Origin: Planctomycetales bacterium 10988
GTDB taxonomy: Bacteria > Planctomycetota > Planctomycetia > Pirellulales > Pb10988
DNA length: 64,000 nucleotides
Direction of reading: 5' to 3'
Assembly (NCBI GenBank): GCA_009664345.1
Contig: CP043547.1
Coordinates: 4,678,709 to 4,742,708, forward strand
Below, one piece after another: positions 1-64,000 of the stretch. Position numbers and translations under genes: made by a program. The notes under the pieces were generated by a model, which searched no databases, was not told the origin of the DNA, and saw only the letters and a program-made list of their open reading frames with translations. Numbering within the stretch: the first letter of the stretch is position 1; every line of letters starts with the position of its first letter.

Positions 1-2231
1 TACTGACGCACGGCGAGTTCAAATTCCCCAGCGGTCACCGCGACCCCGGCATATTCAGAACGGGCCTCAATGTCTTCAGGGAATCGTTCGAGCAAAAGTT
101 CAAAGCGGTCCAGCGCTTCGTCAAGGTCTCCGATCGCCACGGCATTCCGCGCGGCTCGTAGGAGTACATTGCGATTGAAGTTATCACGAATCTCCGGTGG
201 CACCGGCAATTGAGGATCGACAATGCCCCCTTGATCCTCCATCTCCAACTCTTCGGACTCCTGCGGGGTTGGTCCCATCGGGTCCATCGGTTGAAGGTTT
301 GGATCTTGCGGAACGCCCGGCGCACCGGGAGCTTGGTTGTTCCCAGGAGCAGGAAGCAACTCCACATCTTGATTGTTACTATTCGGCTGTTGCAGCATGG
401 TAAAGCGATGCTGTACCGGGCGGACTTCCGGAGTAAAAGCCTGAGGACGCGGCGGAGCCAACTCCGGACTTTGGGCAACTCTTGGAGCAGGACGACCTAA
501 GCGTTGCAGGGCAACACGCGCCGGATTCCCATTCGGTCCGACAAGTTCCCCCGGCTTGGGCGGGTCTAGCCGCGAGCCTTCCCGTTGGGCGATGATCGAT
601 TGCAACTCATTCCAGCGTTCGTCTTCCAAGGAGGTTCTCGATGCCGGAGGCAAGGTAAAATCACTCGGCTGTCGCGCAGGCGTTGCCACCCGTTGCGGGG
701 CGGAGACGACTTGCTTCGGGTTCACCGGAGGACGAGTTTGCGGCGCGGTCGAAGGTGCCGAGGGTACTTGCCCCGAAAGAATACGTTGCAAACGCTTCAC
801 ACGTTCGGGATCAGCGGTCTGTTGCGATTGAATGACGCCGGGGTTTTCCGGCTGTTGAGCGGTGACCGGAGGCGTTCGCGTCGGTTGGGAACGCGGCTGC
901 GGAAGCGGGCTGACGGCTTGTTCGGTTTGAGGACGGGGACGCATCGCCGGGTACGGCCCACCTACGGGTTGCGAGGCAACTCGCTGAGGTGTCGGTCGCG
1001 GAGTTGGTCCGAACTCTGGAGTCCGTTGTGGCTGAGCTACTCGGGGAGCGGTTGCCGGTGATTGCGGACTGCTCTCTCGACTGCTTAAAGGGATCGACAA
1101 GCGCTGCGGTTTGGTCGCCGTTTGGGGGCTCGATTCGGTAACCTGGGAAACTTGCCGAGCGGGAGGGGCCTCTTGGCGAGGTCGGGCAGCCGGCGCGGAC
1201 AGCTTCAAGTCAGAACCCGATTCGCGAGTCGAAGTCGGTTTTGCAACCTGCGAGACGGGGGATGGCGTGGCGGTTTTGCTCGGGGTCTTGCCTTGCTGGG
1301 GAGAAACCAAACGCATTTGCAAATCGCCAGAGGCTTGCTGAGTCGGTCCCTCTTCTTTCGACGCAGTCGTTTGCATGCTGGTAGGAACTTCGGCTTCCCC
1401 CAATGCGGAGAGATTCGGCATTTCAGAAGCCTGAAAACTTGCCTTCTCTGCCGAAGCATTCAGCGGTCGCGTGCGGACATAGAGCTTGGAATCCGCGACT
1501 GCGGCATTTCCCAAACGATCCGCGGCAGCCAAACGAACTTGCAGCGAGCCGGTGCCTTGCAACAACGGAAGCACAATCTGTCCACGAAGATATTTCTCTT
1601 CCAACTCCAAGGCATTCGGATCGATTGCAATCGACTGCCAAACGGCGTTCCGTTCATCCCAACGATATTCCAAAGAGAGCCGGTCTCGGGCGGGGAGTTG
1701 ATCACGGATTTCCCACAAGACCTGAACTTCCCCATCTGTGTTTTGCCAAGCATCGAGCTTGATCTCCGGTTCACGGGAATCGACAAGGACCCGCTTTTCC
1801 GGTTGGTGAGGGCCGCTCGGTTGGAAGTTCCCTTGCTGATCAACCGTTCGCAGGGAGAACCAATATTCACCATCTTCAGCGGCAACAAAGGAGAAATGGC
1901 CTTGCTCGGGATCAACGGTTTCGACGAGCTTCCAGGCTTTCCCTTGATCGCGTGAGGCAAAGAGCAACACCGATTTCGGGGCATCGGCCGTCGATTCGGT
2001 ATCGACCTCGAAAGGGACTAGAAAATGACGATACGGCGAGAAGACCAAACTTCCGGCGTTGGCAGGCAGTTCCTGCGCATGGACATGCGGAAATTCCCAA
2101 CCTTCACACAACCACCCCAGGCAGACCGCGAGCCCGAGCGCATAGATTCCCCTCAGAGAAAAAGGAACGGACCTTCGGCTCAATGGTATAGGTAAAATTG
2201 TCGGTCGTAAGGATTGTGCCGTTTTAGTCAT
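1..2231 (-). CDS. Exported protein with Ig-like region, Pro/Gln/Arg-rich linker and TPR (3' end beyond window)
   Basis: An uninterrupted minus-strand frame runs from ATG at 2231 off the left edge (about 743 codons visible). AGGG lies 9 nt upstream of the ATG. The N-terminus has a basic segment, a hydrophobic stretch and a likely signal cleavage after VHAQ (about residue 53), so the protein should be exported. Residues about 60-270 look beta-rich, with an Ig-like segment. Residues about 280-640 are low-complexity, rich in Pro, Gln, Arg, Ser and Thr. The visible C-terminal part resembles a tetratricopeptide repeat (ARNAVAIGDLDEALDRF). The function is not recognised; a cell-envelope or scaffold role is inference. 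Reading frame and signal peptide are clear, while the domain names are tentative because the 3' part is missing. Confidence 0.8.
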   Translation of the reverse strand, partial: MTKTAQSLRPTILPIPLSRRSVPFSLRGIYALGLAVCLGWLCEGWEFPHVHAQELPANAGSLVFSPYRHFLVPFEVDTESTADAPKSVLLFASRDQGKAWKLVETVDPEQGHFSFVAAEDGEYWFSLRTVDQQGNFQPSGPHQPEKRVLVDSREPEIKLDAWQNTDGEVQVLWEIRDQLPARDRLSLEYRWDERNAVWQSIAIDPNALELEEKYLRGQIVLPLLQGTGSLQVRLAAADRLGNAAVADSKLYVRTRPLNASAEKASFQASEMPNLSALGEAEVPTSMQTTASKEEGPTQQASGDLQMRLVSPQQGKTPSKTATPSPVSQVAKPTSTRESGSDLKLSAPAARPRQEAPPARQVSQVTESSPQTATKPQRLSIPLSSRESSPQSPATAPRVAQPQRTPEFGPTPRPTPQRVASQPVGGPYPAMRPRPQTEQAVSPLPQPRSQPTRTPPVTAQQPENPGVIQSQQTADPERVKRLQRILSGQVPSAPSTAPQTRPPVNPKQVVSAPQRVATPARQPSDFTLPPASRTSLEDERWNELQSIIAQREGSRLDPPKPGELVGPNGNPARVALQRLGRPAPRVAQSPELAPPRPQAFTPEVRPVQHRFTMLQQPNSNNQDVELLPAPGNNQAPGAPGVPQDPNLQPMDPMGPTPQESEELEMEDQGGIVDPQLPVPPEIRDNFNRNVLLRAARNAVAIGDLDEALDRFELLLERFPEDIEARSEYAGVAVTAGEFELAVRQ

Positions 2232-2797
2232 GGTCGTTTCCCTAAGAAACGCAGAAAATAATTTGCCCATCGCCCGAGAGCGTGTAGGCTTTGGTAGTTG
2301 GAATATCCTTGCTGGGAGGGGAATGTTACGGCAAGGAATCCCTACTCGTGCCTTCGCGGTTTTCATCTTCACCCGTCAGAACCGCGGGACAGTTCATGTC
2401 TCTTCATCAATCATCGTCTTCAATAAATGGAAGATTCTGGATCTTTTGGTGCATCCGTGAAAACGGCATAACCCTCTTTATTGGGGAATCGCCTACTTGG
2501 GTATTTTCCACCTAAAGTGATCACAATAAACTTCGACTTTTCCTACGAGAGAGGTTCCACAATCCTAGGATTCGTCACTTCACTGAAAACTCTTCAACGA
2601 AAACCCTACCAGCGAGCTAATTTGCTCGAAACCTTCAGCTCTTTTTGAGATTTTTGCCTATCTTTCGAATAAACTGTAGCGATTATTCGGATTGATGAAG
2701 TAAGAAAACAAGTTTTAGCGGTATAAATGCTTTATTTGCTGTTGTAGATATGGCATTTAGGGTGGTGTTTTTCTACTTTCGCTATCTTCCCGATGCT
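2232..2797. other. Intergenic region, AT-rich, no gene seen
   Basis: These 566 bases lie between the start of the exported TPR protein and the end of the zinc-finger-like membrane protein, both on the minus strand. The region is clearly more AT-rich than its neighbours, especially 2640-2790. No convincing coding frame, RNA gene or terminator was found. It probably holds the promoter of the exported protein. Confidence 0.5.
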
Positions 2798-3295
2798 CTA
2801 GCGTGTCGTGGAAAGGGCGACTTGAGGGGGGGCGTGAAACCGCGGGATCGGTTGATGGAGGAAAGGCACAGGATGAGCGCTATGTTCCAGTTCCACCATG
2901 TAGTCTTGGCAGCGGCGGCAATAGGATAGGTGATAGCCGACCCGCTGTTCCAATTCCGGTTCCAATTGGTGAGCAAGGTAGCGTTCCGCCAAGGCTTTCA
3001 CTTCGCCGCAAGGGATGAGTTCCGGATGAGGTTCGTTGGCGGCCCAATCGGGAGGAAGCGGGCAATCTTTGGCCGGATCTTGTTGAACGAGTTGAGGATT
3101 TGCGGGGCTGGAAGATTGATTCCAATCCCAAGTCATCCACCCTCCCAACATGATCAACATCAGCCAAACCGTCACCTGCGCAGCCTGCAACACCTGTTGA
3201 CGCTTCCGCTGAGCGCGGAGCCGTCCCGAGAGTTCAGTCAACTCTCCTTGGGGACAAGGTTCCCAGTTTTCCGATGGTGATGGTTGAAGAGACAT
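2798..3295 (-). CDS. Membrane protein with C-terminal zinc-finger (zf-HC2/anti-sigma-like) motif
   Basis: This is a 165-residue protein. A single hydrophobic helix lies at about residues 42-59 (VTVWLMLIMLGGWM), after a basic 40-residue N-terminal segment. Residues about 95-130 carry a C...YL...H...CxxC pattern (CGEVKALAERYL, then HLSYCRRC), like the zinc-binding zf-HC2 domain of anti-sigma factors. In the usual anti-sigma arrangement this domain is N-terminal and precedes the membrane helix; here it follows the helix. No sigma-factor gene is adjacent, so partner and function are unknown. The ATG at 3295 has no strong ribosome binding site. Confidence 0.6.
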   Translation of the reverse strand: MSLQPSPSENWEPCPQGELTELSGRLRAQRKRQQVLQAAQVTVWLMLIMLGGWMTWDWNQSSSPANPQLVQQDPAKDCPLPPDWAANEPHPELIPCGEVKALAERYLAHQLEPELEQRVGYHLSYCRRCQDYMVELEHSAHPVPFLHQPIPRFHAPPQVALSTTR

Positions 3296-3594
3296 TTCAA
3301 ACGGCCTAGGAAAAGACGCCTAGAAGATGATGAACAAGTTATGGACTGCCTGACCAGGAGCGATCGTGTTCAAGAGTATGAGATTCCCAGTATCTGGTCC
3401 GTACTCTATAATACTGTACCCGACGTTTTCTACCAAAACTGTAATCCACCTAACAAAACAATCTCACCTGGCAAAAATTACCGGTCAATCGCTTTGAAAA
3501 AACAGAAATTGGATGCGATCGACATTACTTCCTTCCTTGACTTAAGTAGATATTCAAAAGATCGCTCTCTTTTCAGGGAATCTTGAGTTGAATG

Positions 3595-4341
3595 TTATCG
3601 GTATTGAACTTGCGGATTATGAGCGGTCCCGGAAGAATCCTTGATCTGCGGAGGTTCCGCTTCGACCGCCTGAGCCAAAGCAGATACATCCGACAATACA
3701 ATCCGACGGCGAAGAATTTGAATTAATCCCTCTTCCTGCAACTCTCCCAAGACGACAGTGACGCTCTCCCGCGTACTCCCAATAATGGCCGAAAGGTCCT
3801 GATGAGACAGTTTGATCTGAAGTTCGATTCCCCGCTCCGTTGGCTTCCCGTATTGCTCCGCCAGCTCCAAAAGAAGGTGAACGACCCGCTCTCGATTGGA
3901 ACGAAAGAGGAGGTGCTTCAACCTTCGCTCAATCCGTTTTCGCCGCAAACCGATCAGTTTCGTAATTCCCAATGCGAGACTGGGTTGCGTTTCCAGAAGA
4001 TGCTGAAAGGCAGCCGTCGGCAATAACACGACGGTCGATTTCTCCATCGCCTCGGCATATTCCTCCCTCGTATCGGAATCAAAGACGGCCAATTCCCCAA
4101 ACAATTCGCCGGGCTCGATCAGAGTGAGAATCGCCTGCTTTCCTTCGGAGGTAAGATTGGTAATCTTGATCCGACCACTTGCCAGCACCCCGACACTATC
4201 CGCGGCATCTTGCGGAAGATAGACAAGACCTTTTCGAGGGAAAGTGCGGACCTTCGCTTGGGATTCAAGCGAGGCGAGAACCTCCAGCGATAGCACTTCA
4301 AACAAGCGACAATGTTTTAGGTGCCAGATTTTTTCAGGCAT
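3595..4341 (-). CDS. CRP/FNR-family transcriptional regulator
   Basis: The 248-residue protein has the two-domain CRP/FNR layout. Residues about 15-120 form a cyclic-nucleotide-binding beta-barrel with the phosphate-binding-cassette-like stretch GELFGELAVFDSDTRE at 78-93. A long dimerisation helix follows, then a winged helix-turn-helix at about 178-210 (LSHQDLSAIIGSTRESV). In the cassette the Arg is followed by Glu, not the Ser/Thr of cAMP-binding CRP, so the ligand is uncertain. No Cys cluster for an FNR-type Fe-S centre is seen. It is monocistronic and divergent from the cation exchanger gene at 4759, which could be a target (inference). Confidence 0.88.
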   Translation of the reverse strand: MPEKIWHLKHCRLFEVLSLEVLASLESQAKVRTFPRKGLVYLPQDAADSVGVLASGRIKITNLTSEGKQAILTLIEPGELFGELAVFDSDTREEYAEAMEKSTVVLLPTAAFQHLLETQPSLALGITKLIGLRRKRIERRLKHLLFRSNRERVVHLLLELAEQYGKPTERGIELQIKLSHQDLSAIIGSTRESVTVVLGELQEEGLIQILRRRIVLSDVSALAQAVEAEPPQIKDSSGTAHNPQVQYR

Positions 4342-4758
4342 AACATAGGCCTCAGAGAATCGATGTCCGTACGCCGGGAGTTCACCCCCATGGTGCTACC
4401 TCATCGATGGGTAGCGATCAGAGCTCACATTTTTGAAGTTTTATTCTAAAATTATTACCTATCGGTGACAAGTGAAGTAGGCACAACTCAGCAGGTTCTC
4501 TCTTTTCCGTGATTCTGTCTTTTCATCTTAAAGCAGAACTTCGCGGAAACAAGCGTCTTTTCGAATCGACGATTGATTCCTACGAGCCGGTGGGGAAGCT
4601 AGCAAAAATCAGATAGGCACTTTGAATTTGTGAAACTCAAGGGTCGCTCGCCCACATTCTCAAAAAATCAGGGAGCCGAATTCGTTCGCTCCGCGTTAAT
4701 ACTATACTGTGTAGTCGTTGTTCATTTCTCTTTTGCCTTTAGGAGATGGGGTACTTCG
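4342..4758. promoter_or_regulatory. Divergent intergenic region between CRP-like regulator and antiporter
   Basis: The 417 bases separate two divergent genes, so promoters on both strands are expected. An extended -10-like element (TACTATACT) lies near 4697-4705 on the plus strand, about 55 bases before the preferred TTG start of the antiporter. No clear palindromic CRP-like operator could be assigned by eye. Confidence 0.35.
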
Positions 4759-5862
4759 TTGGTCCTGCTCACTTTTTTCTTGGGTCTTGGTTTGTTGACA
4801 CTGGGGGCGGAACTCTTGGTCCGCAGCGCTTCCCGCCTGGCGGCAATGGTGGGAATTAGTCCGTTGGTGATCGGTCTCACCGTGGTTGCCTTAGGGACCA
4901 GTGCCCCGGAGCTGGTTGTCAGTATTCAATCGACTTGGGCGGGACAACCGGAGGTTGCCTTAGGGAATGTCTTAGGAAGCAATATTTTCAACATTCTTTT
5001 TATCTTGGGAGTCTCCGCACTGATTATTCCGCTGAGGGTTTCGGTTCAACTGATTCGCTTTGATGTCCCCTTGATGGTCGCCATTTCGATTTTGATCTTG
5101 CCGCTAGCCTACGACGGAACGATCGGGAGAATCGATGGAGGGCTCCTCACTGCCGGATTGGTGGCTTATATGATCTGGACCATCCGTGCGAGTCTGCGAG
5201 AAGAAACTCAGCTCGATCCGGAAGTGGCGGCGGAGTTCGAGCCTGCTCCTTCGCCGAATAATTCAAAAAGTACTTTTTTAAATGTGGGAATGTTGCTGGG
5301 AGGACTCGCCCTGTTGGTGCTCGGCTCTCAATGGTTTACTTCCTCCGCTGTCGAGATGGCGCGGCAATTGGGGTTCTCGGAGTTGGTCATTGGATTGACC
5401 CTGGTCGCGGGAGGAACTTCCTTGCCGGAAGTCGCGACTTCCGTGATGGCGGCTTTGCGTGGTGAGCGTGACATTGCGGTAGGAAATGTCGTAGGGAGTA
5501 ATCTCTTTAATTTACTGGGCGTGCTGGGAATTGCCGGCCTGGTCTCTCCGGCAGGAATCCCCGTGCCGCCGACCGCCCTTTCGCTCGACCTTCCGGTGAT
5601 GATCGCGGTTTCGATTGCCTGCTTACCGATTTTCTTTACGGGGCACTTGATCGCACGCTGGGAAGGCGGCCTCTTCTTGGGGTATTACGTTCTCTACACG
5701 ACTTATTTAATTCTCGCCGCGAGTTCTCCAACTTGGACGAAGAGCTTCAGCTTGGCGATGTGCTTCTTTGTCGTTCCGCTCACGGTGTTGACGTTGGGGA
5801 TCAGCCTTTACCGTGCGATTCAGAAAAGGGAACAAGGAGAGGAAGGGCCATCGAAACCCTAA
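4759..5862 (+). CDS. Ca2+:cation antiporter, CaCA family (YrbG-like)
   Basis: This is an inner-membrane sodium/calcium-exchanger family protein with about ten membrane helices in two inverted halves. Both alpha repeats are clear: GTSAPELVVS with GNVLGSNIFNILF in the first half, and GGTSLPEVATSV with GNVVGSNLFNLLG in the second. Their acidic and Asn residues form the ion-binding site in this family. A charged loop of about 40 residues separates the halves. The reading frame is open from 4630, but the first 43 codons do not resemble the family. The TTG at 4759 (after AGGAG at 4741) begins right at the first helix and is preferred; the exact start is uncertain. The likely role is Ca2+ or other cation efflux. 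Confidence 0.88.
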   Translation: MVLLTFFLGLGLLTLGAELLVRSASRLAAMVGISPLVIGLTVVALGTSAPELVVSIQSTWAGQPEVALGNVLGSNIFNILFILGVSALIIPLRVSVQLIRFDVPLMVAISILILPLAYDGTIGRIDGGLLTAGLVAYMIWTIRASLREETQLDPEVAAEFEPAPSPNNSKSTFLNVGMLLGGLALLVLGSQWFTSSAVEMARQLGFSELVIGLTLVAGGTSLPEVATSVMAALRGERDIAVGNVVGSNLFNLLGVLGIAGLVSPAGIPVPPTALSLDLPVMIAVSIACLPIFFTGHLIARWEGGLFLGYYVLYTTYLILAASSPTWTKSFSLAMCFFVVPLTVLTLGISLYRAIQKREQGEEGPSKP

Positions 5863-5864
5863 AA

Positions 5865-5882
5865 TCAAAAAGTGCTTTTTGA
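5865..5882. terminator. Palindrome between convergent genes, possible bidirectional terminator
   Basis: The perfect 18-bp palindrome TCAAAAAGTGCTTTTTGA lies just after the antiporter stop and just before the 3' end of the convergent gene at 5892. Its A/T runs suit a weak bidirectional terminator. The first 15 bases recur at 14554 and 16665. Confidence 0.45.
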
Positions 5883-5891
5883 AGAAAGGGG

Positions 5892-6842
5892 CTAATTGAT
5901 CAAGTAAAGGAAGGCCTCTTCGGCTTGATTCCCTTTCTTTTCATCTTGGAGATTTCGACGCAACGTGTAAAAACCGTAGAGGGTTTTGATGCGATGCGTC
6001 AGGAGAGCCCCATCTCGTTTCAACATTCCATCCCAATAATCTGGCTCGCGAGGGTCTTCGGTTGATTTGACAACCTGTTCGTTTTCTTCTTCAAGGACGG
6101 GAAGAGTTCGCATCAAGCGCAAGTGCTGATGGTGGGCAGCTAAGCCTTGCTTGGCCAGTTCCGAATAGCCATACATATCCAGTTCGACCAAAGCAGCCGC
6201 GTGATTGATCAGGTGCCAAAGCCCGCCAAAACCCTTCGTTGGCACATCCGCGGTCGCGATCAATTCATCGATCGTCGTCTCGACCATCGTTTGGAGATCC
6301 GGATAGACGGGGAAGTTCGGATCGGGGGAGAGTTTGATTTGGTTGCCGGTCCGCCATCCTTTCTCTTTGCCATAATATCCCCTGCCGGCATGCGTGTGAT
6401 GGAAGCCTTCGGTCAGCTTTCGAATGCCCGTGACCACGGTCGGAGTGGCGTATTCAGGATGATCGTGCAACGCCCGCAAGGCGATCGAGGCGAAGATGAC
6501 ATTATGCCCCGACTGCCGTGTTTGCCCGATATTTTTCGAAAGCGCGGTCGCAATGGTATCGATCTTTTCCGGGATAGGCTTTTCCTTGGGAACTTCTTGG
6601 AACAGCCCAGCCGGAGTCACCCCGGCCTTTTTGGCATTGAACCAAATAGCCTCTTCTCCGGCGATAATGCGATCGAGTTCGCCTTCGACTCCGCGGAAAA
6701 CTTCATCCGGCAAGGTATTCAAATCTTCGCCGAAGAAGTATCCGGCCACGACTGCCGCACCGAGATGTCCGGCCATCGTGCCGGCCTGATGGGCATGGGC
6801 GAGCCCGCAGAGACCACGATGTAAATACGCAAAATCAATCAT
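5892..6842 (-). CDS. Unrecognised His-rich protein downstream of type III PKS
   Basis: The 316-residue soluble protein starts at the ATG at 6842; an upstream in-frame TTG at 6872 would add ten residues. I do not recognise the family. Its sequence suggests mostly helices. Conserved-looking His clusters occur near the N-terminus (HRGLCGLAHAHQ), in the middle (HHTHAGRGYYG) and late (HLINHAAALVE, then AAHHQHLRLM), which could bind a metal. It has no signal peptide or membrane helix. It lies 117 bases downstream of the polyketide synthase on the same strand, so co-transcription and a role in tailoring that product are plausible but inferred. Confidence 0.7.
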   Translation of the reverse strand: MIDFAYLHRGLCGLAHAHQAGTMAGHLGAAVVAGYFFGEDLNTLPDEVFRGVEGELDRIIAGEEAIWFNAKKAGVTPAGLFQEVPKEKPIPEKIDTIATALSKNIGQTRQSGHNVIFASIALRALHDHPEYATPTVVTGIRKLTEGFHHTHAGRGYYGKEKGWRTGNQIKLSPDPNFPVYPDLQTMVETTIDELIATADVPTKGFGGLWHLINHAAALVELDMYGYSELAKQGLAAHHQHLRLMRTLPVLEEENEQVVKSTEDPREPDYWDGMLKRDGALLTHRIKTLYGFYTLRRNLQDEKKGNQAEEAFLYLIN

Positions 6843-6959
6843 GGAGGAAGTCCCTTCGCTAGGGGGCAGCAAGAGAAGGTCGCTACTGAGACTTTTTAGA
6901 ATACTTTACTCTTCACCATTAGCATGTTCTCAAAAGTTGGAGAAATCAAGCGTTTTCGT

Positions 6960-8096
6960 CTATTCTCGATGCAACAAAGCGGCTTCGACCACAAGGCCGG
7001 GACCGAAGCCGAGTGCCACGCAAGGCCCTTTCGCATCACGCCGGAGCAACTCCTCTAAAATGAACAAGATCGTCGGCGACGACATATTGCCATGCCGACG
7101 TAAGATGGAAAGGGAAGCGTCGAGCGAATCGGGAGCCAGCGACAAGCTTTCGCTGACGGCTGCGAGAATCTTCGGTCCCCCTGGATGCACAGCCCAGGTG
7201 GCGATCTCAGAAAGATTCAGATCATATTGAGCCAGCCATGATTCCAGCCAAGGTCGTAAATTCCCTGCGATCAATTCGGGGACTTTTCGCGAGAGGGTCA
7301 TCGTATAGCCGTGGTTGCCGATCGTCCAAGTCATCGCTTGCTGAGAGTTGGGAAAGAGCAAACTTCCTGAAGCGAGATGCCGCCAACCGGGCAGTTGTGG
7401 GCTTTCCGCCTTGCTTTCTTCCGAGGACAAGACCACTGCGGCGGCCCCATCGGCAAACAAGGCATTCGCGATTAATTGTTGTGGCTGGGCTCCATAGGCA
7501 AAGTGGAGGCTACAAAGTTCCACCGCACAAACCAAAATCCGGTTTTTGGATTCAAGCCTTGCGAGGGCTTGCCCTACTCGCAAAGCATTGAGTGCCCCGT
7601 GACATCCCATAAAGCCGAGATGCGTTCGTTGCGTCTCTGGGGAAAGTCCCAGCGATTCGAATAGTGCCAAGTCAAAGCCTGGAGCCGAAAAACCGGTGCA
7701 AGAGACCGTGACCAAGTGGGTGATTGCCTCGGAGGAGAGTCCGGCCTTCTCGATGGCTTTTCGACAAACCTTCGTCGCGAGTTGCGGAGATTCCTGGGCA
7801 TAGCGTTGCATGCGATCAAGCGTCGTCGGCCCATGATCTGCAGGCCCTTGCGAGGCAGGAAAGAAGAACTGTCGCGGCGACTCTCCTTCCGGCCGTTCCA
7901 GGAGAACGCTACTGCGGCGTTGAATTTCCGTTCCCTGATAGATCGCATCGAGAAAGCCATCGAGGTCCCCATCTTCCACGCCACAGAGGGTCTTGCCGAT
8001 CTCGACAATCTCTTGTTGGGTCATGGAATATCGCGGCACGGCAGCCGCCAATCCCGCCAAGACCGTTCGTTTTGCTTGATTCATTATGGGGTCCAT
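6960..8096 (-). CDS. Type III polyketide synthase (chalcone/stilbene synthase family)
   Basis: The 378-residue, full-length thiolase-fold enzyme extends an acyl-CoA starter with malonyl-CoA to make polyketides such as alkylpyrones or resorcinols. The catalytic triad is in place: Cys165 in GFMGCHGALNALRVG, His304 in WAVHPGGPKIL and Asn337 in RRHGNMSSPT. The VTVSCTGFSAPG segment near 130 matches the family's TTSG-like motif. Product class cannot be read from sequence. The partner gene at 5892 follows on the same strand. No methyltransferase or oxidoreductase, the common companions of such genes, is adjacent. The start may be ATG 8096 or ATG 8084. Confidence 0.92.
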   Translation of the reverse strand: MDPIMNQAKRTVLAGLAAAVPRYSMTQQEIVEIGKTLCGVEDGDLDGFLDAIYQGTEIQRRSSVLLERPEGESPRQFFFPASQGPADHGPTTLDRMQRYAQESPQLATKVCRKAIEKAGLSSEAITHLVTVSCTGFSAPGFDLALFESLGLSPETQRTHLGFMGCHGALNALRVGQALARLESKNRILVCAVELCSLHFAYGAQPQQLIANALFADGAAAVVLSSEESKAESPQLPGWRHLASGSLLFPNSQQAMTWTIGNHGYTMTLSRKVPELIAGNLRPWLESWLAQYDLNLSEIATWAVHPGGPKILAAVSESLSLAPDSLDASLSILRRHGNMSSPTILFILEELLRRDAKGPCVALGFGPGLVVEAALLHRE

Positions 8097-8529
8097 TGAG
8101 GAAAAGACTATTTAATCTGTAGTCTTCCAGGGGGAATCCGGCCAGTTCAGAGATATTAGAAAAGTAGCAACTAGTTAAAGTATACCACGCAGGGACTCCG
8201 GAAATTGGACTTCTCTCAAAGTTGCGATTCGTGCTATATCTGAAGTGCAATCCTCAAGCGATGAGCTTAGCTGAAAGGATCGCCAACCGCGAATGGGAAT
8301 GATTGAGCTTCAGCGTCGTTGATTCACTGGGAAAAATGTCCCCAACGGCTTGGTGGGAACAATTAGAGTAAGTGGTCAAAAGGTCTTTGAGAGCCACGTT
8401 TTCCAAGTGCCCAACGGTTTCTGTCGGGTTTTGACCACTGGCTCTTCGTAATAAAAAGCATGTTACTTCATTCCACTTGAACATCTCTCAATTCCACTCC
8501 TTTTCACTCTTCCTGATCGAGGTACTATC
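8097..8529. other. Intergenic region holding repeat copy 1
   Basis: This is the divergent gap between the polyketide synthase and the response regulator. It contains repeat copy 1 at 8364-8446 and presumably promoters for both genes. No credible protein-coding frame was found. Confidence 0.5.
8364..8446 (+). repeat. 85-bp-class repeat with terminal inverted repeats, copy 1
   Basis: The ends form an imperfect inverted repeat: left AGAGTAAGTGGTCAAAA, right (reverse complement) AAGAGCCAGTGGTCAAAA. The right half shares an identical 20-mer (8417-8436) with copy 2 at 21728-21747, and the spacing between conserved blocks is 45 versus 44 bases. It ends 84 bases before the response-regulator start codon. 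It could be a MITE-like element or a structured leader RNA. Confidence 0.6.
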
Positions 8530-8934
8530 ATGCAAGCCAAGCCTTCGGTACTGATTGTTAATTCCGATGACGAGATGGCACACTGGATGTCGACGATCTT
8601 AGGTTCGCGAGGGTATGCGGTGCGGGTTGCCGGTGATGGACAACAAGCCTGGCAGCAAATCGAGTGGCTTCCTCCGGACCTTCTGCTGATCGATATGATT
8701 CTTCCGATTTTTGGAGGCTTTCATATTCTTCAAAGGTTGCAAGCGCGGAAGATGCGTAACATCTCTACCGTGTTGTTCTGTGGAATGGGGCAAGCTCGCC
8801 ATGCCCATTATGCCCGGTTGCTTGGAGCGCACGCCTGCTTGCAAGACCCTATTTCCAAGGACGAATTGCTGGAACTTGCCCAAAAATTCGCACCGCTCGA
8901 CAATCTGACCGATAGTTGGGCCTTCGCTTCCTGA
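8530..8934 (+). CDS. Stand-alone receiver-domain response regulator, degenerate active site
   Basis: The 134-residue single receiver domain has no output domain. The acidic pair (SDDE, residues 12-15) and the phospho-acceptor Asp55 (LLLIDMILP) are kept. Two switch residues are not: the conserved Thr/Ser after strand 4 is Cys84 (VLFCGMG), and the nearly invariant Lys before Pro after strand 5 is Asp106 (LQDPIS). Phosphorylation or its readout is therefore probably altered. A GAGG ribosome binding site precedes ATG 8530. The next gene downstream is a small basic protein, and no histidine kinase is adjacent. Confidence 0.85.
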   Translation: MQAKPSVLIVNSDDEMAHWMSTILGSRGYAVRVAGDGQQAWQQIEWLPPDLLLIDMILPIFGGFHILQRLQARKMRNISTVLFCGMGQARHAHYARLLGAHACLQDPISKDELLELAQKFAPLDNLTDSWAFAS

Positions 8935-9245
8935 CCTTGAACTGACCCCCTCGAAGGATCGGTTTTCCGCTTTTGTTTTCTAGGGAAATGATCACTCTTC
9001 GCCCTCGACCCTTGGCTTGCCGCTCTGGGCGTGTTAGGCTAAAGAAGATGGTCATTCCGCTAGCTTAGCGACTTCTGGCAAGTTGGGAACCATCGAATCA
9101 CCCTCATTGCAAGATGGGATCGGAAGGGAATGTCTAGGCTCTCCGGTGATGAGGAAATCTGGCGAGTTCCTTGTCATATTCAAAGGACAATGTTGAAACA
9201 ACTTGCCGCAGCAGGGATGGAATTCTCCACGAAAGGACAATAAGT
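8935..9245. other. Intergenic region, nothing recognised
   Basis: These 311 bases separate two plus-strand genes. No reading frame with coding character, RNA gene or strong hairpin was found. The region probably contains the promoter of the small basic protein. Confidence 0.4.
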
Positions 9246-9578
9246 ATGGCACGTCGAGTGGTTAGTCGTCGCGATTTACGCCGTGAAGCAGAGGCAGCCG
9301 AAGCCCTTGGAAAAGAGGAAACTTCCAGCTCTTCTACCTCGACGAAAACAAAAGCCAAGAGCACCAAAAAAACAACGACCCGAAAGACTCGCACCAAAAA
9401 GGCAGCGAAGGAAGTTCGGAAGAAAATGTATTGGGGGGTCTTCGATCAAACCTTGAAGCAGATCGAACTCTTTGAATTCAATGAGAAAGAGAACGCCCAA
9501 GCCAAAGCGGAAGAATTGAGTGCTACGAAAAAGTCGCTCTACTTCGTCAAGCCCGTGAAAAAAGAGATCGAAGAGTAG
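9246..9578 (+). CDS. Small Lys/Ala-rich basic protein, unknown function
   Basis: This is a 110-residue protein. The first half is strongly basic and low-complexity (a run of Thr, Lys, Ser and Arg at about residues 25-58), after an Arg-rich start (MARRVVSRRDLRREAEAAEA). The second half looks like a small folded domain (MYWGVFDQTLKQIELFEFNEK) with an acidic end. The ATG at 9246 follows AAAGGA and is preferred over an open frame upstream. The basic tail suggests nucleic-acid binding, but this is inference. Confidence 0.75.
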   Translation: MARRVVSRRDLRREAEAAEALGKEETSSSSTSTKTKAKSTKKTTTRKTRTKKAAKEVRKKMYWGVFDQTLKQIELFEFNEKENAQAKAEELSATKKSLYFVKPVKKEIEE

Positions 9579-9615
9579 AGCCAAGCTCGCTCTTATAAGT
9601 TCTTCATGATTTAGA

Positions 9616-9660
9616 AAAAGCTTTCAGAGAAGCCCACTTGGCCGATTTGAAAGCTTTTTT
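9616..9660. terminator. Rho-independent terminator between convergent genes
   Basis: An inverted repeat AAAAAGCTTTCA (9616-9627) pairs with TGAAAGCTTTTT (9649-9660). The A-rich left arm and T-rich right arm make it suitable for both strands, between the small basic protein and the kinase gene ending at 9687. Confidence 0.8.
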
Positions 9661-9686
9661 ATTTCGATAAGCCAGCCCTTCAGAAC

Positions 9687-11015
9687 TTACTGCGGATGCG
9701 TGCCGGCAGATTCCGAAGAACGGCGAGGACGCGATCCCCAGCGAAGCGCTTCGATGCTCGCCGGAACGATCTTCCAAATATTACTGAGGTGGAACTTGCG
9801 AGAATCCTGTTGCGAAGAGGCCAACAAAGCGTGAGCCAAGGGATTCGTATTGGGATCGACATCATCAAACATTTCGATCAAGTCTTCTTCGGAAGCCGCC
9901 CGACTCGCTTCTTCCGCGGTTAGCGAAGTTTGCAAGAGAGCGGCTTCGCTCTTGGCGGATTGTTCGGCCACGAACCAATGATCGATCGCTTCAATCACTT
10001 CCAGCATGGTCTGCACCCGGTCTTCGGGGCGTTTGGCCATCATCTCCCGGCAAAGATTCACCAACTCTTGCGGAGCATCCGGTCGATAAGTGAGGATACT
10101 TTCCGGGGCTTGCGATTGATGCCGCATCAGTATTTGGGCCACCGTGCCTCGTCCAAAAGGGGCCTCTCCGGTCAACATAAAATAGAGCGTACAGCCCAAG
10201 GCATAAATGTCCGCCCGATGATCGACATTGTGGCTATCAATGGCTTGTTCCGGGGCCAGATAGTCGAGCGTTCCCAAGAGCGAATCTTCATGAGCCAGCG
10301 TAATCGAGCGATCTTCATGATTGAGTACGCGGACAAGGCCCATGTCCAGGATCTTCAAAATTCCCTTCGGATCGACTAACAGGTTGGACGGTTTGATATC
10401 GCGATGCACCATTCCCGTGCGGTGAATTTCATCGAGGCCGACCGCAGCCTGCCGCAAATAATTGGCCGCCAATGTATAGGAGAGCGGGCCATCTTGCTCA
10501 ACTTGCTTCTGTAACTCGGGGCCGTCGATAAACTCTAGCACGACATAATGAAAGCGTGCCTTGGACACCCCGCAATCGAAAACCCGGATGATGTTCGGAT
10601 GGTCGAGTTTCGCTAGCGTCTTCATCTCTTGATAGAAACGCTTCAGAAAAGAGCCATCCTGCAACCGCCTGGGGTCCATGACCTTCAAGGCGACACGGCG
10701 TTCGAGGATCATGTGTTCGGCAAGATAGACAGTACTCATCCCGCCGGTTGCCACATGCTCAAGCATTTTATAATGCCCGATGAAAAATCCTTTGGAACGT
10801 CCTCGCAAGAGGTGCCAATTTTGCCAGGGTGTCAACTTGCCGAGTTCCACGAGATGTTGCCCGAGAACGCGGCCATCGAGAACGATCTCACGCTTTTTAT
10901 GACTGAGGGATCGAAGTACCTGGGAGAGATCCGTTCGCGAAATCAAACCGCTACGCAGCAGAAGCTCATGGTATTGCTTCCCACTTACGACTTGGGGGGA
11001 TGCGGTTTTGGTCAT
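9687..11015 (-). CDS. Hanks-type Ser/Thr protein kinase
   Basis: The 442-residue protein starts at ATG 11015 (ribosome binding site GGAG 5 nt upstream); the open frame extends 26 codons further. An N-terminal module of about 75 residues (ending LGKLTPWQNWHLLRGRSKGFFIG) is shared in pattern with the kinase at 31824. The kinase domain covers about 85-355: glycine loop ATGGMSTVYLAEH, VALKV lysine, catalytic HRDIKPSN, DMG in place of DFG, APEQ. A tail of about 85 residues follows with no membrane helix, so it should be cytoplasmic. It is the last gene of the chemosensory cluster, separated by 256 bases, so it may have its own promoter. Confidence 0.93.
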   Translation of the reverse strand: MTKTASPQVVSGKQYHELLLRSGLISRTDLSQVLRSLSHKKREIVLDGRVLGQHLVELGKLTPWQNWHLLRGRSKGFFIGHYKMLEHVATGGMSTVYLAEHMILERRVALKVMDPRRLQDGSFLKRFYQEMKTLAKLDHPNIIRVFDCGVSKARFHYVVLEFIDGPELQKQVEQDGPLSYTLAANYLRQAAVGLDEIHRTGMVHRDIKPSNLLVDPKGILKILDMGLVRVLNHEDRSITLAHEDSLLGTLDYLAPEQAIDSHNVDHRADIYALGCTLYFMLTGEAPFGRGTVAQILMRHQSQAPESILTYRPDAPQELVNLCREMMAKRPEDRVQTMLEVIEAIDHWFVAEQSAKSEAALLQTSLTAEEASRAASEEDLIEMFDDVDPNTNPLAHALLASSQQDSRKFHLSNIWKIVPASIEALRWGSRPRRSSESAGTHPQ

Positions 11016-11166
11016 TTTTTCTCCAGCCTCCAACTTGCTACCTGCGAAAGACGCGCGAAGCGTTGGTCGAATCTGAGTTATATCAAGGAACATCAGGAAA
11101 CAAATTCACGAGCGTTACTAATTTTTTCTTGGTGATGAATGCCGCTTCCTAACGAAAAATTCAGTG

Positions 11167-11203
11167 GTCAATGGCCTCGGCGCCTTTCCGAGTCAACCTT
11201 GAC
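11167..11203. other. Nested hairpin downstream of chemosensory cluster
   Basis: GTCAA (11167-11171) pairs with TTGAC (11199-11203), and CTCGG pairs with CCGAG inside. It lies between the end of the pentapeptide/MORN gene and the kinase start. It has no T-run, so it is at best a weak terminator. Confidence 0.35.
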
Positions 11204-11271
11204 TGTACAATATAAAAATCACTTTTTGTTTTTTAAACGAACTTTGACAAAGCTTGCGGAAGTTGTGTTGC

Positions 11272-12303
11272 TTAGAATGCGGTTGATTGTTGTAATTGCC
11301 CAGCGGGATTGTATTGATCCCACTTCCCTTGAAGCCGGCCATTGACCATCGTTCCTGTCAGAGCAACTTGTCCTGTCGAGTGGAAGTACGTCCAAGTCCC
11401 TTCTCGGCCCCCTTCCTCAAAAGTGCCTTTTGCAAGTGGCTTCCCTTCGGTATTCCACCACTGCCAGAGACCATCGGGTTTTCCCTGCTTGAAGGAACCT
11501 TGCAGGTGCTTCGCTCCTTCGCGATGCCAAGCGATCCATTCCCCTTGCTTGAGCCCCTCTCGATAGGTTCCTTGCAAAGCTTTTTTTCCATTGGGATGCC
11601 ACCAAGTCCATTGGTCGTCGGGTTGACCGGCTTGATAAGTTCCCTCGCGTTCAAGACTGCCATTTGGATACCAAAAGGACCATTTGCCAATCCGCTCGCC
11701 AGCCTGAAAGGTTCCCTCCGCCGCCCGTTGCCGACCTGCTCCATCGAAAGATGCCTTCCAAGGGCCGGTCTGCTTGCCTGCTTCGACGCCCGTGGGCCAT
11801 TTGGTCGTTTCGTCGAATTGACAATCCTGAAACCGAGTATTTCCCAGCTTCGCATCGGTCAGGTCCGCCCCACGAAGGTCGGCATCGGTCAGGTCCGCTT
11901 CACGAAGATCGGCCCCGACGAGCTGAGCCTTGGCCAAATTGGCATAGCGTAAATCCGCTCGATTGAGGGCGGCTCCCCAGAAGTCACATTGGCTCAACTC
12001 AGCCTCAATGAAGCAGGCCCCTGGCAGGCTCGTTTGACGAAACAGAGAGCCCATCAATTGAGCCCTGGCGAACTGGGCTACCGGGAGATTCATCAAAGAG
12101 AAATCACCTTGCTTGATCGTATTGCCATTGAAATTGAAGAAGCCGCGACTGGGCATCTCCGCGGTCAGCAGGACTTCACCGCTTGTTTGATGCTTGATCG
12201 TGATCGAACCCGATGGCGTACTCGATCCGCCGGGATTCGACGCTTCTTCCGAAAGGGAAATCGAGGAAGATTCCTTCGCGGAAGTAACATTGGTTGGATT
12301 CAT
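11272..12303 (-). CDS. Pentapeptide-repeat plus MORN-like repeat protein
   Basis: The 343-residue protein's ATG (12303) overlaps the stop of the upstream tandem CheW as ATGA, so translation is probably coupled. An N-terminal Ser-rich stretch is followed by pentapeptide repeats at about 95-165 (ADLRYANLAKAQLVGADL), which form a right-handed beta helix. About seven MORN/YwqK-like repeats of roughly 23 residues follow (pattern G.W..W...G....G.Y..G). Both repeat types normally serve as protein- or membrane-interaction scaffolds. A gene of this kind is not a standard chemosensory component; a localisation role for the array is inference. Confidence 0.88.
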   Translation of the reverse strand: MNPTNVTSAKESSSISLSEEASNPGGSSTPSGSITIKHQTSGEVLLTAEMPSRGFFNFNGNTIKQGDFSLMNLPVAQFARAQLMGSLFRQTSLPGACFIEAELSQCDFWGAALNRADLRYANLAKAQLVGADLREADLTDADLRGADLTDAKLGNTRFQDCQFDETTKWPTGVEAGKQTGPWKASFDGAGRQRAAEGTFQAGERIGKWSFWYPNGSLEREGTYQAGQPDDQWTWWHPNGKKALQGTYREGLKQGEWIAWHREGAKHLQGSFKQGKPDGLWQWWNTEGKPLAKGTFEEGGREGTWTYFHSTGQVALTGTMVNGRLQGKWDQYNPAGQLQQSTAF

Positions 12304-13460
12304 GAGGGGGTCTCCCAAGAAGAATGGGTCTCTTGTGCGGCAGTTAAGGACAAGTGAGAACGCCGAGGAACAGCTCGCACCAATCGCGACAGGTTCAACA
12401 CCGCCATCAAGCTCGGTGCCGGTGATTGCGTAAAAACCCCGCGAATACAGCTTGAATCGATCGGAAGTTCGGCAGCGGATGGCTTCCACGGCAGCGGTAA
12501 GCGGTAAGTTCGCACATCTGGATTGACCAAGAAGCCGAACAGGTCTTCCGTTGGGCTGGGCTGGCAAATCAGCAGCCGCGGCGGACTCGACCAGGCAGCC
12601 AAGGGCAGATCAAGCCGCGTTGCCAAACTAAGAACCGGCACCGGACGGTCTCGCCATAAAATCAATCCCGCCCAATGATTTTCTGTCAATGGCAAAGGAA
12701 CATACGGTCGTTGCGGCAAAATTTCTAGCACCTGACTAACGCTCAATCCCAACTGCAAAGGAGGACTCGTTCGCTGCAGGGCAGGCACGGAAAAGAGAAC
12801 GATTTGTCGCCCTCCCGCTTCTAGCGATCGCTGCGGCAAATCTTCAAAAGTACTTTTTAGAAGTCGTGGAGCGAACGGCTCGGAGGGAATACTTTCTCGA
12901 CCTCCGAAGGTATCAGACAACAAGAAAGAAGGGTCAAGCCAAGGAATCGTTAGCCGGGAAAAGTCAAGGTCTTCTTCCTCCGGTTGCTGCCCATTGGAAT
13001 TCGGATCGAGGTTCGTTTCCGGAATCAACAAAAAGCCACGATAAGGGAGTTGCGGCTCGGTTTGCAAAATCGCTGGCACCGGATAGACGGCGACCTCTGC
13101 CCCTTGCGGCAGCGGCAACACACGACGCACGCGATAGCCGACCGCACTTTTTCCATGACGCAAAATGAGGATTTGGTCGCGTGCCTTCGCCGGCGGAAAG
13201 CTGGAAGCGTTGACCTGTGCGATCTCCGGATCGTCTTGATCGAGAAGCCGTTCCAGGGAAAAGACGGGAATTTTTCCTTGCTGAGAAAGAACGCTTCCGA
13301 TCAACGCCGGCTCGTCATGATCAAGGGCTTCTTCCGCGACGACCTCGGCGAGTTGAATACTCAGCACTTGGGCACGTTCGATCGCCCACAGGGTCTCCCC
13401 GGCTTCACAGAGCAGAAATCCCTGGGGCATGCGTGACGGGTTGGCAAGCTGGCCGGTCAT
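12300..13460 (-). CDS. Tandem CheW-domain adaptor protein
   Basis: The 386-residue protein holds two CheW-like SH3-fold domains (about 12-150 and 215-370) joined by an acidic linker. The first has ALIGSVLSQQGKIPVFSLERLL and the second WAGLILWRDRPVPVLSLATRL, both matching the CheW core around the receptor/CheA-binding surface. It should link the receptor and CheA. Its ATG overlaps the cheA stop by 4 bases, and its stop overlaps the next gene's start by 4 bases, so the three are tightly coupled. It is about twice the usual CheW length. Confidence 0.85.
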   Translation of the reverse strand: MTGQLANPSRMPQGFLLCEAGETLWAIERAQVLSIQLAEVVAEEALDHDEPALIGSVLSQQGKIPVFSLERLLDQDDPEIAQVNASSFPPAKARDQILILRHGKSAVGYRVRRVLPLPQGAEVAVYPVPAILQTEPQLPYRGFLLIPETNLDPNSNGQQPEEEDLDFSRLTIPWLDPSFLLSDTFGGRESIPSEPFAPRLLKSTFEDLPQRSLEAGGRQIVLFSVPALQRTSPPLQLGLSVSQVLEILPQRPYVPLPLTENHWAGLILWRDRPVPVLSLATRLDLPLAAWSSPPRLLICQPSPTEDLFGFLVNPDVRTYRLPLPWKPSAAELPIDSSCIRGVFTQSPAPSLMAVLNLSRLVRAVPRRSHLSLTAAQETHSSWETPS

Positions 13461-16400
13461 CGACTCCGTGCCTCCCTCGCTGCATCTGCCAACTGTTCGA
13501 TCCGTTGGACGAGCTCGGCTGTCTGAAACGGTTTACCAATGTAATCGTTTGCCCCGAGTTGCAATGCCTTTCGCCGATGTTTTTCTCCGGCTCGGGAAGT
13601 CACCATGATGATCGGCAGCCGCTCCGCCGATTGCTGCTGCCGCAAAGTTTCCAGCAAGGTATAGCCATCCATGCGGGGCATTTCGATATCGAGCAGGATC
13701 AAGTCCGGCAACTCTTTCATCCGGCCAATAACTTCCAAGGCATCGAGGCCGTCCTCGGCAAGCGTCGATTCACACCCCGCATTTTTCAAGACGGAAGTGA
13801 CGACCTTACGCACACTGGCGGAATCGTCGACGACCAAGACATGCCAAGGTGTCTGCTTTTGTGGCAGTCTCGGGGTGTCTTGAGAGGACTGCCCGTTGAG
13901 CAGGTTTTCTCCCGAGGTTGAACGCTGTTTGGGCGAGTGAATCATCTCGGACGGATTCAGAATCGGCACAACACGGCCATCGCCGAGCAGCGTTGCCCCC
14001 ATCACCCCGTGGATTTTTCGCAGATGCCGACCGAGGGTTTTGACGACGATTTCACGACCAGCCAACAGGCGATCGACCACCAAGCCGATGATGCGATCCT
14101 CGGTGCGAATCAACAAGACCGGCAGGTGGCTGGGCAGGTCTTCCTGATCGGGGAGGCGTTGTTCCAATAGCTCGGTCAACCAATAGACTGGCTGCGTCTT
14201 GCCCCCGATTCGCAACAGCGGAGCCGAACCAACGTGGTAAAGTTGCTCTCGCTCAATCCGCATGATTTGCGAGATTTCTTGCATCGGAATGGCAAAGAGT
14301 TGCCCGCCGGCTTCCACGAGCAATGCCCGTAGGATCGCCAAGGTCATCGGCAGGGCAATGGTAAAGGTCGTTCCTTCCCCGGTCTTGGAATCGATGGAGA
14401 TCGAACCTTTGAGTCGGTGGATCGCGGTCTTGACAATATCCATCCCGACGCCGCGACCCGACACTTCGCTTACTCGCTCGGCGGTGCTAAAGCCGGGCCG
14501 GAAGATATAAGGCCAGAGTTCTTCATCGGAAAGCTGTTCCGCTTCTTCTGGACTCAAAAAGTGCTTTTCGATAATTTTTTTACGAATCCGCTCCACTGAA
14601 AGTCCGGTGCCGTCATCGAGCAATTGCAAGATTACTTGGGTTCCTCGGTAGAACGCCCGGAGTTCGATCGTCGCGTGGGCGGGTTTGTTGGCTTGCTGCC
14701 GTTCCTCCGTCTTTTCAAGACCATGATCGATGGCATTGCGAATCAGGTGCATCAACGGATCGGCCATCGCTTCGAGGACATTCTTATCAAGCTCGGTCGC
14801 TTCGCCACTGACAAGGAAGCGGACCTCTTTCGATTGTTGCTCGGCAAGCGTTCGCACCGTCCGTTCAAGCCGCGGCACGATCGTTTCAAGGGGAACCATC
14901 CGCACGCGAATCAGCTTATCTTGCAATTCCCGAGAGAGAAGCGTTTGTCGCGTGAGGAGTCCATCGAACTCGCTGCGGCGGTGGCGGACTTGTTGACTTA
15001 GGCCGTTAAGCTCTGTCGAGATGTCGGCCAAACGTCGCAACAGTCGGTGAAATTCGGTATAGCGATCAAATTCAAGAAGATCGAATTCCTCCGCCCTGGT
15101 GGCGGCAAGGGCGAGCTTGGCCCCGGTTGAAGGATGGCCATCCGCCGCACTTCGGGAGGAAGCCCCGGCAGATGGGTCCTTCAGTAAGGTGGCTTCAAAC
15201 TGAGCTTCGAGCGTGATGGTTACTTGCCGCAAGCGTTGAACATTCAGTCGAAGGGCATCATCGAGTTGCGAAAAATCCCCCATCTGTTGCTCAAAGCCGG
15301 TCCGATTGAGAATCAACTCACTCACCAAACGGACCAACTCATCAATCCGCCGCAACGGAACGCGAAGGACACCATCCGGGCTGTTCGACCGCGCGGCATT
15401 CGACTTGGCAGGCGGTTGAGGGCGTTGCTTGGTACGTGGCGGAGCGGACCAACTCGGCAAGTTCAGCCCCGGCAAATCGATGATCGGCGGACCATCGCTC
15501 TCAGCGGCAAGTTTCTTAACTGCTTTCTTTGCAGGAGCCGGAGAGATCGGCTGAACTGGCTCAACTTCCTTGGACTCTATCGTTTCGGACTGTTCGAAAG
15601 TGCTTGCCTCGGTCGGTTCGCTGGCAGGCAACTCTTCTGAAGAAGAAATTATTTCGTCCGTCGGGGCTTCGGCTTGGTTGCTCGCTTGTGCCAATTTCGC
15701 GGAGTAACGGCGGAAGACGTGATCGATGCGGGACTGAATCTCTTGAGGAGAGTGTTCGCATGCAGCGAGGTCTTGCAACAAATCCGAAGAAGCAAATAAG
15801 AGTCGCAAGGTCTCACTATCGAGGTTGAAGACCCGATCGTAAACTAAGTCGAGCAGGTCTTCCATGCGATGCGAAACCTGGGCGATCGTCATCAAGCCCA
15901 CCGCCCCTGCTGCCCCTTTGAAGGTATGCACCGCGCGGCGAACTTCTTGCACGAGTTCCAAGTCTTCCGACTCGGCTTCCAACTTGGGCAAGACGGTTTG
16001 AATCGTCCAAAGATGTTCATCGGCCTCTTCAAAGAAGACTGTCAACAACTCTTCCGGGATGTTGCCACGTTCATTCGGATCGAATTGAGGCGTTTCGAAA
16101 ACAGCGACGTTCCGCGCTTGGGCCGCAGCTTCCTCCTCGGTAAATTCTGGCATTTCGTTCGCGGCGAACCCGTTTCCGTAGGTGGCCACATCCGCCTCTT
16201 CCCAAGCAGCGAAGATCCTTGCCAAAGCGGCCTCGTCTTCTTCCTGGGGAAGCTGGCGATAGCGGCGATAGACCAAGATCGGTTCGCGAAGAAACTCCTG
16301 TTCGGAACCGCCGCCATCGAGCGTCGGAAAGTAAGCTTGCATCTGTTCGAGCCAACGAAGCATCGCGGCAGAGGCAGCTTCGGAAGGTCCCCCCAGCAAG

Positions 16401-16630
16401 GATTCTTCCAAGAGTTCCCGCTCCATGCCCGCCAATTGCTTCAGCCCATGCAAGGAGGACATGGAAGCGACCGCTTCGACCGTTTCGATGAGGTCTCGGG
16501 CGGCGATTGCTGCCTCGGTGTTCTCCGGCTCGCCGAGATAGATCGAAAGCAATTTCTCTAGCTGCGAAAGACAGCCGAGAATCTCTTCGACCAAATCGTT
16601 TGCCAGAGAACCGCTGGCCTGACCTTCCAT
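13457..16630 (-). CDS. Hybrid CheA histidine kinase with C-terminal receiver (PilL/ChpA-type)
   Basis: The 1057-residue cytoplasmic kinase has a degenerate Hpt-like helical segment at about 10-110, then a canonical Hpt domain with phospho-accepting His235 (AVHTFKGAAGAVG). A Ser/Glu- and Pro-rich linker is followed by a dimerisation region, a HATPase domain (NAIDHGLE, DDGTGL, GRGVGMD), a CheW-like domain (ILNPSEMIHS near its end) and a receiver domain with the phospho-acceptor Asp in LILLDIEMPRMDGY and Lys in IGKPF. It follows the receptor gene by 55 bases. The Hpt number is lower than in Pseudomonas ChpA, and close to cyanobacterial PilL-type kinases. Confidence in the family is high; pilus control is inferred from gene order. 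Confidence 0.95.
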   Translation of the reverse strand: MEGQASGSLANDLVEEILGCLSQLEKLLSIYLGEPENTEAAIAARDLIETVEAVASMSSLHGLKQLAGMERELLEESLLGGPSEAASAAMLRWLEQMQAYFPTLDGGGSEQEFLREPILVYRRYRQLPQEEDEAALARIFAAWEEADVATYGNGFAANEMPEFTEEEAAAQARNVAVFETPQFDPNERGNIPEELLTVFFEEADEHLWTIQTVLPKLEAESEDLELVQEVRRAVHTFKGAAGAVGLMTIAQVSHRMEDLLDLVYDRVFNLDSETLRLLFASSDLLQDLAACEHSPQEIQSRIDHVFRRYSAKLAQASNQAEAPTDEIISSSEELPASEPTEASTFEQSETIESKEVEPVQPISPAPAKKAVKKLAAESDGPPIIDLPGLNLPSWSAPPRTKQRPQPPAKSNAARSNSPDGVLRVPLRRIDELVRLVSELILNRTGFEQQMGDFSQLDDALRLNVQRLRQVTITLEAQFEATLLKDPSAGASSRSAADGHPSTGAKLALAATRAEEFDLLEFDRYTEFHRLLRRLADISTELNGLSQQVRHRRSEFDGLLTRQTLLSRELQDKLIRVRMVPLETIVPRLERTVRTLAEQQSKEVRFLVSGEATELDKNVLEAMADPLMHLIRNAIDHGLEKTEERQQANKPAHATIELRAFYRGTQVILQLLDDGTGLSVERIRKKIIEKHFLSPEEAEQLSDEELWPYIFRPGFSTAERVSEVSGRGVGMDIVKTAIHRLKGSISIDSKTGEGTTFTIALPMTLAILRALLVEAGGQLFAIPMQEISQIMRIEREQLYHVGSAPLLRIGGKTQPVYWLTELLEQRLPDQEDLPSHLPVLLIRTEDRIIGLVVDRLLAGREIVVKTLGRHLRKIHGVMGATLLGDGRVVPILNPSEMIHSPKQRSTSGENLLNGQSSQDTPRLPQKQTPWHVLVVDDSASVRKVVTSVLKNAGCESTLAEDGLDALEVIGRMKELPDLILLDIEMPRMDGYTLLETLRQQQSAERLPIIMVTSRAGEKHRRKALQLGANDYIGKPFQTAELVQRIEQLADAAREARSR

Positions 16631-16664
16631 ACCCGACTACTCCCTCGGAGAGAAACAATGAAAA

Positions 16665-16681
16665 TCAAAAAGTGCTTTTGA
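16665..16681. repeat. Palindromic TCAAAAAGTGCTTTTGA between receptor and cheA
   Basis: This near-perfect palindrome sits in the 55-base gap between the receptor stop and the cheA start. Its first 15 bases are identical to 5865-5879 and 14554-14568. It could reduce read-through or be a protein-binding site. Confidence 0.4.
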
Positions 16682-16685
16682 GGAA

Positions 16686-19600
16686 TTACGAGCCGATCAA
16701 GATATAAGAAGAATCACGTTCTTCCGATTCAAGCGGCGAGCCATTCGTTTCCGAAGTGGTTGCGCCAGGAAGTTTGAAGGTCGAAACAGAACTTCGAAGT
16801 TGCTTGGAAAGTTGAGCGAGTTCCCCAATCCGCAGGGCCGTTTGCTGTGTACCGCTGGCGGTTTGTTGGGTCACTTGGGAAATTTCCGACATCGATCGCG
16901 TGAGTTCCTCGGCACCCATCGCCTGTTGTTTGGTTGATTCTGAGATCGAGCGGATCAGCTCGGCCAGCCGGTCGGAAACCGAGTCAATTTCAATGAGGGC
17001 CGCATCCGCTTGGGCGGCGAGTTTCGACCCTTCGACCACTTCGCGAGTGTTCTCTTCCATGGCCGCGACGGCTTGAGCGGTTTCGGTTTGAATCGTATGA
17101 ATCAAGCTGGCGATCTGCTTCGAGGCATCATTCGCCCGATCGGCCAACCGTTCCACTTCCTCGGCCACGACCGCAAACCCTTGCCCGGCCTCTCCAGCCA
17201 TGGCGGCTTGGATTGAAGCATTCAAAGCAAGAATACTCGTCCGGTCAGCGATATCCCCAATCAACTGGGTGAACTCACCGATCTCCTGCGAACTTTCCCC
17301 GAGCCGTTTAATTCGCTTCGCCACTTCTTGCACTTGATCACGAATCCGGCCCATCCCGAGAATCGTGTTATGGACGGCCTCGGTCCCTTTGCGGGCATTG
17401 GAACGGGCCTCTTCGGCGACTTGAGCGGATTCGGCAGAGTTGCGGGCCACCTCTTGAATGGAGCGAGCCACCTGCTCAATCGCCTCGGTCGTATCGACAA
17501 TCTGCGTGGCTTGAGCTTCACTACCCATCGTCAACTGGTCGGTGGCGGATTGAATTTCCACGGCGGAAGAATTCACTTTCAACGTCGTGTCTTGCACGTT
17601 GCGGGCGACTTCGCGAAGCTGACCGATCATAAAGTTAAAGGAGTCCGCGATCGCCCCGGTGAACTCGGCAGTGACTTCCGCTTCCACGGTCAAGTCCCCA
17701 TCGGCCACGCTGCTGACTTCTTCGAGAAGTTTCATAATCGAGGCCTGAATCTTATCCCGTTCCTGTTCGGATTGAATCAGGCTCAAGGTATTGTCGGCCA
17801 TCGAATTGAGCGAGCCGGCGATCATCCCCAGTTCGTCACCTGTCAGCACCGGCGAACGAGCGGTATAGTTCCCCTTCTCGATTTCGTCGAGGGTTTCGGT
17901 AATCGCGGTCACCTGCGAGGTGATCGGCCAAGTGATCATCAAGGCCGCTGCCAGAGCAAACGCGACCAAAGCCGCCGCAACGATCATGGTAAAGTTGGCA
18001 TCCTCGGAGGCACTGACGGTGAGTTGTTGTGCCTTTTCGGCGACTTCCTTGGAGAGGCGATCTTCGACGCTCTTGATTGCTTGAATCCGGGCGGTCATCC
18101 AGTCTTCCCACTCGGTCGGATTGACGGTCAATCGCGGCGTGGCTCCGGCCTGCTTGGCATTTTCAAGAAAGCGGGCGGCACCGGAAACCAGGGGGCTTTG
18201 CTCAAAGGTCTGATCAAAAGTGGCCAACTGCGATTCGCCGGCCATCGCCATAAAGGAGCCGATAAAGGTCTCGCGTTGCGAATCCGCTTGAATCAATCGC
18301 TCGAAGAAATCCCCGAGATACGTTCCCGTCGTGAGCGAAGTGAAGAGGAAGGATTGTTCGCGACCGGCGGCTTCGCGTGCTCGGCTGAGTTGCAAGATGG
18401 CGATCATCTGCCGGGCGATCGGCGTCAACTCTTGCCGCTCTTGCTCGGACGGTTCCTCGGAAGAAGCCTCTGTCTCTTCTTCCTCAGTCGCGTCTTCGCT
18501 CGATGCTACCGCAGCGGTTTCTCCGGCGGCTCGATCGGCGGCTGATGGTGATTCCTCCGTTGTGTCCTCTGTTTCTTCTGAAGCTTCTGCCTTTTCTGAA
18601 GTCTCTTCTTCAGGGGAGGCCGCTTCCGTTTCGCTCTCTTCGACTTCGCTGTCGGCTGGCTCCGCTGGAGTTTCTTCCTCGGTCGAAGTGGCGAGAGCAA
18701 CGGCCTCTGGCTTGGCGAGGCGTTCGGCCAATGAAGTTGTCTTCGCGGCGATTTGATCGAGGGTAATCAAGAGTTCTTGCGGGGAATGACTCATCTCCGT
18801 CAAGGCTTTTGGCACATCGCCTTCCATCAAGATTTCATTTCGCATGGTGAAAATGGAGCCATCAATCGATTGCACGGTCTTCAAGAGGGTCGCCCGTAGT
18901 CCTTCCTCCCAAGCGGAATAGGTAGAAGCCGATGATTCGGGGAAAGTTTTTTCCTCGCTTTCTTCAGTTTGATTGGCGTCTGCCCCTTCGGGTACATAGG
19001 TTGGATCAAGGGTAACGAGGATCGAATCGAGGGTGGCATTGACCTTCAATCGCTGCTCGAACAACTCTTCGCGATAATCCTCACCCTTGCTATCCACGTA
19101 ACGCACCGTGTATTCCCGCTCGACTTGCAAGGCATACGCAAGTTCATCCGCAGTCTTTAACAACTCGAAGAACGAAGGCGAAAGCACCTTCTCTTGCGAG
19201 GCATCTTGCTTGACCTCGGCAATCAATTCGTCCCAAAGCTTCTGGTTCGTTTCTTGCAAGGCATCGGCTTGACCGCTGGCGACTTGCCACCAGGTTTCCG
19301 GGTCTTGGGTGAGCGTGCGGGCTTCCGCTTGGGCCAAGGCGAGATCGGCCAACTGATCGCTTTTGCGTACCATATCCCCTTGGGAATTCGCCCGAAACAT
19401 CTTGGCTTGGGCATCCGTGGCGAAATTCGTGAAGACATCCGTAAAGGCCTCGCGCTTGGAGCGTGCTTCCAAATAGCGAGCGAGGACATCATCCTGAAAC
19501 CCTTCCGCATGGAAAGCATTATTCAAATACCCACGTTCCAACCCCATATAATCCCGCATGTGCATCAAATTCACATAGGCAGCCAAGAGGTTACTCGTCG

Positions 19601-20153
19601 GAACATCATTGGTCAGCTTCGACATTTGAGCGACCAAGTTAAAGAGCGATTCGTTGATATGCGTGAAAACCGTGACATGGTCGCTCAGGCTAATGTCGTT
19701 CGAGTTGATCATCTCCCGTGATTGGCTCAGTAGGCTTCCTAAACTGTTTCTGGCATCTTCCCGATCATCGGCAGGGAGAATGGCCACCACTTCCGGCTTG
19801 TCCAAAGCAGTCAAAAAAGCACTGATTTCTTGATCAGCTCGCTTGCGAACATCGTCGAGGGATTCGCGAATCTCTTGGGCTTCGTCCCCGATCCCTTGCG
19901 TTCCAAGATACCCCGCCGCGGTATCGCGTTCGGTTTGCAGGGCTTCGAGCAAGGTTCCAATCTGCCGGGCCAGGCTGGAAAGCTCTTGCAGAGAAGCAGA
20001 AGACTGAGCGACCTGAGCGGATCGAAGGCTACTCAATACCGATTGGGTGGCAAAGTAGACCAGACCTCCGAGGGTAACTGCTAACAGCAGCAAGATTTTA
20101 TACGGAACGCGAAGATCGCGTAAGCTCTTCAGAGGATTATAGATAGGACGCAT
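16686..20153 (-). CDS. PilJ-type methyl-accepting chemotaxis receptor with NIT-like sensor domains
   Basis: This is an inner-membrane receptor of about 1155 residues. TM1 is near residues 19-42. A very large outside region carries two stretches like the nitrate/nitrite-sensing NIT domain: [17 protein letters not shown] with [16 protein letters not shown], and [15 protein letters not shown] with [14 protein letters not shown]. About 90 residues of Glu/Ser/Thr/Ala low complexity interrupt the second. TM2, HAMP-like segments and a PilJ-type signalling hairpin follow ([27 protein letters not shown]). ATG 20153 is chosen because GGAG lies 11 nt upstream; ATG 20162 and TTG 20183 are alternatives. 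The ligand is not known. Confidence 0.93.
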
Positions 20154-20451
20154 CTTGTGCATAACTCCGAGTGAAGGATTCAATCAGATCCGCTGAAGAG
20201 GCTGCCGAAAAGGGGGGAGTTTCCTCAGCGCAGCATGCTTCATCGGGTGGGTAAACTGCCGGCATCCTGCCTTGAGCATAAACATCTTTTCAAAGTCGAA
20301 ACCAACAAATCGGACACTCCCGCCGTGGATTCGAGGGCCTCTCGATTCCAGTTGCGTAAAGCTTTTCCTAAGACTTGTCAGCTATGTTAAAATAAGGGAC
20401 ATTGTTCGCGAATTTTTGGCTTATCCGGTCAATCAGTACTGCATTTAAAAG

Positions 20452-21099
20452 CTATTGAATCTCGGCGAGTGCCGAAAATTGACTCATCTGCTCCGATTGA
20501 AGAAACTCCGGGGCGTCGAACAGAGCGATTAAAGCTGAATCTTCTTCAATCACTCCCGTGACAAAGGCTCCGAAAGACTGGTCTTCTACCTGAATCGTTC
20601 GATCAATCTGTTCATTCGCAAGGTTACGAATCCCCCAGACGCGATCGACTAACAGCCCGGCGGAGATATCTGCCCGCTCATCGTGGATCACCATCAACCG
20701 AGTTTCACGATCGAGTTGCTGTGAATCAAAACCGAATAACTGTCGCAAATCGACGACCGAGGTGAGTTCCCCGCGAAGGTTGACGATTCCCCAAATCCAA
20801 TCGGGCACGAAGGGCAAAGGGGTCACCTCCGGGACACGATCGACATGCAAGACATGCTCCAGGGAAATGGCGAAGCGAGTTTTCTCCAATTCAAACTCTA
20901 AATATCTTGCTTGGCTTCCAGTCAGACGGGAACGCAGAGAGGGAGAGGAGGCCAGCGAGTTGTCCGGAGTACGATCCTTCGACCATGCCGCATCGATTTC
21001 CGCAATCAACGGATCAAGTTGCGTGGCCTTGGATTCCTGCGACTTGGTGTCCATTTCCGATAAAGGGATCATTGTCGTCTCGGAAGAAAGAGAGGGCAT
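20452..21099 (-). CDS. CheW-like adaptor (PilI-type)
   Basis: The 215-residue protein has a Ser/Asp-rich N-terminal tail of about 60 residues and one CheW domain. The core motif GIVNLRGELTSVVDLRQLFG is intact at about 125-145 and marks the receptor- and CheA-binding face. It should couple the PilJ-type receptor just downstream to the CheA hybrid. It lies 298 bases upstream of the receptor and 163 bases downstream of the PilH-type regulator, all on the minus strand. The gene order PilG-PilH-PilI-PilJ-PilL is the reason for the PilI label. Confidence 0.9.
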   Translation of the reverse strand: MPSLSSETTMIPLSEMDTKSQESKATQLDPLIAEIDAAWSKDRTPDNSLASSPSLRSRLTGSQARYLEFELEKTRFAISLEHVLHVDRVPEVTPLPFVPDWIWGIVNLRGELTSVVDLRQLFGFDSQQLDRETRLMVIHDERADISAGLLVDRVWGIRNLANEQIDRTIQVEDQSFGAFVTGVIEEDSALIALFDAPEFLQSEQMSQFSALAEIQ

Positions 21100-21262
21100 A
21101 CCGACTTCAAACCTTTTCCACTATCTAGGTAATAAACTGAATGGAAATCGATGTACAATGAATAATCTTTAAATATTTCATTCGAAAGATTCATCTACAG
21201 ATACGACGGAAAATAAAGTGTCAGATTTTTGGAGAAAAGGAGAATTCATACTGACATGTAAG

Positions 21263-21643
21263 TTATAAAAGTTGCCGCACGCTGTCTAATAAATCGTCTT
21301 CGTTGTAAGGCTTGGTCATATACAAGTCTGCCCCTTGTTTTAAACCCCAAAAACGATCGCTCTTTTGATTTCTACTTGTTAACAGAACAACCTTGATCCC
21401 TTTGGTGGTTGGACTTGACTTTAACTGTCGACATACCTGAAATCCATTTTTCTGCGGTAAAACCACATCTAAAACAATTAAATCAGGAGTTTGTTCGGAG
21501 ATCACTCGCAGCGCATCTTCCCCATTTCGCGCGGTGAGAATTTCAAATCCGTCCCCGCGTTTTAAGGATTCCACCGCAACGGTCAGTTGCGTGGGACTAT
21601 CATCGACAATTAAAATTTTGGCCACGTCGGTGGTACTTTTCAT
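21263..21643 (-). CDS. Single-domain response regulator (PilH-type)
   Basis: The 126-residue receiver domain starts at ATG 21643; the open frame extends 26 codons upstream without a better ribosome binding site. Active-site residues are complete: acidic pair in VDDSPTQ, phospho-acceptor Asp in LIVLDVVLPQKNG, Thr in VVLLTSR and Lys in MTKPYNED. It should accept phosphate from the CheA hybrid, and the family regulates type IV pilus extension or retraction. It follows the PilG-type gene, with repeat copy 2 in the gap. Confidence 0.92.
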   Translation of the reverse strand: MKSTTDVAKILIVDDSPTQLTVAVESLKRGDGFEILTARNGEDALRVISEQTPDLIVLDVVLPQKNGFQVCRQLKSSPTTKGIKVVLLTSRNQKSDRFWGLKQGADLYMTKPYNEDDLLDSVRQLL

Positions 21644-21675
21644 CCTTCGCCTTTGACACCTGTTGAGGACACTTC

Positions 21676-21757
21676 TAGAGTTCGTGGTCAAATTAATTTG
21701 AGTCTTACTTTTATCAAGCAAAGCTTCGTTTCTGTCGGGTTTTGACCCTAGGCTCTT
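21676..21757. repeat. 85-bp-class repeat with terminal inverted repeats, copy 2
   Basis: Left end AGAGTTCGTGGTCAAA; right end (reverse complement) AAGAGCCTAGGGTCAAAA. A 20-mer at 21728-21747 is identical to 8417-8436. It fills most of the 126-base gap between the PilG-type and PilH-type genes, so on the minus strand it would be in the PilH leader or intercistronic RNA. Confidence 0.6.
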
Positions 21758-21769
21758 ACATGGATTGCA

Positions 21770-22972
21770 TTATCGGCTGGCGACAACGGGTGCTTTCTGA
21801 TTTAAATATTGTTGAACAACTTCAATCACCGTTTCGGCATGAAAGGGCTTGGTGATATAATCTGTGCATCCGGCCAAACGACCACGCACTTTATCAAATA
21901 ATCCATCTTTCCCTGACAACATGACCACGGGGATATCTTTGGTTGCCTCATGCGTACGGATGACTTTACAAACTTTATATCCATCCATTCGAGGCATATT
22001 GATATCGAGTAAAACCAAGTCCGGTCGCCGCTTGCCGATCGTGGCAATCGCCTGCACTCCATCAACGGCGGAGAAGACTTCAAAATCCAACTTTTCAAAA
22101 GTCAACTCAACTAGCTTGCGAATCGTTGCACTATCATCGACGACCAACAAAGAGGCCGTCTTGGCGGCTTCCGCCGGACTCCACACCAAGCGGCCTGCCG
22201 CACTTTGCTCACAAGTGGTCGGCTCAAGGTCCGTAAAATCATCCGTGAGTGGAAACCGATCCGGCGAGATACCGAAGGTCTCTTCCAGCTTCTTCGCGGG
22301 CGTAATCGTTGCGGCACTTTCAGAAGTCACGACTGTCGTTGTCTCTTCAACCTTTTCATCGGTTGGTTCAGAAGTCTCTTCGACCAACTCCCCCAAGAGA
22401 TCATCGGAAGACATCAACGAGTCTTCTTCGCCTAGCTCGCCGTCAAAGTTATCATTCATCAAATCGAGATAAGCTTCGGTATCGTAGCTATCTTCATCGA
22501 AGGCCCCTGGGGGCAAATCCCAAGAATCTTCAGCACCGCTAGTTTCTTTCAGCTTGTCGCCCGAGCGAACTTCTGAAATGGCTGCCTCCACTGATGCAGC
22601 GGACTTGGCCTCTTCCGCTGTTCTTGTGGGTGGTTTTTCGGTTGACTTTTGCTGAATGGGGGCCTCTGCAACACGCTCCGTTGCGGCCTCTGGGATGGCT
22701 TCCAAAAGCCCCGCTTGGTGCTCACTTTGCAAGTGAAAAACCCACTGCCGCCCGGATTGGAGAATGGCACTTCGCGGAGCCAGCTTTAACCCTCGGTCAA
22801 GATACTCCAAGGCAACCGCTGGAGATTCCGCCACCCATGCCAGCCAATGCCAGACGAACGGATTCTCAGGCGTTTGGTCTTTCGCTTGATTTAAATGCAA
22901 TCGAGCGAGAATTTTATTTCCACTCTTTGCCGCTTGAATTCCCTTGGATAAGGGCTCTGAAAGGCTTGCCAC
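21770..22972 (-). CDS. TPR-like domain plus PilG-type response regulator
   Basis: The protein has about 400 residues. Residues 1-75 look like a TPR pair (GNKILARLHLNQAKDQTPENPFVWHWLA in pattern). A long Glu/Ser/Thr/Asp-rich linker runs to about 270. A C-terminal receiver domain follows with VVDDSATIRKL, phospho-acceptor Asp in LVLLDINMPRMDGY, and the PilG-typical segment SGKDGLFDKVRGRLAG, ending TKPF. A GTG start at 22972 is chosen because AGAGGA lies 7 nt upstream. It is the first gene of the chemosensory cluster. Fusion to a TPR part is unlike short PilG proteins and suggests binding to a partner protein. Confidence 0.88.
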   Translation of the reverse strand: MASLSEPLSKGIQAAKSGNKILARLHLNQAKDQTPENPFVWHWLAWVAESPAVALEYLDRGLKLAPRSAILQSGRQWVFHLQSEHQAGLLEAIPEAATERVAEAPIQQKSTEKPPTRTAEEAKSAASVEAAISEVRSGDKLKETSGAEDSWDLPPGAFDEDSYDTEAYLDLMNDNFDGELGEEDSLMSSDDLLGELVEETSEPTDEKVEETTTVVTSESAATITPAKKLEETFGISPDRFPLTDDFTDLEPTTCEQSAAGRLVWSPAEAAKTASLLVVDDSATIRKLVELTFEKLDFEVFSAVDGVQAIATIGKRRPDLVLLDINMPRMDGYKVCKVIRTHEATKDIPVVMLSGKDGLFDKVRGRLAGCTDYITKPFHAETVIEVVQQYLNQKAPVVASR

Positions 22973-23954
22973 CAAAACGTCCTCTAAACAGAATTATCAA
23001 GTACCAGACTCAAAGTTACGCTTGCTTATGTACGAAATCGATCACAATGTGAACAAAACTATCTGTCACAAGTTGTTTTAAATAGAAAAAGATCGAAACT
23101 CGCAGACGAAAGAAAGCCAACCAACCTTTTTTCACTGAATCTAACATCATAAAACAAATAGATGATTGTCAGCGAAAGAAAGATTGATGAAATCCATTGA
23201 CACGCAGTTAAAGGTCTACCTACAGAACCGATAGAAGAACCACTCACCTATTGTCCATCCGTGAGTGACGAGAAGTGCATCCTGCGAACGCCACAAGTTT
23301 CTAGCAAAGAGGTTTTGCCCAAGCCTCTCTAGATCTTTCTTACATTTTATGTTTTCCAACATGAATAAGAGGACGTCAATCCTTTCTTTAAGAATGAACT
23401 TAATTGTCATTATCTACACATCAATTCCACTTCAAAACTTCATGTTGATTTCTGATTTACGATAGATCGGGGGCAATCCTTCTATTTATAAAGATTCTGT
23501 AAATATGAGTTTTTCTTCATAATATGAGTTTTTAAGGAGAGTCGTTTCGCCATGTCTTCGATTGGTAAATGCGATTTGCTACCGGGAAGAACGCCTTCTT
23601 TTGTAAATGAATATTTCGCTATTGAAATTCACATAGTTTTCAAAGGTTCATCGCTTGACATTTTCTGTAGACAGATTTTCAATAAAATATCACGGATGTA
23701 TTCTTTTTCTCATGGAAGTCAACAGCGACTCTATTGTTGTATTTTTCTCTCTTTCGCTTCTACCCGCTTCCAACGAACTCTAACTGAAGGTTCTTGGAGA
23801 TTCCGCCATTCAACGTGTTAATAGATGCTTTCAAGTTTTGGCCTTGCTTAGCTGTTATCATGTTTTTTAACAAGTTTGGTAAAGAGTCTACTGAAACCTT
23901 TCAATCTCGCGATTCTAATTTCCCTCGTTTGTGTCAGGAATTCGGAGCCTTATA
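22973..23954. other. Long AT-rich intergenic region between chemosensory cluster and phosphate-binding protein
   Basis: The divergent gap of about 980 bases is AT-rich. It has a 13-bp direct repeat AATATGAGTTTTT at 23502-23514 and 23521-23533 (period 19). A short plus-strand frame at 23552-23821 has AAGGAG 12 nt upstream but no recognisable protein, so I do not call it a gene. TGTTA...TAACA near 23853-23873 is an inverted repeat upstream of the phosphate-binding gene. Promoters for both flanking genes are expected here. Confidence 0.4.
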
Positions 23955-24944
23955 ATGTTTTCTCGCTTTGTTGCGATTAGTGGTTTGTTTACTGTCAGTC
24001 TTTTCACAAGTTTGGGGTGTAATGAAGCTTCTCCGACGCTTTCGTTAACCAAGGCTCCCGAGACCCCGACGGCACCGAAAATCAAAGGGGTGGCACCTTC
24101 GCAAGAATCGATCGCCAATGGGACTTATGTTCCGCTTTCCCGAACGATTTATATCTATGTCAAAAAGTCTTCCCTTCAGCGGCCGGAAGTGGCGACCTTC
24201 GTGAAATACTATGTCGAGAATGCGGAGCGATTCGCCCGGCAAGCAGGGTATGTTCCGCTCACCACGGAAATGTTGGAAACACAACTCTCGACCTTGAACA
24301 GTGCGACTCAAGGAGTCGCGACTCCTCGTACTCTGCGAGGATCCGTCACGGTGGACGGTTCCAGCACGGTGGGGCCGATCTCCATTTTGGCCTCCGAGTC
24401 GTTCCAACAAATTCAACTTGGTGTTACCGTCCCGGTGGAGATCTCTGGGACCGGCGGGGGCTTTCGAAAATTCGCTGCCGGAGAATTGGATATCACCGGG
24501 GCTTCACGTCAAATTAAAAGCAGTGAAGCGGAGGAATGTGCAAAGAACGGAATTGAATATATCCCGTTCTCCGTAGCACTTGATGGCATTACCATTGTCG
24601 TCAATCCACGGAATGACTGGTGCAACGCACTTACGGTTGATCAAATTAAATCGCTTTGGATCGAAGGTTCCGAAGTGGATACCTGGCAAGACCTTCATCC
24701 CAGTTGGCCGGAGGAACCGATTAGTTTATTTGCCCCTGATCAAGACTCCGGGACGTTCGATTTCTTTACGGAAGCAATCTTGGGAGACGAACCTTGTCGT
24801 TCCGATTATCGCGATTGCATCCGCGATGAAGTGATTCAAAAAGGGGTGGTAAACGACCGGTTTGCCTTGGGATACTTCGGTTTTGCTTATTACGAAGAGA
24901 AAAAATTACTCCTCAACGCGGTAGAAATTGCTACACCGGAATAA
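23955..24944 (+). CDS. PstS-like phosphate-binding lipoprotein with circularly permuted domain order
   Basis: The 329-residue protein starts at ATG 23955 with GGAG 7 nt upstream. It has a lipoprotein-type signal ending SLGC (Cys22). Residues about 45-115 (SIANGTYVPLSRTIYIYV, RPEVATFVKYYVENA, GYVPL) match the C-terminal end of ordinary PstS/SphX proteins. Residues about 128-325 match the ordinary N-terminal and middle part: DGSSTVGP, SGTGGGF, GASRQIK, DGITIVVNP, DSGTFDFF, GYFGFAYYEE, the phosphate-binding loops included. The order is thus C-part then N-part. It should bind phosphate outside the membrane. No pstCAB genes are adjacent. Confidence 0.85.
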   Translation: MFSRFVAISGLFTVSLFTSLGCNEASPTLSLTKAPETPTAPKIKGVAPSQESIANGTYVPLSRTIYIYVKKSSLQRPEVATFVKYYVENAERFARQAGYVPLTTEMLETQLSTLNSATQGVATPRTLRGSVTVDGSSTVGPISILASESFQQIQLGVTVPVEISGTGGGFRKFAAGELDITGASRQIKSSEAEECAKNGIEYIPFSVALDGITIVVNPRNDWCNALTVDQIKSLWIEGSEVDTWQDLHPSWPEEPISLFAPDQDSGTFDFFTEAILGDEPCRSDYRDCIRDEVIQKGVVNDRFALGYFGFAYYEEKKLLLNAVEIATPE

Positions 24945-26033
24945 AAAAAGAAAACTTTTTTCTAGTAAGTCCTCTGCTTACTTTGATTTAAATTCAAGAA
25001 CCTAGGCTTAGTCAAACAAGGGAGAAAGGGATGTTTCTTTGGGTTAACCCCTGAGCCTTCTCTAGGACAGATTCTCGTCTTCTGCTCCTCTTTCTATGAT
25101 TCTTCCTCTAAGCGCTTCTAGGGCCGCTTTTCGCTCTTTCAGTAGTGATTTCCCTCGTTCGTTGAACGTTTCGAAACCGCTACTGAAAGGGCCTTATTTG
25201 ATTGTTGAGCCTAGTTTTCTAGGAAAAAACGGTATCTTTGCCTGCCTCGAAGCATTTTGGACCTGTTAAAAGCCCTTGGAACTTCCACTTTAATCTTCTA
25301 GTCTTCTCTTCCTCCCTTTCCTTCCCTTGGAAGTACAAGCTTCTCCTATGTTGCTAACTACTACTTTTAGTTTTTTCAGGGAGTTCCCTCCCTATCGAAA
25401 GTAGGTTAATTCCTCACGATCCTTCTTTGCGGATGTGTATAATAACTTGTTATGCGGGAAAAAATGCCCGTCTAATCTTTCTTATCTTGCTGATCAGATC
25501 GTTATGGATGCTTGAACATCCGACCCGTTTTGGTTTAATGTATTTTCGAAAACTTCTACCTAAGAGGTATATTTCAAGGACCAGACTCCGGCTCTTTCCA
25601 CTGTCAGCCTGATTTACGTTCCCCCTCTTCCTCCATCCGTTGGAGAAATCGGGAAAGAGAACCTAGCTTAGGGAAACTCAATCAAGAGAACCTTGAGGGA
25701 GTAATACCGAAGAGTGGAATCGGTCCTTTGACAAACCTGGATAATGTTCTCAGAGATCGTAAGGCCTGGGGATTCGCTTTTAAAAGTGAGTCCTCGATCT
25801 CTAGAGGGGATTTCCTCTGGACTTTACCCTCGGTTGAAATATTCCGACAATGAATAAGTAGTGTTCGAAAACAGAAACCGAAATACTCTGCTCAGGCGAA
25901 AGAGCCTTGAAAGAGATGAATTTCCGTCTTCAGGTTGCTCCCGATGATTGTCCAGATTTCTTTCTGGAACGGGGAGAAGACCTTGAAACGCCCCATTTTG
26001 CCAAACAGAAACCTAGAAAGGAATTCCTTATCC
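24945..26033. other. Long non-coding region rich in hairpins
   Basis: These 1.09 kb have no convincing gene; the only short frame (25427-25612) has no coding character. The region has several inverted repeats: 25001-25070 (AGGCTTAG pairing CTGAGCCT), 25136-25189, CCTAG-TTTT-CTAGG near 25209-25222, and AGAGG/CCTCT near 25802-25817. An A-run and T-run right after the stop at 24944 may terminate the upstream gene. Confidence 0.4.
25136..25189. ncRNA. Candidate structured RNA or cruciform
   Basis: CTTTCAGTAG (25136-25145) pairs with CTACTGAAAG (25180-25189). The 34-base loop holds CGTTC-GTT-GAACG and the palindrome GTTTCGAAAC. The nested structure stands alone in a long gene-free region. No RNA family was recognised, and the strand is undetermined. 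Confidence 0.3.
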
Positions 26034-26678
26034 ATGGCAAAAAAATCTGCACCGACGGTCGTGATAATGGATGAATTTCCTGCTTTGAGTGCAGGACTTC
26101 AAATGTTGCTCGATAAATTCGGCTTCAACGTTGTTGCTACGGTCGATCGACCCTCGTCTATTCTTTCCGTAGTCAAGTCAAAAAAAATCGACATGGTTCT
26201 CTTGGATACACTGACCACGGGGAGTGACTCCTTGGTATCCGGAGAAAAAATCCTGAAAGAGTCTCCCGATACGAAAGTGGTTTACTTCTCTGCGAAATGC
26301 ACCGACTCGATGATCGATCGTGCCGTTGCCGCGGGAGCAAGTGGCTTCATTAGTAAGACCGAATCACCAGAGCAATTGGAACTCGCTCTCAAACAAATTC
26401 TCGGTGGCGAAAAGTACCTCTCGGCGGAAGCCGAAAAACGGATGGTCAAAACCCGAGGCATCAAACCTCGCTCGCGTCTGTCCACCTTGAGCCCTCGGGA
26501 ACTGGAAGTTCTCCAGTATCTTGCTCAAGATTATAGTGTTCGCGAAGTGGCTGAGAAACTGGGAGTTCGCCCGACGACGGTCGAAACCCATCGCCAATCG
26601 CTTCGAGCGAAACTCGACATTCGTGGCGCTGCCGGCATGGCTCGCTTTGCGATCCGAGAGGGTCTCATCGAGGCATAG
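26034..26678 (+). CDS. NarL/FixJ-type response regulator (REC plus LuxR HTH)
   Basis: The 214-residue protein starts at ATG 26034 (AAAGGA upstream); the frame is open from 25935 but without family similarity. The N-terminal receiver has the acidic pair in IMDEF, phospho-acceptor Asp in MVLLDTLTTG, Ser in VVYFSAK and Lys in FISKTES. The C-terminal LuxR-type helix-turn-helix is clear at about 150-205 (LSPRELEVLQYLAQDYSVREVAEKLGV with the VETH motif). It should be a DNA-binding transcription regulator. No cognate kinase is adjacent. Confidence 0.93.
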   Translation: MAKKSAPTVVIMDEFPALSAGLQMLLDKFGFNVVATVDRPSSILSVVKSKKIDMVLLDTLTTGSDSLVSGEKILKESPDTKVVYFSAKCTDSMIDRAVAAGASGFISKTESPEQLELALKQILGGEKYLSAEAEKRMVKTRGIKPRSRLSTLSPRELEVLQYLAQDYSVREVAEKLGVRPTTVETHRQSLRAKLDIRGAAGMARFAIREGLIEA

Positions 26679-26993
26679 CTTGCGAACCCACCTTGCTTGG
26701 GTTCCTGGCCTACCCAAGGAAAAGGTCGTTGTCCGCGGGAGAGGGGCACCCGCGGGTCAACAACTTCAAGTAGGTATAAACACGTAATTACTTGGTGTAT
26801 TTTCTTCTCCTCTTTTTTCACGCTCCAGCTTCTTCAAACCTTTTCTTCGCTTTCTACAGCAGATTGTTTTTTGTCAGCGCATGAAAAAACGATCGCCTCC
26901 ACGCAGGAAACGATCGGTTGATGATCGAGGGATTCTCGTGTTCTCCGTTATGCTGACGCCGAAGCGGCTACATTCAAAAGTAAAACAAACGCT
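26679..26993. other. Convergent intergenic region with GC-rich hairpin
   Basis: The gap lies between the LuxR-type regulator and the 3' end of cvpA. A GC-rich inverted repeat near 26727-26765 (GTTG-CCGCGGG pairing with CCCGCGG-CAAC) lies downstream of both genes. It lacks an adjoining T-run, so intrinsic termination is only possible, not clear. No gene is seen. Confidence 0.45.
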
Positions 26994-27641
26994 CTAGTAT
27001 CCGAATTCATTTCCAGGCGTCGTGACTCCGGACATCCCGGCGGCAATGGACTCCTCTGCTTGATACATCGTTCGCTTCTCTTCGTAGTCTTTGACGAACC
27101 CTTCGCTATCGAACCCTTCATAGCCTTCTGCTGCGGTGAGCGGGGCGAAGGCCCCATTGGATTCCATCTTCATGAAAGAGAGCCAGTAGCTATCTGGTTG
27201 GGCCATTCCGAAGAGGTAAGGCTCATTCGGCTTAAATCCCTCGAACATGAATTTGGGGGCCAGAGGAGCCGTCTGAAGGGCCGATGCAATGAAACAGACC
27301 ATAAAGGCTCCAACCATCGCTCCAAAGATTGCTCCACCGACTCGATCGATCAGTTCCGGAAGTCTGACCATCTTCGGGGCCAGCCGATCGGTCAGCTCTC
27401 GCAGGGCGAAGGCCGAGATGGCAAACAGTCCTAAGAGCGTAATGACATCCCAGAAGAACGTTCCCCATTCGGCATAACTTTGCAGCAAAGCAGCGAGCGG
27501 CTCAAAGAACATCACCGCGATCATCGAAGCGATCACCGTATTAATGAACATGATCGCCGCAGTCCACAAGCCTTCGAGGGCCAGCAAGGCGGTGCAGAGC
27601 AGAAAGAGCCCTATCAAGATTCCACTGAAGATAAGTTCCAT
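26994..27641 (-). CDS. CvpA-family membrane protein
   Basis: The 215-residue protein has four hydrophobic helices within residues 1-125 (MELIFSGILIGLFLLC, AAIMFINTVIASMIAVM, FFWDVITLLGLFAISAFAL, GGAIFGAMVGAFMVCFI), the usual CvpA topology, plus a soluble tail of about 90 residues. Family members were named for colicin V production, but their general function is unsettled. GGAAAG precedes ATG 27641. The start lies 5 bases after the stop of the PilB-like gene, so it is the third gene of a pilT-pilB-like-cvpA operon. Confidence 0.82.
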   Translation of the reverse strand: MELIFSGILIGLFLLCTALLALEGLWTAAIMFINTVIASMIAVMFFEPLAALLQSYAEWGTFFWDVITLLGLFAISAFALRELTDRLAPKMVRLPELIDRVGGAIFGAMVGAFMVCFIASALQTAPLAPKFMFEGFKPNEPYLFGMAQPDSYWLSFMKMESNGAFAPLTAAEGYEGFDSEGFVKDYEEKRTMYQAEESIAAGMSGVTTPGNEFGY

Positions 27642-27646
27642 CTTTC

Positions 27647-29473
27647 CTACCCTTTCAACGCTCGTCGAACTTCTTCGACGGAAGTAATGCCTTGGCCGAC
27701 GAGTTGAATCCCGGCAACCTGAAGATTCGGCTGTTTCGATTTCTTGATCGCCGCACGCAGGTTCTCGACGCGTGGTGTTTCGCAGTAGACTTTTCGCAGG
27801 GCATCGTCCATGACGATGAGTTCAAACATCCCGATCCTCCCCCGATAGCCACGTCCACTACAGGCAGGACAGGCCTTCTTCGGGTGCTTGGGATCGCGTC
27901 CGGTTGGCTCGTAAAATTCCTTGATGCGTTCGGGTAAGCCGAATTGCTTGACTTGGACCGGATCGGCAGGAACGGCCTCTTTGCATTCTTCACAAAGTCG
28001 ACGTACCAGACGGCAGTAGAGAACACCCAAGAGATACGGAGCAAGCTCTTTCGGAGCCACCGGCTTGCCGGAACTGTCCTTCAACGTCAAAGGTCGCAAC
28101 AGGGCTTCGGCAGGTTCCTTGGCTTTGGTGCCGATAATCACCTGCTTTTCTTGACCACAGACTTCACCGGAAAGGAGGAGGCGTAAGGTATCCGCGTTGT
28201 TGACATCCCGCACCAGGTAGGCATCGGGATATTCCTTGAACGCCCGTTGAAAGGCTTGCAGGTCCGTTTCCTTTTTGGCGGAGTCATAGTTGCGGTATTC
28301 GACATTTTCGAGCTTGGTTTCGCCTTTTTGCACATCTTCGACCGCGAACCAACTACGAGTGTACCGATCAATGGAACGCATGGTCCCGTTGATCGTCGTT
28401 GTTAGTCCGTTTCCAGGTGCCGCGGCCAAGATGAAGATCCCCGGAGGACCATCGACATTGATCACGGATTTAAGACGTTCCAGCTCCTTCTCGGCGATTC
28501 CAAGCTCGACGAGATTTGCCTTTTCCGAAGCCACATCCAACACGGAGATGAGAATTCGCTCTCCATTTTTCACGGGTTGGCTGGAGACCTGAATGGTCGG
28601 TTTCTTCGTCCGTTCCGCAATCACAAAGCTGCCAATCTGCTTCGCACGCGACTTCGGTTTTAGAAAAGCAAGGTGTTTGATAATCGCCATCGCTTGCTGC
28701 GTGCGAACCGGAACCGGGGTTTCCTCGGGTTTTCGAGACTTTTCATCCGAAAGAGGATTGCCCCGTTCCCAGACCCCGTCGACTTCGTATTGCAGGCTGA
28801 CCCCTTGGGAATTCAGATCGACCAGCATCCGTTGTGCCCCTTGCGACAAGAAATCACTGAGGATGACTTGGCTATCTTTAAAGCCCGGCTGTTGCTGCGC
28901 TTTCAAGACCTGGGCTTTGTTCTCGGCCTTCGATTCCCCGGCGGTCGGCCGATACTCAAAGAGTTGTTCTTTGGTCGGGTCCCTCGCCTCGGCGCTCATC
29001 TTGATTCCCATCTTTCCTAAAGAGTGGGCAACCAGAAAACGCCAGTGATCCGGGGTAAAGACCCGTTCGTGTTCATCGACTTCGGCATTGCGAGGTCGCA
29101 CGTACATCACCAATGGCACGATGACCGAGATCAGGAACAGCGGGTAGCCGATCCAAAAAATGGGAATGAGAAAGGTTGCTATCATTCCCACTAGACCGGC
29201 CCCAAAAGGGATCAACGTCCATTTGGTCTGATCCAATGTCCGGCGGTCCTTACTGTCGAAATGGATCCATTCGACAATCGGGAGCCAAACAAAGAAGGCA
29301 AGGATAAACAGCAACAACTTCACCAGGCTGAAATACCAACCTGGTCCGCGTTCGGGGAGTTCTTCGATATTGCTGGCCGGGGGGTTCGTTCCGTCCTGAG
29401 CAAATGCCAGCAAGGGAAAGAAGAACATTCCTAGCAGACAGATGCTCAGAACGAGCAGACCGCGTCTTTGCAT
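27647..29473 (-). CDS. Membrane-anchored PilB/GspE-like ATPase homologue with degenerate nucleotide site
   Basis: The 608-residue protein starts at ATG 29473, overlapping the pilT stop by 1 base (TAATG). A signal-like helix (about 6-26) and hydrophobic helices at about 47-70 and 87-125 precede the soluble part, which is unusual for this family. The C-terminal half follows PilB/GspE, including the CxxC...CxxC zinc motif (CEEC at about 494, CPAC at about 535). The Walker A equivalent reads APGNGLTT, with Leu357 where Lys is expected. The Walker B stretch reads PDAYLVRDVNNADT, and the His box is lost. ATP hydrolysis is therefore doubtful; a structural or regulatory role beside PilT is inferred. 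Confidence 0.85.
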   Translation of the reverse strand: MQRRGLLVLSICLLGMFFFPLLAFAQDGTNPPASNIEELPERGPGWYFSLVKLLLFILAFFVWLPIVEWIHFDSKDRRTLDQTKWTLIPFGAGLVGMIATFLIPIFWIGYPLFLISVIVPLVMYVRPRNAEVDEHERVFTPDHWRFLVAHSLGKMGIKMSAEARDPTKEQLFEYRPTAGESKAENKAQVLKAQQQPGFKDSQVILSDFLSQGAQRMLVDLNSQGVSLQYEVDGVWERGNPLSDEKSRKPEETPVPVRTQQAMAIIKHLAFLKPKSRAKQIGSFVIAERTKKPTIQVSSQPVKNGERILISVLDVASEKANLVELGIAEKELERLKSVINVDGPPGIFILAAAPGNGLTTTINGTMRSIDRYTRSWFAVEDVQKGETKLENVEYRNYDSAKKETDLQAFQRAFKEYPDAYLVRDVNNADTLRLLLSGEVCGQEKQVIIGTKAKEPAEALLRPLTLKDSSGKPVAPKELAPYLLGVLYCRLVRRLCEECKEAVPADPVQVKQFGLPERIKEFYEPTGRDPKHPKKACPACSGRGYRGRIGMFELIVMDDALRKVYCETPRVENLRAAIKKSKQPNLQVAGIQLVGQGITSVEEVRRALKG

Positions 29474-30654
29474 TAGAGAATACCAGGGCTGGAGACACTG
29501 ATGCCCTTGAGGGCCATCTTGAGGGAATCGGGGTTGGGAGCCACTTCGAACGCCGTTTCGCGGCTGATCAATTCTTGATCGACCAAATCCTTGAGACTCA
29601 AGGTAAAATCTTGCATCCCTTCGTTGGCACACATGCGAATGGCGTCCGGGAGTTTTTCGTCTTTTTCTTCGAGAATCAACTTTCGAATCGTCGGATTGAA
29701 GGTCATCACTTCCACCGTCGGAACCCGGCCGACTCCTTCTTTGGAAGAAGGAAGGAGTTTCTGAGCGACAATGGCTTTCATATTGAAGGCCAGCGAACTT
29801 CGCAAGGCGGGGTGCATATCTTGGGGGAATAAATCCAAAATACGCCCAATCGTACTCGGAGCGGTCGAGGCGTGAATCGTTCCAAAGACCAAGTGACCGG
29901 TCTCCGCCGCGTGCATGGCGGTCATAAAGGTTTCCCGGTCCCGCATTTCCCCGACGAGCATCACGTCCGGGTCTTGCCGCACGGCATGCTTCATCGCAAT
30001 GTCGAAGTTCTTCACATCGACGCCGACTTCGCGTTGATTGATCAGCGATTTATCTTCGGTGAAGAGAAATTCCACCGGGTCTTCAATCGTCAGGATATGC
30101 TTACGGTAATGGGCATTGATCCAATTGAGCATCGAACCGATGGTCGTCGTTTTCCCGGACCCGGTCACCCCGGCGAGCAGGACCATCCCTTGCGAATACT
30201 TACAAAGTTCTTCCATAATCGCGGGAAGGTGCAAGCCTTCGAAGTTCGGAATCCAGTTGTTGACCTTCCGAGCCACAAGTCCAATATGACCCATTTGATT
30301 GAAGAGATTGACACGAAAACGCCAATTCTTGTCTTCAATCTGGAGCTTATGAGCAAAGTCGGAACCGCCTTCGTGATCGAAAATCTCTCGATAACGAGTC
30401 GACATCAAAGGAATGCAGAGCCGGACCATTTCTTCATCGGTCAGCGGTTCGCGGTTCATGGGGCGCAAGGTTCCATTCACGCGAAGAATCGGCGGATCGC
30501 CCACTTTCATGTGAAGGTCGGAACCGTCTAGTTTGACAAGTGCCTTAAAATACTTATCAATTTCCAGGTCTTGCGGTCCCCCGCCAAACCGTTCGAGATA
30601 TTTCGCAAGGACATCGTCACTAATCCCTGGCATGGTCGCTTCGGTCGTCGCCAT
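29473..30654 (-). CDS. pilT: PilT-type twitching-motility ATPase
   Basis: The 393-residue cytoplasmic hexameric ATPase powers pilus retraction in this family. Walker A GVTGSGKTTT lies at 162-171, the Asp box is EDPVEF at 191-196, Walker B is VMLVGEMRDRET at 231-242, and the His box is HLVFGTIHAS. A C-terminal AIRMCANEGMQDF resembles the PilT AIRxxxxEGM signature. AAGGAG 7 nt before ATG 30654 supports the start. It is the first gene of the operon with the PilB-like pseudo-ATPase and cvpA. No pilin or PilC/PilQ gene is in this window. A few PilT-like proteins serve other secretion systems. Confidence 0.93.
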   Translation of the reverse strand: MATTEATMPGISDDVLAKYLERFGGGPQDLEIDKYFKALVKLDGSDLHMKVGDPPILRVNGTLRPMNREPLTDEEMVRLCIPLMSTRYREIFDHEGGSDFAHKLQIEDKNWRFRVNLFNQMGHIGLVARKVNNWIPNFEGLHLPAIMEELCKYSQGMVLLAGVTGSGKTTTIGSMLNWINAHYRKHILTIEDPVEFLFTEDKSLINQREVGVDVKNFDIAMKHAVRQDPDVMLVGEMRDRETFMTAMHAAETGHLVFGTIHASTAPSTIGRILDLFPQDMHPALRSSLAFNMKAIVAQKLLPSSKEGVGRVPTVEVMTFNPTIRKLILEEKDEKLPDAIRMCANEGMQDFTLSLKDLVDQELISRETAFEVAPNPDSLKMALKGISVSSPGIL

Positions 30655-30838
30655 GAGAGAACTCCTTGAGCAAGTTGCCCGTTTCGGTCTTCAAAGTTTT
30701 GCTGAACGCTGCGAACGAAGTGACAAACAGATGCTGGGGGCAAGTTGGTGGATCGCTACGAACCTGCCTACAGGGATCATCGCTTCATTCTTTAAGTATT
30801 TTGTATTTTAACCGATAAAGAATTGGAAGGAAAAGGGT

Positions 30839-31615
30839 TTAGGGAATGCGGCGAACCGGGATTCCCCGATCTGCCATTACTTGTTTGGTTTCGTCGATGG
30901 TGTATTCTCCGAAATGGAAGATGCTTGCCGCCAAGGCCGCGTCGGCACCTCCTTGAAGAATCGCATCGGCGAGATGATCGGGAGAGCCTGCTCCCCCACT
31001 GGCCACGAGAGGGACGGTGATCGCTTCATTGACGGCCGCGGTCATGGGCAAATCATAGCCGTTTTTGGTTCCGTCGGCATCCATCGAAGTGAGGACAATT
31101 TCCCCGGCTCCGAGTTGTTCCACTTCTTGTGCCCAAGGAACCGCTTGGAGGCCCGTCGCGACTCGACCGCCGTTGATATGCACTTCCCAACGTTCTTCGC
31201 CGGCTTCGGAAGTGACCCGCTTCGGATCGATATTGACCACGATACATTGACTGCCGAAACGTTCGGCGGCTTGGCGGACAAATTCGGGATTTTTCACGGC
31301 TGCGGAATTGATGGAAACTTTATCGCAACCGGCATTGAGCAAGGAGCGGATATCTTCCAGGGTACGAATCCCCCCGCCCACGGTGAGTGGCATGAAGATC
31401 ACTTCGGCGGTTTTGCGAACCACTTCCAACAGGATCGCCCTGGCTTCATGACTGGCGGAGATATCAAGGAAAACCAGCTCGTCCGCACCTTCTTGTTCGT
31501 ATCGCTTCGCGACTTCCACCGGGTCCCCGGCATCCCGCAAATTGACGAAGTTGGTCCCTTTCACAACCCGGCCTCGATCGACGTCAAGGCAGGGGATGAC
31601 CCGTTTGGCGAGCAT
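30839..31615 (-). CDS. hisF: Imidazole glycerol phosphate synthase cyclase subunit HisF
   Basis: The 258-residue TIM barrel, with HisH, converts PRFAR and ammonia to imidazole glycerol phosphate and AICAR in histidine biosynthesis. Catalytic Asp residues are seen in [14 protein letters not shown] and VVNIDPKR. Phosphate-binding loops [12 protein letters not shown] and VASGGAG are intact. ATG 31615 follows AGGGA; an in-frame TTG at 31645 is less likely. No other his gene is adjacent. Confidence 0.97.
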
Positions 31616-31823
31616 TCGTTCCCTGGTTCCCTTCAAAGAAAGCAATGAATAGCATGCTGTGTAGCATTACTAATTTAGGCAGCCTGAAGAGTGGGGTCAA
31701 CGGTCCAAGGTTTTCATTCTTGAAGGAAAGAAAGGTCCCGCGAAGGATCGGAAGGATTCTTCACAACATCCGGGATCTAAATCTCCCCAGTCGCTTAGAA
31801 AAGGGACATGCAAGCACGAAAAC

Positions 31824-33083
31824 TTAAGAGCGGAACTTCGCGATGGCGATTCCCAGTAGCAAGCCGATAAGGCCACCGGCGGCGACAAGAAGCCAGAAGA
31901 GCAACGCGATTTCGTCCAGGACGACGACTCCGACCGCGAACGTACCCAAGGCACCGATCAACGCGCCGACGACTCCCCCGACAAATAACTTCGCTATGCT
32001 TCCGCTCCCACCCTGGGGACCTTCTCCATCTTCATAGATCAAATCGCGGCTGATGACCGTTTCTAAATCTTGGATTAATTCATCCATCGATTCGTAACGC
32101 TCCTTGAGCGTTTTGGCCATCATGCGTTCAAAGATCATCTGAACCGCCGGAGAAATATCGCGGCGAAGTTGTCGCATATCCGGAGTCGGATCATTTTGAT
32201 GGGCCATCAAGGTCCCCATCGCGGTTTCCCTGGCGAAAGGACTTTCCCCAAAGAGAAGATAATAAAGTGTGCAGCCTAGGCTATAGATATCGGATTGATA
32301 GCTGGCGTTTTGGGGATTTTCACATTGTTCCGGAGACATGAAGTCAACCGTGCCGAGCATCACCCCTTGTTGGGTAAGCCGTTGAATCGATTCTGGTCGG
32401 CGTCCCAAAGCCGGAGCATGATCAAAACGGACAAGGCCTAAATCGAGGATCTTGACCGTCCCTTCTTGATCCATCAAAAGATTGTCCGGTTTCACATCGC
32501 GGTGGATGATCCGTTTACTATGGGCATGTTCCAAACCACGCGCGGCCTGATAAACACAGTGCAAGGCCTCATCGACGGGCATGGGGCCAAATTCCCGCAC
32601 ATATTGTGTTAGTGTCGGACCATCGACATATTCCATGACGAGATATTGCGTCTCGCCATCAATGACCGAATCGTAGGCGGCAACGATATTGGGATGACTG
32701 ACCTTGGCCGCGGCTTGCACTTCTCGATCGAAGCGATAGCTGGAATCTTTACGCTTGGCCGCTTCCGGGAGCAAAATCTTGAGTGCGACCATCCGACCCG
32801 TGTTGGAATCCTTGGCCTTGAGAACTTCGATCAATTCGCCTTGGTAGATACTTTCTTGAATATGATAACTACCCAAGAAGAGTCGATCCGCTCGACCAGC
32901 CCGTAATTGAGCCGCCTGATAATCCGTCAAACGGTTTTCTCGGACGAGTTGCTGAAGAAACCCCCCAGCCTCTTGATTCCGCTGAGTGGGGTTGAGACTC
33001 GATTCGAGTGCTCGAACTTCCTCGGCAGTCAACAGGCCAGAGGCCGACAGATATTCGACCACCTGTGCCACACTACTCGTCAC
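31824..33083 (-). CDS. Membrane-anchored Hanks-type Ser/Thr protein kinase
   Basis: The 419-residue protein starts with GTG at 33083, preceded by GGGGGAG. The N-terminal module (about 1-75, with NRLTDYQAAQLRAGRADRLFLG) matches in pattern the one in the kinase at 9687. The kinase domain covers about 75-345: VALKIL lysine, HRDVKPDN, DLG for DFG, SPEQ. The glycine-rich loop is poor (ESIYQGELIEVLKA, one Gly). Two hydrophobic helices at about 368-390 and 393-414 anchor the C-terminus, so the catalytic part is cytoplasmic with little outside domain. Repeat copy 3 lies about 250 bases upstream. Confidence 0.92.
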   Translation of the reverse strand: MTSSVAQVVEYLSASGLLTAEEVRALESSLNPTQRNQEAGGFLQQLVRENRLTDYQAAQLRAGRADRLFLGSYHIQESIYQGELIEVLKAKDSNTGRMVALKILLPEAAKRKDSSYRFDREVQAAAKVSHPNIVAAYDSVIDGETQYLVMEYVDGPTLTQYVREFGPMPVDEALHCVYQAARGLEHAHSKRIIHRDVKPDNLLMDQEGTVKILDLGLVRFDHAPALGRRPESIQRLTQQGVMLGTVDFMSPEQCENPQNASYQSDIYSLGCTLYYLLFGESPFARETAMGTLMAHQNDPTPDMRQLRRDISPAVQMIFERMMAKTLKERYESMDELIQDLETVISRDLIYEDGEGPQGGSGSIAKLFVGGVVGALIGALGTFAVGVVVLDEIALLFWLLVAAGGLIGLLLGIAIAKFRS

Positions 33084-33333
33084 GATCGCTCCCCCGATTT
33101 ACTGAGACACGGAATTGCAGTTGTCGAAGCATCAGTTCACCGAGCCAACCGCCGAAGTCTTCGCTTTCCGGAACAGAAAACAAAACTCGGTTGGTTCTCT
33201 CCATTACTGGATGTCAAACAGGAATAGAGAACGAACAGCACTCCTGTTCGATTTTTACTTGACTGAAAGCTTCTTGGCAACGCCTGCCCTTCTGGTAAAG
33301 CTAATCAAGATGCTGTTTTTTTCAAGATGAGAC

Positions 33334-33415
33334 AAAGAGCCAGCGGTCAAAACCTCTGAGAACGAGGTAAACACCTAAAATAGGTGGCCTTCGAAATACT
33401 TTTGACTACATACTC
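33334..33415 (-). repeat. 85-bp-class repeat with terminal inverted repeats, copy 3
   Basis: Read on the minus strand it runs from TGAGTATGTAGTCAAAAG to GGTTTTGACCGCTGGCTCTTT, matching the ends of copies 1 and 2. Two small internal hairpins are perfect here (CCTC/GAGG at 33353-33367 and CACCT/AGGTG at 33372-33386), giving a three-stem layout. It is more diverged than copies 1 and 2. Confidence 0.5.
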
Positions 33416-33578
33416 AAAAATGCTCGTCCTGCACAGAGACGAACGATTAACAATACCTTAAGGTTCACTGTTGCCCTATCGTAGACAAATTCTATCACGA
33501 CAGGAACAGGCTTCGCTACCAAATCAAGCTTATTTACTTCTCTTATCTCATTGTAGTTCAAGAGGCACAACGTTCCAC

Positions 33579-33608
33579 AAAAAAACGTTCCCGAAACAGG
33601 AACGCTTT
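33579..33608 (-). terminator. Rho-independent terminator of exported protein gene
   Basis: On the minus strand GCGTTCC-TGTTTCG-GGAACG is followed by seven T. It lies about 60 bases after the stop of the gene ending at 33668. Confidence 0.85.
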
Positions 33609-33667
33609 TCTGGAGTCGCAATCTATCACGATTAAACGGATTCTTTGGTATCCGGCGAGAACACGAA

Positions 33668-35560
33668 TCAGTCCGTACTGCGTTTTAAGGAAAAGATCAT
33701 ATAGTGCAGCCCGGTTTCTTCGTCCGTCAAAATCCCTCCGCTGGGAGCAAAATAAGATTCAAATTGCTCAAACGAGGGCAGCGGATAGTTTTGTAAGGTT
33801 TCATTCCAATTTTGGGCATAAGGATTCTTTTCAGCATTTCGGGCCATATCTTCTTGAAAATCGGCCATCTGAAAACGTTGATAAACCCCTTTCAGCGTGT
33901 TGTCTGGGCGTTCATACGCTACCACCGCAGGTTTTCGAGAGCCAAGAATTCGGTCAACTCGCCTGGCAATGATCTTGAAGCCAAGGTCATCATTGAGTGG
34001 TTTGGAAAACCCAGCCATCGTTTGAAGTGCAAGTTCCATGGGATAAGGATGACCTGAGAGGAGGAATTGATCCCCGACAACGGCCAAATTCAACGAAAAA
34101 GCGTTTTGCATTCGAAATTGTCGCTCACGATTGCGAGCCCGCTGTTCTGCTTGCTCTGGGTCGAGACCAAGTTCACGGTCGGCTGCAATCGCTTCCTCAA
34201 GATTTTGATCATTTCTTCGCTCTTTTTGATAGTAAATGAATTGACCAACGTTTTTCTTTTCGAACTCTCCAGCCGCTCCAGAATCGATTACCCGTTGTAA
34301 TAATGCTTGGGCTTTGATCGTGTCCCGAACATGCAGTCCAAAAATCTGTACCTGAGGAAAAGGAATTTCTAGTTCGGCAGGAAAGACGACCTGAGCGGTA
34401 CTCAGCCGATCCCCTACCAGCGGCAGAACTTCTTCTTGCCAGCCCAAGTCAATCGATTGCAACCTCGTTTGAATCATCCCATCAAATCCGCCTTCCCCTT
34501 GGAAACTATCCACGACATCGCGGAGCTTTTCGTACGTGGTCAAGGTATCCAAGAAGTAAGTCACATAGGACGTCGCTTCACTCGGCACCCAATCTTCCGG
34601 GGTCGCATCGCCGGAACTCAACGACAAGACATCGACTGCCCCGGTGCGAGGAGTATCCAATAGTAGATGAAGGTGTGTTTCCGAATCGAAATCCTCCGTA
34701 CTCATCGAATGCGAAAGACCCACGCCGGAAATCCCATCAAGCCCCAACACCGGCAAGAGCGCCAAAGTCAGTCCGAGTTGCGGATTCCTCGCTGAGAACG
34801 CTTCAAAAATACGGATCGGATCGGCATAGGCCAACAGTTGCGGAGGATCGTTTTCATAGGCATGGCAACGCCGCATAATGGTTTGAAAGGAAGAAAGCTC
34901 CGACAAGGTCCGAGCGGCATCCGTATCCGGCAAGCGGCCATCCATCAAATCAAGGACTTTTACCAAAGGGTCCTTCTGCGTGGCGAAAACCAGCTTCGAA
35001 TCGCGAAAAAGATAGCTGAACTCCATTTGCCGAACGTAGGAGCCACCTGATCTAGGAGCGAAAACATGCAAGGTCGAACCTCCAAACGGTTCGCTGTACG
35101 CTTCGCCTGCGTTTTGTTGTTTAAGAAACTCCATCCCTTTTTCGACAAGTAATCGCATCCGCGGGGCTTGTTCCCCACAATCAATCCAACCAACGAGAAC
35201 CGGTTCTTTTCCTTCCATAGGAACCACGGCTAGCACCAGTTCCCCTTGTGGAATCTCTACGATTTGCTGCCAGGAAAGACCGAGGATTTCCTCTAGCGGC
35301 GTTGTCAGAGAGTCGATCGTCGACGAGGCTTCTTCAAAATAAGGAGCCAACAGAGGGTCTTTCAGCATCATCCCCAACGAAGTCTCTTGGAACCGATCGA
35401 TCAAGATCGGCACGGAAGGAACTTGCACAAAGGCAATCGCCTCGGGAGAAACATCATTAGCTCCTTCCGCGTGAGCAGTTTGTGGAGAGAGCCCGCCGAG
35501 GGCCCAGGCCGCCAGTAGCAATAGCCCGCCAATGCGAACTGTGAGTGATTTGATTTGCAT
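33668..35560 (-). CDS. Exported protein of unknown function (DUF3352-like)
   Basis: The 630-residue protein starts at ATG 35560 with AGGGG 7 nt upstream. A signal peptide with basic start and Leu/Ala-rich core ends near QTAHA (about residue 30). The mature protein is about 600 residues without further membrane helices. Its pattern of repeated alpha/beta segments (FVQVPSVPILIDRFQ at the start, a later domain near 430-560) resembles exported DUF3352-type proteins; this match is from memory and tentative. It is probably periplasmic or surface-associated. A monocistronic unit with its own terminator is likely. Confidence 0.72.
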   Translation of the reverse strand: MQIKSLTVRIGGLLLLAAWALGGLSPQTAHAEGANDVSPEAIAFVQVPSVPILIDRFQETSLGMMLKDPLLAPYFEEASSTIDSLTTPLEEILGLSWQQIVEIPQGELVLAVVPMEGKEPVLVGWIDCGEQAPRMRLLVEKGMEFLKQQNAGEAYSEPFGGSTLHVFAPRSGGSYVRQMEFSYLFRDSKLVFATQKDPLVKVLDLMDGRLPDTDAARTLSELSSFQTIMRRCHAYENDPPQLLAYADPIRIFEAFSARNPQLGLTLALLPVLGLDGISGVGLSHSMSTEDFDSETHLHLLLDTPRTGAVDVLSLSSGDATPEDWVPSEATSYVTYFLDTLTTYEKLRDVVDSFQGEGGFDGMIQTRLQSIDLGWQEEVLPLVGDRLSTAQVVFPAELEIPFPQVQIFGLHVRDTIKAQALLQRVIDSGAAGEFEKKNVGQFIYYQKERRNDQNLEEAIAADRELGLDPEQAEQRARNRERQFRMQNAFSLNLAVVGDQFLLSGHPYPMELALQTMAGFSKPLNDDLGFKIIARRVDRILGSRKPAVVAYERPDNTLKGVYQRFQMADFQEDMARNAEKNPYAQNWNETLQNYPLPSFEQFESYFAPSGGILTDEETGLHYMIFSLKRSTD

Positions 35561-35781
35561 TCTTTTTCCCCTGCAATGCAATGAAGGTGGTCGAGTACCC
35601 TGAAAAATTTCCAGGGAGTGTAAAAAGCAATACTCGTCCACCATCTATGAAGTTTCAGCAGAAAGGAATTAATTCGCAACCAAGAAATCCAAATTTCCTT
35701 CCAGTACATCAAAAAAGGAGCCTTCCCTCAAGAAAAGACTCCCCAGTTTGCTATCATTTGGATGCAATCGAAAAGAGGTCT

Positions 35782-36246
35782 TTAAGATTCCGCTCCGGCT
35801 TTAGTGGGAACTTTACTCGGATCGAAGTCCGCGACATTCGTACCGAAGCACCATTGATACCCATCAGGACACTTGAGCAGGCAAGTGCGATCTCCCCAAA
35901 ATTGATCTTTGGGTTCCTGGACGCTTTTGGCTCCATGAGCGATCGCATTTTCATAGAACGCATCGACATCATCGACGTAAATAAAGGACGAAACCGATGA
36001 GTCCACACCGCTCACGGCAGGGGCAACCCAACCCTTCTGAGTGTGACAAGCCGGGCTGAACATGATGACGGCTTCCTTAAAACGGGCTTCCGCATGCATC
36101 GGGACGCCATCTTCATCCCGCATCATCAGTTCTTGCTCAAATCCAAAGGCTTCTTCATAGAATTTCATCGTCTTCTCGGCATCCACGACAGCCAAGTAAG
36201 GACTCAATCGGGGTGCATTCGCGGGTTTGGCAGGTCGATCACTCAT
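35782..36246 (-). CDS. VOC-superfamily (glyoxalase/PhnB-like) protein
   Basis: The 154-residue protein has two beta-alpha-beta-beta-beta modules. SPYLAVVDAEKTMKFYEEAFGFEQ opens the first, and SSFIYVDDVDAFYENAIAHGA opens the second, followed by FWGDRTCLLKCPDGYQWCFGT. This is the PhnB/YdcN-like branch of the vicinal-oxygen-chelate fold. The metal ligands of true glyoxalase I are not all evident, so substrate is unknown. GGAG precedes ATG 36246. The gene is alone, divergent from the radical SAM gene. Confidence 0.88.
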   Translation of the reverse strand: MSDRPAKPANAPRLSPYLAVVDAEKTMKFYEEAFGFEQELMMRDEDGVPMHAEARFKEAVIMFSPACHTQKGWVAPAVSGVDSSVSSFIYVDDVDAFYENAIAHGAKSVQEPKDQFWGDRTCLLKCPDGYQWCFGTNVADFDPSKVPTKAGAES

Positions 36247-36564
36247 CGGCTTCTCTCCAAAAAGGAATCAAACGAAACAGGAAGAAAATGTCCTAGCGAA
36301 GACGCAGGTACTAAACGCTTGTTTAGATACCACCTTTCTCGACCTGGGTCAAGTTCAAACTTGATGAAATTTTGAACAAAAGAACAGTATAAAATTGATA
36401 GGAGTTCTGACCTCTGACCATGATAAACTTCCCCGACTGATCCATATCGAGAGGACTCGACAGTCAAACCCTTTGGGAGCTACAATAAAAGGACACCTTT
36501 ACCCATTCGCAACTTGCCCCTTTTCGTTGCTCCCCAGCGAACGCCCCGAGCGAAGGATCACACG
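36247..36564. other. Divergent intergenic region, nothing further recognised
   Basis: The gap between the VOC protein and the radical SAM gene must hold promoters for both strands. No gene, repeat or strong hairpin was recognised. Confidence 0.4.
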
Positions 36565-37857
36565 ATGTATCTCCGTATGGCGAAGCGGCTCCTTCTGGAG
36601 ACCGATAAACGTTTACTTTGGAAAGCCACTTGGAACGCCGGATTCAAGGGGATGCGGTCGATTCAAAAATTTAAGAAGCGAATGAAAAAAGGGGAGTATT
36701 TCCCGCCGATTCTCTTCATTTCGATCATTAATAGTTGCAACCTCCGCTGCCAAGGTTGTTGGGTCGATGTCGGGGCCGAACAGTCCAAGATCGAAGCGGA
36801 CGCCATGCACAAGCTGATCAACGAGTCCAAAGAAGCGGGCAATAGCATCTTCGGGATTCTCGGGGGCGAACCGTTTCTGCATAAGGATCTGCTTTCAATC
36901 TTGGAACAGCATCCCGATTGCTACTTCCAAGTCTTCACCAATGGCCACTACATCACCGACGAGGTCGCGGCTCGCTTGCGAAATATGGGCAATGTCACTC
37001 CGCTAATTAGTGTGGAAGGTTCCGAGATCGTCAGCGATGAACGTCGTGGCCGCCCGCGAGTTCTCAGCAAAACGATGCAAGGGATTGAAAATGCCCTCAA
37101 ACACAAGCTTTTCACCGGGGTTTGCACGAGTCTTTGTCAGTCGAACATCGATGATCTTTTGAATGAAGCTTGGGTTGATCGTCTGATTGAGATGGGTGTA
37201 ATGTATTGTTGGTTCCACAACTTCCGCCCGGTCGGCCCGGATGCCAGCCCCGAGTTGGCCCTCACCCCGGAACAACAACGCCGCAGTCGCGAATTCGTCG
37301 TCAACATGAGGGCGAAGAAACCGATCATCATCGTCGATGCTTATTATGATGGCGAAGGCCAAGCCCTCTGCCCCGCCGTCACCGGAATCAGCCACCACAT
37401 CGGACCTTGGGGAAATATCGAGCCGTGCCCGGTGATTCAGTTCGCCAAAGAGAGCATCTACGACGAAGGCCACATCAAGGACATTTTCGCCAAAAGCGAG
37501 TTTCTGCACGATTTCCGCACCACCGTCGCTCAAGAAACCCGCGGCTGTGTGATTCTGGAACGCCCTGACATTTTGCAAAATCTGATGCAAAAACATGGTG
37601 CCAAGGACTCGACGGCCCGGCAGCAAATTGCCAGCGAACTTGCCGCGATTCAACCGCGTCCTTCTCAATGGGACCCCGAGGTGGCGATTCCCGAAAAGAA
37701 TCCGTTCTATCGTTGGGCGAAGAAATTTTTCTATCACGACTTCGGCGTTTACGCGGAGGCCCGCTTAGAAGAACGCGGCTGCCAACCTCCTCCCCCCGTC
37801 TCAGCAAATTCCACAACTCCCGCAAAAAAACTCTACTCCCTCACCCCCCGTGAGTAG
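36565..37857 (+). CDS. Radical SAM protein with probable SPASM-like C-terminal region
   Basis: The 430-residue protein starts at ATG 36565 (GAAGGA upstream). The radical SAM 4Fe-4S motif CNLRCQGCW lies near residue 58, followed by GGEP (ILGGEPFLHKD). A second Cys-containing stretch (GPWGNIEPCPVIQ) near 290-300 resembles SPASM or twitch-type auxiliary cluster regions. A basic N-terminal helix precedes the core. The substrate is unknown: no peptide precursor or lipid-modifying partner is adjacent. The C-terminal 35 residues are Pro/Ser/Thr-rich. Confidence 0.88.
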   Translation: MYLRMAKRLLLETDKRLLWKATWNAGFKGMRSIQKFKKRMKKGEYFPPILFISIINSCNLRCQGCWVDVGAEQSKIEADAMHKLINESKEAGNSIFGILGGEPFLHKDLLSILEQHPDCYFQVFTNGHYITDEVAARLRNMGNVTPLISVEGSEIVSDERRGRPRVLSKTMQGIENALKHKLFTGVCTSLCQSNIDDLLNEAWVDRLIEMGVMYCWFHNFRPVGPDASPELALTPEQQRRSREFVVNMRAKKPIIIVDAYYDGEGQALCPAVTGISHHIGPWGNIEPCPVIQFAKESIYDEGHIKDIFAKSEFLHDFRTTVAQETRGCVILERPDILQNLMQKHGAKDSTARQQIASELAAIQPRPSQWDPEVAIPEKNPFYRWAKKFFYHDFGVYAEARLEERGCQPPPPVSANSTTPAKKLYSLTPRE

Positions 37858-37901
37858 TCAGAAGCTTATTGTCAAAAGATTTTATATTGGGCGAGGCATG
37901 A

Positions 37902-38402
37902 CTGACACTTGTATCGAAAGATCAAAGATCGCTCTATTTAAATAAGAATTATCCAGCTTTATATAAGCTTTGTGTAACGGATGATCTACCAGAAATACTC
38001 GCCTTTCGATGCAACACAGAGTTGCCGTTTTGTTATGGACGTAGCGAAGGAAGCTCCCCGATCCCTGCAAGTTGGGATTCGAACGAAGTAGAAGTCATTC
38101 CTTTATGGGAAAACGCGAATGGAATGATAGCTATTCGCAATGTTAACTCGAAGGAAGAATTTGTTCAAATTCAGTTTGAAGACTCGAACAATCCGCAGGT
38201 TATTGCTCATTCGATGAATGGGTTTCTCTTCTATTTATTTTACTTTCTTGTCGAATCGTCAGACAATTCTGATCGCAAAGAAATTCAAGAGCTAGCGGAC
38301 TCTCTAAACTTTTCTCGGTTAGGGTTGGTGATAGAATCTCAATCACGTTTTGGAAACGGATTAGACTTTGAAAGCTTTTGGAATTTTACCCGGTCGTTCT
38401 AA
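37902..38402 (+). pseudogene. Possible broken accessory gene (unclear 5' end)
   Basis: A plus-strand frame with protein-like composition is open from 37902 to the stop at 38402 (166 codons) but has no good start before TTG 38022. An ATG at 37898 in another frame gives MTDTCIERSKIALFK then stops at TAA, so one frameshift near 37930-37945 would join both. The sequence (DDLPEIL, VIPLWENANGMIAI, SMNGFLFYLFYFLVE) is loosely like SMI1/KNR4-type immunity proteins. AT-rich composition sets it apart from its neighbours. It may be a decayed or truncated acquired gene. Confidence 0.35.
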
Positions 38403-38421
38403 TTTTTTATTTTAAAGTGAA

Positions 38422-38952
38422 TTAATCTGACACGTTTTCTTCACTGGCTTTGGCTTGGTCTTCGATGTGGCGGAAGAAGGGAATTTTGCCTTGTTGATAA
38501 GCGTCGGGTTGATGTTGATAGTAGGTTAAAAGTTTTCTCTTGACAGTGGCAAACCGCTGAGCATCTTCAGGGTGCTGTTGCAGCCAATTGCGAAAACGAA
38601 TGGTATTGTTCCATTCGGGACTGTCTAATTTGACAATTCTTAATGTGTTTTCCAACTTGCCGTGACGGGGTTTTCGAAAGAAATAAACAACGTTCTTTTC
38701 ATATTGATTTTCGATAGGAAGATAGTTGGAACCTTCGATATATTCCATCGCTTTTTCTACATGGTTTAAATCTTCCACTCCCGCCATTAAATCAATCACC
38801 GGCAATGCTGAAAGTCCTTCAATCGCTGTACTACCGATATGTTCATAGTGATTGACGTATCCTTCACAGGCGTGGAGCAACACACTTTTTGCTTGTTCAT
38901 ATTGTTGTGCCCACTCAGGATTAAATTGCATCAACTGTAAAGGCTCAGTCAT
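38422..38952 (-). CDS. GrpB/UPF0157-family nucleotidyltransferase-fold protein
   Basis: The 176-residue protein has the GrpB signature YEHIGSTAIEGLSALPVIDLM at about 36-56, where the GS and D residues correspond to the nucleotidyltransferase active-site pattern. NTLRIVKLDSPEW and RFRNWLQQHPEDAQRFATVKR complete the family pattern. The biochemical role of the family is poorly defined. AGGGA precedes ATG 38952. Such genes are often patchily distributed, and this one sits in a stretch of accessory genes. Confidence 0.9.
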   Translation of the reverse strand: MTEPLQLMQFNPEWAQQYEQAKSVLLHACEGYVNHYEHIGSTAIEGLSALPVIDLMAGVEDLNHVEKAMEYIEGSNYLPIENQYEKNVVYFFRKPRHGKLENTLRIVKLDSPEWNNTIRFRNWLQQHPEDAQRFATVKRKLLTYYQHQPDAYQQGKIPFFRHIEDQAKASEENVSD

Positions 38953-39097
38953 GGGGTTCCCTTTTTCTATTGATCAACCAACCATCAGGATGGAAAAGTT
39001 TTTATTTGTTGAAAAGGTCGCACATTTTCGGTTTCAAAAGAGTCGCATTATTGAAGTGTAGGAAGATCGCAAAGGGTGTCAAACAGGGGATGATTCC

Positions 39098-39538
39098 ATG
39101 CCAACGAAACCGCCGCTGACCGGCTGGGCGTATTGGAAAGAGAAGTGGGAAACATATGTCGGCGATCGTGATTTGGAACTGGCGATTCGCAAGCAACTTC
39201 GCGAAGAAAGTTATGGTTCGGAGCTAGCCAGCATTCGGCATGTACGACTGGCAGCAGTCGAACGACCGGGCTGGGTTCAAGTCTATGAATTTCAAATCGA
39301 AACCAAAACGAAGGAGAAAACGCCGGTTCTTCTTTTCGGGTTGGCTCACGATGATGGCCGCAAACAGACGAAGGTTCGACTTTTTCCAACCGAAGAAGCT
39401 CGCAAGATGCAGTTCGACCAATGGTCAGAAGGGCTTATTACCAGGAAAAGGAGAGAACGTGGACGCATCGAATGGGCCTTGTTGAGCTTCTTTGCCTTGA
39501 TCATGGGCGTTTGCCTATTGGGAATCTTACTCCGCTGA
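39098..39538 (+). CDS. Hypothetical tail-anchored protein
   Basis: The 146-residue protein has a soluble, charged N-terminal part (about 1-115) and one C-terminal hydrophobic helix (ALLSFFALIMGVCLLGILL, about 126-145). No family was recognised. The Trp/Tyr-rich start (GWAYWKEKWETYVGDRDL) and the segment WVQVYEFQIETKTKEKTP suggest a small beta domain facing the cytoplasm. AGGGG lies upstream of ATG 39098. Confidence 0.7.
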   Translation: MPTKPPLTGWAYWKEKWETYVGDRDLELAIRKQLREESYGSELASIRHVRLAAVERPGWVQVYEFQIETKTKEKTPVLLFGLAHDDGRKQTKVRLFPTEEARKMQFDQWSEGLITRKRRERGRIEWALLSFFALIMGVCLLGILLR

Positions 39539-39854
39539 ATGCTATATCTTTGTTTATCCTTTCTACCTCTTTGAGGAATAATCACCGAAAGATAGGTGAT
39601 TCCCACTAGGAATGCCCGAGGAATTTTGCCTCTTTTCTCTTTTTTCACCAAGTTTTCTTCGAGAATTCTCGCTTTGACCCTCTGCAAAGGTTGCCGCTTT
39701 TCTACAATGCAAGCAGGAGTCCCCCTACTCCCCTGCTCTTTGAACTTCAATAGACGTTGGACAAGAGGTATGCCACGAAGCTCGATCGCCGGGTCTTCGG
39801 TGGAGATGCTATCGCTGTCCGTTGGTCCAAGCTTTGCTCCATTGAGGAATTCTC
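39539..39854. other. Intergenic region before ndh, nothing recognised
   Basis: The 316-base gap lies between two plus-strand genes. It presumably holds the ndh promoter. No gene or clear structure was seen. Confidence 0.35.
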
Positions 39855-41234
39855 ATGAATGCTGATGCTGCTATCCCGCTTCCGAAAAATCCGAAGGTTA
39901 TTGTCATTGGAGGGGGATTTGCTGGCCTGAACTGTGCAAAGTCACTCAAAAAGAAGCCCGTTCAGGTGCAGATTTTTGACAAGACGAACTATCACTTGTT
40001 CCAACCGTTGCTCTATCAAGTCGCTTCCGCGGCCCTTTCTCCGGCGGATATCGCCCGACCGATTCGCCAAGTCTTTCGCGACACGCCGAATATTGATGTC
40101 TTGATGGCCGAAATTACCTCGATTGATGTGGAAAACAAGCGGGTTTTCTACGATGGGGGAAGTTCCGAATATGATTATCTCGTCGTCGCGGCGGGGGCCG
40201 TTTATTCCTACTTTGGCCATGACAACTGGGAAAAACACGCCCCTGGTCTGAAAACACTAGACGATGCTTTGGAGATTCGCCGTCGGGTTCTGTTGGCCTT
40301 TGAAGAAGCGGAGCAAGAGGAAGACCCCGAAGCCCGCGAACGGCAGCTGACTTTTGTGATTGTTGGAGGTGGGCCGACTGGCGTGGAGATGGCAGGGGCC
40401 ATTAAAGAGATCGCGGTCAACTCGATTCCTTCGGACTTTCGCCGCATCGATACCAAACATGCCAGGGTGATTTTGATTGAAGCCGCGGATTGCCTCTTGC
40501 CTCCGATGCCGGAAAAATTACGGAATCAAGCGAAGAAAGACCTTGAGAAAATCGGCGTGGAAGTGCATCTCGGCGAGATGGTCAGTGACATTGATGCCGA
40601 AGGGGTCACGCTCAAGAGTGGCAAACGGATCTTGGCCCGCAATGTCGTCTGGGCAGCGGGTGTTAAAGGAGTGCCTTTAGCGGAATCGCTGGGGAGAGAA
40701 CTTGCCCGTGGAGGTCGTGTGGAAGTCGAATCCGATTTGACTTTGCCCGGTCATCCCGAGGTCTTTATTGTCGGAGACTTGGCCTTGGCCAAAGACGCGA
40801 AAACCGGCAAAGTCATCCCTGGCTTGGCTCCGGCGGCGATTCAGATGGGGAAATATGTCGCCGATGTGATCGAAAAAGAAGCCAAAGCAGGTCAGATTTC
40901 CGAACGAAAGGGCTTCCATTATGTCGATCGTGGAGCCATGGCGACGATCGGAAGACACCGAGCGGTTGCCGATGTGAAAGGTTGGGAAGTCACCGGATAT
41001 CTCGCTTGGTGGATGTGGGGCGTGATTCATATCTTTTTCTTAATTGGTTTTCGCAACAAACTTTTCGTCGTCATGTCTTGGCTCTGGAGTAATCTCCTGT
41101 TTGCCAAAGGTGCCCGGCTGATTACCGGATTTCCTCGCATTGAAGTGAAAAAACGCATCGGCAAACCCAAGGAAGAAACGACTCCCACCGAAGAGCCCGC
41201 TTCCGAGAAGGTCAGCAGTGGAGCCAATCAATAA
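39855..41234 (+). CDS. ndh: Type II NADH dehydrogenase (NDH-2)
   Basis: The 459-residue flavoprotein oxidises NADH and reduces quinone without pumping protons, on the inner face of the membrane. The FAD-binding motif GGGFAGLNCA lies at 19-28 and the NADH-binding motif GGGPTGVEMAGAI near 174-186. The second FAD contact is FIVGDLALAKD near 305-315. GLAPAAIQMGKY is the conserved quinone-side segment. The hydrophobic C-terminal helices WWMWGVIHIFFLIGFRN serve membrane attachment. A short acidic/Thr tail ends the protein. GAGGA precedes ATG 39855. Confidence 0.94.
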   Translation: MNADAAIPLPKNPKVIVIGGGFAGLNCAKSLKKKPVQVQIFDKTNYHLFQPLLYQVASAALSPADIARPIRQVFRDTPNIDVLMAEITSIDVENKRVFYDGGSSEYDYLVVAAGAVYSYFGHDNWEKHAPGLKTLDDALEIRRRVLLAFEEAEQEEDPEARERQLTFVIVGGGPTGVEMAGAIKEIAVNSIPSDFRRIDTKHARVILIEAADCLLPPMPEKLRNQAKKDLEKIGVEVHLGEMVSDIDAEGVTLKSGKRILARNVVWAAGVKGVPLAESLGRELARGGRVEVESDLTLPGHPEVFIVGDLALAKDAKTGKVIPGLAPAAIQMGKYVADVIEKEAKAGQISERKGFHYVDRGAMATIGRHRAVADVKGWEVTGYLAWWMWGVIHIFFLIGFRNKLFVVMSWLWSNLLFAKGARLITGFPRIEVKKRIGKPKEETTPTEEPASEKVSSGANQ

Positions 41235-41906
41235 TCGGTTGAAAATGAAAGGCTTACCGGCTTTCGACTTGTCCTTTTGATTTTGCGAATTACACTCGTA
41301 CAGATCGGCGTTTCTCCGTTTTGACTGGAAAAGCGGCTGTGATCGAAACGACCTAACCATTCCTTCTAAACGGTTCTGGTTAGCTGGGGATTTGGAACTC
41401 AACTTGAAAAAAGTAGAGCCAAGGCCCGGTTTGACCGACGATAGTAAAGAAGGTTTGCAGTCGTTCGTAAGATTTGCGTGCCCTTGGAAAGATTATTGTC
41501 ACAATTTTCCAAGCAAAGTGTCGAGAAACACGTACATACAAGTATACGCTTTCTCAGGTCGTGTGCTGCTCCAGGATGGACAAGCCGCCATTTGAAGAGG
41601 CAAAGAATCCGAATTTCTCGTTGACATCGTTTTTTTGGGGAATCTATAGTAAGGGATAAGGATAATTTTTTCGGAAAAAAAGCCTTTTTCGGCAAGGTTT
41701 TGCTTCTTCTGGAAACTTTTCCTTACGCGCTTTAAGATAGATCCTATGCTTACGATATCCTGACCTATACGAGAAATCGTGCGGATCATAAACGGAATGA
41801 AGTCACAAGTCGGTGGGCCTACCGGTCGGAGAGAACTTCTCTCACCTACCCCCTGCCACCGAGCAAATCGAGTGGAAAACCACGGAAATCAAACGGGAGA
41901 GGTGGA
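41235..41906. other. Intergenic region of 672 bases with one hairpin
   Basis: No gene was found. CTAACCA (41353-41359) pairs with TGGTTAG (41377-41383) downstream of ndh, which could be an RNA hairpin without a T-run. The second half is AT-rich, with A- and T-runs near 41660-41700, and probably contains the promoter of the coiled-coil gene. Confidence 0.4.
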
Positions 41907-42773
41907 ATGACCTTTGCAGGTAAGCTTCTCGTCTTCTTGATCATGGTCATGAGTGTGACCTTTATGGCCTTTTCAGTGATGGTCTATTCGACTCATCAAA
42001 ACTGGAAAGACCTGGTGGAAGGCGACGATTCGGGAAATTTAGGGCTTATTGCCCAACAAAAACAACTACAAGACCAGGTTCGTGAGTTGGACCTCGAAAA
42101 AGAAGGCCTGCTCAGCACGGCGGAACAAGAAGCCCGCGCCTTCCAAAATCAAATCGGTCAACTCGAAACCCGCTTGCAAGACCTGACCGGCCAACGAAGC
42201 CGTCTGCAAGAAAAAATCGACGAACTCGATCAAGAAAAACGACAAGCCACCGCTCAATCGGATTCGATGCGGACCGAACTCAATGAACGTCGCGAAGAAG
42301 CCAAGTTGCTCCGCAAAGAACTCTTGGAAGTTCAACGGGCTCGATCGAGCCATTTCGATGAATTGGTCCGTCTTCGCGATGAAGTCAACATGTTCCGTGG
42401 GGAGTTGGATCGCCTGAAATCGCGTCGCGATCAACTTGTCAATCAAGTCAATAAGCTGCAAGATGTGCTTGCCTATCTTGGCGAAACGGAACATTCGATC
42501 GAAAACCGTCAAGCTTATGGAGCCCCGCGAGTCGAAGGTCGCATCCTCGATCTCGATCCCCAAGAGAAATTGGTGGAAATCTCCCTTGGCTCCGATGACG
42601 GCATTTTGAGCGGACATCAACTTGAAGTCTATCGCATGGGGAACGACCCACGCTACCTCGGGCGGATTGAAATCGTACGGCCTTATCCAGATCGTGCGGT
42701 CGCCAAGGTTGTCCCTGGTACCATGAAAGGCCCCTTTGAGAGGAACGATTATGTCTCAACCAAGCTCCGTTGA
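41907..42773 (+). CDS. Membrane-anchored coiled-coil protein
   Basis: The 288-residue protein has an N-terminal signal-anchor helix (about 5-27, LLVFLIMVMSVTFMAFSVMV), then a long heptad-type coiled coil at about 48-190 rich in Gln, Glu, Arg and Leu. A small beta domain of about 80 residues follows (GRILDLDPQEKLVEISLGSDDGI), resembling SH3-like or FlgT-C-type domains seen in envelope proteins. It is probably periplasmic, spanning a distance to another envelope layer. The next gene overlaps its end by 23 bases. Specific function unknown. Confidence 0.82.
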   Translation: MTFAGKLLVFLIMVMSVTFMAFSVMVYSTHQNWKDLVEGDDSGNLGLIAQQKQLQDQVRELDLEKEGLLSTAEQEARAFQNQIGQLETRLQDLTGQRSRLQEKIDELDQEKRQATAQSDSMRTELNERREEAKLLRKELLEVQRARSSHFDELVRLRDEVNMFRGELDRLKSRRDQLVNQVNKLQDVLAYLGETEHSIENRQAYGAPRVEGRILDLDPQEKLVEISLGSDDGILSGHQLEVYRMGNDPRYLGRIEIVRPYPDRAVAKVVPGTMKGPFERNDYVSTKLR

Positions 42774-42930
42774 TCAACAAACGCCCCAAGGCCCGCCGAA
42801 GTGGGATATCTATACCACCATGCTCTTCGCCTCGGTGATGTCCTTGGTCATCGGGATCATCTTCCTCTGCTTGGAAATGGCCCGCTTCAGTTGGATTTAC
42901 CGACCGGAAGATTTGCCCTATATCCAATAG
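42751..42930 (+). CDS. Small single-helix membrane protein coupled to coiled-coil gene
   Basis: The 59-residue protein starts at ATG 42751 inside the end of the coiled-coil gene, with GAGAGGA upstream. A Pro/Gln-rich hydrophilic start is followed by one membrane helix (MLFASVMSLVIGIIFLCLEMA, about 24-44) and a short tail. The overlap suggests translational coupling and a complex with the coiled-coil protein. No family was recognised. Confidence 0.75.
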   Translation: MSQPSSVDQQTPQGPPKWDIYTTMLFASVMSLVIGIIFLCLEMARFSWIYRPEDLPYIQ

Positions 42931-42975
42931 TTGAAATGACTTACGGATAAAACACGACAGCAATATATAAGACAA

Positions 42976-43020
42976 CGCAAAAACCGATGGATCCCAACTG
43001 TGGATTCATCGGTTTTTGCG
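42976..43020. terminator. Strong bidirectional terminator
   Basis: A perfect 14-bp inverted repeat pairs CGCAAAAACCGATG (42976-42989) with CATCGGTTTTTGCG (43007-43020), between convergent genes ending at 42930 and 43059. Confidence 0.88.
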
Positions 43021-43058
43021 TTGGTATTCTTCATTCAACAATCAAATGGAGAAGCCCT

Positions 43059-43763
43059 CTATTTTGGCAGCACGGCGAAGTAGAAAAAGAGGATCATCCC
43101 GGCCATCACCAAGAAAAGACCAGCAAACGTAATGATCACGCGGGGGTCCGCAAAGCCGGGATCGGTGGATTTCTCCTTGTTTTCATATTCCAACAAGAAT
43201 TGTTCCAAAGGCCGCTGTTCGCCGGATTCGGTTTCGATCCCATCGCCGAAATCATAATCGCACCACGTACATAATCGGTAGAACTTTGGCACGAATGGTT
43301 CGTCACAAGTCGGGCACATCAAAAACAACTCGGGAGCCGCCGGATTAGGCTTCTTCTCAAAATGCTCCGGAGCCATTCCATAAGCCGGCGGAAAATCCGT
43401 ACCGCTCGTTTTGCAATACGGACACCATGTCAGCCGTGGCTGCCTACAACCGGGACACAGCGGCCAAGCCTCCAAGAGTAGATTCCGCTCTGATTTCTTG
43501 GCGGCCACTTCAAATTCCGCATCGTATAAAGGATTATCCTCCCGCTTCTTGTAGTTCTGGCGAAGTTCTTCGTCAAATTGATCGGCAAAACTCCGCGCAC
43601 GATCAGCATCCTTCTGATTGACCAAAATGAGCCCTTGAGCCGCCAAGCCGGTATCCTCTTCGATAACAACCGCGTCAATTCCTTTATCTTCAAGAAACTG
43701 CTTCAGCACCCAGGCTTGATGAAGATATCTCACCCGGTAAATGATCTCTTGGCGTTCCTGCAT
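43059..43763 (-). CDS. Zinc-ribbon membrane protein with DUF2007-like N-terminus
   Basis: The 234-residue protein opens with a domain of about 70 residues (IYRVRYLHQAWVLKQFLEDKGIDAVV) like DUF2007-type putative signal-transducing domains. Two zinc-ribbon-like pairs follow: CPGC...CPYC near 103-118, and CPTC...CTWC near 150-168. One C-terminal membrane helix (VIITFAGLFLVMAGMILFFYFAVL) anchors it with the ribbons in the cytoplasm. Function unknown; metal-dependent protein interaction is inferred. Confidence 0.78.
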   Translation of the reverse strand: MQERQEIIYRVRYLHQAWVLKQFLEDKGIDAVVIEEDTGLAAQGLILVNQKDADRARSFADQFDEELRQNYKKREDNPLYDAEFEVAAKKSERNLLLEAWPLCPGCRQPRLTWCPYCKTSGTDFPPAYGMAPEHFEKKPNPAAPELFLMCPTCDEPFVPKFYRLCTWCDYDFGDGIETESGEQRPLEQFLLEYENKEKSTDPGFADPRVIITFAGLFLVMAGMILFFYFAVLPK

Positions 43764-44002
43764 TCTTTGACTTTCTAGATAGAGAAACCCCTACAAAGCA
43801 AACGACCCGCATTGTCACTTTGCCGGGCAATCGCTATTCTGAACAGCATTCTCTTGAGAAAAGAGGGACCAAGTCGCCAGGGGAGAAATTCTCCCGGTTT
43901 GTGACTTGGACCTTTCTTCCATGAATGACGAGTAGCAATCGAGGGAACTCCCTCTATTTTAACCGAAACCATCGCTAGATCGAAACGGCAAGGAGCATCG
44001 CC

Positions 44003-44827
44003 ATGGGCATGTTTACCGGAAAAAAAGGATTGATCCTCGGAGTGGCGAATGACCATTCCATCGCTTGGGCCATCGCGGACAAAATCCTGCAAGAAGGCGG
44101 AGAATGCGGCTTTACCCACCTGCCGGATCGCCCCGATGATGCCAAAAAACGCAACCGCCGCCGCGTGGCCAAATTAACCGATCCGCTCGACAATGCCAAG
44201 TTCTTGATGCCGATGAATGTCACCTCCGACGAAGACATTCAAACGGTCATGAAAGCGACCAAGGAAGAGTTTGGCAAGATCGACTTTATGCTGCATGCGA
44301 TCGCGTTCGCCTTGATGGATGATCTCAAAGGCGACACCATCGACACTAGCCGCGAAGGTTTCAAAACTGCGATGGAAATCAGCTGCTATAGCTTGATCGC
44401 CGTCACCAAAGCGGCCAAAGATATCGAGCTGTTCAATCCTGACGCTGCCGTCTTGACCATGTCTTATTATGGCGGGGAAAAGGCCGTTCCCGGTTATAAT
44501 GTGATGGGGATTTGCAAAGCCGCCCTCGATGCGACGGTTCGCTATCTCGCCTTTGATTTGGGGGCCCATCAAGTTCGCGTCAATGCCCTCAGTGCCGGAC
44601 CTTTGAAAACCTTGGCCGGGAAAGGGGCAGGCGTCGATGATATGCTCCCGCTTTATGAAGCCGTTTCTCCCTTGCAACGCAACATCACCCACGATGAAGT
44701 CGGCAACTGCGGGGCCTTCATGCTTTCCCCGCTTTCCAATGGAATTTCCGGTGACATCATCCATCAAGATGCCGGGTATCACTGCATGGGTTCGCCTGGC
44801 CGTGCCACGGAAAAGTTGCGTTCTTAA
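44003..44827 (+). CDS. fabI: Enoyl-[acyl-carrier-protein] reductase FabI
   Basis: The 274-residue short-chain reductase performs the last, NAD(P)H-dependent step of each fatty-acid elongation cycle. The nucleotide-binding loop GVANDHSIAWAIA lies at 13-25. The FabI active site is complete: Tyr155, Tyr165, Met168 and Lys172 in SYYGGEKAVPGYNVMGICK. AAGGAG lies 7 nt before ATG 44003. The N-terminal third has a slightly longer, Arg/Lys-rich segment (near 45-57) than E. coli FabI. It stands alone, not in a fab operon. Confidence 0.95.
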   Translation: MGMFTGKKGLILGVANDHSIAWAIADKILQEGGECGFTHLPDRPDDAKKRNRRRVAKLTDPLDNAKFLMPMNVTSDEDIQTVMKATKEEFGKIDFMLHAIAFALMDDLKGDTIDTSREGFKTAMEISCYSLIAVTKAAKDIELFNPDAAVLTMSYYGGEKAVPGYNVMGICKAALDATVRYLAFDLGAHQVRVNALSAGPLKTLAGKGAGVDDMLPLYEAVSPLQRNITHDEVGNCGAFMLSPLSNGISGDIIHQDAGYHCMGSPGRATEKLRS

Positions 44828-44982
44828 GCAGCTCTTCTGACAGTTGAAAACAAAAGACTTTTTGCCATGGCAGCAAACCTTGGTAAAATAAATCAAGCAC
44901 ATGAACAGGGACTTGGTAACACAAACCGTTATCAAGTCCTTCTTTGATATTGGAAGCAAAGGGATATTGCTTAGGAAAGAGA

Positions 44983-45516
44983 ATGAAGGCATATGAATTT
45001 GTAGAGAATTTGAAAACAATTGCTCCCACTAGGGACGAGTTCGCGGATCTAGAAGTAACCGAGGAATATATAGAACGTGAAATTGAGGATTATCACTACC
45101 GTCGAAGAGACGTTCCTCTTTCAATCGAGACCTATCAAGATGAAATGCTTGAACTCGTAAAATATTGGAACGTTGGTAAGAAAACTTTAGGAATGATTCG
45201 GTTCCATTCAGAACTAATATTAACTGAAGAATATGTCGAAATTGCAGTGCTTGAGGTCGATCCAATCATCTTTCATTATAGCTCAAAAGAATACATTATC
45301 TTGGATCATGAAGATCGAGAAAGGGATTTCGGAAAGCTTGCTCCAAACGGTAATTCTTTCCTCGATGCTCTATTTGTTATAGAGGAGGCATTTTCAAGTC
45401 ATTCAGAGATGGATATAGAAGATGAGCCAACAGCAAATGATGTCAAGGAGAAGTGCTTACAATTGCTCGGGAGTGAGGAATACTCGGCTCTCGTCGATTT
45501 AATGATTGGAGCTTAA
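44983..45516 (+). CDS. Hypothetical acidic protein, accessory region
   Basis: The 177-residue soluble protein starts at ATG 44983 (TTAGGAAAG upstream). It is acidic and helix-rich, with segments EEYIEREIEDYHYRRRDVPLS, YIILDHEDRERDFGKLAPNG and a C-terminal SSHSEMDIEDEPTAND. No family was recognised; size and composition resemble SMI1/KNR4-like immunity proteins, but no motif proves it. Its AT-rich composition resembles that of the small genes at 37.9 and 46 kb, suggesting acquired DNA. Confidence 0.6.
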   Translation: MKAYEFVENLKTIAPTRDEFADLEVTEEYIEREIEDYHYRRRDVPLSIETYQDEMLELVKYWNVGKKTLGMIRFHSELILTEEYVEIAVLEVDPIIFHYSSKEYIILDHEDRERDFGKLAPNGNSFLDALFVIEEAFSSHSEMDIEDEPTANDVKEKCLQLLGSEEYSALVDLMIGA

Positions 45517-45601
45517 TGAACGGTGCAACGAAGTCATTGCAGCTATACCTCTTAATTATTTAAACGTAGAACTCTGTTTGCGTAGAATGGTTTTGTAACG
45601 A

Positions 45602-46075
45602 ATGAGTGTAGAATTTGTCGAAGGTGATATTTTTAAAACGCCCGATGAGGTCGGACTTGCCCACGGCTGTAATTGTCGAGGAATGATGGATGCCGGAGTG
45701 GCGGTCAGTTTCCGAGATCGCTGGCCGGAAATGTATCAACAATATAAAAAACTCTGCGATGATGGCGAGTTTAATCTAGGAGAAATGTTTGTTTGGCAAG
45801 ATGACAATACCGGACGGACGGTCTTTAATTTAGCCACACAACGCGAGCCCGGTCCGCACGCTTCGATTGATGCCCTCCGCACGGCGATGACGAAAATGCG
45901 AGACCATGCCGGCGGTCTTCAAGTAGAAACCATTGCCATTCCCTTGATTGGTGCCGGGATCGGCGGTTTAACAGAATCCGGTGTCAAAGATGTCTTCACC
46001 AAAGTCTTTGAAAAATCTGACATTCGCTTAATCGTCTGTGAAGTCTATCGCTATGGAAAAAATCCTCTTGCTTAA
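45602..46075 (+). CDS. Macro-domain protein (ADP-ribose binding or hydrolysing)
   Basis: The 157-residue single macro domain opens with VEFVEGDIFKT, and AHGCNCRGMMDAGVAVSFRD carries the Asn24 and Gly-rich loop that contact ADP-ribose in the ALC1/DarG-like branch. LIGAGIGGLTESGVKDVF forms the second phosphate loop. Such proteins bind or remove ADP-ribose from proteins or nucleic acids. No DarT-type toxin gene is adjacent. It starts a cluster with two small paralogues just downstream (gap 29 bases), possibly one operon. Confidence 0.88.
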   Translation: MSVEFVEGDIFKTPDEVGLAHGCNCRGMMDAGVAVSFRDRWPEMYQQYKKLCDDGEFNLGEMFVWQDDNTGRTVFNLATQREPGPHASIDALRTAMTKMRDHAGGLQVETIAIPLIGAGIGGLTESGVKDVFTKVFEKSDIRLIVCEVYRYGKNPLA

Positions 46076-46104
46076 TGTTTAATAAACTTTAGAGGGTGGA
46101 TTCA

Positions 46105-46482
46105 ATGCCAAACAAAATGACTCTCGACAGACTAAAGGAAGCCTACCATAAAGGGATGTGGACCAATAAGGAGTTTTCAAGAAGATATCTTAACAGGATG
46201 GAAGATGAAGATTGGCTTGCCCATTATCATACTCTAGACGAGCAACTCCAAAAGCAACTTCTCGATTACGCTATTTATCGTGTGAAAGCTTGGAAACCCG
46301 GTTTGAGAGTCTTTCGAATTATGACTGTCGCTTGGGTCAAAGGGGCCACCGATCCAGTATGCGAAGAAACGATTACCCGAGAAGAGATTGAAATCACAAG
46401 AAAATATCTAAAACTTTATTTCGATCTGGATGTCGTTACTGAATACGATCTTGAAAACAAATCGAATGGCACAGATCAATAA
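46105..46482 (+). CDS. Small protein, first of a tandem paralogous pair
   Basis: The 125-residue protein starts at ATG 46105 after AGAGGGTGGA. The sequence is charged, with Trp/Tyr-rich helices (KEFSRRYLNRMEDEDWLAHYHTL in pattern). The C-terminal part EEIEITRKYLKLYFDLDVV is nearly identical to that of the next gene. Family unknown. It lies 29 bases after the macro-domain gene, so it is probably co-transcribed. A partner or immunity role in an ADP-ribose-linked system is speculation. Confidence 0.7.
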   Translation: MPNKMTLDRLKEAYHKGMWTNKEFSRRYLNRMEDEDWLAHYHTLDEQLQKQLLDYAIYRVKAWKPGLRVFRIMTVAWVKGATDPVCEETITREEIEITRKYLKLYFDLDVVTEYDLENKSNGTDQ

Positions 46483-46503
46483 ACAACCGGGACAAGCTTT
46501 TCA

Positions 46504-46851
46504 ATGCCAGCTAAGAAACAAATGCCTGCTCGAATCCGAGAGATGTATGAGAAGGGCGTTCTAACTCGACACCATGTCTCTTGGCTCTATTTGGAAAGGA
46601 TTGAGGCAGACGGTTGGTTTGAGGAATATCAGTATTTCACCGCCGAGATCAGACAGATGATTCTCGAACGTGCCATCGCTTGGGTTGAATCTTGGACCCC
46701 TAAAAGCAGGGCTTGGCATGTCAGTTCTGTTGGCTCAAATTACCCCGGTGAACCTATTCCAAGAGAAGAAATAGAAACAATTAGAAAATATCTAAAACTA
46801 TACTTTGATCTGGATGTCGTTCCAAAATACGATCTCGAAAAGACAGATTAA
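46504..46851 (+). CDS. Small protein, second of the tandem paralogous pair
   Basis: The 115-residue protein has ATG 46504 and follows the first paralogue by 21 bases. It shares the overall layout (REMYEKGVLTRHHVSWLYLERI, then AWVESWTP) and a strongly conserved end (EEIETIRKYLKLYFDLDVV). The two genes also share near-identical DNA over the region coding that end, indicating tandem duplication. Function unknown. Confidence 0.7.
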   Translation: MPAKKQMPARIREMYEKGVLTRHHVSWLYLERIEADGWFEEYQYFTAEIRQMILERAIAWVESWTPKSRAWHVSSVGSNYPGEPIPREEIETIRKYLKLYFDLDVVPKYDLEKTD

Positions 46852-46869
46852 ATAAAGTGGAAGTGTTAA

Positions 46870-47703
46870 CTATTGCGTAGTTGCTTCGGTTGCTTGAGGA
46901 GCGATGGATTCGGTAGGGTTCGGTTCAGGGTCGGGACTGCCTCGATAAAGCATCATCAAGGCAGTGAGGGCGAGAATCAAAAAGGTGAGCTTGCGAAACT
47001 GTCCGGCGTCGACTTTGCGAGCGGCCAAAATGCCAAGGCCCATCCCGATAAAAATCAACGGCGTGACCGAAATCGACCAGAGACCAACTTCCCAAGTCAG
47101 CCAACCGGTTACCCCTAAGAGAACGGCTTTATAAATAGTCAGCGTGATGAAGACAGAGAAGTTGAAGGCTCGATATTGTGTCGGCGTCCAAGGTTGCCGC
47201 AAGGAATACGCGACAATCGGCGGACCGGGAATGCCGACGGCTCCAGCCAAAAATCCCCCTGCCGAACCGGCAATCGTTGCCCAATAATAAGGACGTTTGC
47301 CTTTGTCGGGTTCTTCCTCCTTACGAGAACGGAATCCGTCCAACGCGATGAGAAAAATCAACAAGCCCGTGCCTCTTACCAGCCAATCCGCATTGAGATA
47401 ACTAAAGAGTCCGATGCCCAGCGGAAGCCCCAATGCAATCCCCCAAATGCAGGACATGATCGCTTTTTTGTCGGAATCCCCGCGATAAAGCCAAGTCAGC
47501 CACACCATCGGAATCACGATCGCAAACGAAATCAAGACATTCGCATGATGAATTTCAAAGAAGAAGGGAAGTAGCGACAACGCCACAATCGCATAGCCAA
47601 AGCCAAGAAAACTTTGGGTAAAACCGGCCAGGACCATGACCCCGGCGAAGCAAAGAAAGGGAGTCGTCCAGTCAGTCGCCGCGGCGAAGGGTAGCAAATC
47701 CAA
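46870..47703 (-). CDS. TauE/SafE (TSUP) family membrane transporter
   Basis: The 277-residue protein has about eight membrane helices in two similar halves. Conserved-type segments are GFTQSFLGFGYAIVALSLLPF in the first half and GGFLAGAVGIPGPPIVAYSLRQ in the second. The family exports sulfite, sulfoacetate or related organic anions, but the substrate here is unknown. The start is uncertain: TTG 47703 or TTG 47697, neither with a clear ribosome binding site. The C-terminal 25 residues are hydrophilic (Pro/Thr/Glu). Confidence 0.88.
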   Translation of the reverse strand: MDLLPFAAATDWTTPFLCFAGVMVLAGFTQSFLGFGYAIVALSLLPFFFEIHHANVLISFAIVIPMVWLTWLYRGDSDKKAIMSCIWGIALGLPLGIGLFSYLNADWLVRGTGLLIFLIALDGFRSRKEEEPDKGKRPYYWATIAGSAGGFLAGAVGIPGPPIVAYSLRQPWTPTQYRAFNFSVFITLTIYKAVLLGVTGWLTWEVGLWSISVTPLIFIGMGLGILAARKVDAGQFRKLTFLILALTALMMLYRGSPDPEPNPTESIAPQATEATTQ

Positions 47704-48109
47704 TCTAAAACTCGTTTCTATTATTTCGAAAGGAAAAGAACGGTCTCTTGATTGGTGTTACTCTGCAAGGCGAAATGTGACAAGGGCCTCTTGGGAAAAG
47801 ATTTTGGCGGCAAATCCGACTGCCCCCTTGAAAAAATGAGAAACTTAGCCACGATTTTTAGAGTTCGTTCTCTTTTGGTTTACGGTAATAATCCTACTTG
47901 GTGGTCTGAGGTTTGGGTCCACCGGGTTGTTGATGGAATCGATCAAGGTCTGCGATGATCTTATTTTGCTAGGTTATCTTCTACCAGCCGAGCTTTTCGG
48001 GAGTTGGCCCACTCTTGATGAAAATCTCTTGGAGCATTCTCATCTGACGCCGACTCGTCTTCCGGTAAACTTTTTTATTTCACTTTCGATGTGAGGAGAT
48101 TCGGTACTT
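47704..48109. other. Divergent intergenic region, nothing recognised
   Basis: The 406 bases between the TSUP transporter and the peroxiredoxin should hold promoters for both. No OxyR- or PerR-like palindrome was identified by eye, and no gene was found. Confidence 0.35.
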
Positions 48110-48703
48110 ATGGAATTACTCGTAACTCAGCCCGCCCCTGATTTTACCGCTCAAGCGGTCATGCCCAACGGAACGTTCCAAGAACTAACGCTTTCGGAAT
48201 TTCAAGGCAAATACGTTTTGTTGTTCTTTTATCCTTTGGATTTCACCTTTGTTTGTCCGACGGAAATCATAGCCTTTTCGGATGCGGCGGCTGATTTCGA
48301 AGAGATGGGCGTGCAGCTGATGAGTTGCTCGGTCGATAGCCATTTCACGCACTTGGCCTGGCGAAATACTCCGCGAAGCCAAGGCGGCTTGGGTGATATT
48401 GCCTTCCCGATGGTGGCCGATCTCAATCGTTCGATTGCCGATAAATATGGCGTGCTGACCGATGACGGGGTGGCCTTGCGAGGGCTCTACTTGATTGACA
48501 AGCATGGCATCATCCGTCACCAAGTCGTCAACGATCTCCCCTTGGGTCGAAGTGTTGTTGAAGCCAAGCGGATGGTCGCCGCCTTGCAGCACTTTGAACA
48601 TCATGGCGAAGTCTGCCCCGCCGACTGGAACAAAGGCTCCAGCTCCATGGAAGCCGATCCTGAAGGCAGCAAGAAATACTTCGAAAGCGCCTACAAAGAT
48701 TAG
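48110..48703 (+). CDS. Typical 2-Cys peroxiredoxin (AhpC/Prx family)
   Basis: The 197-residue thioredoxin-fold peroxidase reduces hydrogen peroxide and organic hydroperoxides. The peroxidatic Cys49 lies in DFTFVCPTE, and the resolving Cys169 in GEVCPADW near the C-terminus, so the enzyme is a homodimeric typical 2-Cys type. The C-terminal YF-like motif (KKYFESAYKD) is present. GAGGAG upstream supports ATG 48110. No AhpF or dedicated reductase gene is adjacent. Confidence 0.96.
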   Translation: MELLVTQPAPDFTAQAVMPNGTFQELTLSEFQGKYVLLFFYPLDFTFVCPTEIIAFSDAAADFEEMGVQLMSCSVDSHFTHLAWRNTPRSQGGLGDIAFPMVADLNRSIADKYGVLTDDGVALRGLYLIDKHGIIRHQVVNDLPLGRSVVEAKRMVAALQHFEHHGEVCPADWNKGSSSMEADPEGSKKYFESAYKD

Positions 48704-48731
48704 TTTTCTATAAAAACTTGGACTGAATCAA

Positions 48732-48770
48732 AAAGGCTTCGCAGGATAGTTTTCTTCCGGCGAAGCCTTT
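48732..48770. terminator. Bidirectional terminator after peroxiredoxin
   Basis: AAAGGCTTCGC (48732-48742) pairs with GCGAAGCCTTT (48760-48770), followed by TT. It lies between the convergent peroxiredoxin and ppk1 genes. Confidence 0.85.
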
Positions 48771-48808
48771 TTCTATTGATTACGGATGTCTTGGAGGAAA
48801 TCCCTCGA

Positions 48809-50938
48809 TTACGGGTAGAAGGGCATGTGGGATTCTTTGGTGATGTGGGCGTGATGGCGGGCATCTTGCATCATGGTTTCATGCGTGCCGACGCGGGCCG
48901 GGCCGGTCGCGGTTTCATCGGGCGTCCGCTGGATGTAACTGCCGTCGGGTTGCATTTCCCAGCAATTGCGTTGATCCTGCTGCATCACATCGAGAATATG
49001 CCAAAGTTTCTCCCGCAAGACGACATTTTCCACCGGGGTAATGGCCTCGACGCGATTCGACAAGTTGCGATACATCCAGTCCGCCGAGCCGAGGTAATAT
49101 AGCCCTTTGAGGTGATCCTCATGGCCGTTGCGGAAGTAGAAAATGCGGGAATGTTCCAAGAACCGCCCGATGACCGATAGCACTTTCATGTTCTCCGTCA
49201 CGCCTTCGACGCCGGCCCGCAAGCAGCAGAAGCCACGGACAATCATGGTGATCGGAACGCCTTCTTGCGAGGCCCGAACCAGGGCTTGGCACATCTGCGG
49301 GTCTTCGAGTTGATTCATCTTGGCGATGATTTCCGCCGGTTCGCCCCGTTTGTGGAACTCGATTTCATGATCGATCATCTGCAAGAAACGATCTCGCATG
49401 TTCGCCGGGGCGACGAGGAGCTTGCGATAGTTCTTCTTGCGACTTCTTCCGGTGAGATAATGGAAGAGTTCCACCACATCGCTGGTCAACGCCGGATCGC
49501 AGCTGAAAAGCCCTAAGTCGGTATAAAGTCGGGCGGTTTTCACATGATAGTTGCCCGTGCCAATGTGCGTGTAACACCGCAGACCCTCGGCTTCTTGCCG
49601 CACGACCAAGGCGATTTTCGTATGGGTCTTCAGACCGAGAACCCCGTAGATCACATGGGCTCCAGCGTTTTCGAGGGCTTGTGCCCATTGCAGATTCCGC
49701 TCTTCATCGAAACGGGCCTGGACTTCGACAAGGCAGGCCACTTGCTTGCCGCGTTCGGCGGCACGAATGAGACTACGAATGAAAGGGGTATTATCGCCGA
49801 CGCGATAAACAGTCATCTTAATGGCAACGACCTGCGGATCATCGGCGGCGGTGCGAATGAAGCGTTCCACACTCGCATTGAAACTGTCGTAAGGGTGGTG
49901 CACCAAAAAGTTTCCTGCTCGGATCACGCTGAAGATATCCGAAGCATCATCAGATAATGACGGCGGCGGCACCGGGGTCCAAGGCGGTTCGCTCAACTCT
50001 GGAGTTCCCAGCGAGGCGATCGGAAACAGCCCCGTATAATCGAGTTCGGCGGGGAGTTCATAGATATCCGAGTCGGTAATCTGAAACTGCCGCTTTAATA
50101 GATCGAGAACCCAGCGGTTGGGCTTGGGGGCATGTTCGAGGCGGACGACTCCGGCGAAGCGGCGTTGGCGGAGTTCCTCGGCGACGATCTCGCGGACGGA
50201 AGCGGCGTCTTCGTCCTCGACCTCGACATCGGCATTTCGCGATACACGAAAGAGCATCGTATCGAGCACGATCATCTCAGGAAAAAGCGATTGCAGATTG
50301 TGGCGAATGATCTCATGCAGGCTGATGTAAAACTCGGTTCCTTTATCGACTTCTTCCGGAATCGAAATCCATTGCGGCAAGGTCGTTGGGACTTTGATCC
50401 GGGCAAAGAGCCATTCTTCCGAATCCGGATGACGCAAAACTACGCCGAGCGAAGTTGAGAGATTCGAAACAAACGGGAAGGGATGTCCCGGATCGAGGGC
50501 CAGCGGTGTGAGGGCGGGAAAGATGTTTTGATGGAAGTAGCGGGCGGCTGACTCTTGTTGTTCTGGCGTGAGGCTTTGCCATTTCGTCAACCGAATGCCA
50601 TGTTCGGCCAGTTCAGGAACGAGGGTCTTCGAGAAAACTTCCGCTTGCTGCTTGAGCATCGGAATGACCTTCTCCCGGATGGCGGCCAAGCGGCTTCGGA
50701 TCGAAAGCCCAGCCGGGTTGGGGGTATTCTTGCCAACTTTGAGTTGCTGACGAAGCAGACCGACCCGCTTCATGAAGAATTCATCAAGATTGGAAGTAAA
50801 GATCGCTAAGAACTTGAGGCGTTCTAGCAGCGGCGTGCGATCGTCCAGGGCTTCATGCAAGACCCGTCGATTGAACTCCAACCAACTCAAGTCACGGTCT
50901 TCGTAAGCATCGAGCCAACTTCGAGTTTCCACCGACAT
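48809..50938 (-). CDS. ppk1: Polyphosphate kinase 1
   Basis: The 709-residue enzyme reversibly transfers the gamma-phosphate of ATP to inorganic polyphosphate. The N-terminal domain starts RDLSWLEFNRRVL and contains FLAIFTSNLDEFFMKRVG. The catalytic phospholipase-D-like half shows the conserved His motifs LKTHTKIALVVR and YTHIGTGNYHVKTARLYTDLGL, the former carrying the autophosphorylated His by family knowledge. The length is standard. GAGGA precedes ATG 50938. It links to the phosphate theme of the window (PstS-like protein, betaine-lipid genes). No ppx gene is adjacent. Confidence 0.97.
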   Translation of the reverse strand: MSVETRSWLDAYEDRDLSWLEFNRRVLHEALDDRTPLLERLKFLAIFTSNLDEFFMKRVGLLRQQLKVGKNTPNPAGLSIRSRLAAIREKVIPMLKQQAEVFSKTLVPELAEHGIRLTKWQSLTPEQQESAARYFHQNIFPALTPLALDPGHPFPFVSNLSTSLGVVLRHPDSEEWLFARIKVPTTLPQWISIPEEVDKGTEFYISLHEIIRHNLQSLFPEMIVLDTMLFRVSRNADVEVEDEDAASVREIVAEELRQRRFAGVVRLEHAPKPNRWVLDLLKRQFQITDSDIYELPAELDYTGLFPIASLGTPELSEPPWTPVPPPSLSDDASDIFSVIRAGNFLVHHPYDSFNASVERFIRTAADDPQVVAIKMTVYRVGDNTPFIRSLIRAAERGKQVACLVEVQARFDEERNLQWAQALENAGAHVIYGVLGLKTHTKIALVVRQEAEGLRCYTHIGTGNYHVKTARLYTDLGLFSCDPALTSDVVELFHYLTGRSRKKNYRKLLVAPANMRDRFLQMIDHEIEFHKRGEPAEIIAKMNQLEDPQMCQALVRASQEGVPITMIVRGFCCLRAGVEGVTENMKVLSVIGRFLEHSRIFYFRNGHEDHLKGLYYLGSADWMYRNLSNRVEAITPVENVVLREKLWHILDVMQQDQRNCWEMQPDGSYIQRTPDETATGPARVGTHETMMQDARHHAHITKESHMPFYP

Positions 50939-51249
50939 ACTGACGCTTCCTCAGTTCAGAGAGTAAAAGGTTGCTTCGCGCGGACCCTGGGTGATCGCCC
51001 AAACGCTTGCTAGCGAACGTACCGCATCCCGTAGGCATTGAACAGGGTCAAAGTATTAAGAAACATAGGGTTTCTGATGTAGATTGTATGAGGGCTCCGC
51101 TCGATTGCGAGGGTTTACCTAGTGCGATAAAATGAAACTTTTGCTTCGAATGGATTCTTTGGAATAAGATTCGCTGCGTTGAAAGAGAAAACGCTCTCTC
51201 ATAACTTGCTTTCTATACACACAGATCATTGTGATTTAGGAACCTACCC
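50939..51249. other. Divergent intergenic region, nothing recognised
   Basis: The 311 bases between ppk1 and nnrD must hold both promoters. No clear Pho-box-like direct repeat was found by eye. No gene was seen. Confidence 0.35.
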
Positions 51250-52182
51250 ATGAATGAAGATGTTCCTTCCCCCGATACTTCTCGTTCGAATCTGCCCACC
51301 CGCCGCGACCGGGAATTGGTCCCTTTGCCGCAATTTCCCAAACGCTCCGCTGAAGATCACAAGGGGAGTTTTGGCAAGGCCCTGCTCGTGGGCGGCTCCC
51401 GCGGGATGAGCGGATCAATTACGTTGTCCGGCATGGCCGCCTTGCGTGGAGGTGCTGGCTTGGTCTTCTTGGCCGTTCCCGATCCGATTTTGGAAGTCGT
51501 TGCCGCGGCGGAGCCTTCCTATTTAACCGTGCCACTGATTGCTGATGTGCATGGCAAAATTTCCAGCGATGCCCGCACACAACTGATGGAACAATGCCAG
51601 GCGGCTGATGCGGTAGGGATCGGTCCGGGACTTGGCCAATCCGCCGGACTCACCGCTTTGGTCCATTGGGTTTATAATCGGCACGAAGGCCCTCTCGTCC
51701 TCGATGCCGATGCCCTCAATGCCTTGGCTTCTCAAACGGATTGCTTGGAAAATCCCGGCGGCCCGCGCGTTCTCACCCCGCACCCTGGGGAATTCAGCCG
51801 TTTGATGGGTAGTAATTCGCAAACGATTCAGGCCAACCGGCTCGAAATCGCCCGCCAATTTGCCAAGCGTTATGGCGTGGTCCTTGTCTTAAAAGGGCAT
51901 CAAACGGTGATTTCCGATGGCGAAAGGACGGTCCTCAATCGGACAGGAAATGCCGGCATGGCCACCGGAGGAACGGGCGATGTTTTGACCGGCTTGATTA
52001 CTGCCCTGATTGCTCAAGGTTTGCCACCTTTCGAGGCCGCTCAACTTGGGGCGTATGTGCATGGCTTAGCGGGAGACTTGGCCGCCGCCGAGCTTGGCCC
52101 GATCTCGCTGATTGCCAGTGATTTGATTCGTTTCCTTCCTGCCGCGATCCGACATGGAGCCTTGGCCGGTAGGTCCGAATAA
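51250..52182 (+). CDS. nnrD: ADP-dependent NAD(P)HX dehydratase
   Basis: The 310-residue ribokinase-fold enzyme repairs hydrated NADH or NADPH. Key motifs are KGSFGKALLVGGSRGMSGS at about 37-55, VLTPHPGEFSRLMG near 177, and NAGMATGGTGDVLTG near 236 with the catalytic Asp. Only the dehydratase is present; the epimerase domain (NnrE), often fused at the N-terminus, is absent, so the epimerase must be elsewhere. About 30 residues of polar N-terminal extension precede the fold. Confidence 0.93.
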   Translation: MNEDVPSPDTSRSNLPTRRDRELVPLPQFPKRSAEDHKGSFGKALLVGGSRGMSGSITLSGMAALRGGAGLVFLAVPDPILEVVAAAEPSYLTVPLIADVHGKISSDARTQLMEQCQAADAVGIGPGLGQSAGLTALVHWVYNRHEGPLVLDADALNALASQTDCLENPGGPRVLTPHPGEFSRLMGSNSQTIQANRLEIARQFAKRYGVVLVLKGHQTVISDGERTVLNRTGNAGMATGGTGDVLTGLITALIAQGLPPFEAAQLGAYVHGLAGDLAAAELGPISLIASDLIRFLPAAIRHGALAGRSE

Positions 52183-52347
52183 GCCCAAGCCCTTGGATTT
52201 CCCCCCTAGGCATCATTCCTTCATTGTTCGTAAGAATTTCGCGCTGCATCTAGGCGAAGTCGGAGGGAAACGATATGGTAAAGCCTTTGGTTACCTGTAG
52301 ATTCTCGCGGGAGTGCCATAGGAAAAGGGAACGAAAAAGGGAACGCG

Positions 52348-53571
52348 ATGCTTAACTGGCTCAGCCGCCGATGGTTTCACTTAGTTCATCGGAACAATTT
52401 AGTTTACAATACCTGTTGGGAAGACCCTCGACTTGACCGCGTCGCCCTCGAATTGGGGCCGGAAGATACGGTCATGGTCATCACTTCGGCAGGTTGCAAC
52501 TCGCTGGATTACTTGCTGCAAGAACCCAAAGGGGTCTACGCGGTTGATATGAATCCGCGGCAAAATGCCCTCTTGGAACTCAAAGTCGCGGCGATCCGAA
52601 ACCTGGACTATGAGCAGTTCTTTCAGCTGTTCGGCTTTGGGAGCATTGCCAAGCCCAAAGAAGTCTATAAGCAACAGATTCGTTCCCATCTCACCGATCC
52701 CACCCGGAAGTTTTGGGATAGCCGCTTTCATCGCTTTTTCTCCGGCAACGGCTGGCGGAATTCCTTCTATTTTTATGGAAGCTCTGGGATCTTCGCCCGC
52801 TTGATCAATCTTTATATTGATCGCGTGGTACGGGTGCGTCCCGATATTCAACAGGCCCTCAATGCCGAGACTTTGGAAGAACAAGCGGAAATCTATACCC
52901 GCTTGAAAGATGTTTTCTGGTCACGGTTTATCCGCTTTGCGGTGAGTCGCGATTCGACACTTTCTATGGTCGGCGTACCGCGTGCCCAACGCGAAGAAGT
53001 CGAGCGCCACTTCGAAGGCGGAATCGGCGGCTTTATTCAACAATGCGTCGAGGCGGTTTTTGTCGATCTTCCCCTGAAAGACAATTACTTCTGGCGAGTC
53101 TATCTCACTGGCCACTATACTCCGGAATGTTGCCCCGAATACCTCAAGCCGGATAATTTCCAACGCTTGAAAGATGGGCTGGTCGATCGACTTCAGATTC
53201 ATACCTCCTCGATCTTGGAATTCCTTCATACGAATGAAGTTGAAATTTCCCGGTATATTCTCCTCGATCACATGGATTGGCTGAGTAGTGTTTACTATCC
53301 GGTCCTCGAACAAGAGTGGCAGGCGATCCTCGATCGGGCCGCCCCGCAAACCCGAATCTTATGGCGTAGCGGTGGTTTGAAAACCGACTATGTCGATCAA
53401 GTCGGCGTTACCGTCGATGGGCAGGATTATCAAGTTGGCGACTGTTTGTCCTACAAACGCGAGTTGGCCGAAAAGCTTCATGCCCAAGATCGAGTACATA
53501 CCTACGGTAGCTTCTACATTGCCGATCTGATTCGCGGACCGAATGTAAATTGGGAAACCGCCGCCACTTAG
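52348..53571 (+). CDS. btaA: BtaA-like SAM:diacylglycerol 3-amino-3-carboxypropyltransferase (DUF3419)
   Basis: The 407-residue protein belongs to DUF3419. It opens with [21 protein letters not shown], which is characteristic of BtaA, and has the SAM-binding-like stretch [15 protein letters not shown] followed by [16 protein letters not shown]. BtaA transfers the aminocarboxypropyl group of SAM to diacylglycerol to make diacylglyceryl-homoserine. The next gene looks like BtaB, so the pair should make the betaine lipid DGTS, a phosphorus-free membrane lipid. AGGGA precedes ATG 52348. Confidence 0.88.
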
Positions 53572-53668
53572 AGTCCATGGTCAACGCCGAGCGAGAGCAG
53601 TCACCCCTTTCTGCGAACTCGCGAAGGTAGAGAATTTTCACCCCTCTTTCTCCCAATGAATGTGATCG

Positions 53669-54409
53669 ATGGCACTCCTGAACGACTTGAAAATTCTCTA
53701 TCATCTCGCTCTTTCCCCGATTCGCGGAAAGACCCACGCCCAACGCTTGGAAAGCTTTTACGCCGGCCAAGCCGAAGGGTATGACGATTTTCGCAAGGCC
53801 CTGCTCAAAGGCCGGGAGCAGCTTTGGGAAAAGTTGCCACGCCCAGAAGGGGGCATTTGGGTCGATATGGGAGGCGGCACAGGTGCAAATCTCGAATACT
53901 TCGGCGATTCCATTTCCAAGCTAAAAAAAATCTACGTCGTTGATCTCTCCACTTCTCTCTTAAAAATGGCCAGAGAACGAGCTGAGAAAAACGGTTGGGA
54001 CAACGTGGAATGCGTGGAGGCGGACGCAACCACCTGGGTTCCGGAGGAAGGAAAGGTCGATACGGTCACCTTTTCCTATTCCCTAACGATGATCCCCGAT
54101 TGGTTTGCTGCGGTTGAACATGCCCATTCTTTGCTCAAAGAGGGGGGAACACTCGGGGTCGTCGATTTCTATGTCTCGCGGAAATATGCCGCGGAGGGAA
54201 ACAAGCAACACGGCTGGTCAACACGAACTTTTTGGCCAACTTGGTTTTCCAATGATAACGTCTATCCCAGCCCGGATCACCTTCCATTTATCCAGCGAAA
54301 ATTCCAAACCGTTTCTCTACAGGAAGATAGGGCTAAAGTGCCATATCTGCCATTGATAAAAACGCCTTACTACACCTTTGTTGGAAAAAAGCAAGTCCCT
54401 AATCAATAA
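53669..54409 (+). CDS. btaB: BtaB-like SAM-dependent N-methyltransferase
   Basis: The 246-residue class I methyltransferase has the SAM-binding motif VDMGGGTGANLEYFG near 65-79, then VVDLSTSLLKMARERA and VECVEADATTW. The tail CxxPYYTFVGKK-like end (PLIKTPYYTFVGKK) is typical of BtaB. BtaB methylates diacylglyceryl-homoserine three times to DGTS. It follows btaA by 97 bases on the same strand, which is the main reason for the assignment; other small-molecule methyltransferases share the fold. In some bacteria the two genes are induced by phosphate starvation. Confidence 0.82.
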   Translation: MALLNDLKILYHLALSPIRGKTHAQRLESFYAGQAEGYDDFRKALLKGREQLWEKLPRPEGGIWVDMGGGTGANLEYFGDSISKLKKIYVVDLSTSLLKMARERAEKNGWDNVECVEADATTWVPEEGKVDTVTFSYSLTMIPDWFAAVEHAHSLLKEGGTLGVVDFYVSRKYAAEGNKQHGWSTRTFWPTWFSNDNVYPSPDHLPFIQRKFQTVSLQEDRAKVPYLPLIKTPYYTFVGKKQVPNQ

Positions 54410-54647
54410 GGGGGGGAATTACCCATTGGAGTACGGGGTTTCTCTTGCTTTAAATCTATTGAAATTAAGGGCTTATGTAGACTTCGTGAGAGACGGAAAA
54501 AATTAAAAAAAATGGTGGATTTATCTTGAAATGAAATGCAGGACGCCTACAATCAACTAAATCGACCGTAAAATTATTACCTCTCTCTAACGCTCTTATC
54601 TTTCTTCCCTCTCTGGGAATAAACGGGTTAGACCAAAGGATGCCTTA

Positions 54648-55145
54648 ATGTCTTACCTACTCAAAGTATTGACCGGGAAATATGCGGGGAACGAAGCCCG
54701 TTTTACAAAGCCCCATGTTCTCATCGGGCGTGGCTCCGATTGTGAAATTCGCCCCCCCTGCAACCGTGTGAGTCGTCATCATTGCCGGATTACCATCGAA
54801 GAAGATGGCGAAATCTGGATTCGCGATCTTAACAGCACGAATGGAACCTCGGTCGAAGGAACTCCCGTCTTTGGTAGTCGGCAATTGCAATCGGAAGATA
54901 AAATTCGAGTTGGCTCGATTATCTTTCGTGTCACGATTCTGCAAACCGTGGAAACAGGTCAAGCCCCTGGCTTTGAAGATTCGGTTTTGGAAGAATTGGA
55001 CCTCGGTGTCGATGAATTGATTTCGGAAGCTTCCACGGAAGACGGAGGTGTCCGCATTCCGGCTCAGGACGAAATCGATCAATTCTATGAATCAGTTCGT
55101 CGCCAATTGAATGAAAACGAAAAGGAAGACTCCCACGTCTTCTAA
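54648..55145 (+). CDS. FHA-domain protein
   Basis: The 165-residue protein has one forkhead-associated domain at about 5-95 with the phosphothreonine-binding residues Arg28 (GRGSDCEI), Ser42 and His44-His45 (SRHHC), and Asn65 (NSTNGT). A Glu/Asp-rich tail of about 70 residues follows. It should bind proteins phosphorylated by Ser/Thr kinases, such as the two kinases in this window; that link is inference. It sits alone after btaB. Confidence 0.92.
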   Translation: MSYLLKVLTGKYAGNEARFTKPHVLIGRGSDCEIRPPCNRVSRHHCRITIEEDGEIWIRDLNSTNGTSVEGTPVFGSRQLQSEDKIRVGSIIFRVTILQTVETGQAPGFEDSVLEELDLGVDELISEASTEDGGVRIPAQDEIDQFYESVRRQLNENEKEDSHVF

Positions 55146-55173
55146 TTCAAAGCGTTCAAAATCAAAACAACGA

Positions 55174-55218
55174 AAAAACCTCTGGAGAATCAAAGTCTGT
55201 TCTCCAAAGGTTTTTTTA
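55174..55218. terminator. Bidirectional terminator after FHA gene
   Basis: AACCTCTGGAGAA pairs with TTCTCCAAAGGTT around a 10-base loop, flanked by an A-run at the left and seven T at the right. It lies between convergent genes ending at 55145 and 55250. Confidence 0.85.
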
Positions 55219-55249
55219 TTTAAATAGTTGTAATTAACAATAATTTGCT

Positions 55250-56194
55250 TTACGGGAAGTCATATTTCGGGTTGTCGGTGCTGAAATCGACGTCTTTCAG
55301 ACCCACGTTGAAACGGACTTTCGTATAAGTATATTCACCCATTAGAACCGGTTGTCCACCAGGAGTACTGGGGAAATCATATTCTTCGGTTCGGACGGGA
55401 ACTCGCCACTCATCATCGAGATAAACTCGCACGCGATGGAACGTAACTCCAGTTTTCTTCTCAGGATACGTCACTTGAACCAAGGTGCAAGCACGTCCAT
55501 CGACCTTGGCACCTGGTACAATACGAACATCCGGCTGGAACGATAATTGACGTTCTTTTTGCCAACGACGCAAGCCATTTTGAACCGAGTTCATGATCCC
55601 GGCTCGTGTGATCGGGTAGCGATTCGATTGCATTGCCATCGATCCGGTGGGATCAAGTGACAACGTGCCGAGAATCATCTTTTGAAAACCCGTCGCGTGG
55701 GCTTGGAGTTGATTGTTGTTCTTTCCATGGACATAAATGGCTTCCCGACCTTTGACATCGTCCGGAGCCAAGTAGTTCACATAAATACTCAATGGCTGAT
55801 GACGGAGCTTCATGGCCAATTGATTATAAGGGCCGAGCGTGCCATTGAGACGTTCCCGCTTCACGAAGGTGTATTCGTAATCGCGAACCCCGTTCATCAC
55901 TTGCAGTGAATTCTGATAGGCCGCGATGATCGGATCGAGCGGGTGTTGCTGTTGTTGAGCGACCTGGGCATGCTGCGTGCCATTGGTACGAGCCGTTTGT
56001 TGAGGGCTGCGGCGTTGAGCAACCCGATAGATCGACGTTTCCGTTTGCTGGGCTTGGGTTTGCCAATAGGGAGCCTCTTGCCCGGCTGGGTTTTGAGCCA
56101 TCGCCAAAGAGCCACTGACGAGCAGACCGGCCGCCGTCGCCATGTTCAACCAGAAGCTGCCCTGTAAGAAGGTGGGCTTCATTTTCCTTGTCAT
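55250..56194 (-). CDS. Exported DUF1571-family protein
   Basis: The 314-residue protein starts at ATG 56194, 6 bases after GGAGGA; the open frame is longer but this start is clear. A signal peptide ends near GSLAMAQ (about residue 32). A Gln/Thr-rich stretch precedes the conserved domain (about 85-310): YEYTFVKRERLNG, PLSIYVNYLAPDDVKGREAIYV, the pattern of DUF1571 proteins of planctomycetes. Function unknown; the domain recalls lipoprotein-localisation (LolA/LolB-like) beta-sheet proteins, which is inference. Periplasmic location is likely. Confidence 0.85.
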   Translation of the reverse strand: MTRKMKPTFLQGSFWLNMATAAGLLVSGSLAMAQNPAGQEAPYWQTQAQQTETSIYRVAQRRSPQQTARTNGTQHAQVAQQQQHPLDPIIAAYQNSLQVMNGVRDYEYTFVKRERLNGTLGPYNQLAMKLRHQPLSIYVNYLAPDDVKGREAIYVHGKNNNQLQAHATGFQKMILGTLSLDPTGSMAMQSNRYPITRAGIMNSVQNGLRRWQKERQLSFQPDVRIVPGAKVDGRACTLVQVTYPEKKTGVTFHRVRVYLDDEWRVPVRTEEYDFPSTPGGQPVLMGEYTYTKVRFNVGLKDVDFSTDNPKYDFP

Positions 56195-56729
56195 AGATTC
56201 TCCTCCGAGAGTGAGTAACGACCGCTGCGCGGTAAGCGTCTGTAAGAAAAATATATATCTGAGAGACTTGCTCTTTCGTTGGAAAAACAATGTCCACAAA
56301 TGGTCAATAGGTGTATGCAAATAGGATACCAAAATAACGAACTCCCCCCAAAGGATAGAGAAGGGCCTCCACCTAAAAGAGGGGATTTCAGGCAGGAAAT
56401 CTTCCCGTAGACATGTCTAAGATAGCGACAATTACGAAAACCAGGGCCTTCTTGACCCTCACCCCACCAGAGGAAAACCCCGAGGGGGAGGGATTCGCCT
56501 CTTTTCTATCCCTTCGACTTGGGCAATCCTACCTCTCAAGGGCAATCTTAATCGCTCCGGGCAATCGAGACAACTTGAGAAATTGATTATAACGATTGCG
56601 CAAAAAAAGCCGCATCCCCTTCGTGAGGAGATACGGCTGAAGTCGATCTTTGGATCGTCCCTTTTCGTAGAAAAGAGAATCTATTTGCAAAGTTTTCAAA
56701 CGGCGAGTAAAAAACTCACTGTCGGCGGC
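56195..56729. other. Intergenic region between DUF1571 gene and rplQ
   Basis: The 535 bases hold no gene. A short inverted repeat of a possible rplQ terminator lies near 56608-56640 (GCCGCATCCCC...GGAGATACGGC), which would end the ribosomal operon. The rest probably contains the DUF1571 promoter. Confidence 0.4.
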
Positions 56730-57347
56730 TTAGGATTCTTCGGAGGAATCGCCTTCATCTTCGAACGAAGGGGCTTCCACTTCTTGCTCGACGCGATCAC
56801 GAACACCAACGAATTCCAAGATCGCTTGCTTCCCATTATCGCCAAGGCGAGTGGTGGCAAGTTCAAGAACGCGGGTATATCCGCCAGGTCGCTCCATGTA
56901 GCGAGGGGCGACTTCTTCGAAAAGAATCCGCACGACGCGTTTATCGCCAGGGTTATGCTTATCACCACGTTCGCTGAGGAGCTGAACCACTCGCCGTCGA
57001 GCGGTCACGGCAGGCCCCATGGCGGCTTGCCATTTCTTCCAGTCCTCGCTTTTACGCCACGAATCCCAGGCCGAGCTGTCACGTTCGGCATCGGTCGCAA
57101 ATTGGGCGGCCTCTTCTTGGGCTTTGATCCCCTTCTTGGCGATGGTGATACATTTTTCCACTAAAGAGCGGACTTCCTTCGCCTTGGCCTTGGTCGTCGT
57201 GATGCGACCCTTGACCTTGGGGGAATTGGGTTCATCTTCCGCGTCTGGGTCCTCCGTGAGAATCAGACTTTTGGTAAGATTTTTCAGCAATGCTTTGCGA
57301 TGGCTCGGGCTACGACCGAGCACTCGGCTTCGACGACGGTGACGCAT
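56730..57347 (-). CDS. rplQ: Ribosomal protein L17 with internal insertion and acidic tail
   Basis: The 205-residue protein is longer than the usual 115-130. The N-terminus MRHRRRSRVLGRSPSHRKALLKNL and the end VAPRYMERPGGYTRVLEL are classic L17. Between them, after AKEVRSLVEKCITIAKKG, about 45 residues are inserted (AQFATDAERDSSAWDSWRKS and a Trp-rich piece), and a short insert (EDPDAEDEPNSPKVKG) replaces a tight loop. A Glu/Ser tail ends the protein. It is the last gene of the alpha operon. Confidence 0.96.
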   Translation of the reverse strand: MRHRRRSRVLGRSPSHRKALLKNLTKSLILTEDPDAEDEPNSPKVKGRITTTKAKAKEVRSLVEKCITIAKKGIKAQEEAAQFATDAERDSSAWDSWRKSEDWKKWQAAMGPAVTARRRVVQLLSERGDKHNPGDKRVVRILFEEVAPRYMERPGGYTRVLELATTRLGDNGKQAILEFVGVRDRVEQEVEAPSFEDEGDSSEES

Positions 57348-57411
57348 CGTGCTCGCCTTTCCAAACTAGTTGAGTTGATCGTAAATAGAAAAACAATATC
57401 CATTAAGGTAC

Positions 57412-57437
57412 AACAGTCCGGTGTGAACGGGACTGTT
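57412..57437. other. Hairpin between rpoA and rplQ
   Basis: AACAGTCC (57412-57419) pairs with GGACTGTT (57430-57437), loop of 10. It lies in the 101-base gap between rpoA and rplQ; an attenuator or RNA-stability element is possible. Confidence 0.45.
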
Positions 57438-57448
57438 CTCCTTAAAAA

Positions 57449-58444
57449 TTAAGCATTCGACGGTTGCGGGACACGCATGCCCAAATGCAAACCGAGGTCG
57501 GAAAGTCGTTGCTTGACTTCTCGTAAGGTCGTATCGCCAAAGTTGCGAACCCCGAGGAGTTCATCTTCCGAGCGAACGACCAAATCCCGCAAGCTATTGA
57601 TATCTTCCGATTCCAAGCAGTTGGCTGCTCGCACGGAGAGTTTCAAGTCCGCAACACTCATGTTGAGCTTGCGTTCCAGTTCGGCGTCTTGTTGGGTGTT
57701 GACGACCGTGGTTGGAGCAGGCACATGAATCTCGCCACCCAATTCGTGATATTGCACGAACGGGTTGAGGTGCTTACGGAGAATCTTGCTCGCTTCGACC
57801 AAAGCGTATTCGGGATGAATCGAGCCATCAGTGAAGATTTCCATCACGAGGCGATCGTAATTCGTTTTCTTCCCTACGCGGGTTTCTTCGACAGAACATT
57901 TCACACGGCGAACCGGGCTGAAAAGGGCATCAATCGGAATGATCCCAATTTCGCGATCCCGCGAGGTATGTTCATGCGAACGGAGATAACCACGCCCATT
58001 TTGCACGACCATTTCCATGATGAAGGGCACATCATCGGTCAATTCGCACAGGACATGATCTTCGTTGATGATCTCCACGGCTTCATCGGTTTCGATATCG
58101 GCCCCGGTGATCTTTCCTTTGGTATTCTTTTCGATCGTGATGACACGTTCCTCTTCGCTGTAGTTTTTCACAACGAGGGCTTTGACGTTCAACACGATAT
58201 CGGTCATATCTTCTTTGACGCCGGGGATTGTTGCATATTCGTGCTGTGCCCCTTGGATTTTGATCTGGGTCACGGCACTCCCCTCCAGGCTCGACAGGAG
58301 AATCCGGCGGAGACTATTTCCAACGGACCACCCGAAGCCGCGTTCAAATGGCTCAGCGACAAACTTGCCATAAGTACGTGTGAGGGTATCTTTTTCCGGG
58401 GTAACTAAGCTAGGAAGTTGTAACCCACGCCATCGAACTCGCAT
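57449..58444 (-). CDS. rpoA: RNA polymerase alpha subunit
   Basis: The 331-residue protein has a normal two-domain layout. The N-terminal dimerisation domain contains [20 protein letters not shown] near 36-55 and the C-terminal domain contains [20 protein letters not shown] with [17 protein letters not shown]. Both the assembly surface and the UP-element/activator-binding domain look intact. The C-terminal domain is joined by an Asp/Glu linker. It lies upstream of rplQ, in standard alpha-operon order, but rpsD is not between it and rpsK. Confidence 0.98.
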
Positions 58445-59054
58445 TGCTCACCTCAACCAAATCCATCATTGTCGGCAGGAACGTTGTGACCGATGATTTC
58501 CCTCAGCAGGCAGGAAGCACGCCTTTGTATCTTTTTTGTAGGGAAACCAAGCAGGCAAGTGTACCATCGGGGACCGGACCCGGATAGCCCCTTGCCGACA
58601 TCGTGACGGATGGGTAATAGATTAATCAGGATCAAGGAACGCCAACCAAAGAGAAACGGGTCAAATCCACTATCTCTTTCTCTTTTTTCCATTGGCGGAC
58701 AAAAGAATCTTCTTCGTGCAGGGGTCAAACCGGTTGGATATTTACCTAGGAAGCTCTGACAAAACGGACTCAAAATGATCGAAAACACTTAAAACTAAGC
58801 GATTTCATTTGAACTAAGCTGGTTTTGTCCGAGCCACGAAAAGGGGCTTCAAAATATCGATCGGTCAACCACACGCTCTCTGTTTCGCAACCTCTCGGCC
58901 TTGGACGCTTTGTGTCTCCATCCAGTCCGTGCATCCAAAGCGTTGCTTGGAGAAATGAGCAGGGTAGACATTTCCTTCTGTCCACGGTTGCTACGAAATT
59001 CTCCTCAGGCAGTTGTTCGAAGTCGGGGTCCATTCCGAAATCGGGAGGAACGAT
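58445..59054. other. Long gap at the usual rpsD position
   Basis: These 610 bases lie between rpsK and rpoA, where rpsD is normally found. No S4-like sequence is readable in any frame. An inverted repeat spans 58752-58836. Longer open frames here have no coding character. The gap probably carries a separate promoter for rpoA-rplQ. Confidence 0.55.
58752..58836. repeat. 85-bp element with inverted ends, possibly related to the repeat family
   Basis: The left end AGCTCTGACAAAAC and right end (reverse complement) GCTCGGACAAAAC form an imperfect inverted repeat about 85 bases apart, the same size as the repeat at 8.4, 21.7 and 33.4 kb. The ends share only the GnCAAAAC core with that family, so the relation is uncertain. 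Confidence 0.35.
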
Positions 59055-59435
59055 CTAGACGCGTCGTTTCTTGGGAGGGCGGCAACCGTTGTGCGGCAGC
59101 GGGGTGACATCTTCAATCGACTTGATTTGAATCCCGCCGATTTGCAATGCGGTAATGGCACTTTCGCGGCCACTTCCCGGACCTTTGACCTTGACCTCTA
59201 ACTCACGAATCCCGAACTTCAGGGCCTTTTCGGCACATTGTTGCGAGGCACATTGCCCGGCAAACGGGGTGCTTTTTCGACTGCCTTTGAAGCCCGCGGC
59301 TCCGGCACTCGACCAACAAAGGGAATCACCGTTCATGTCGGTAATGGTTACAATCGTGTTATTGAAGGTTGCCTTGATGAAGGCGATCCCCCGCGTCACG
59401 TTACGACGCACCTTCTTTTTCTTGCTTTTAGCCAA
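59055..59435 (-). CDS. rpsK: Ribosomal protein S11
   Basis: The 126-residue protein is normal in length. The start [20 protein letters not shown] and [16 protein letters not shown] are typical, as are [16 protein letters not shown] and the C-terminal [18 protein letters not shown]. It is the second of the ribosomal genes after rpsM in this alpha-like operon, with a 231-base gap to rpsM. Confidence 0.98.
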
Positions 59436-59543
59436 CCTGTTCTCCTCTTGGTTGTCAAACTGGGGAAAAAATATGCTAAGATCAACGGGTAGTTGCTTCT
59501 ATTTATGGAAAGAAACGAACAACCGTGAAGGGGTAGGAAACCG

Positions 59544-59580
59544 AAAGGATGCTACCAGACAGGCTGGCGGAGCATCCTTT
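59544..59580. promoter_or_regulatory. Stable hairpin between rpsM and rpsK
   Basis: AAAGGATGCT (59544-59553) pairs perfectly with AGCATCCTTT (59571-59580); CCAG/CTGG forms an inner stem. No T-run follows on the minus strand, so this is more like an autoregulatory or processing element than a terminator. Confidence 0.5.
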
Positions 59581-59666
59581 TCAGGGCGTGATCGGGAAGG
59601 ACCCCCAGTCCCGATCGCATGATTACTAGACAGAATAACGGAAACAACTCGAAGCATGCAAAAGAC

Positions 59667-60050
59667 TTAGCGTAAGTCCTTGACACCTTTTTTCCCGGCC
59701 ACGGTCTTCTTCGGACCTTTTCGGGTGCGAGCATTCGTTTTGGTTCGTTGACCGCGTACCGGCAAACTACGACGATGTCGCACGCCGCGGTAGCAGCTAA
59801 TATCTTTTAGACGATTGATAAATTGGTTGCGTTGACGTCGCAATGCACCTTCAACGGTATATTCATTGTCGAGCAAGCCCGCCAGACGTGCCAATTCATC
59901 TTCCGCCAAGTCGCGACTCTTCATATTCGGATCGACATTCGCTCGTTCACAAATTTGACGAGCCAGGAAGGGGCCGACTCCATACAGATATGTCAGGGCG
60001 ACTGCCGTCGTCTTATTATTGGGGATATCCACACCTAATAAACGGGGCAT
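59667..60050 (-). CDS. rpsM: Ribosomal protein S13
   Basis: The 127-residue protein starts MPRLLGVDIPNNKTTAVALTYLYGVG and ends in the basic tail GQRTKTNARTRKGPKKTVAGKKG, both standard. S13 sits in the head of the 30S subunit and contacts tRNA in the P site. It is normally preceded by infA and rpmJ; neither is visible between adk and this gene (254 bases). Confidence 0.98.
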   Translation of the reverse strand: MPRLLGVDIPNNKTTAVALTYLYGVGPFLARQICERANVDPNMKSRDLAEDELARLAGLLDNEYTVEGALRRQRNQFINRLKDISCYRGVRHRRSLPVRGQRTKTNARTRKGPKKTVAGKKGVKDLR

Positions 60051-60304
60051 AACGTCTCTACTCCTCAGTGGTGATCACGTCCGCAACGGGGTTTGATAGC
60101 CTATCAAGCAAAGGAAAGACCTCAATTTCTTTCTGCCTTGCTCTTGAGCAAACCACCATCATATCGCGTGATAGGCCAATCTACTAGTGGCGAAAAGTTA
60201 AAATGATGAAAATTGAAAAAATTCGTGCTAAATAACGTTTATATTGGGACAAAATTTTTGATGAGACACTTGGGGTATCCAACAATGAATTTTGTCTTCT
60301 CGTC

Positions 60305-60922
60305 TTAACTGGGTTGTTTTTGGTCCACGGAACCGTTGTTGGAAGGCTGCCGTGGAATCAAACGATCCACGGTAATGCGGATGCGTTCGAAAACCTCGTC
60401 GACCGAGCCGGTACCGTCGATTTCAAAGAGCCGACCGCGTTGGCGATAGTAATCGACTAAAGGTTGAGTTTGTTGCCGATAGACATCAAGGCGATGCCGC
60501 ACGACTTCCGGTTTGTCATCGGAACGATTTTCGCGATGCCCACGTTGGGCCAAGCGGCGAATAATCTCTTCCTCTTCGACTCGCAAGCGGAAGACTCCAC
60601 CTAATTCCATTCCAAGTGGTCCGGAAAGTTGTTCCAAAGCACCGGCTTGTTCGACGGTCCTCGGAAAGCCATCCAAGAGGCAACCGTTTTGGCAATCCGG
60701 TTTGGCTAGTCGTTCGGAGACCATCTCGACGATGAGTTCATCCGGAACGAGTTGACCTTTATCCAAGGCATCTGCGATTTTTTGCGCGTTCGGGCCGGAG
60801 GCACCACGAACTTCTCGTAGCATCTCCCCGGTTGAGATTTGCGGAATCCCTAAGTACGAAACAAGGCGTTTCGCTTGAGTTCCTTTACCTACCCCGGGGG
60901 GACCGAATAATACCAACCACAT
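60305..60922 (-). CDS. adk: Adenylate kinase
   Basis: The 205-residue enzyme interconverts ATP, AMP and ADP. The P-loop GPPGVGKGT lies at 7-15; the AMP-binding stretch ISTGEMLRE and GFPRTVEQA are intact. The lid region (RLAQRGHRENRSDDKPEVV) is short and has no Cys4 zinc site. A Gln/Ser tail ends the protein. It lies 145 bases after secY; map, which often follows adk, is absent. Confidence 0.97.
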   Translation of the reverse strand: MWLVLFGPPGVGKGTQAKRLVSYLGIPQISTGEMLREVRGASGPNAQKIADALDKGQLVPDELIVEMVSERLAKPDCQNGCLLDGFPRTVEQAGALEQLSGPLGMELGGVFRLRVEEEEIIRRLAQRGHRENRSDDKPEVVRHRLDVYRQQTQPLVDYYRQRGRLFEIDGTGSVDEVFERIRITVDRLIPRQPSNNGSVDQKQPS

Positions 60923-61066
60923 TGAACCACGCTGGGGTTTCCTAGCCGCAAGCTGGGAACACCCTCCTAAGCGAACAATGCCTTTTTTATTTCAGGGCAA
61001 ACCTTCTGAGTATCCACCAAGGTAGACTTTACTCGGAGAAGGCCCGCACCAAGGCGTTTCGTTATA

Positions 61067-62452
61067 TCAAGACCGATCGAGCAACCCACGATAGTTTCGT
61101 GAGATCAGATGACGATCGATTTGTTGAACTAAATCAAAGGCCACACTCACGGCGATCAGCAACCCGGTTCCCCCGTAGAACGAGGCAATCGTGTAATCGA
61201 TCTGCATGTAGTCTGCGACGATGGTCGGAATAATGGCCACCAAGGCGAGGAATCCAGCACCCACATAGGTGATGCGGACCATCACTTTTTCCAAATAAGC
61301 TTCCGTCGGCTTTCCAGGACGATATCCGGGAATGAAGGAACCAGAGTCTTTGAGATTGTCCGCCATATCCTTGGGATTGAAGACAATCGCCGTCCAGAAG
61401 AAACAGAAGAAGAAGATCAATAAAACGTAGGTGACATTGTAAACAAATCCATCACCCCGTTGGAACGCATTCCCCGCTTCTTCCGTCAGACTGGCCCAAA
61501 ATCCGCCGGTAGTAAAAACATACTGTGAAATCGCACTCAAGATCATCGCAGGAAAAAGGAGCAAACTACTGGCAAAGATAATTGGCATCACGCCAGCTTG
61601 GTTAACGCGGAGCGGAAGGTAGTTACGACCGCCCCCATAGACGCGACGACCTTTGACATGCTTCGCACTTTGCAGCGGAATCCGACGCTGGGACATGGTG
61701 ATAAACACCACCCCTGCTACCACTGCCACGAATAAAGCTGCTAACATCAAGAGCTTATCCGGACCGAAAGCGGCTCCCAATTCGTTGGAGCTTTGACCGA
61801 GTAAACGGTAGCCTGCACCTGGCATGGCGGCGATGATGCCGGCCATAATCAAGAGGCTGATCCCGTTGCCGATTCCATATTCTTCAATTTGTTCCCCGAC
61901 CCACATCAGGAAGACCGTTCCCGAAGTCATGATCAAGATACTTAAGAGGAACCAACCCCACGGCAGCGTTCCTGCCTGGGTTAAGATTTCGGGGCGAACT
62001 AGCTGTGATTGGCCACTGGCCTGCAATACCGTTTGTAAATAAGCGATAGATTGCCCCAAGGCGAGCAAGACGGTGGTATAACGCGTGTATTCTGTAATTT
62101 TCTTCCGGCCGCTTTCGCCTTCTTTTTGCAGCTTTTCCAGCGGAGGCCAAACGGAGCCGAGCAGCTGGAAGATAATCGAGGCGGAAATATACGGCATAAT
62201 CCCTAAGCCGAAGATCGTCACTTGGCTGAGGTTGGAAGCACTAAAGAGGGCGACCTGTTCCATCAATTGGCCGAAGGCACCTTGGCTGGAGCTTTCTGCC
62301 CACGATTCCATGGCACGTTGATCGATGATCGGGAGGGGAATTTGCCAACCAATTCGATACACTGCCAGCAGGCCGAGGGTAATCAAAATCCGAGTACGCA
62401 ACTCAGGGATCGTGAAAATAATTCTTAACTTCTCTAGCATAACTTGACCCAT
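61067..62452 (-). CDS. secY: Sec translocase subunit SecY
   Basis: The 461-residue membrane protein has ten hydrophobic helices. The conserved start MLEKLRIIFTIPELRTRILITLGLLAVYRIGWQIPLP and the cytoplasmic loops SGRKKITEYTRYTTVLLAL and RRIPLQSAKHVKGRRVYGGGRNYLPLRVNQAGVMPIIFASSLL are typical. It forms the protein-export channel with SecE and SecG. The gap to rplO upstream is 256 bases, longer than in most spc operons. The start may be 62452 or ATG at 62440. Confidence 0.97.
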   Translation of the reverse strand: MGQVMLEKLRIIFTIPELRTRILITLGLLAVYRIGWQIPLPIIDQRAMESWAESSSQGAFGQLMEQVALFSASNLSQVTIFGLGIMPYISASIIFQLLGSVWPPLEKLQKEGESGRKKITEYTRYTTVLLALGQSIAYLQTVLQASGQSQLVRPEILTQAGTLPWGWFLLSILIMTSGTVFLMWVGEQIEEYGIGNGISLLIMAGIIAAMPGAGYRLLGQSSNELGAAFGPDKLLMLAALFVAVVAGVVFITMSQRRIPLQSAKHVKGRRVYGGGRNYLPLRVNQAGVMPIIFASSLLLFPAMILSAISQYVFTTGGFWASLTEEAGNAFQRGDGFVYNVTYVLLIFFFCFFWTAIVFNPKDMADNLKDSGSFIPGYRPGKPTEAYLEKVMVRITYVGAGFLALVAIIPTIVADYMQIDYTIASFYGGTGLLIAVSVAFDLVQQIDRHLISRNYRGLLDRS

Positions 62453-62708
62453 CCTTCCCTTGGGACCTGCTCATCTTGCAGGGATAGTCCTTCCGTGGAG
62501 ATATAATGACAACCGGGACATACGTGGTTGCAGGTTAGAATTTTAAGCTTTTAGAAAGCCATCTCCTAGGGCAATCGTTGGCGATAGAAGAGGTTTTCAG
62601 GACAGAATCGGTAAATTGAGCGATGAAAAACCAAGCAGGCCAGGGGAGCGAGTGAAAAGGGGAGGTTTGCATAATTTAGCGAACCTTCCCCTTGTTTGTA
62701 CTTCGCAA

Positions 62709-63194
62709 TTAAGCCGAAGGGGCTTCTTCAGTTTTCTTGGCGGGACCGACTTCGATCACTTCGACTGATCCACCCGCTTTTTCAATCTTTTCTTGGGCGG
62801 ATTTGCTGAAGCGATGAGCCTTGACCGTCAATTTCTTGGTGAGTTCCCCTTCGCCGAGGACCTTGAGCAGATCAAAGCGGCCTTTGACGACCCCTTTTTC
62901 GCGGAGAGTTTCGACGCTGACAACTTCACCCGCTTCGAAGCGATCTTCCAAGAGGCTCAAGTTGATGGCTTTGACATCTTTGGCCCAGCGGTTGTTGAAG
63001 CCACGCTTGGGAATACGGCGAGCCACCGGCATGGTTCCCCCTTGGAAGCCAGGTTGGCGGGAGAAACCAGCACGAGAGCGTTGCCCTTTGTGACCACGTC
63101 CGGCGGTTTTACCTTGGCCGGAACCGGGACCACGGCCGATTCGCTTCCGTTTTTTGTTTTTGTGAATGCCTTCGTTGACATCATGCAGCATCAT
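62709..63194 (-). CDS. rplO: Ribosomal protein L15
   Basis: The 161-residue protein has the usual Gly/Lys/Arg-rich N-terminal arm ([22 protein letters not shown]) and globular C-terminal part. Its ATG overlaps the rpsE stop by four bases (ATGA), so translation is coupled. rpmD (L30), which usually lies between rpsE and rplO, is missing. A short Glu/Ala/Lys tail extends the C-terminus. Confidence 0.98.
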
Positions 63195-63751
63195 GATAAC
63201 GTCACTCCTCGCAGACGTTCAATTTCTTGACGACTACGCAACTGATCAAAAGCTTGCAAGGTTGCCTTGACAAGGTTCGCCGGATTATTGGACCCGAAGC
63301 TTTTGGTAAGGATGTTTTCAATTCCGGCAGCGACACAGACTTTCCGCACGGTATCGCCGGCGATGACCCCGGTACCTGGACCGGCGGGGATCAAGATGAC
63401 TTTGGCAGCTCCAAAGCGGCCGAAAACGCGATGCGGGATGGTGCCGTCGACGACGGGAACATTCGACATATTCCGTTGGGCGTCTTTGATCCCTTTTTCC
63501 ACGCTGGGGGGAACTTCGTTGGCTTTCCCATAACCCCAGCCGACGCGACCTTTGCCGTCTCCGACAACAACGAGGGCATTGAAGCTAAAGCGACGACCCC
63601 CTTTGACCACTGCCGCACAACGGCGGACTTTGATCACGTCGTCGATCAGATCGCCACGCGACTTATCGCCACGGCCACCTTTGTCGCCACGACCTTTATC
63701 GCCCCGGGAGCGATCTCCTTTTTTGTCCGATCGATTTCTTTCATTTGCCAC
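63191..63751 (-). CDS. rpsE: Ribosomal protein S5 with repetitive N-terminal extension
   Basis: The 186-residue protein contains a normal S5 core ([29 protein letters not shown], then [21 protein letters not shown]). About 35 extra residues at the N-terminus are built from GDK/RGDK repeats. S5 shapes the mRNA entry and decoding region. It lies between rplR and rplO in spc-operon order. Confidence 0.98.
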
Positions 63752-63779
63752 GGTGATTGGTACTCCTCATCCAGGGCGA

Positions 63780-64000
63780 TTAAAATTTCAAACCGGCTTC
63801 ACGAGCCGCATCGGCCAGAGCGGCGACTCGGCCATGGTATTTGTATTCACGGCGATCAAACGCCACTTGGGTCACTCCGGCTTCTTGAGCCCGAGCGCCT
63901 AACAGCTTGCCAACGGCGGCGGCTGCTTCTTTGTTTCCACCCGACTTCAAGGAAGACAAGTCTTTCTCCTTGGAAGACGCGGAACAGAGCGTCTTGCTGG
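63780..64000 (-). CDS. rplR: Ribosomal protein L18 (5' part beyond window)
   Basis: The minus-strand frame enters from the right edge and ends at the TAA at 63782-63780. The last residues ([26 protein letters not shown]) are the typical L18 C-terminus. L18 binds 5S rRNA. The gap to rpsE is 28 bases, consistent with one operon. Confidence 0.95.

What the first reader, a model, noticed from the sequence alone, without database searches (positions are those of the whole stretch)
8364..8446. Three-copy repeat of about 85 bp with terminal inverted repeats next to signalling genes
Copies lie at 8364-8446, 21676-21757 and 33334-33415 (minus). Copies 1 and 2 share an identical 20-mer; all three share a GGTCAAAA/TTTTGACC stem and AGAG/CTCT ends at equal spacing, and copy 3 has two further perfect internal hairpins. 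Each copy lies upstream of, or between, response-regulator or kinase genes. It may be a MITE-like element or a structured leader RNA. No matching family is known to me.
Basis: partly seen in the sequence, partly recalled or inferred. Interest (0 to 1): 0.72.

Follow-up and report, generated by a model that had tools for sequence, protein, structure and literature searches.

The report
High-copy miniature transposon in a bacterium
The three repeats are old copies of a short, gene-less jumping element present well over a hundred times in this bacterial genome and most likely moved by a resident insertion sequence of the IS5 family; it is a new member of a well-known kind, and its place beside signalling genes looks like coincidence.

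Summary
The repeat is real but has far more than three copies. A model built from 19 copies finds at least 150 in the 6.65-Mb genome (capped). A rebuilt one finds 176 in 1.18 Mb held and none in the same sequence reversed. The unit is about 84 bp, with imperfect inverted ends running from GAG to CTC.

Copies are flanked by a 3-bp target duplication, mostly TTA or TAA. Where both sides read TNA, the middle base agrees in 64 of 74, against 40 expected; it is the strongest covariation in the element.

A resident 887-891-bp IS5-family insertion sequence, 16 near copies, has similar ends and duplication, matching the published IS1031 group. The repeat is a miniature element (MITE), probably moved in trans.

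An RNA role lacks support: little compensatory change, no orientation preference, no Rfam match. Signalling genes are not enriched over matched controls. None of 395 other genomes of the order matched. Copies are over-represented between divergent genes and rare between convergent ones. Ordinary in kind, well documented.

The parts
8366..8444 (+). MITE copy 1 (GAG...CTC); flanks 8363-8365 TTA and 8445-8447 TTC (decayed target duplication)
   Evidence: (92.3 bits)
21678..21755 (+). MITE copy 2; flanks 21675-21677 CTA and 21756-21758 TTA; left arm lacks one A
   Evidence: (74.6 bits)
33337..33415 (-). MITE copy 3; flanks 33416-33418 and 33334-33336, TTT/TTT in the element's frame (identical triplets)
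   Evidence: (87.5 bits)
4584..4661 (-).
   Evidence: 33.4 bits, E 1.7e-6; rebuilt model E 9.3e-5
8366..8382 (+). left terminal inverted repeat of copy 1
   Evidence: model positions 6-22 of the consensus
8428..8444 (+). right terminal inverted repeat of copy 1, close to the ends of the resident IS
   Evidence: model positions 68-84 of the consensus; IS ends; consensus comparison

Best explanation
The repeat is a MITE: a non-autonomous DNA element of about 84 bp with two imperfect inverted ends (left GAGTTTGTGGTCAAAAG; right, read inward, GAGCCAGTGGTCAAAACC) and an interior of about 45 bp too short to code for a transposase. A transposase of the resident 887-891-bp insertion sequence (IS5 family, IS1031-like), or of a close and now lost relative, recognised the ends and inserted the element at a T-N-A target with a 3-base stagger, so that copies were born flanked by TTA/TTA or TAA/TAA. 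The element amplified as at least two subfamilies, and the copies have since decayed where they lie. Shown here: copy number, ends, target duplication, a resident IS with transposase genes and similar ends. Inferred: that this IS (or its relative) moved it, the insertion chemistry, and the history.
For: Dispersed family: 90 exact GGTTTTGACC against 16 for the reversed control; 150 model hits, the number scored, all at E 3.3e-5 or better; 176 copies at E up to 1e-3 in 1.18 Mb held, 0 at that level in the same sequence reversed. Target duplication: triplets identical in 71 of 125 copies complete at both ends (permutation mean 39.5, maximum 53 in 2,000 shuffles); among the 74 with TNA on both sides the middle base agrees in 64 (expected 40; 0 of 20,000 shuffles); bases just outside the triplets show no comparable agreement. 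Columns 4 and 86, the middle bases of the duplication, are the top covarying pair among column pairs at least 3 apart in 167 aligned copies (z 16). Partner: one IS copy examined has ORFs matching DUF4096 and DDE_Tnp_1; 16 near copies at 86-100% over most of a 125-aa query. Over 17 positions the MITE right end matches the IS end at 16 and the left end at 14. The IS duplication is TTA or TAA and identical on both sides in 9 of the 15 distinct copies in which both ends were located. Decay pattern: mean deviation from consensus 12-13% in the ends against 29% in the interior, as expected if the ends were constrained while the element was moving. 8 of 176 copies overlap a predicted gene by 45 bp or more.
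Against: The MITE shares only its ends with the IS: its interior aligns to four IS copies no better than shuffled interiors do, so it is not a simple internal deletion of the present IS. The left end matches the IS less well (TT where the IS has CC). No empty site was found in the held sequence: of 2 spanning hits neither is a clean empty site (one covers only one flank plus a short stretch, the other is a gapped match in the element's own region), and no close relative is held. The best pairs of copies are only 93% identical, so nothing points to recent movement. 54 of 125 complete copies do not have identical triplets, and neither do 6 of 15 IS copies. The T and the A of the triplet have decayed unequally, which I cannot explain.
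Confidence: 0.93

Rival explanations
1. A structured leader RNA or cis-regulatory RNA, with the inverted arms as a conserved stem acting on downstream signalling genes.
For: Copies lie mostly between genes, and 49 of the 150 that could be placed in a gap lie in divergent gaps. On one strand the arms can pair with two G-U wobbles (consensus). One internal pair (positions 38 and 46, C-G to T-A) covaries (z 12.6), also within each subfamily to a lesser degree; 3 of 16 stem pairs (6-84, 14-76, 15-75) and the internal pair 36-48 exceed shuffles at 2% or better.
Against: The excess at those stem pairs is only 4 to 6 copies of about 165, and the other 13 stem pairs do not reach that level; of 5 pairs of the second internal hairpin none does. 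Shuffles ignore relatedness, so some excess is expected without structure. No orientation preference: 49 same, 41 opposite. RNAalifold finds 3 pairs; no Rfam match in the window. The 38-46 change largely separates two subfamilies. No enrichment of signalling genes over matched controls. The target duplication is not explained by this reading.
Confidence: 0.03
2. A REP/REPIN-type repeat dispersed by a RAYT (single-strand Y1 transposase).
For: High copy number, intergenic, paired inverted motifs; REPs are reported in Planctomycetes (PMC3733652, passages read).
Against: No Y1 transposase (PF01797) in the genome at E 0.001: 0 matches, while the same search finds it in 5 of 14 control genomes (genome completeness given as 95.6%). 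A 3-bp target duplication is supported, which REPs are not known to leave (recalled). No GTAG- or CGTC-tagged stem-loop in the consensus.
Confidence: 0.01
3. A variant of the best explanation: a MITE moved by a different, now lost transposase, the resemblance to the present IS reflecting common ancestry of the ends.
For: Interior unrelated to the IS; left end matches only 14 of 17; MITE copies are much more diverged from each other (mean 66.5% identity) than the IS copies (86-100% aa); no longer element with both MITE ends was found around the stray ends examined.
Against: Right end matches the IS at 16 of 17 positions, with the same GAG termini and the same TNA duplication.
Confidence: 0.35

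Closest known systems
IS5 family, IS1031 group of insertion sequences
   Same: The partner IS is 887-891 bp with ORFs matching DUF4096 and DDE_Tnp_1, GAG/GAA...CTC ends and TNA 3-bp duplications. ISLrh, an IS1031-group member, is 857 bp, has 17-bp ends GAACCTG..., two overlapping ORFs and a 3-bp TNA duplication (PMC12016507, passages read).
   Different: The repeat itself has no gene and shares only the ends.
Bacterial MITEs (e.g. Correia/NEMIS, RUP, Nezha, Chunjie, MITECca01)
   Same: Short, non-coding, inverted ends, target duplication, intergenic, many copies (PMC10969869, passages read; PMC3733652, passages read). MITECca01 of Cardinium has 169 copies and a parental IS982-family element (PMC9769881, passages read).
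   Different: Different sequence and, from MITECca01, a different partner family; about 84 bp is short; the copies here are old and diverged.
Tourist-like MITEs of plants (PIF/Harbinger)
   Same: 3-bp TTA/TAA duplication and a transposase lineage similar to bacterial IS5 (PMC2213677, passages read).
   Different: Eukaryotic, different ends; a parallel in mechanism, not membership.
REP/REPIN repeats
   Same: Numerous short intergenic repeats with inverted parts.
   Different: Here there are transposon-like ends and a target duplication, no tagged stem-loop, and no Y1 transposase found in the genome.

Membership tests
Prokaryotic MITE | short (typically under 500 bp), no coding capacity | tested here: met
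   of 125 copies complete at both ends, 66 span exactly 90 bp including short flanks and 28 span 89; an ORF for a transposase cannot fit
Prokaryotic MITE | terminal inverted repeats | tested here: met
   consensus arms, (imperfect)
Prokaryotic MITE | target-site duplication | tested here: met
   71 of 125 triplets identical against 39.5 by shuffling; middle base 64 of 74 against 40
Prokaryotic MITE | many dispersed copies | tested here: met
   150 scored; 176 in held sequence
Prokaryotic MITE | autonomous element with similar ends in the same genome | tested here: met
   16 of 17 positions at the right end, 14 of 17 at the left; same kind of duplication
Prokaryotic MITE | empty site at an orthologous or paralogous position | tested here: inconclusive
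   none in the held 17.7% of the genome; no close relative available
Prokaryotic MITE | mobilisation in trans by the partner transposase | not testable with these tools
   needs an assay
IS1031 group (for the partner IS) | IS5-family transposase in two ORFs, TNA 3-bp duplication, GAG/GAA ends, about 860 bp | tested here: met
   against PMC12016507; duplication identical in 9 of 15 copies; no phylogeny of the transposase was built and the frameshift was not tested
Structured RNA (leader/riboswitch) | compensatory changes in the stem | tested here: not met
   3 of 16 arm pairs above shuffles at 2% or better, by a few copies each; one internal pair covaries, largely along the subfamily split
Structured RNA (leader/riboswitch) | fixed orientation to the downstream gene | tested here: not met
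   49 same, 41 opposite in same-strand gaps
REP/REPIN | Y1 (RAYT) transposase in the genome | tested here: not met
   0 matches to PF01797 at E 0.001; control found in 5 of 14 genomes

The most novel reading that the evidence does not exclude
The MITE family is not neutral clutter: it is over-represented upstream of genes (divergent gaps 49 observed against 33 expected by length, convergent 10 against 28) and may have supplied promoters or regulator sites to many genes at once, a bacterial parallel to Tourist-type MITEs near plant genes.
Probability: 0.12. Interest if true: 0.55.

Novelty: new member of a known kind. Interest (0 to 1): 0.3.

Why it matters
It describes a large MITE family together with its probable helper IS in one bacterial genome (a planctomycete, judging by a few gene families), and shows that a target duplication can be read statistically from very old copies. 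The parallel with eukaryotic Tourist MITEs (same 3-bp TTA/TAA duplication, transposases similar to IS5) makes it a usable bacterial case of that behaviour. For the first-stage finding it removes a supposed signalling-linked RNA.

Tried and rejected
Structured RNA: disfavoured by Rfam, RNAalifold, covariation and orientation.

Signalling-gene association: looked real against random genes (response regulators in 6 of 120 downstream genes, against at most 1 of 120, inferred because the family is not among the 25 listed), then vanished against genes with an element-free upstream gap of at least 120 bp (6 of 125; protein kinases 5 of 120 against 3 of 125). Genes under about 80 aa or over about 1000 aa were left out; 120 of 161, 120 of 552 and 125 of 263 genes were sampled. 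The downstream set contains 5 window genes, two of them (a response regulator and a kinase) from the finding itself; the matched control contains window genes too, including a response regulator beside copy 2. Gene calls come from my own hexamer-based ORF picker, not a standard gene finder; at least one call (the gene beside copy 2) probably starts too far upstream.

IS630-type TA duplication: considered from the flanks and dropped; the duplication is 3 bp and the partner is IS5-type.

REP/RAYT: dropped; no Y1 transposase found.

A longer autonomous element with both MITE ends: not found. Of 15 regions fetched around stray ends and an IS copy, 7 hold further full or nearly full MITE copies (E 5e-12 to 5e-6), 2 hold 45-46-bp end-to-end forms, one is an IS copy already counted, and the rest hold lone ends or weak matches. 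One 459-bp pairing there rests on a poor second end. About 100 of 173 hits per end pattern were listed, so not every stray end was seen.

Empty sites: none. Naming the host: an NADH-dehydrogenase-like query gave only distant hits (46-54% identity); the exact right-end 20-mer is in no genome contigs record, but the window's own genome may be left out there. Literature: the listings show no paper that obviously describes this repeat; these are titles and abstract beginnings, and the library lacks most subscription journals. I ran no search for the sequence itself in print.

Full report
Observation. The three copies exist at the stated places. An alignment of 19 copies, 3 from the window and 16 from loci of a first pattern search, gives a clear consensus of about 84 bp, refined with 144 copies to ttTTAGAGTTTGTGGTCAAAAGTaanTTGaGaGtCACcTTTTCCAnGTGttTanCtGtTTCTGannGGTTTTGACCACTGGCTCTtagnn. 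A fourth, decayed copy lies at 4578-4666 on the minus strand.

Extent. GGTTTTGACC occurs 90 times in the genome against 16 for the reversed pattern; not all of the 90 are copies (some of the first 30 lie elsewhere). A covariance model with only 3 base pairs (R1) scores 150 places, the number it was allowed to score, all at E 3.3e-5 or better. I fetched these places and 13 other stretches: 1,179,792 bp in 130 segments. In that sequence an HMM rebuilt from 144 of the copies finds 176 non-overlapping copies at E up to 1e-3 and none at that level in the reversed sequence. Seven more full or nearly full copies turned up in regions fetched around stray ends. The true total is probably around 200 or more; that is an estimate. 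The 150 are spread over the whole chromosome and both strands (78 of 150 on plus; 16-32 per megabase bin). None of 56 other genomes in a first sample and none of 395 in a second, overlapping sample of the order has a match. No genome of the same family was in the first sample. Both searches used stricter filters that lose weak matches, and the second scored only the 11 best candidates per genome.

Mobility. Among 125 copies complete at both ends, the triplets next to GAG and CTC are TTA/TTA in 46 and TAA/TAA in 18; 71 of 125 are identical, against 39.5 by shuffling (maximum 53 of 2,000). Among 74 copies with T-N-A on both sides the middle base agrees in 64 (40 expected; 0 of 20,000 shuffles). 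Bases just outside the triplets do not show it. In an unsupervised covariation scan of 167 aligned copies the middle bases of the two triplets are the strongest pair in the element (z 16). I read this as a 3-bp target duplication.

Partner. Several lone matches to the right end proved to be ends of a longer element. It is 887-891 bp from GAG to CTC. One copy examined has ORFs matching DUF4096 and DDE_Tnp_1. There are 16 near copies at 86-100% identity plus one partial copy with a stop. Its ends are GAGCCTGTGGTCAAAACTG or close variants, and the flanking triplet is TTA or TAA and identical on both sides in 9 of the 15 distinct copies in which both ends were located. The MITE ends match it at 16 and 14 of 17 positions; the MITE interior does not match it better than chance. 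Length, two ORFs, GAG/GAA ends and TNA duplication agree with the IS1031 group as described for ISLrh (PMC12016507, passages). The ten plasmid records listed have relatives at 41-44% identity, annotated as IS5 family or IS5-like, and all 978 records with a match are under 60%. In the order, 13 of 395 other genomes have a relative at E 1e-20 or better, at 38-46% identity in the matches listed.

History. Copies average 66.5% identity to each other and 78% to the consensus; the closest pairs reach 93% (144 copies). The ends deviate from consensus at 12-13% of positions, the interior at 29%; within the two main subfamilies the interior figure falls to 17% and 24% and the ends to 8-12%. This fits an element constrained at its ends while it was moving, and since then decaying. 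It does not require a function in place, but does not exclude one.

Context. Using a simple gene caller of my own (843 genes, 71% coding), 8 of 176 copies overlap a predicted gene by 45 bp or more, 2 of them wholly. 150 could be placed in a gap between two genes: 91 between same-strand, 49 between divergent and 10 between convergent genes, against 89, 33 and 28 expected from the lengths of element-free gaps (p about 5e-5) and 91, 34 and 25 from the number of TWA sites (p about 5e-4); the remaining copies lay at segment edges or were not placed. The bias towards 5' regions could be an insertion preference, selection against landing in terminators, or a function; I cannot tell. Held sequence was chosen around the elements, so the baseline is not a random sample.

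Signalling genes. Response-regulator domains occur in 6 of 120 sampled downstream genes, at most 1 of 120 random genes, and 6 of 125 genes with long element-free upstream gaps; protein kinases in 5, at most 1 and 3. The likely reason is that regulatory genes tend to have long upstream gaps. Planctomycete-type domains (Planc_extracel in 3 of 120; DUF1501) suggest the phylum, but I did not identify the organism.

RNA. The arms are complementary, but substitutions in one arm are mostly not answered in the other: 3 of 16 pairs exceed shuffles at 2% or better, by 4 to 6 copies. One internal pair (38-46) changes from C-G to T-A, largely along the subfamily split but with some excess inside each subfamily. 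RNAalifold, Rfam and orientation give no support. REP-type dispersal is unlikely: no Y1 transposase is found.

Verdict. A MITE with a 3-bp TNA duplication and a resident IS5-family (IS1031-like) helper candidate: a new member of a known kind.

Noticed in passing
L175-L187 and genome 862670-863011: A second IS5-like insertion sequence (37-38% identical over the N-terminal query), 14 places; most loci examined have ends around GGCTCTGTCTGAAAAGGT with CTAG-like flanks.
   Followed up: no
copies aligned: In the element's frame the T of the flanking triplets is kept in about 94% of copies but the A in only about 73%; neutral decay should treat both alike. Unexplained.
   Followed up: partly
L197:2447-2492 (genome 340746-340791), L190:2333-2377 (genome 2424332-2424376): Forms of only 45-46 bp, one end almost directly joined to the other, probably internal deletions of the MITE.
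   Followed up: partly
L166, L167, L170: Three copies of the IS share the same short flank (GTCCTAC next to TAA) on one side but differ on the other, and lack matching triplets; perhaps insertion beside another repeat or a rearrangement.
   Followed up: no
genome 3235371-3235539 (L103): Two MITE copies abut in the same orientation with almost no sequence between them; the second seems to lack its outer left end.
   Followed up: no
window 5861-5879 and 16661-16679: An identical 19-mer AAAATCAAAAAGTGCTTTT at or just beyond ORF ends, with weaker copies at 5259 and 14550; may be terminator-like.
   Followed up: no
window 42973-43023: A 22-bp inverted repeat, 95% complementary, with 7 bases between the arms; terminator-like.
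   Followed up: no
window 46366-46457 and 46750-46841: A 92-bp direct repeat, 80% identical, in two neighbouring small ORFs that may be a tandem duplication.
   Followed up: no
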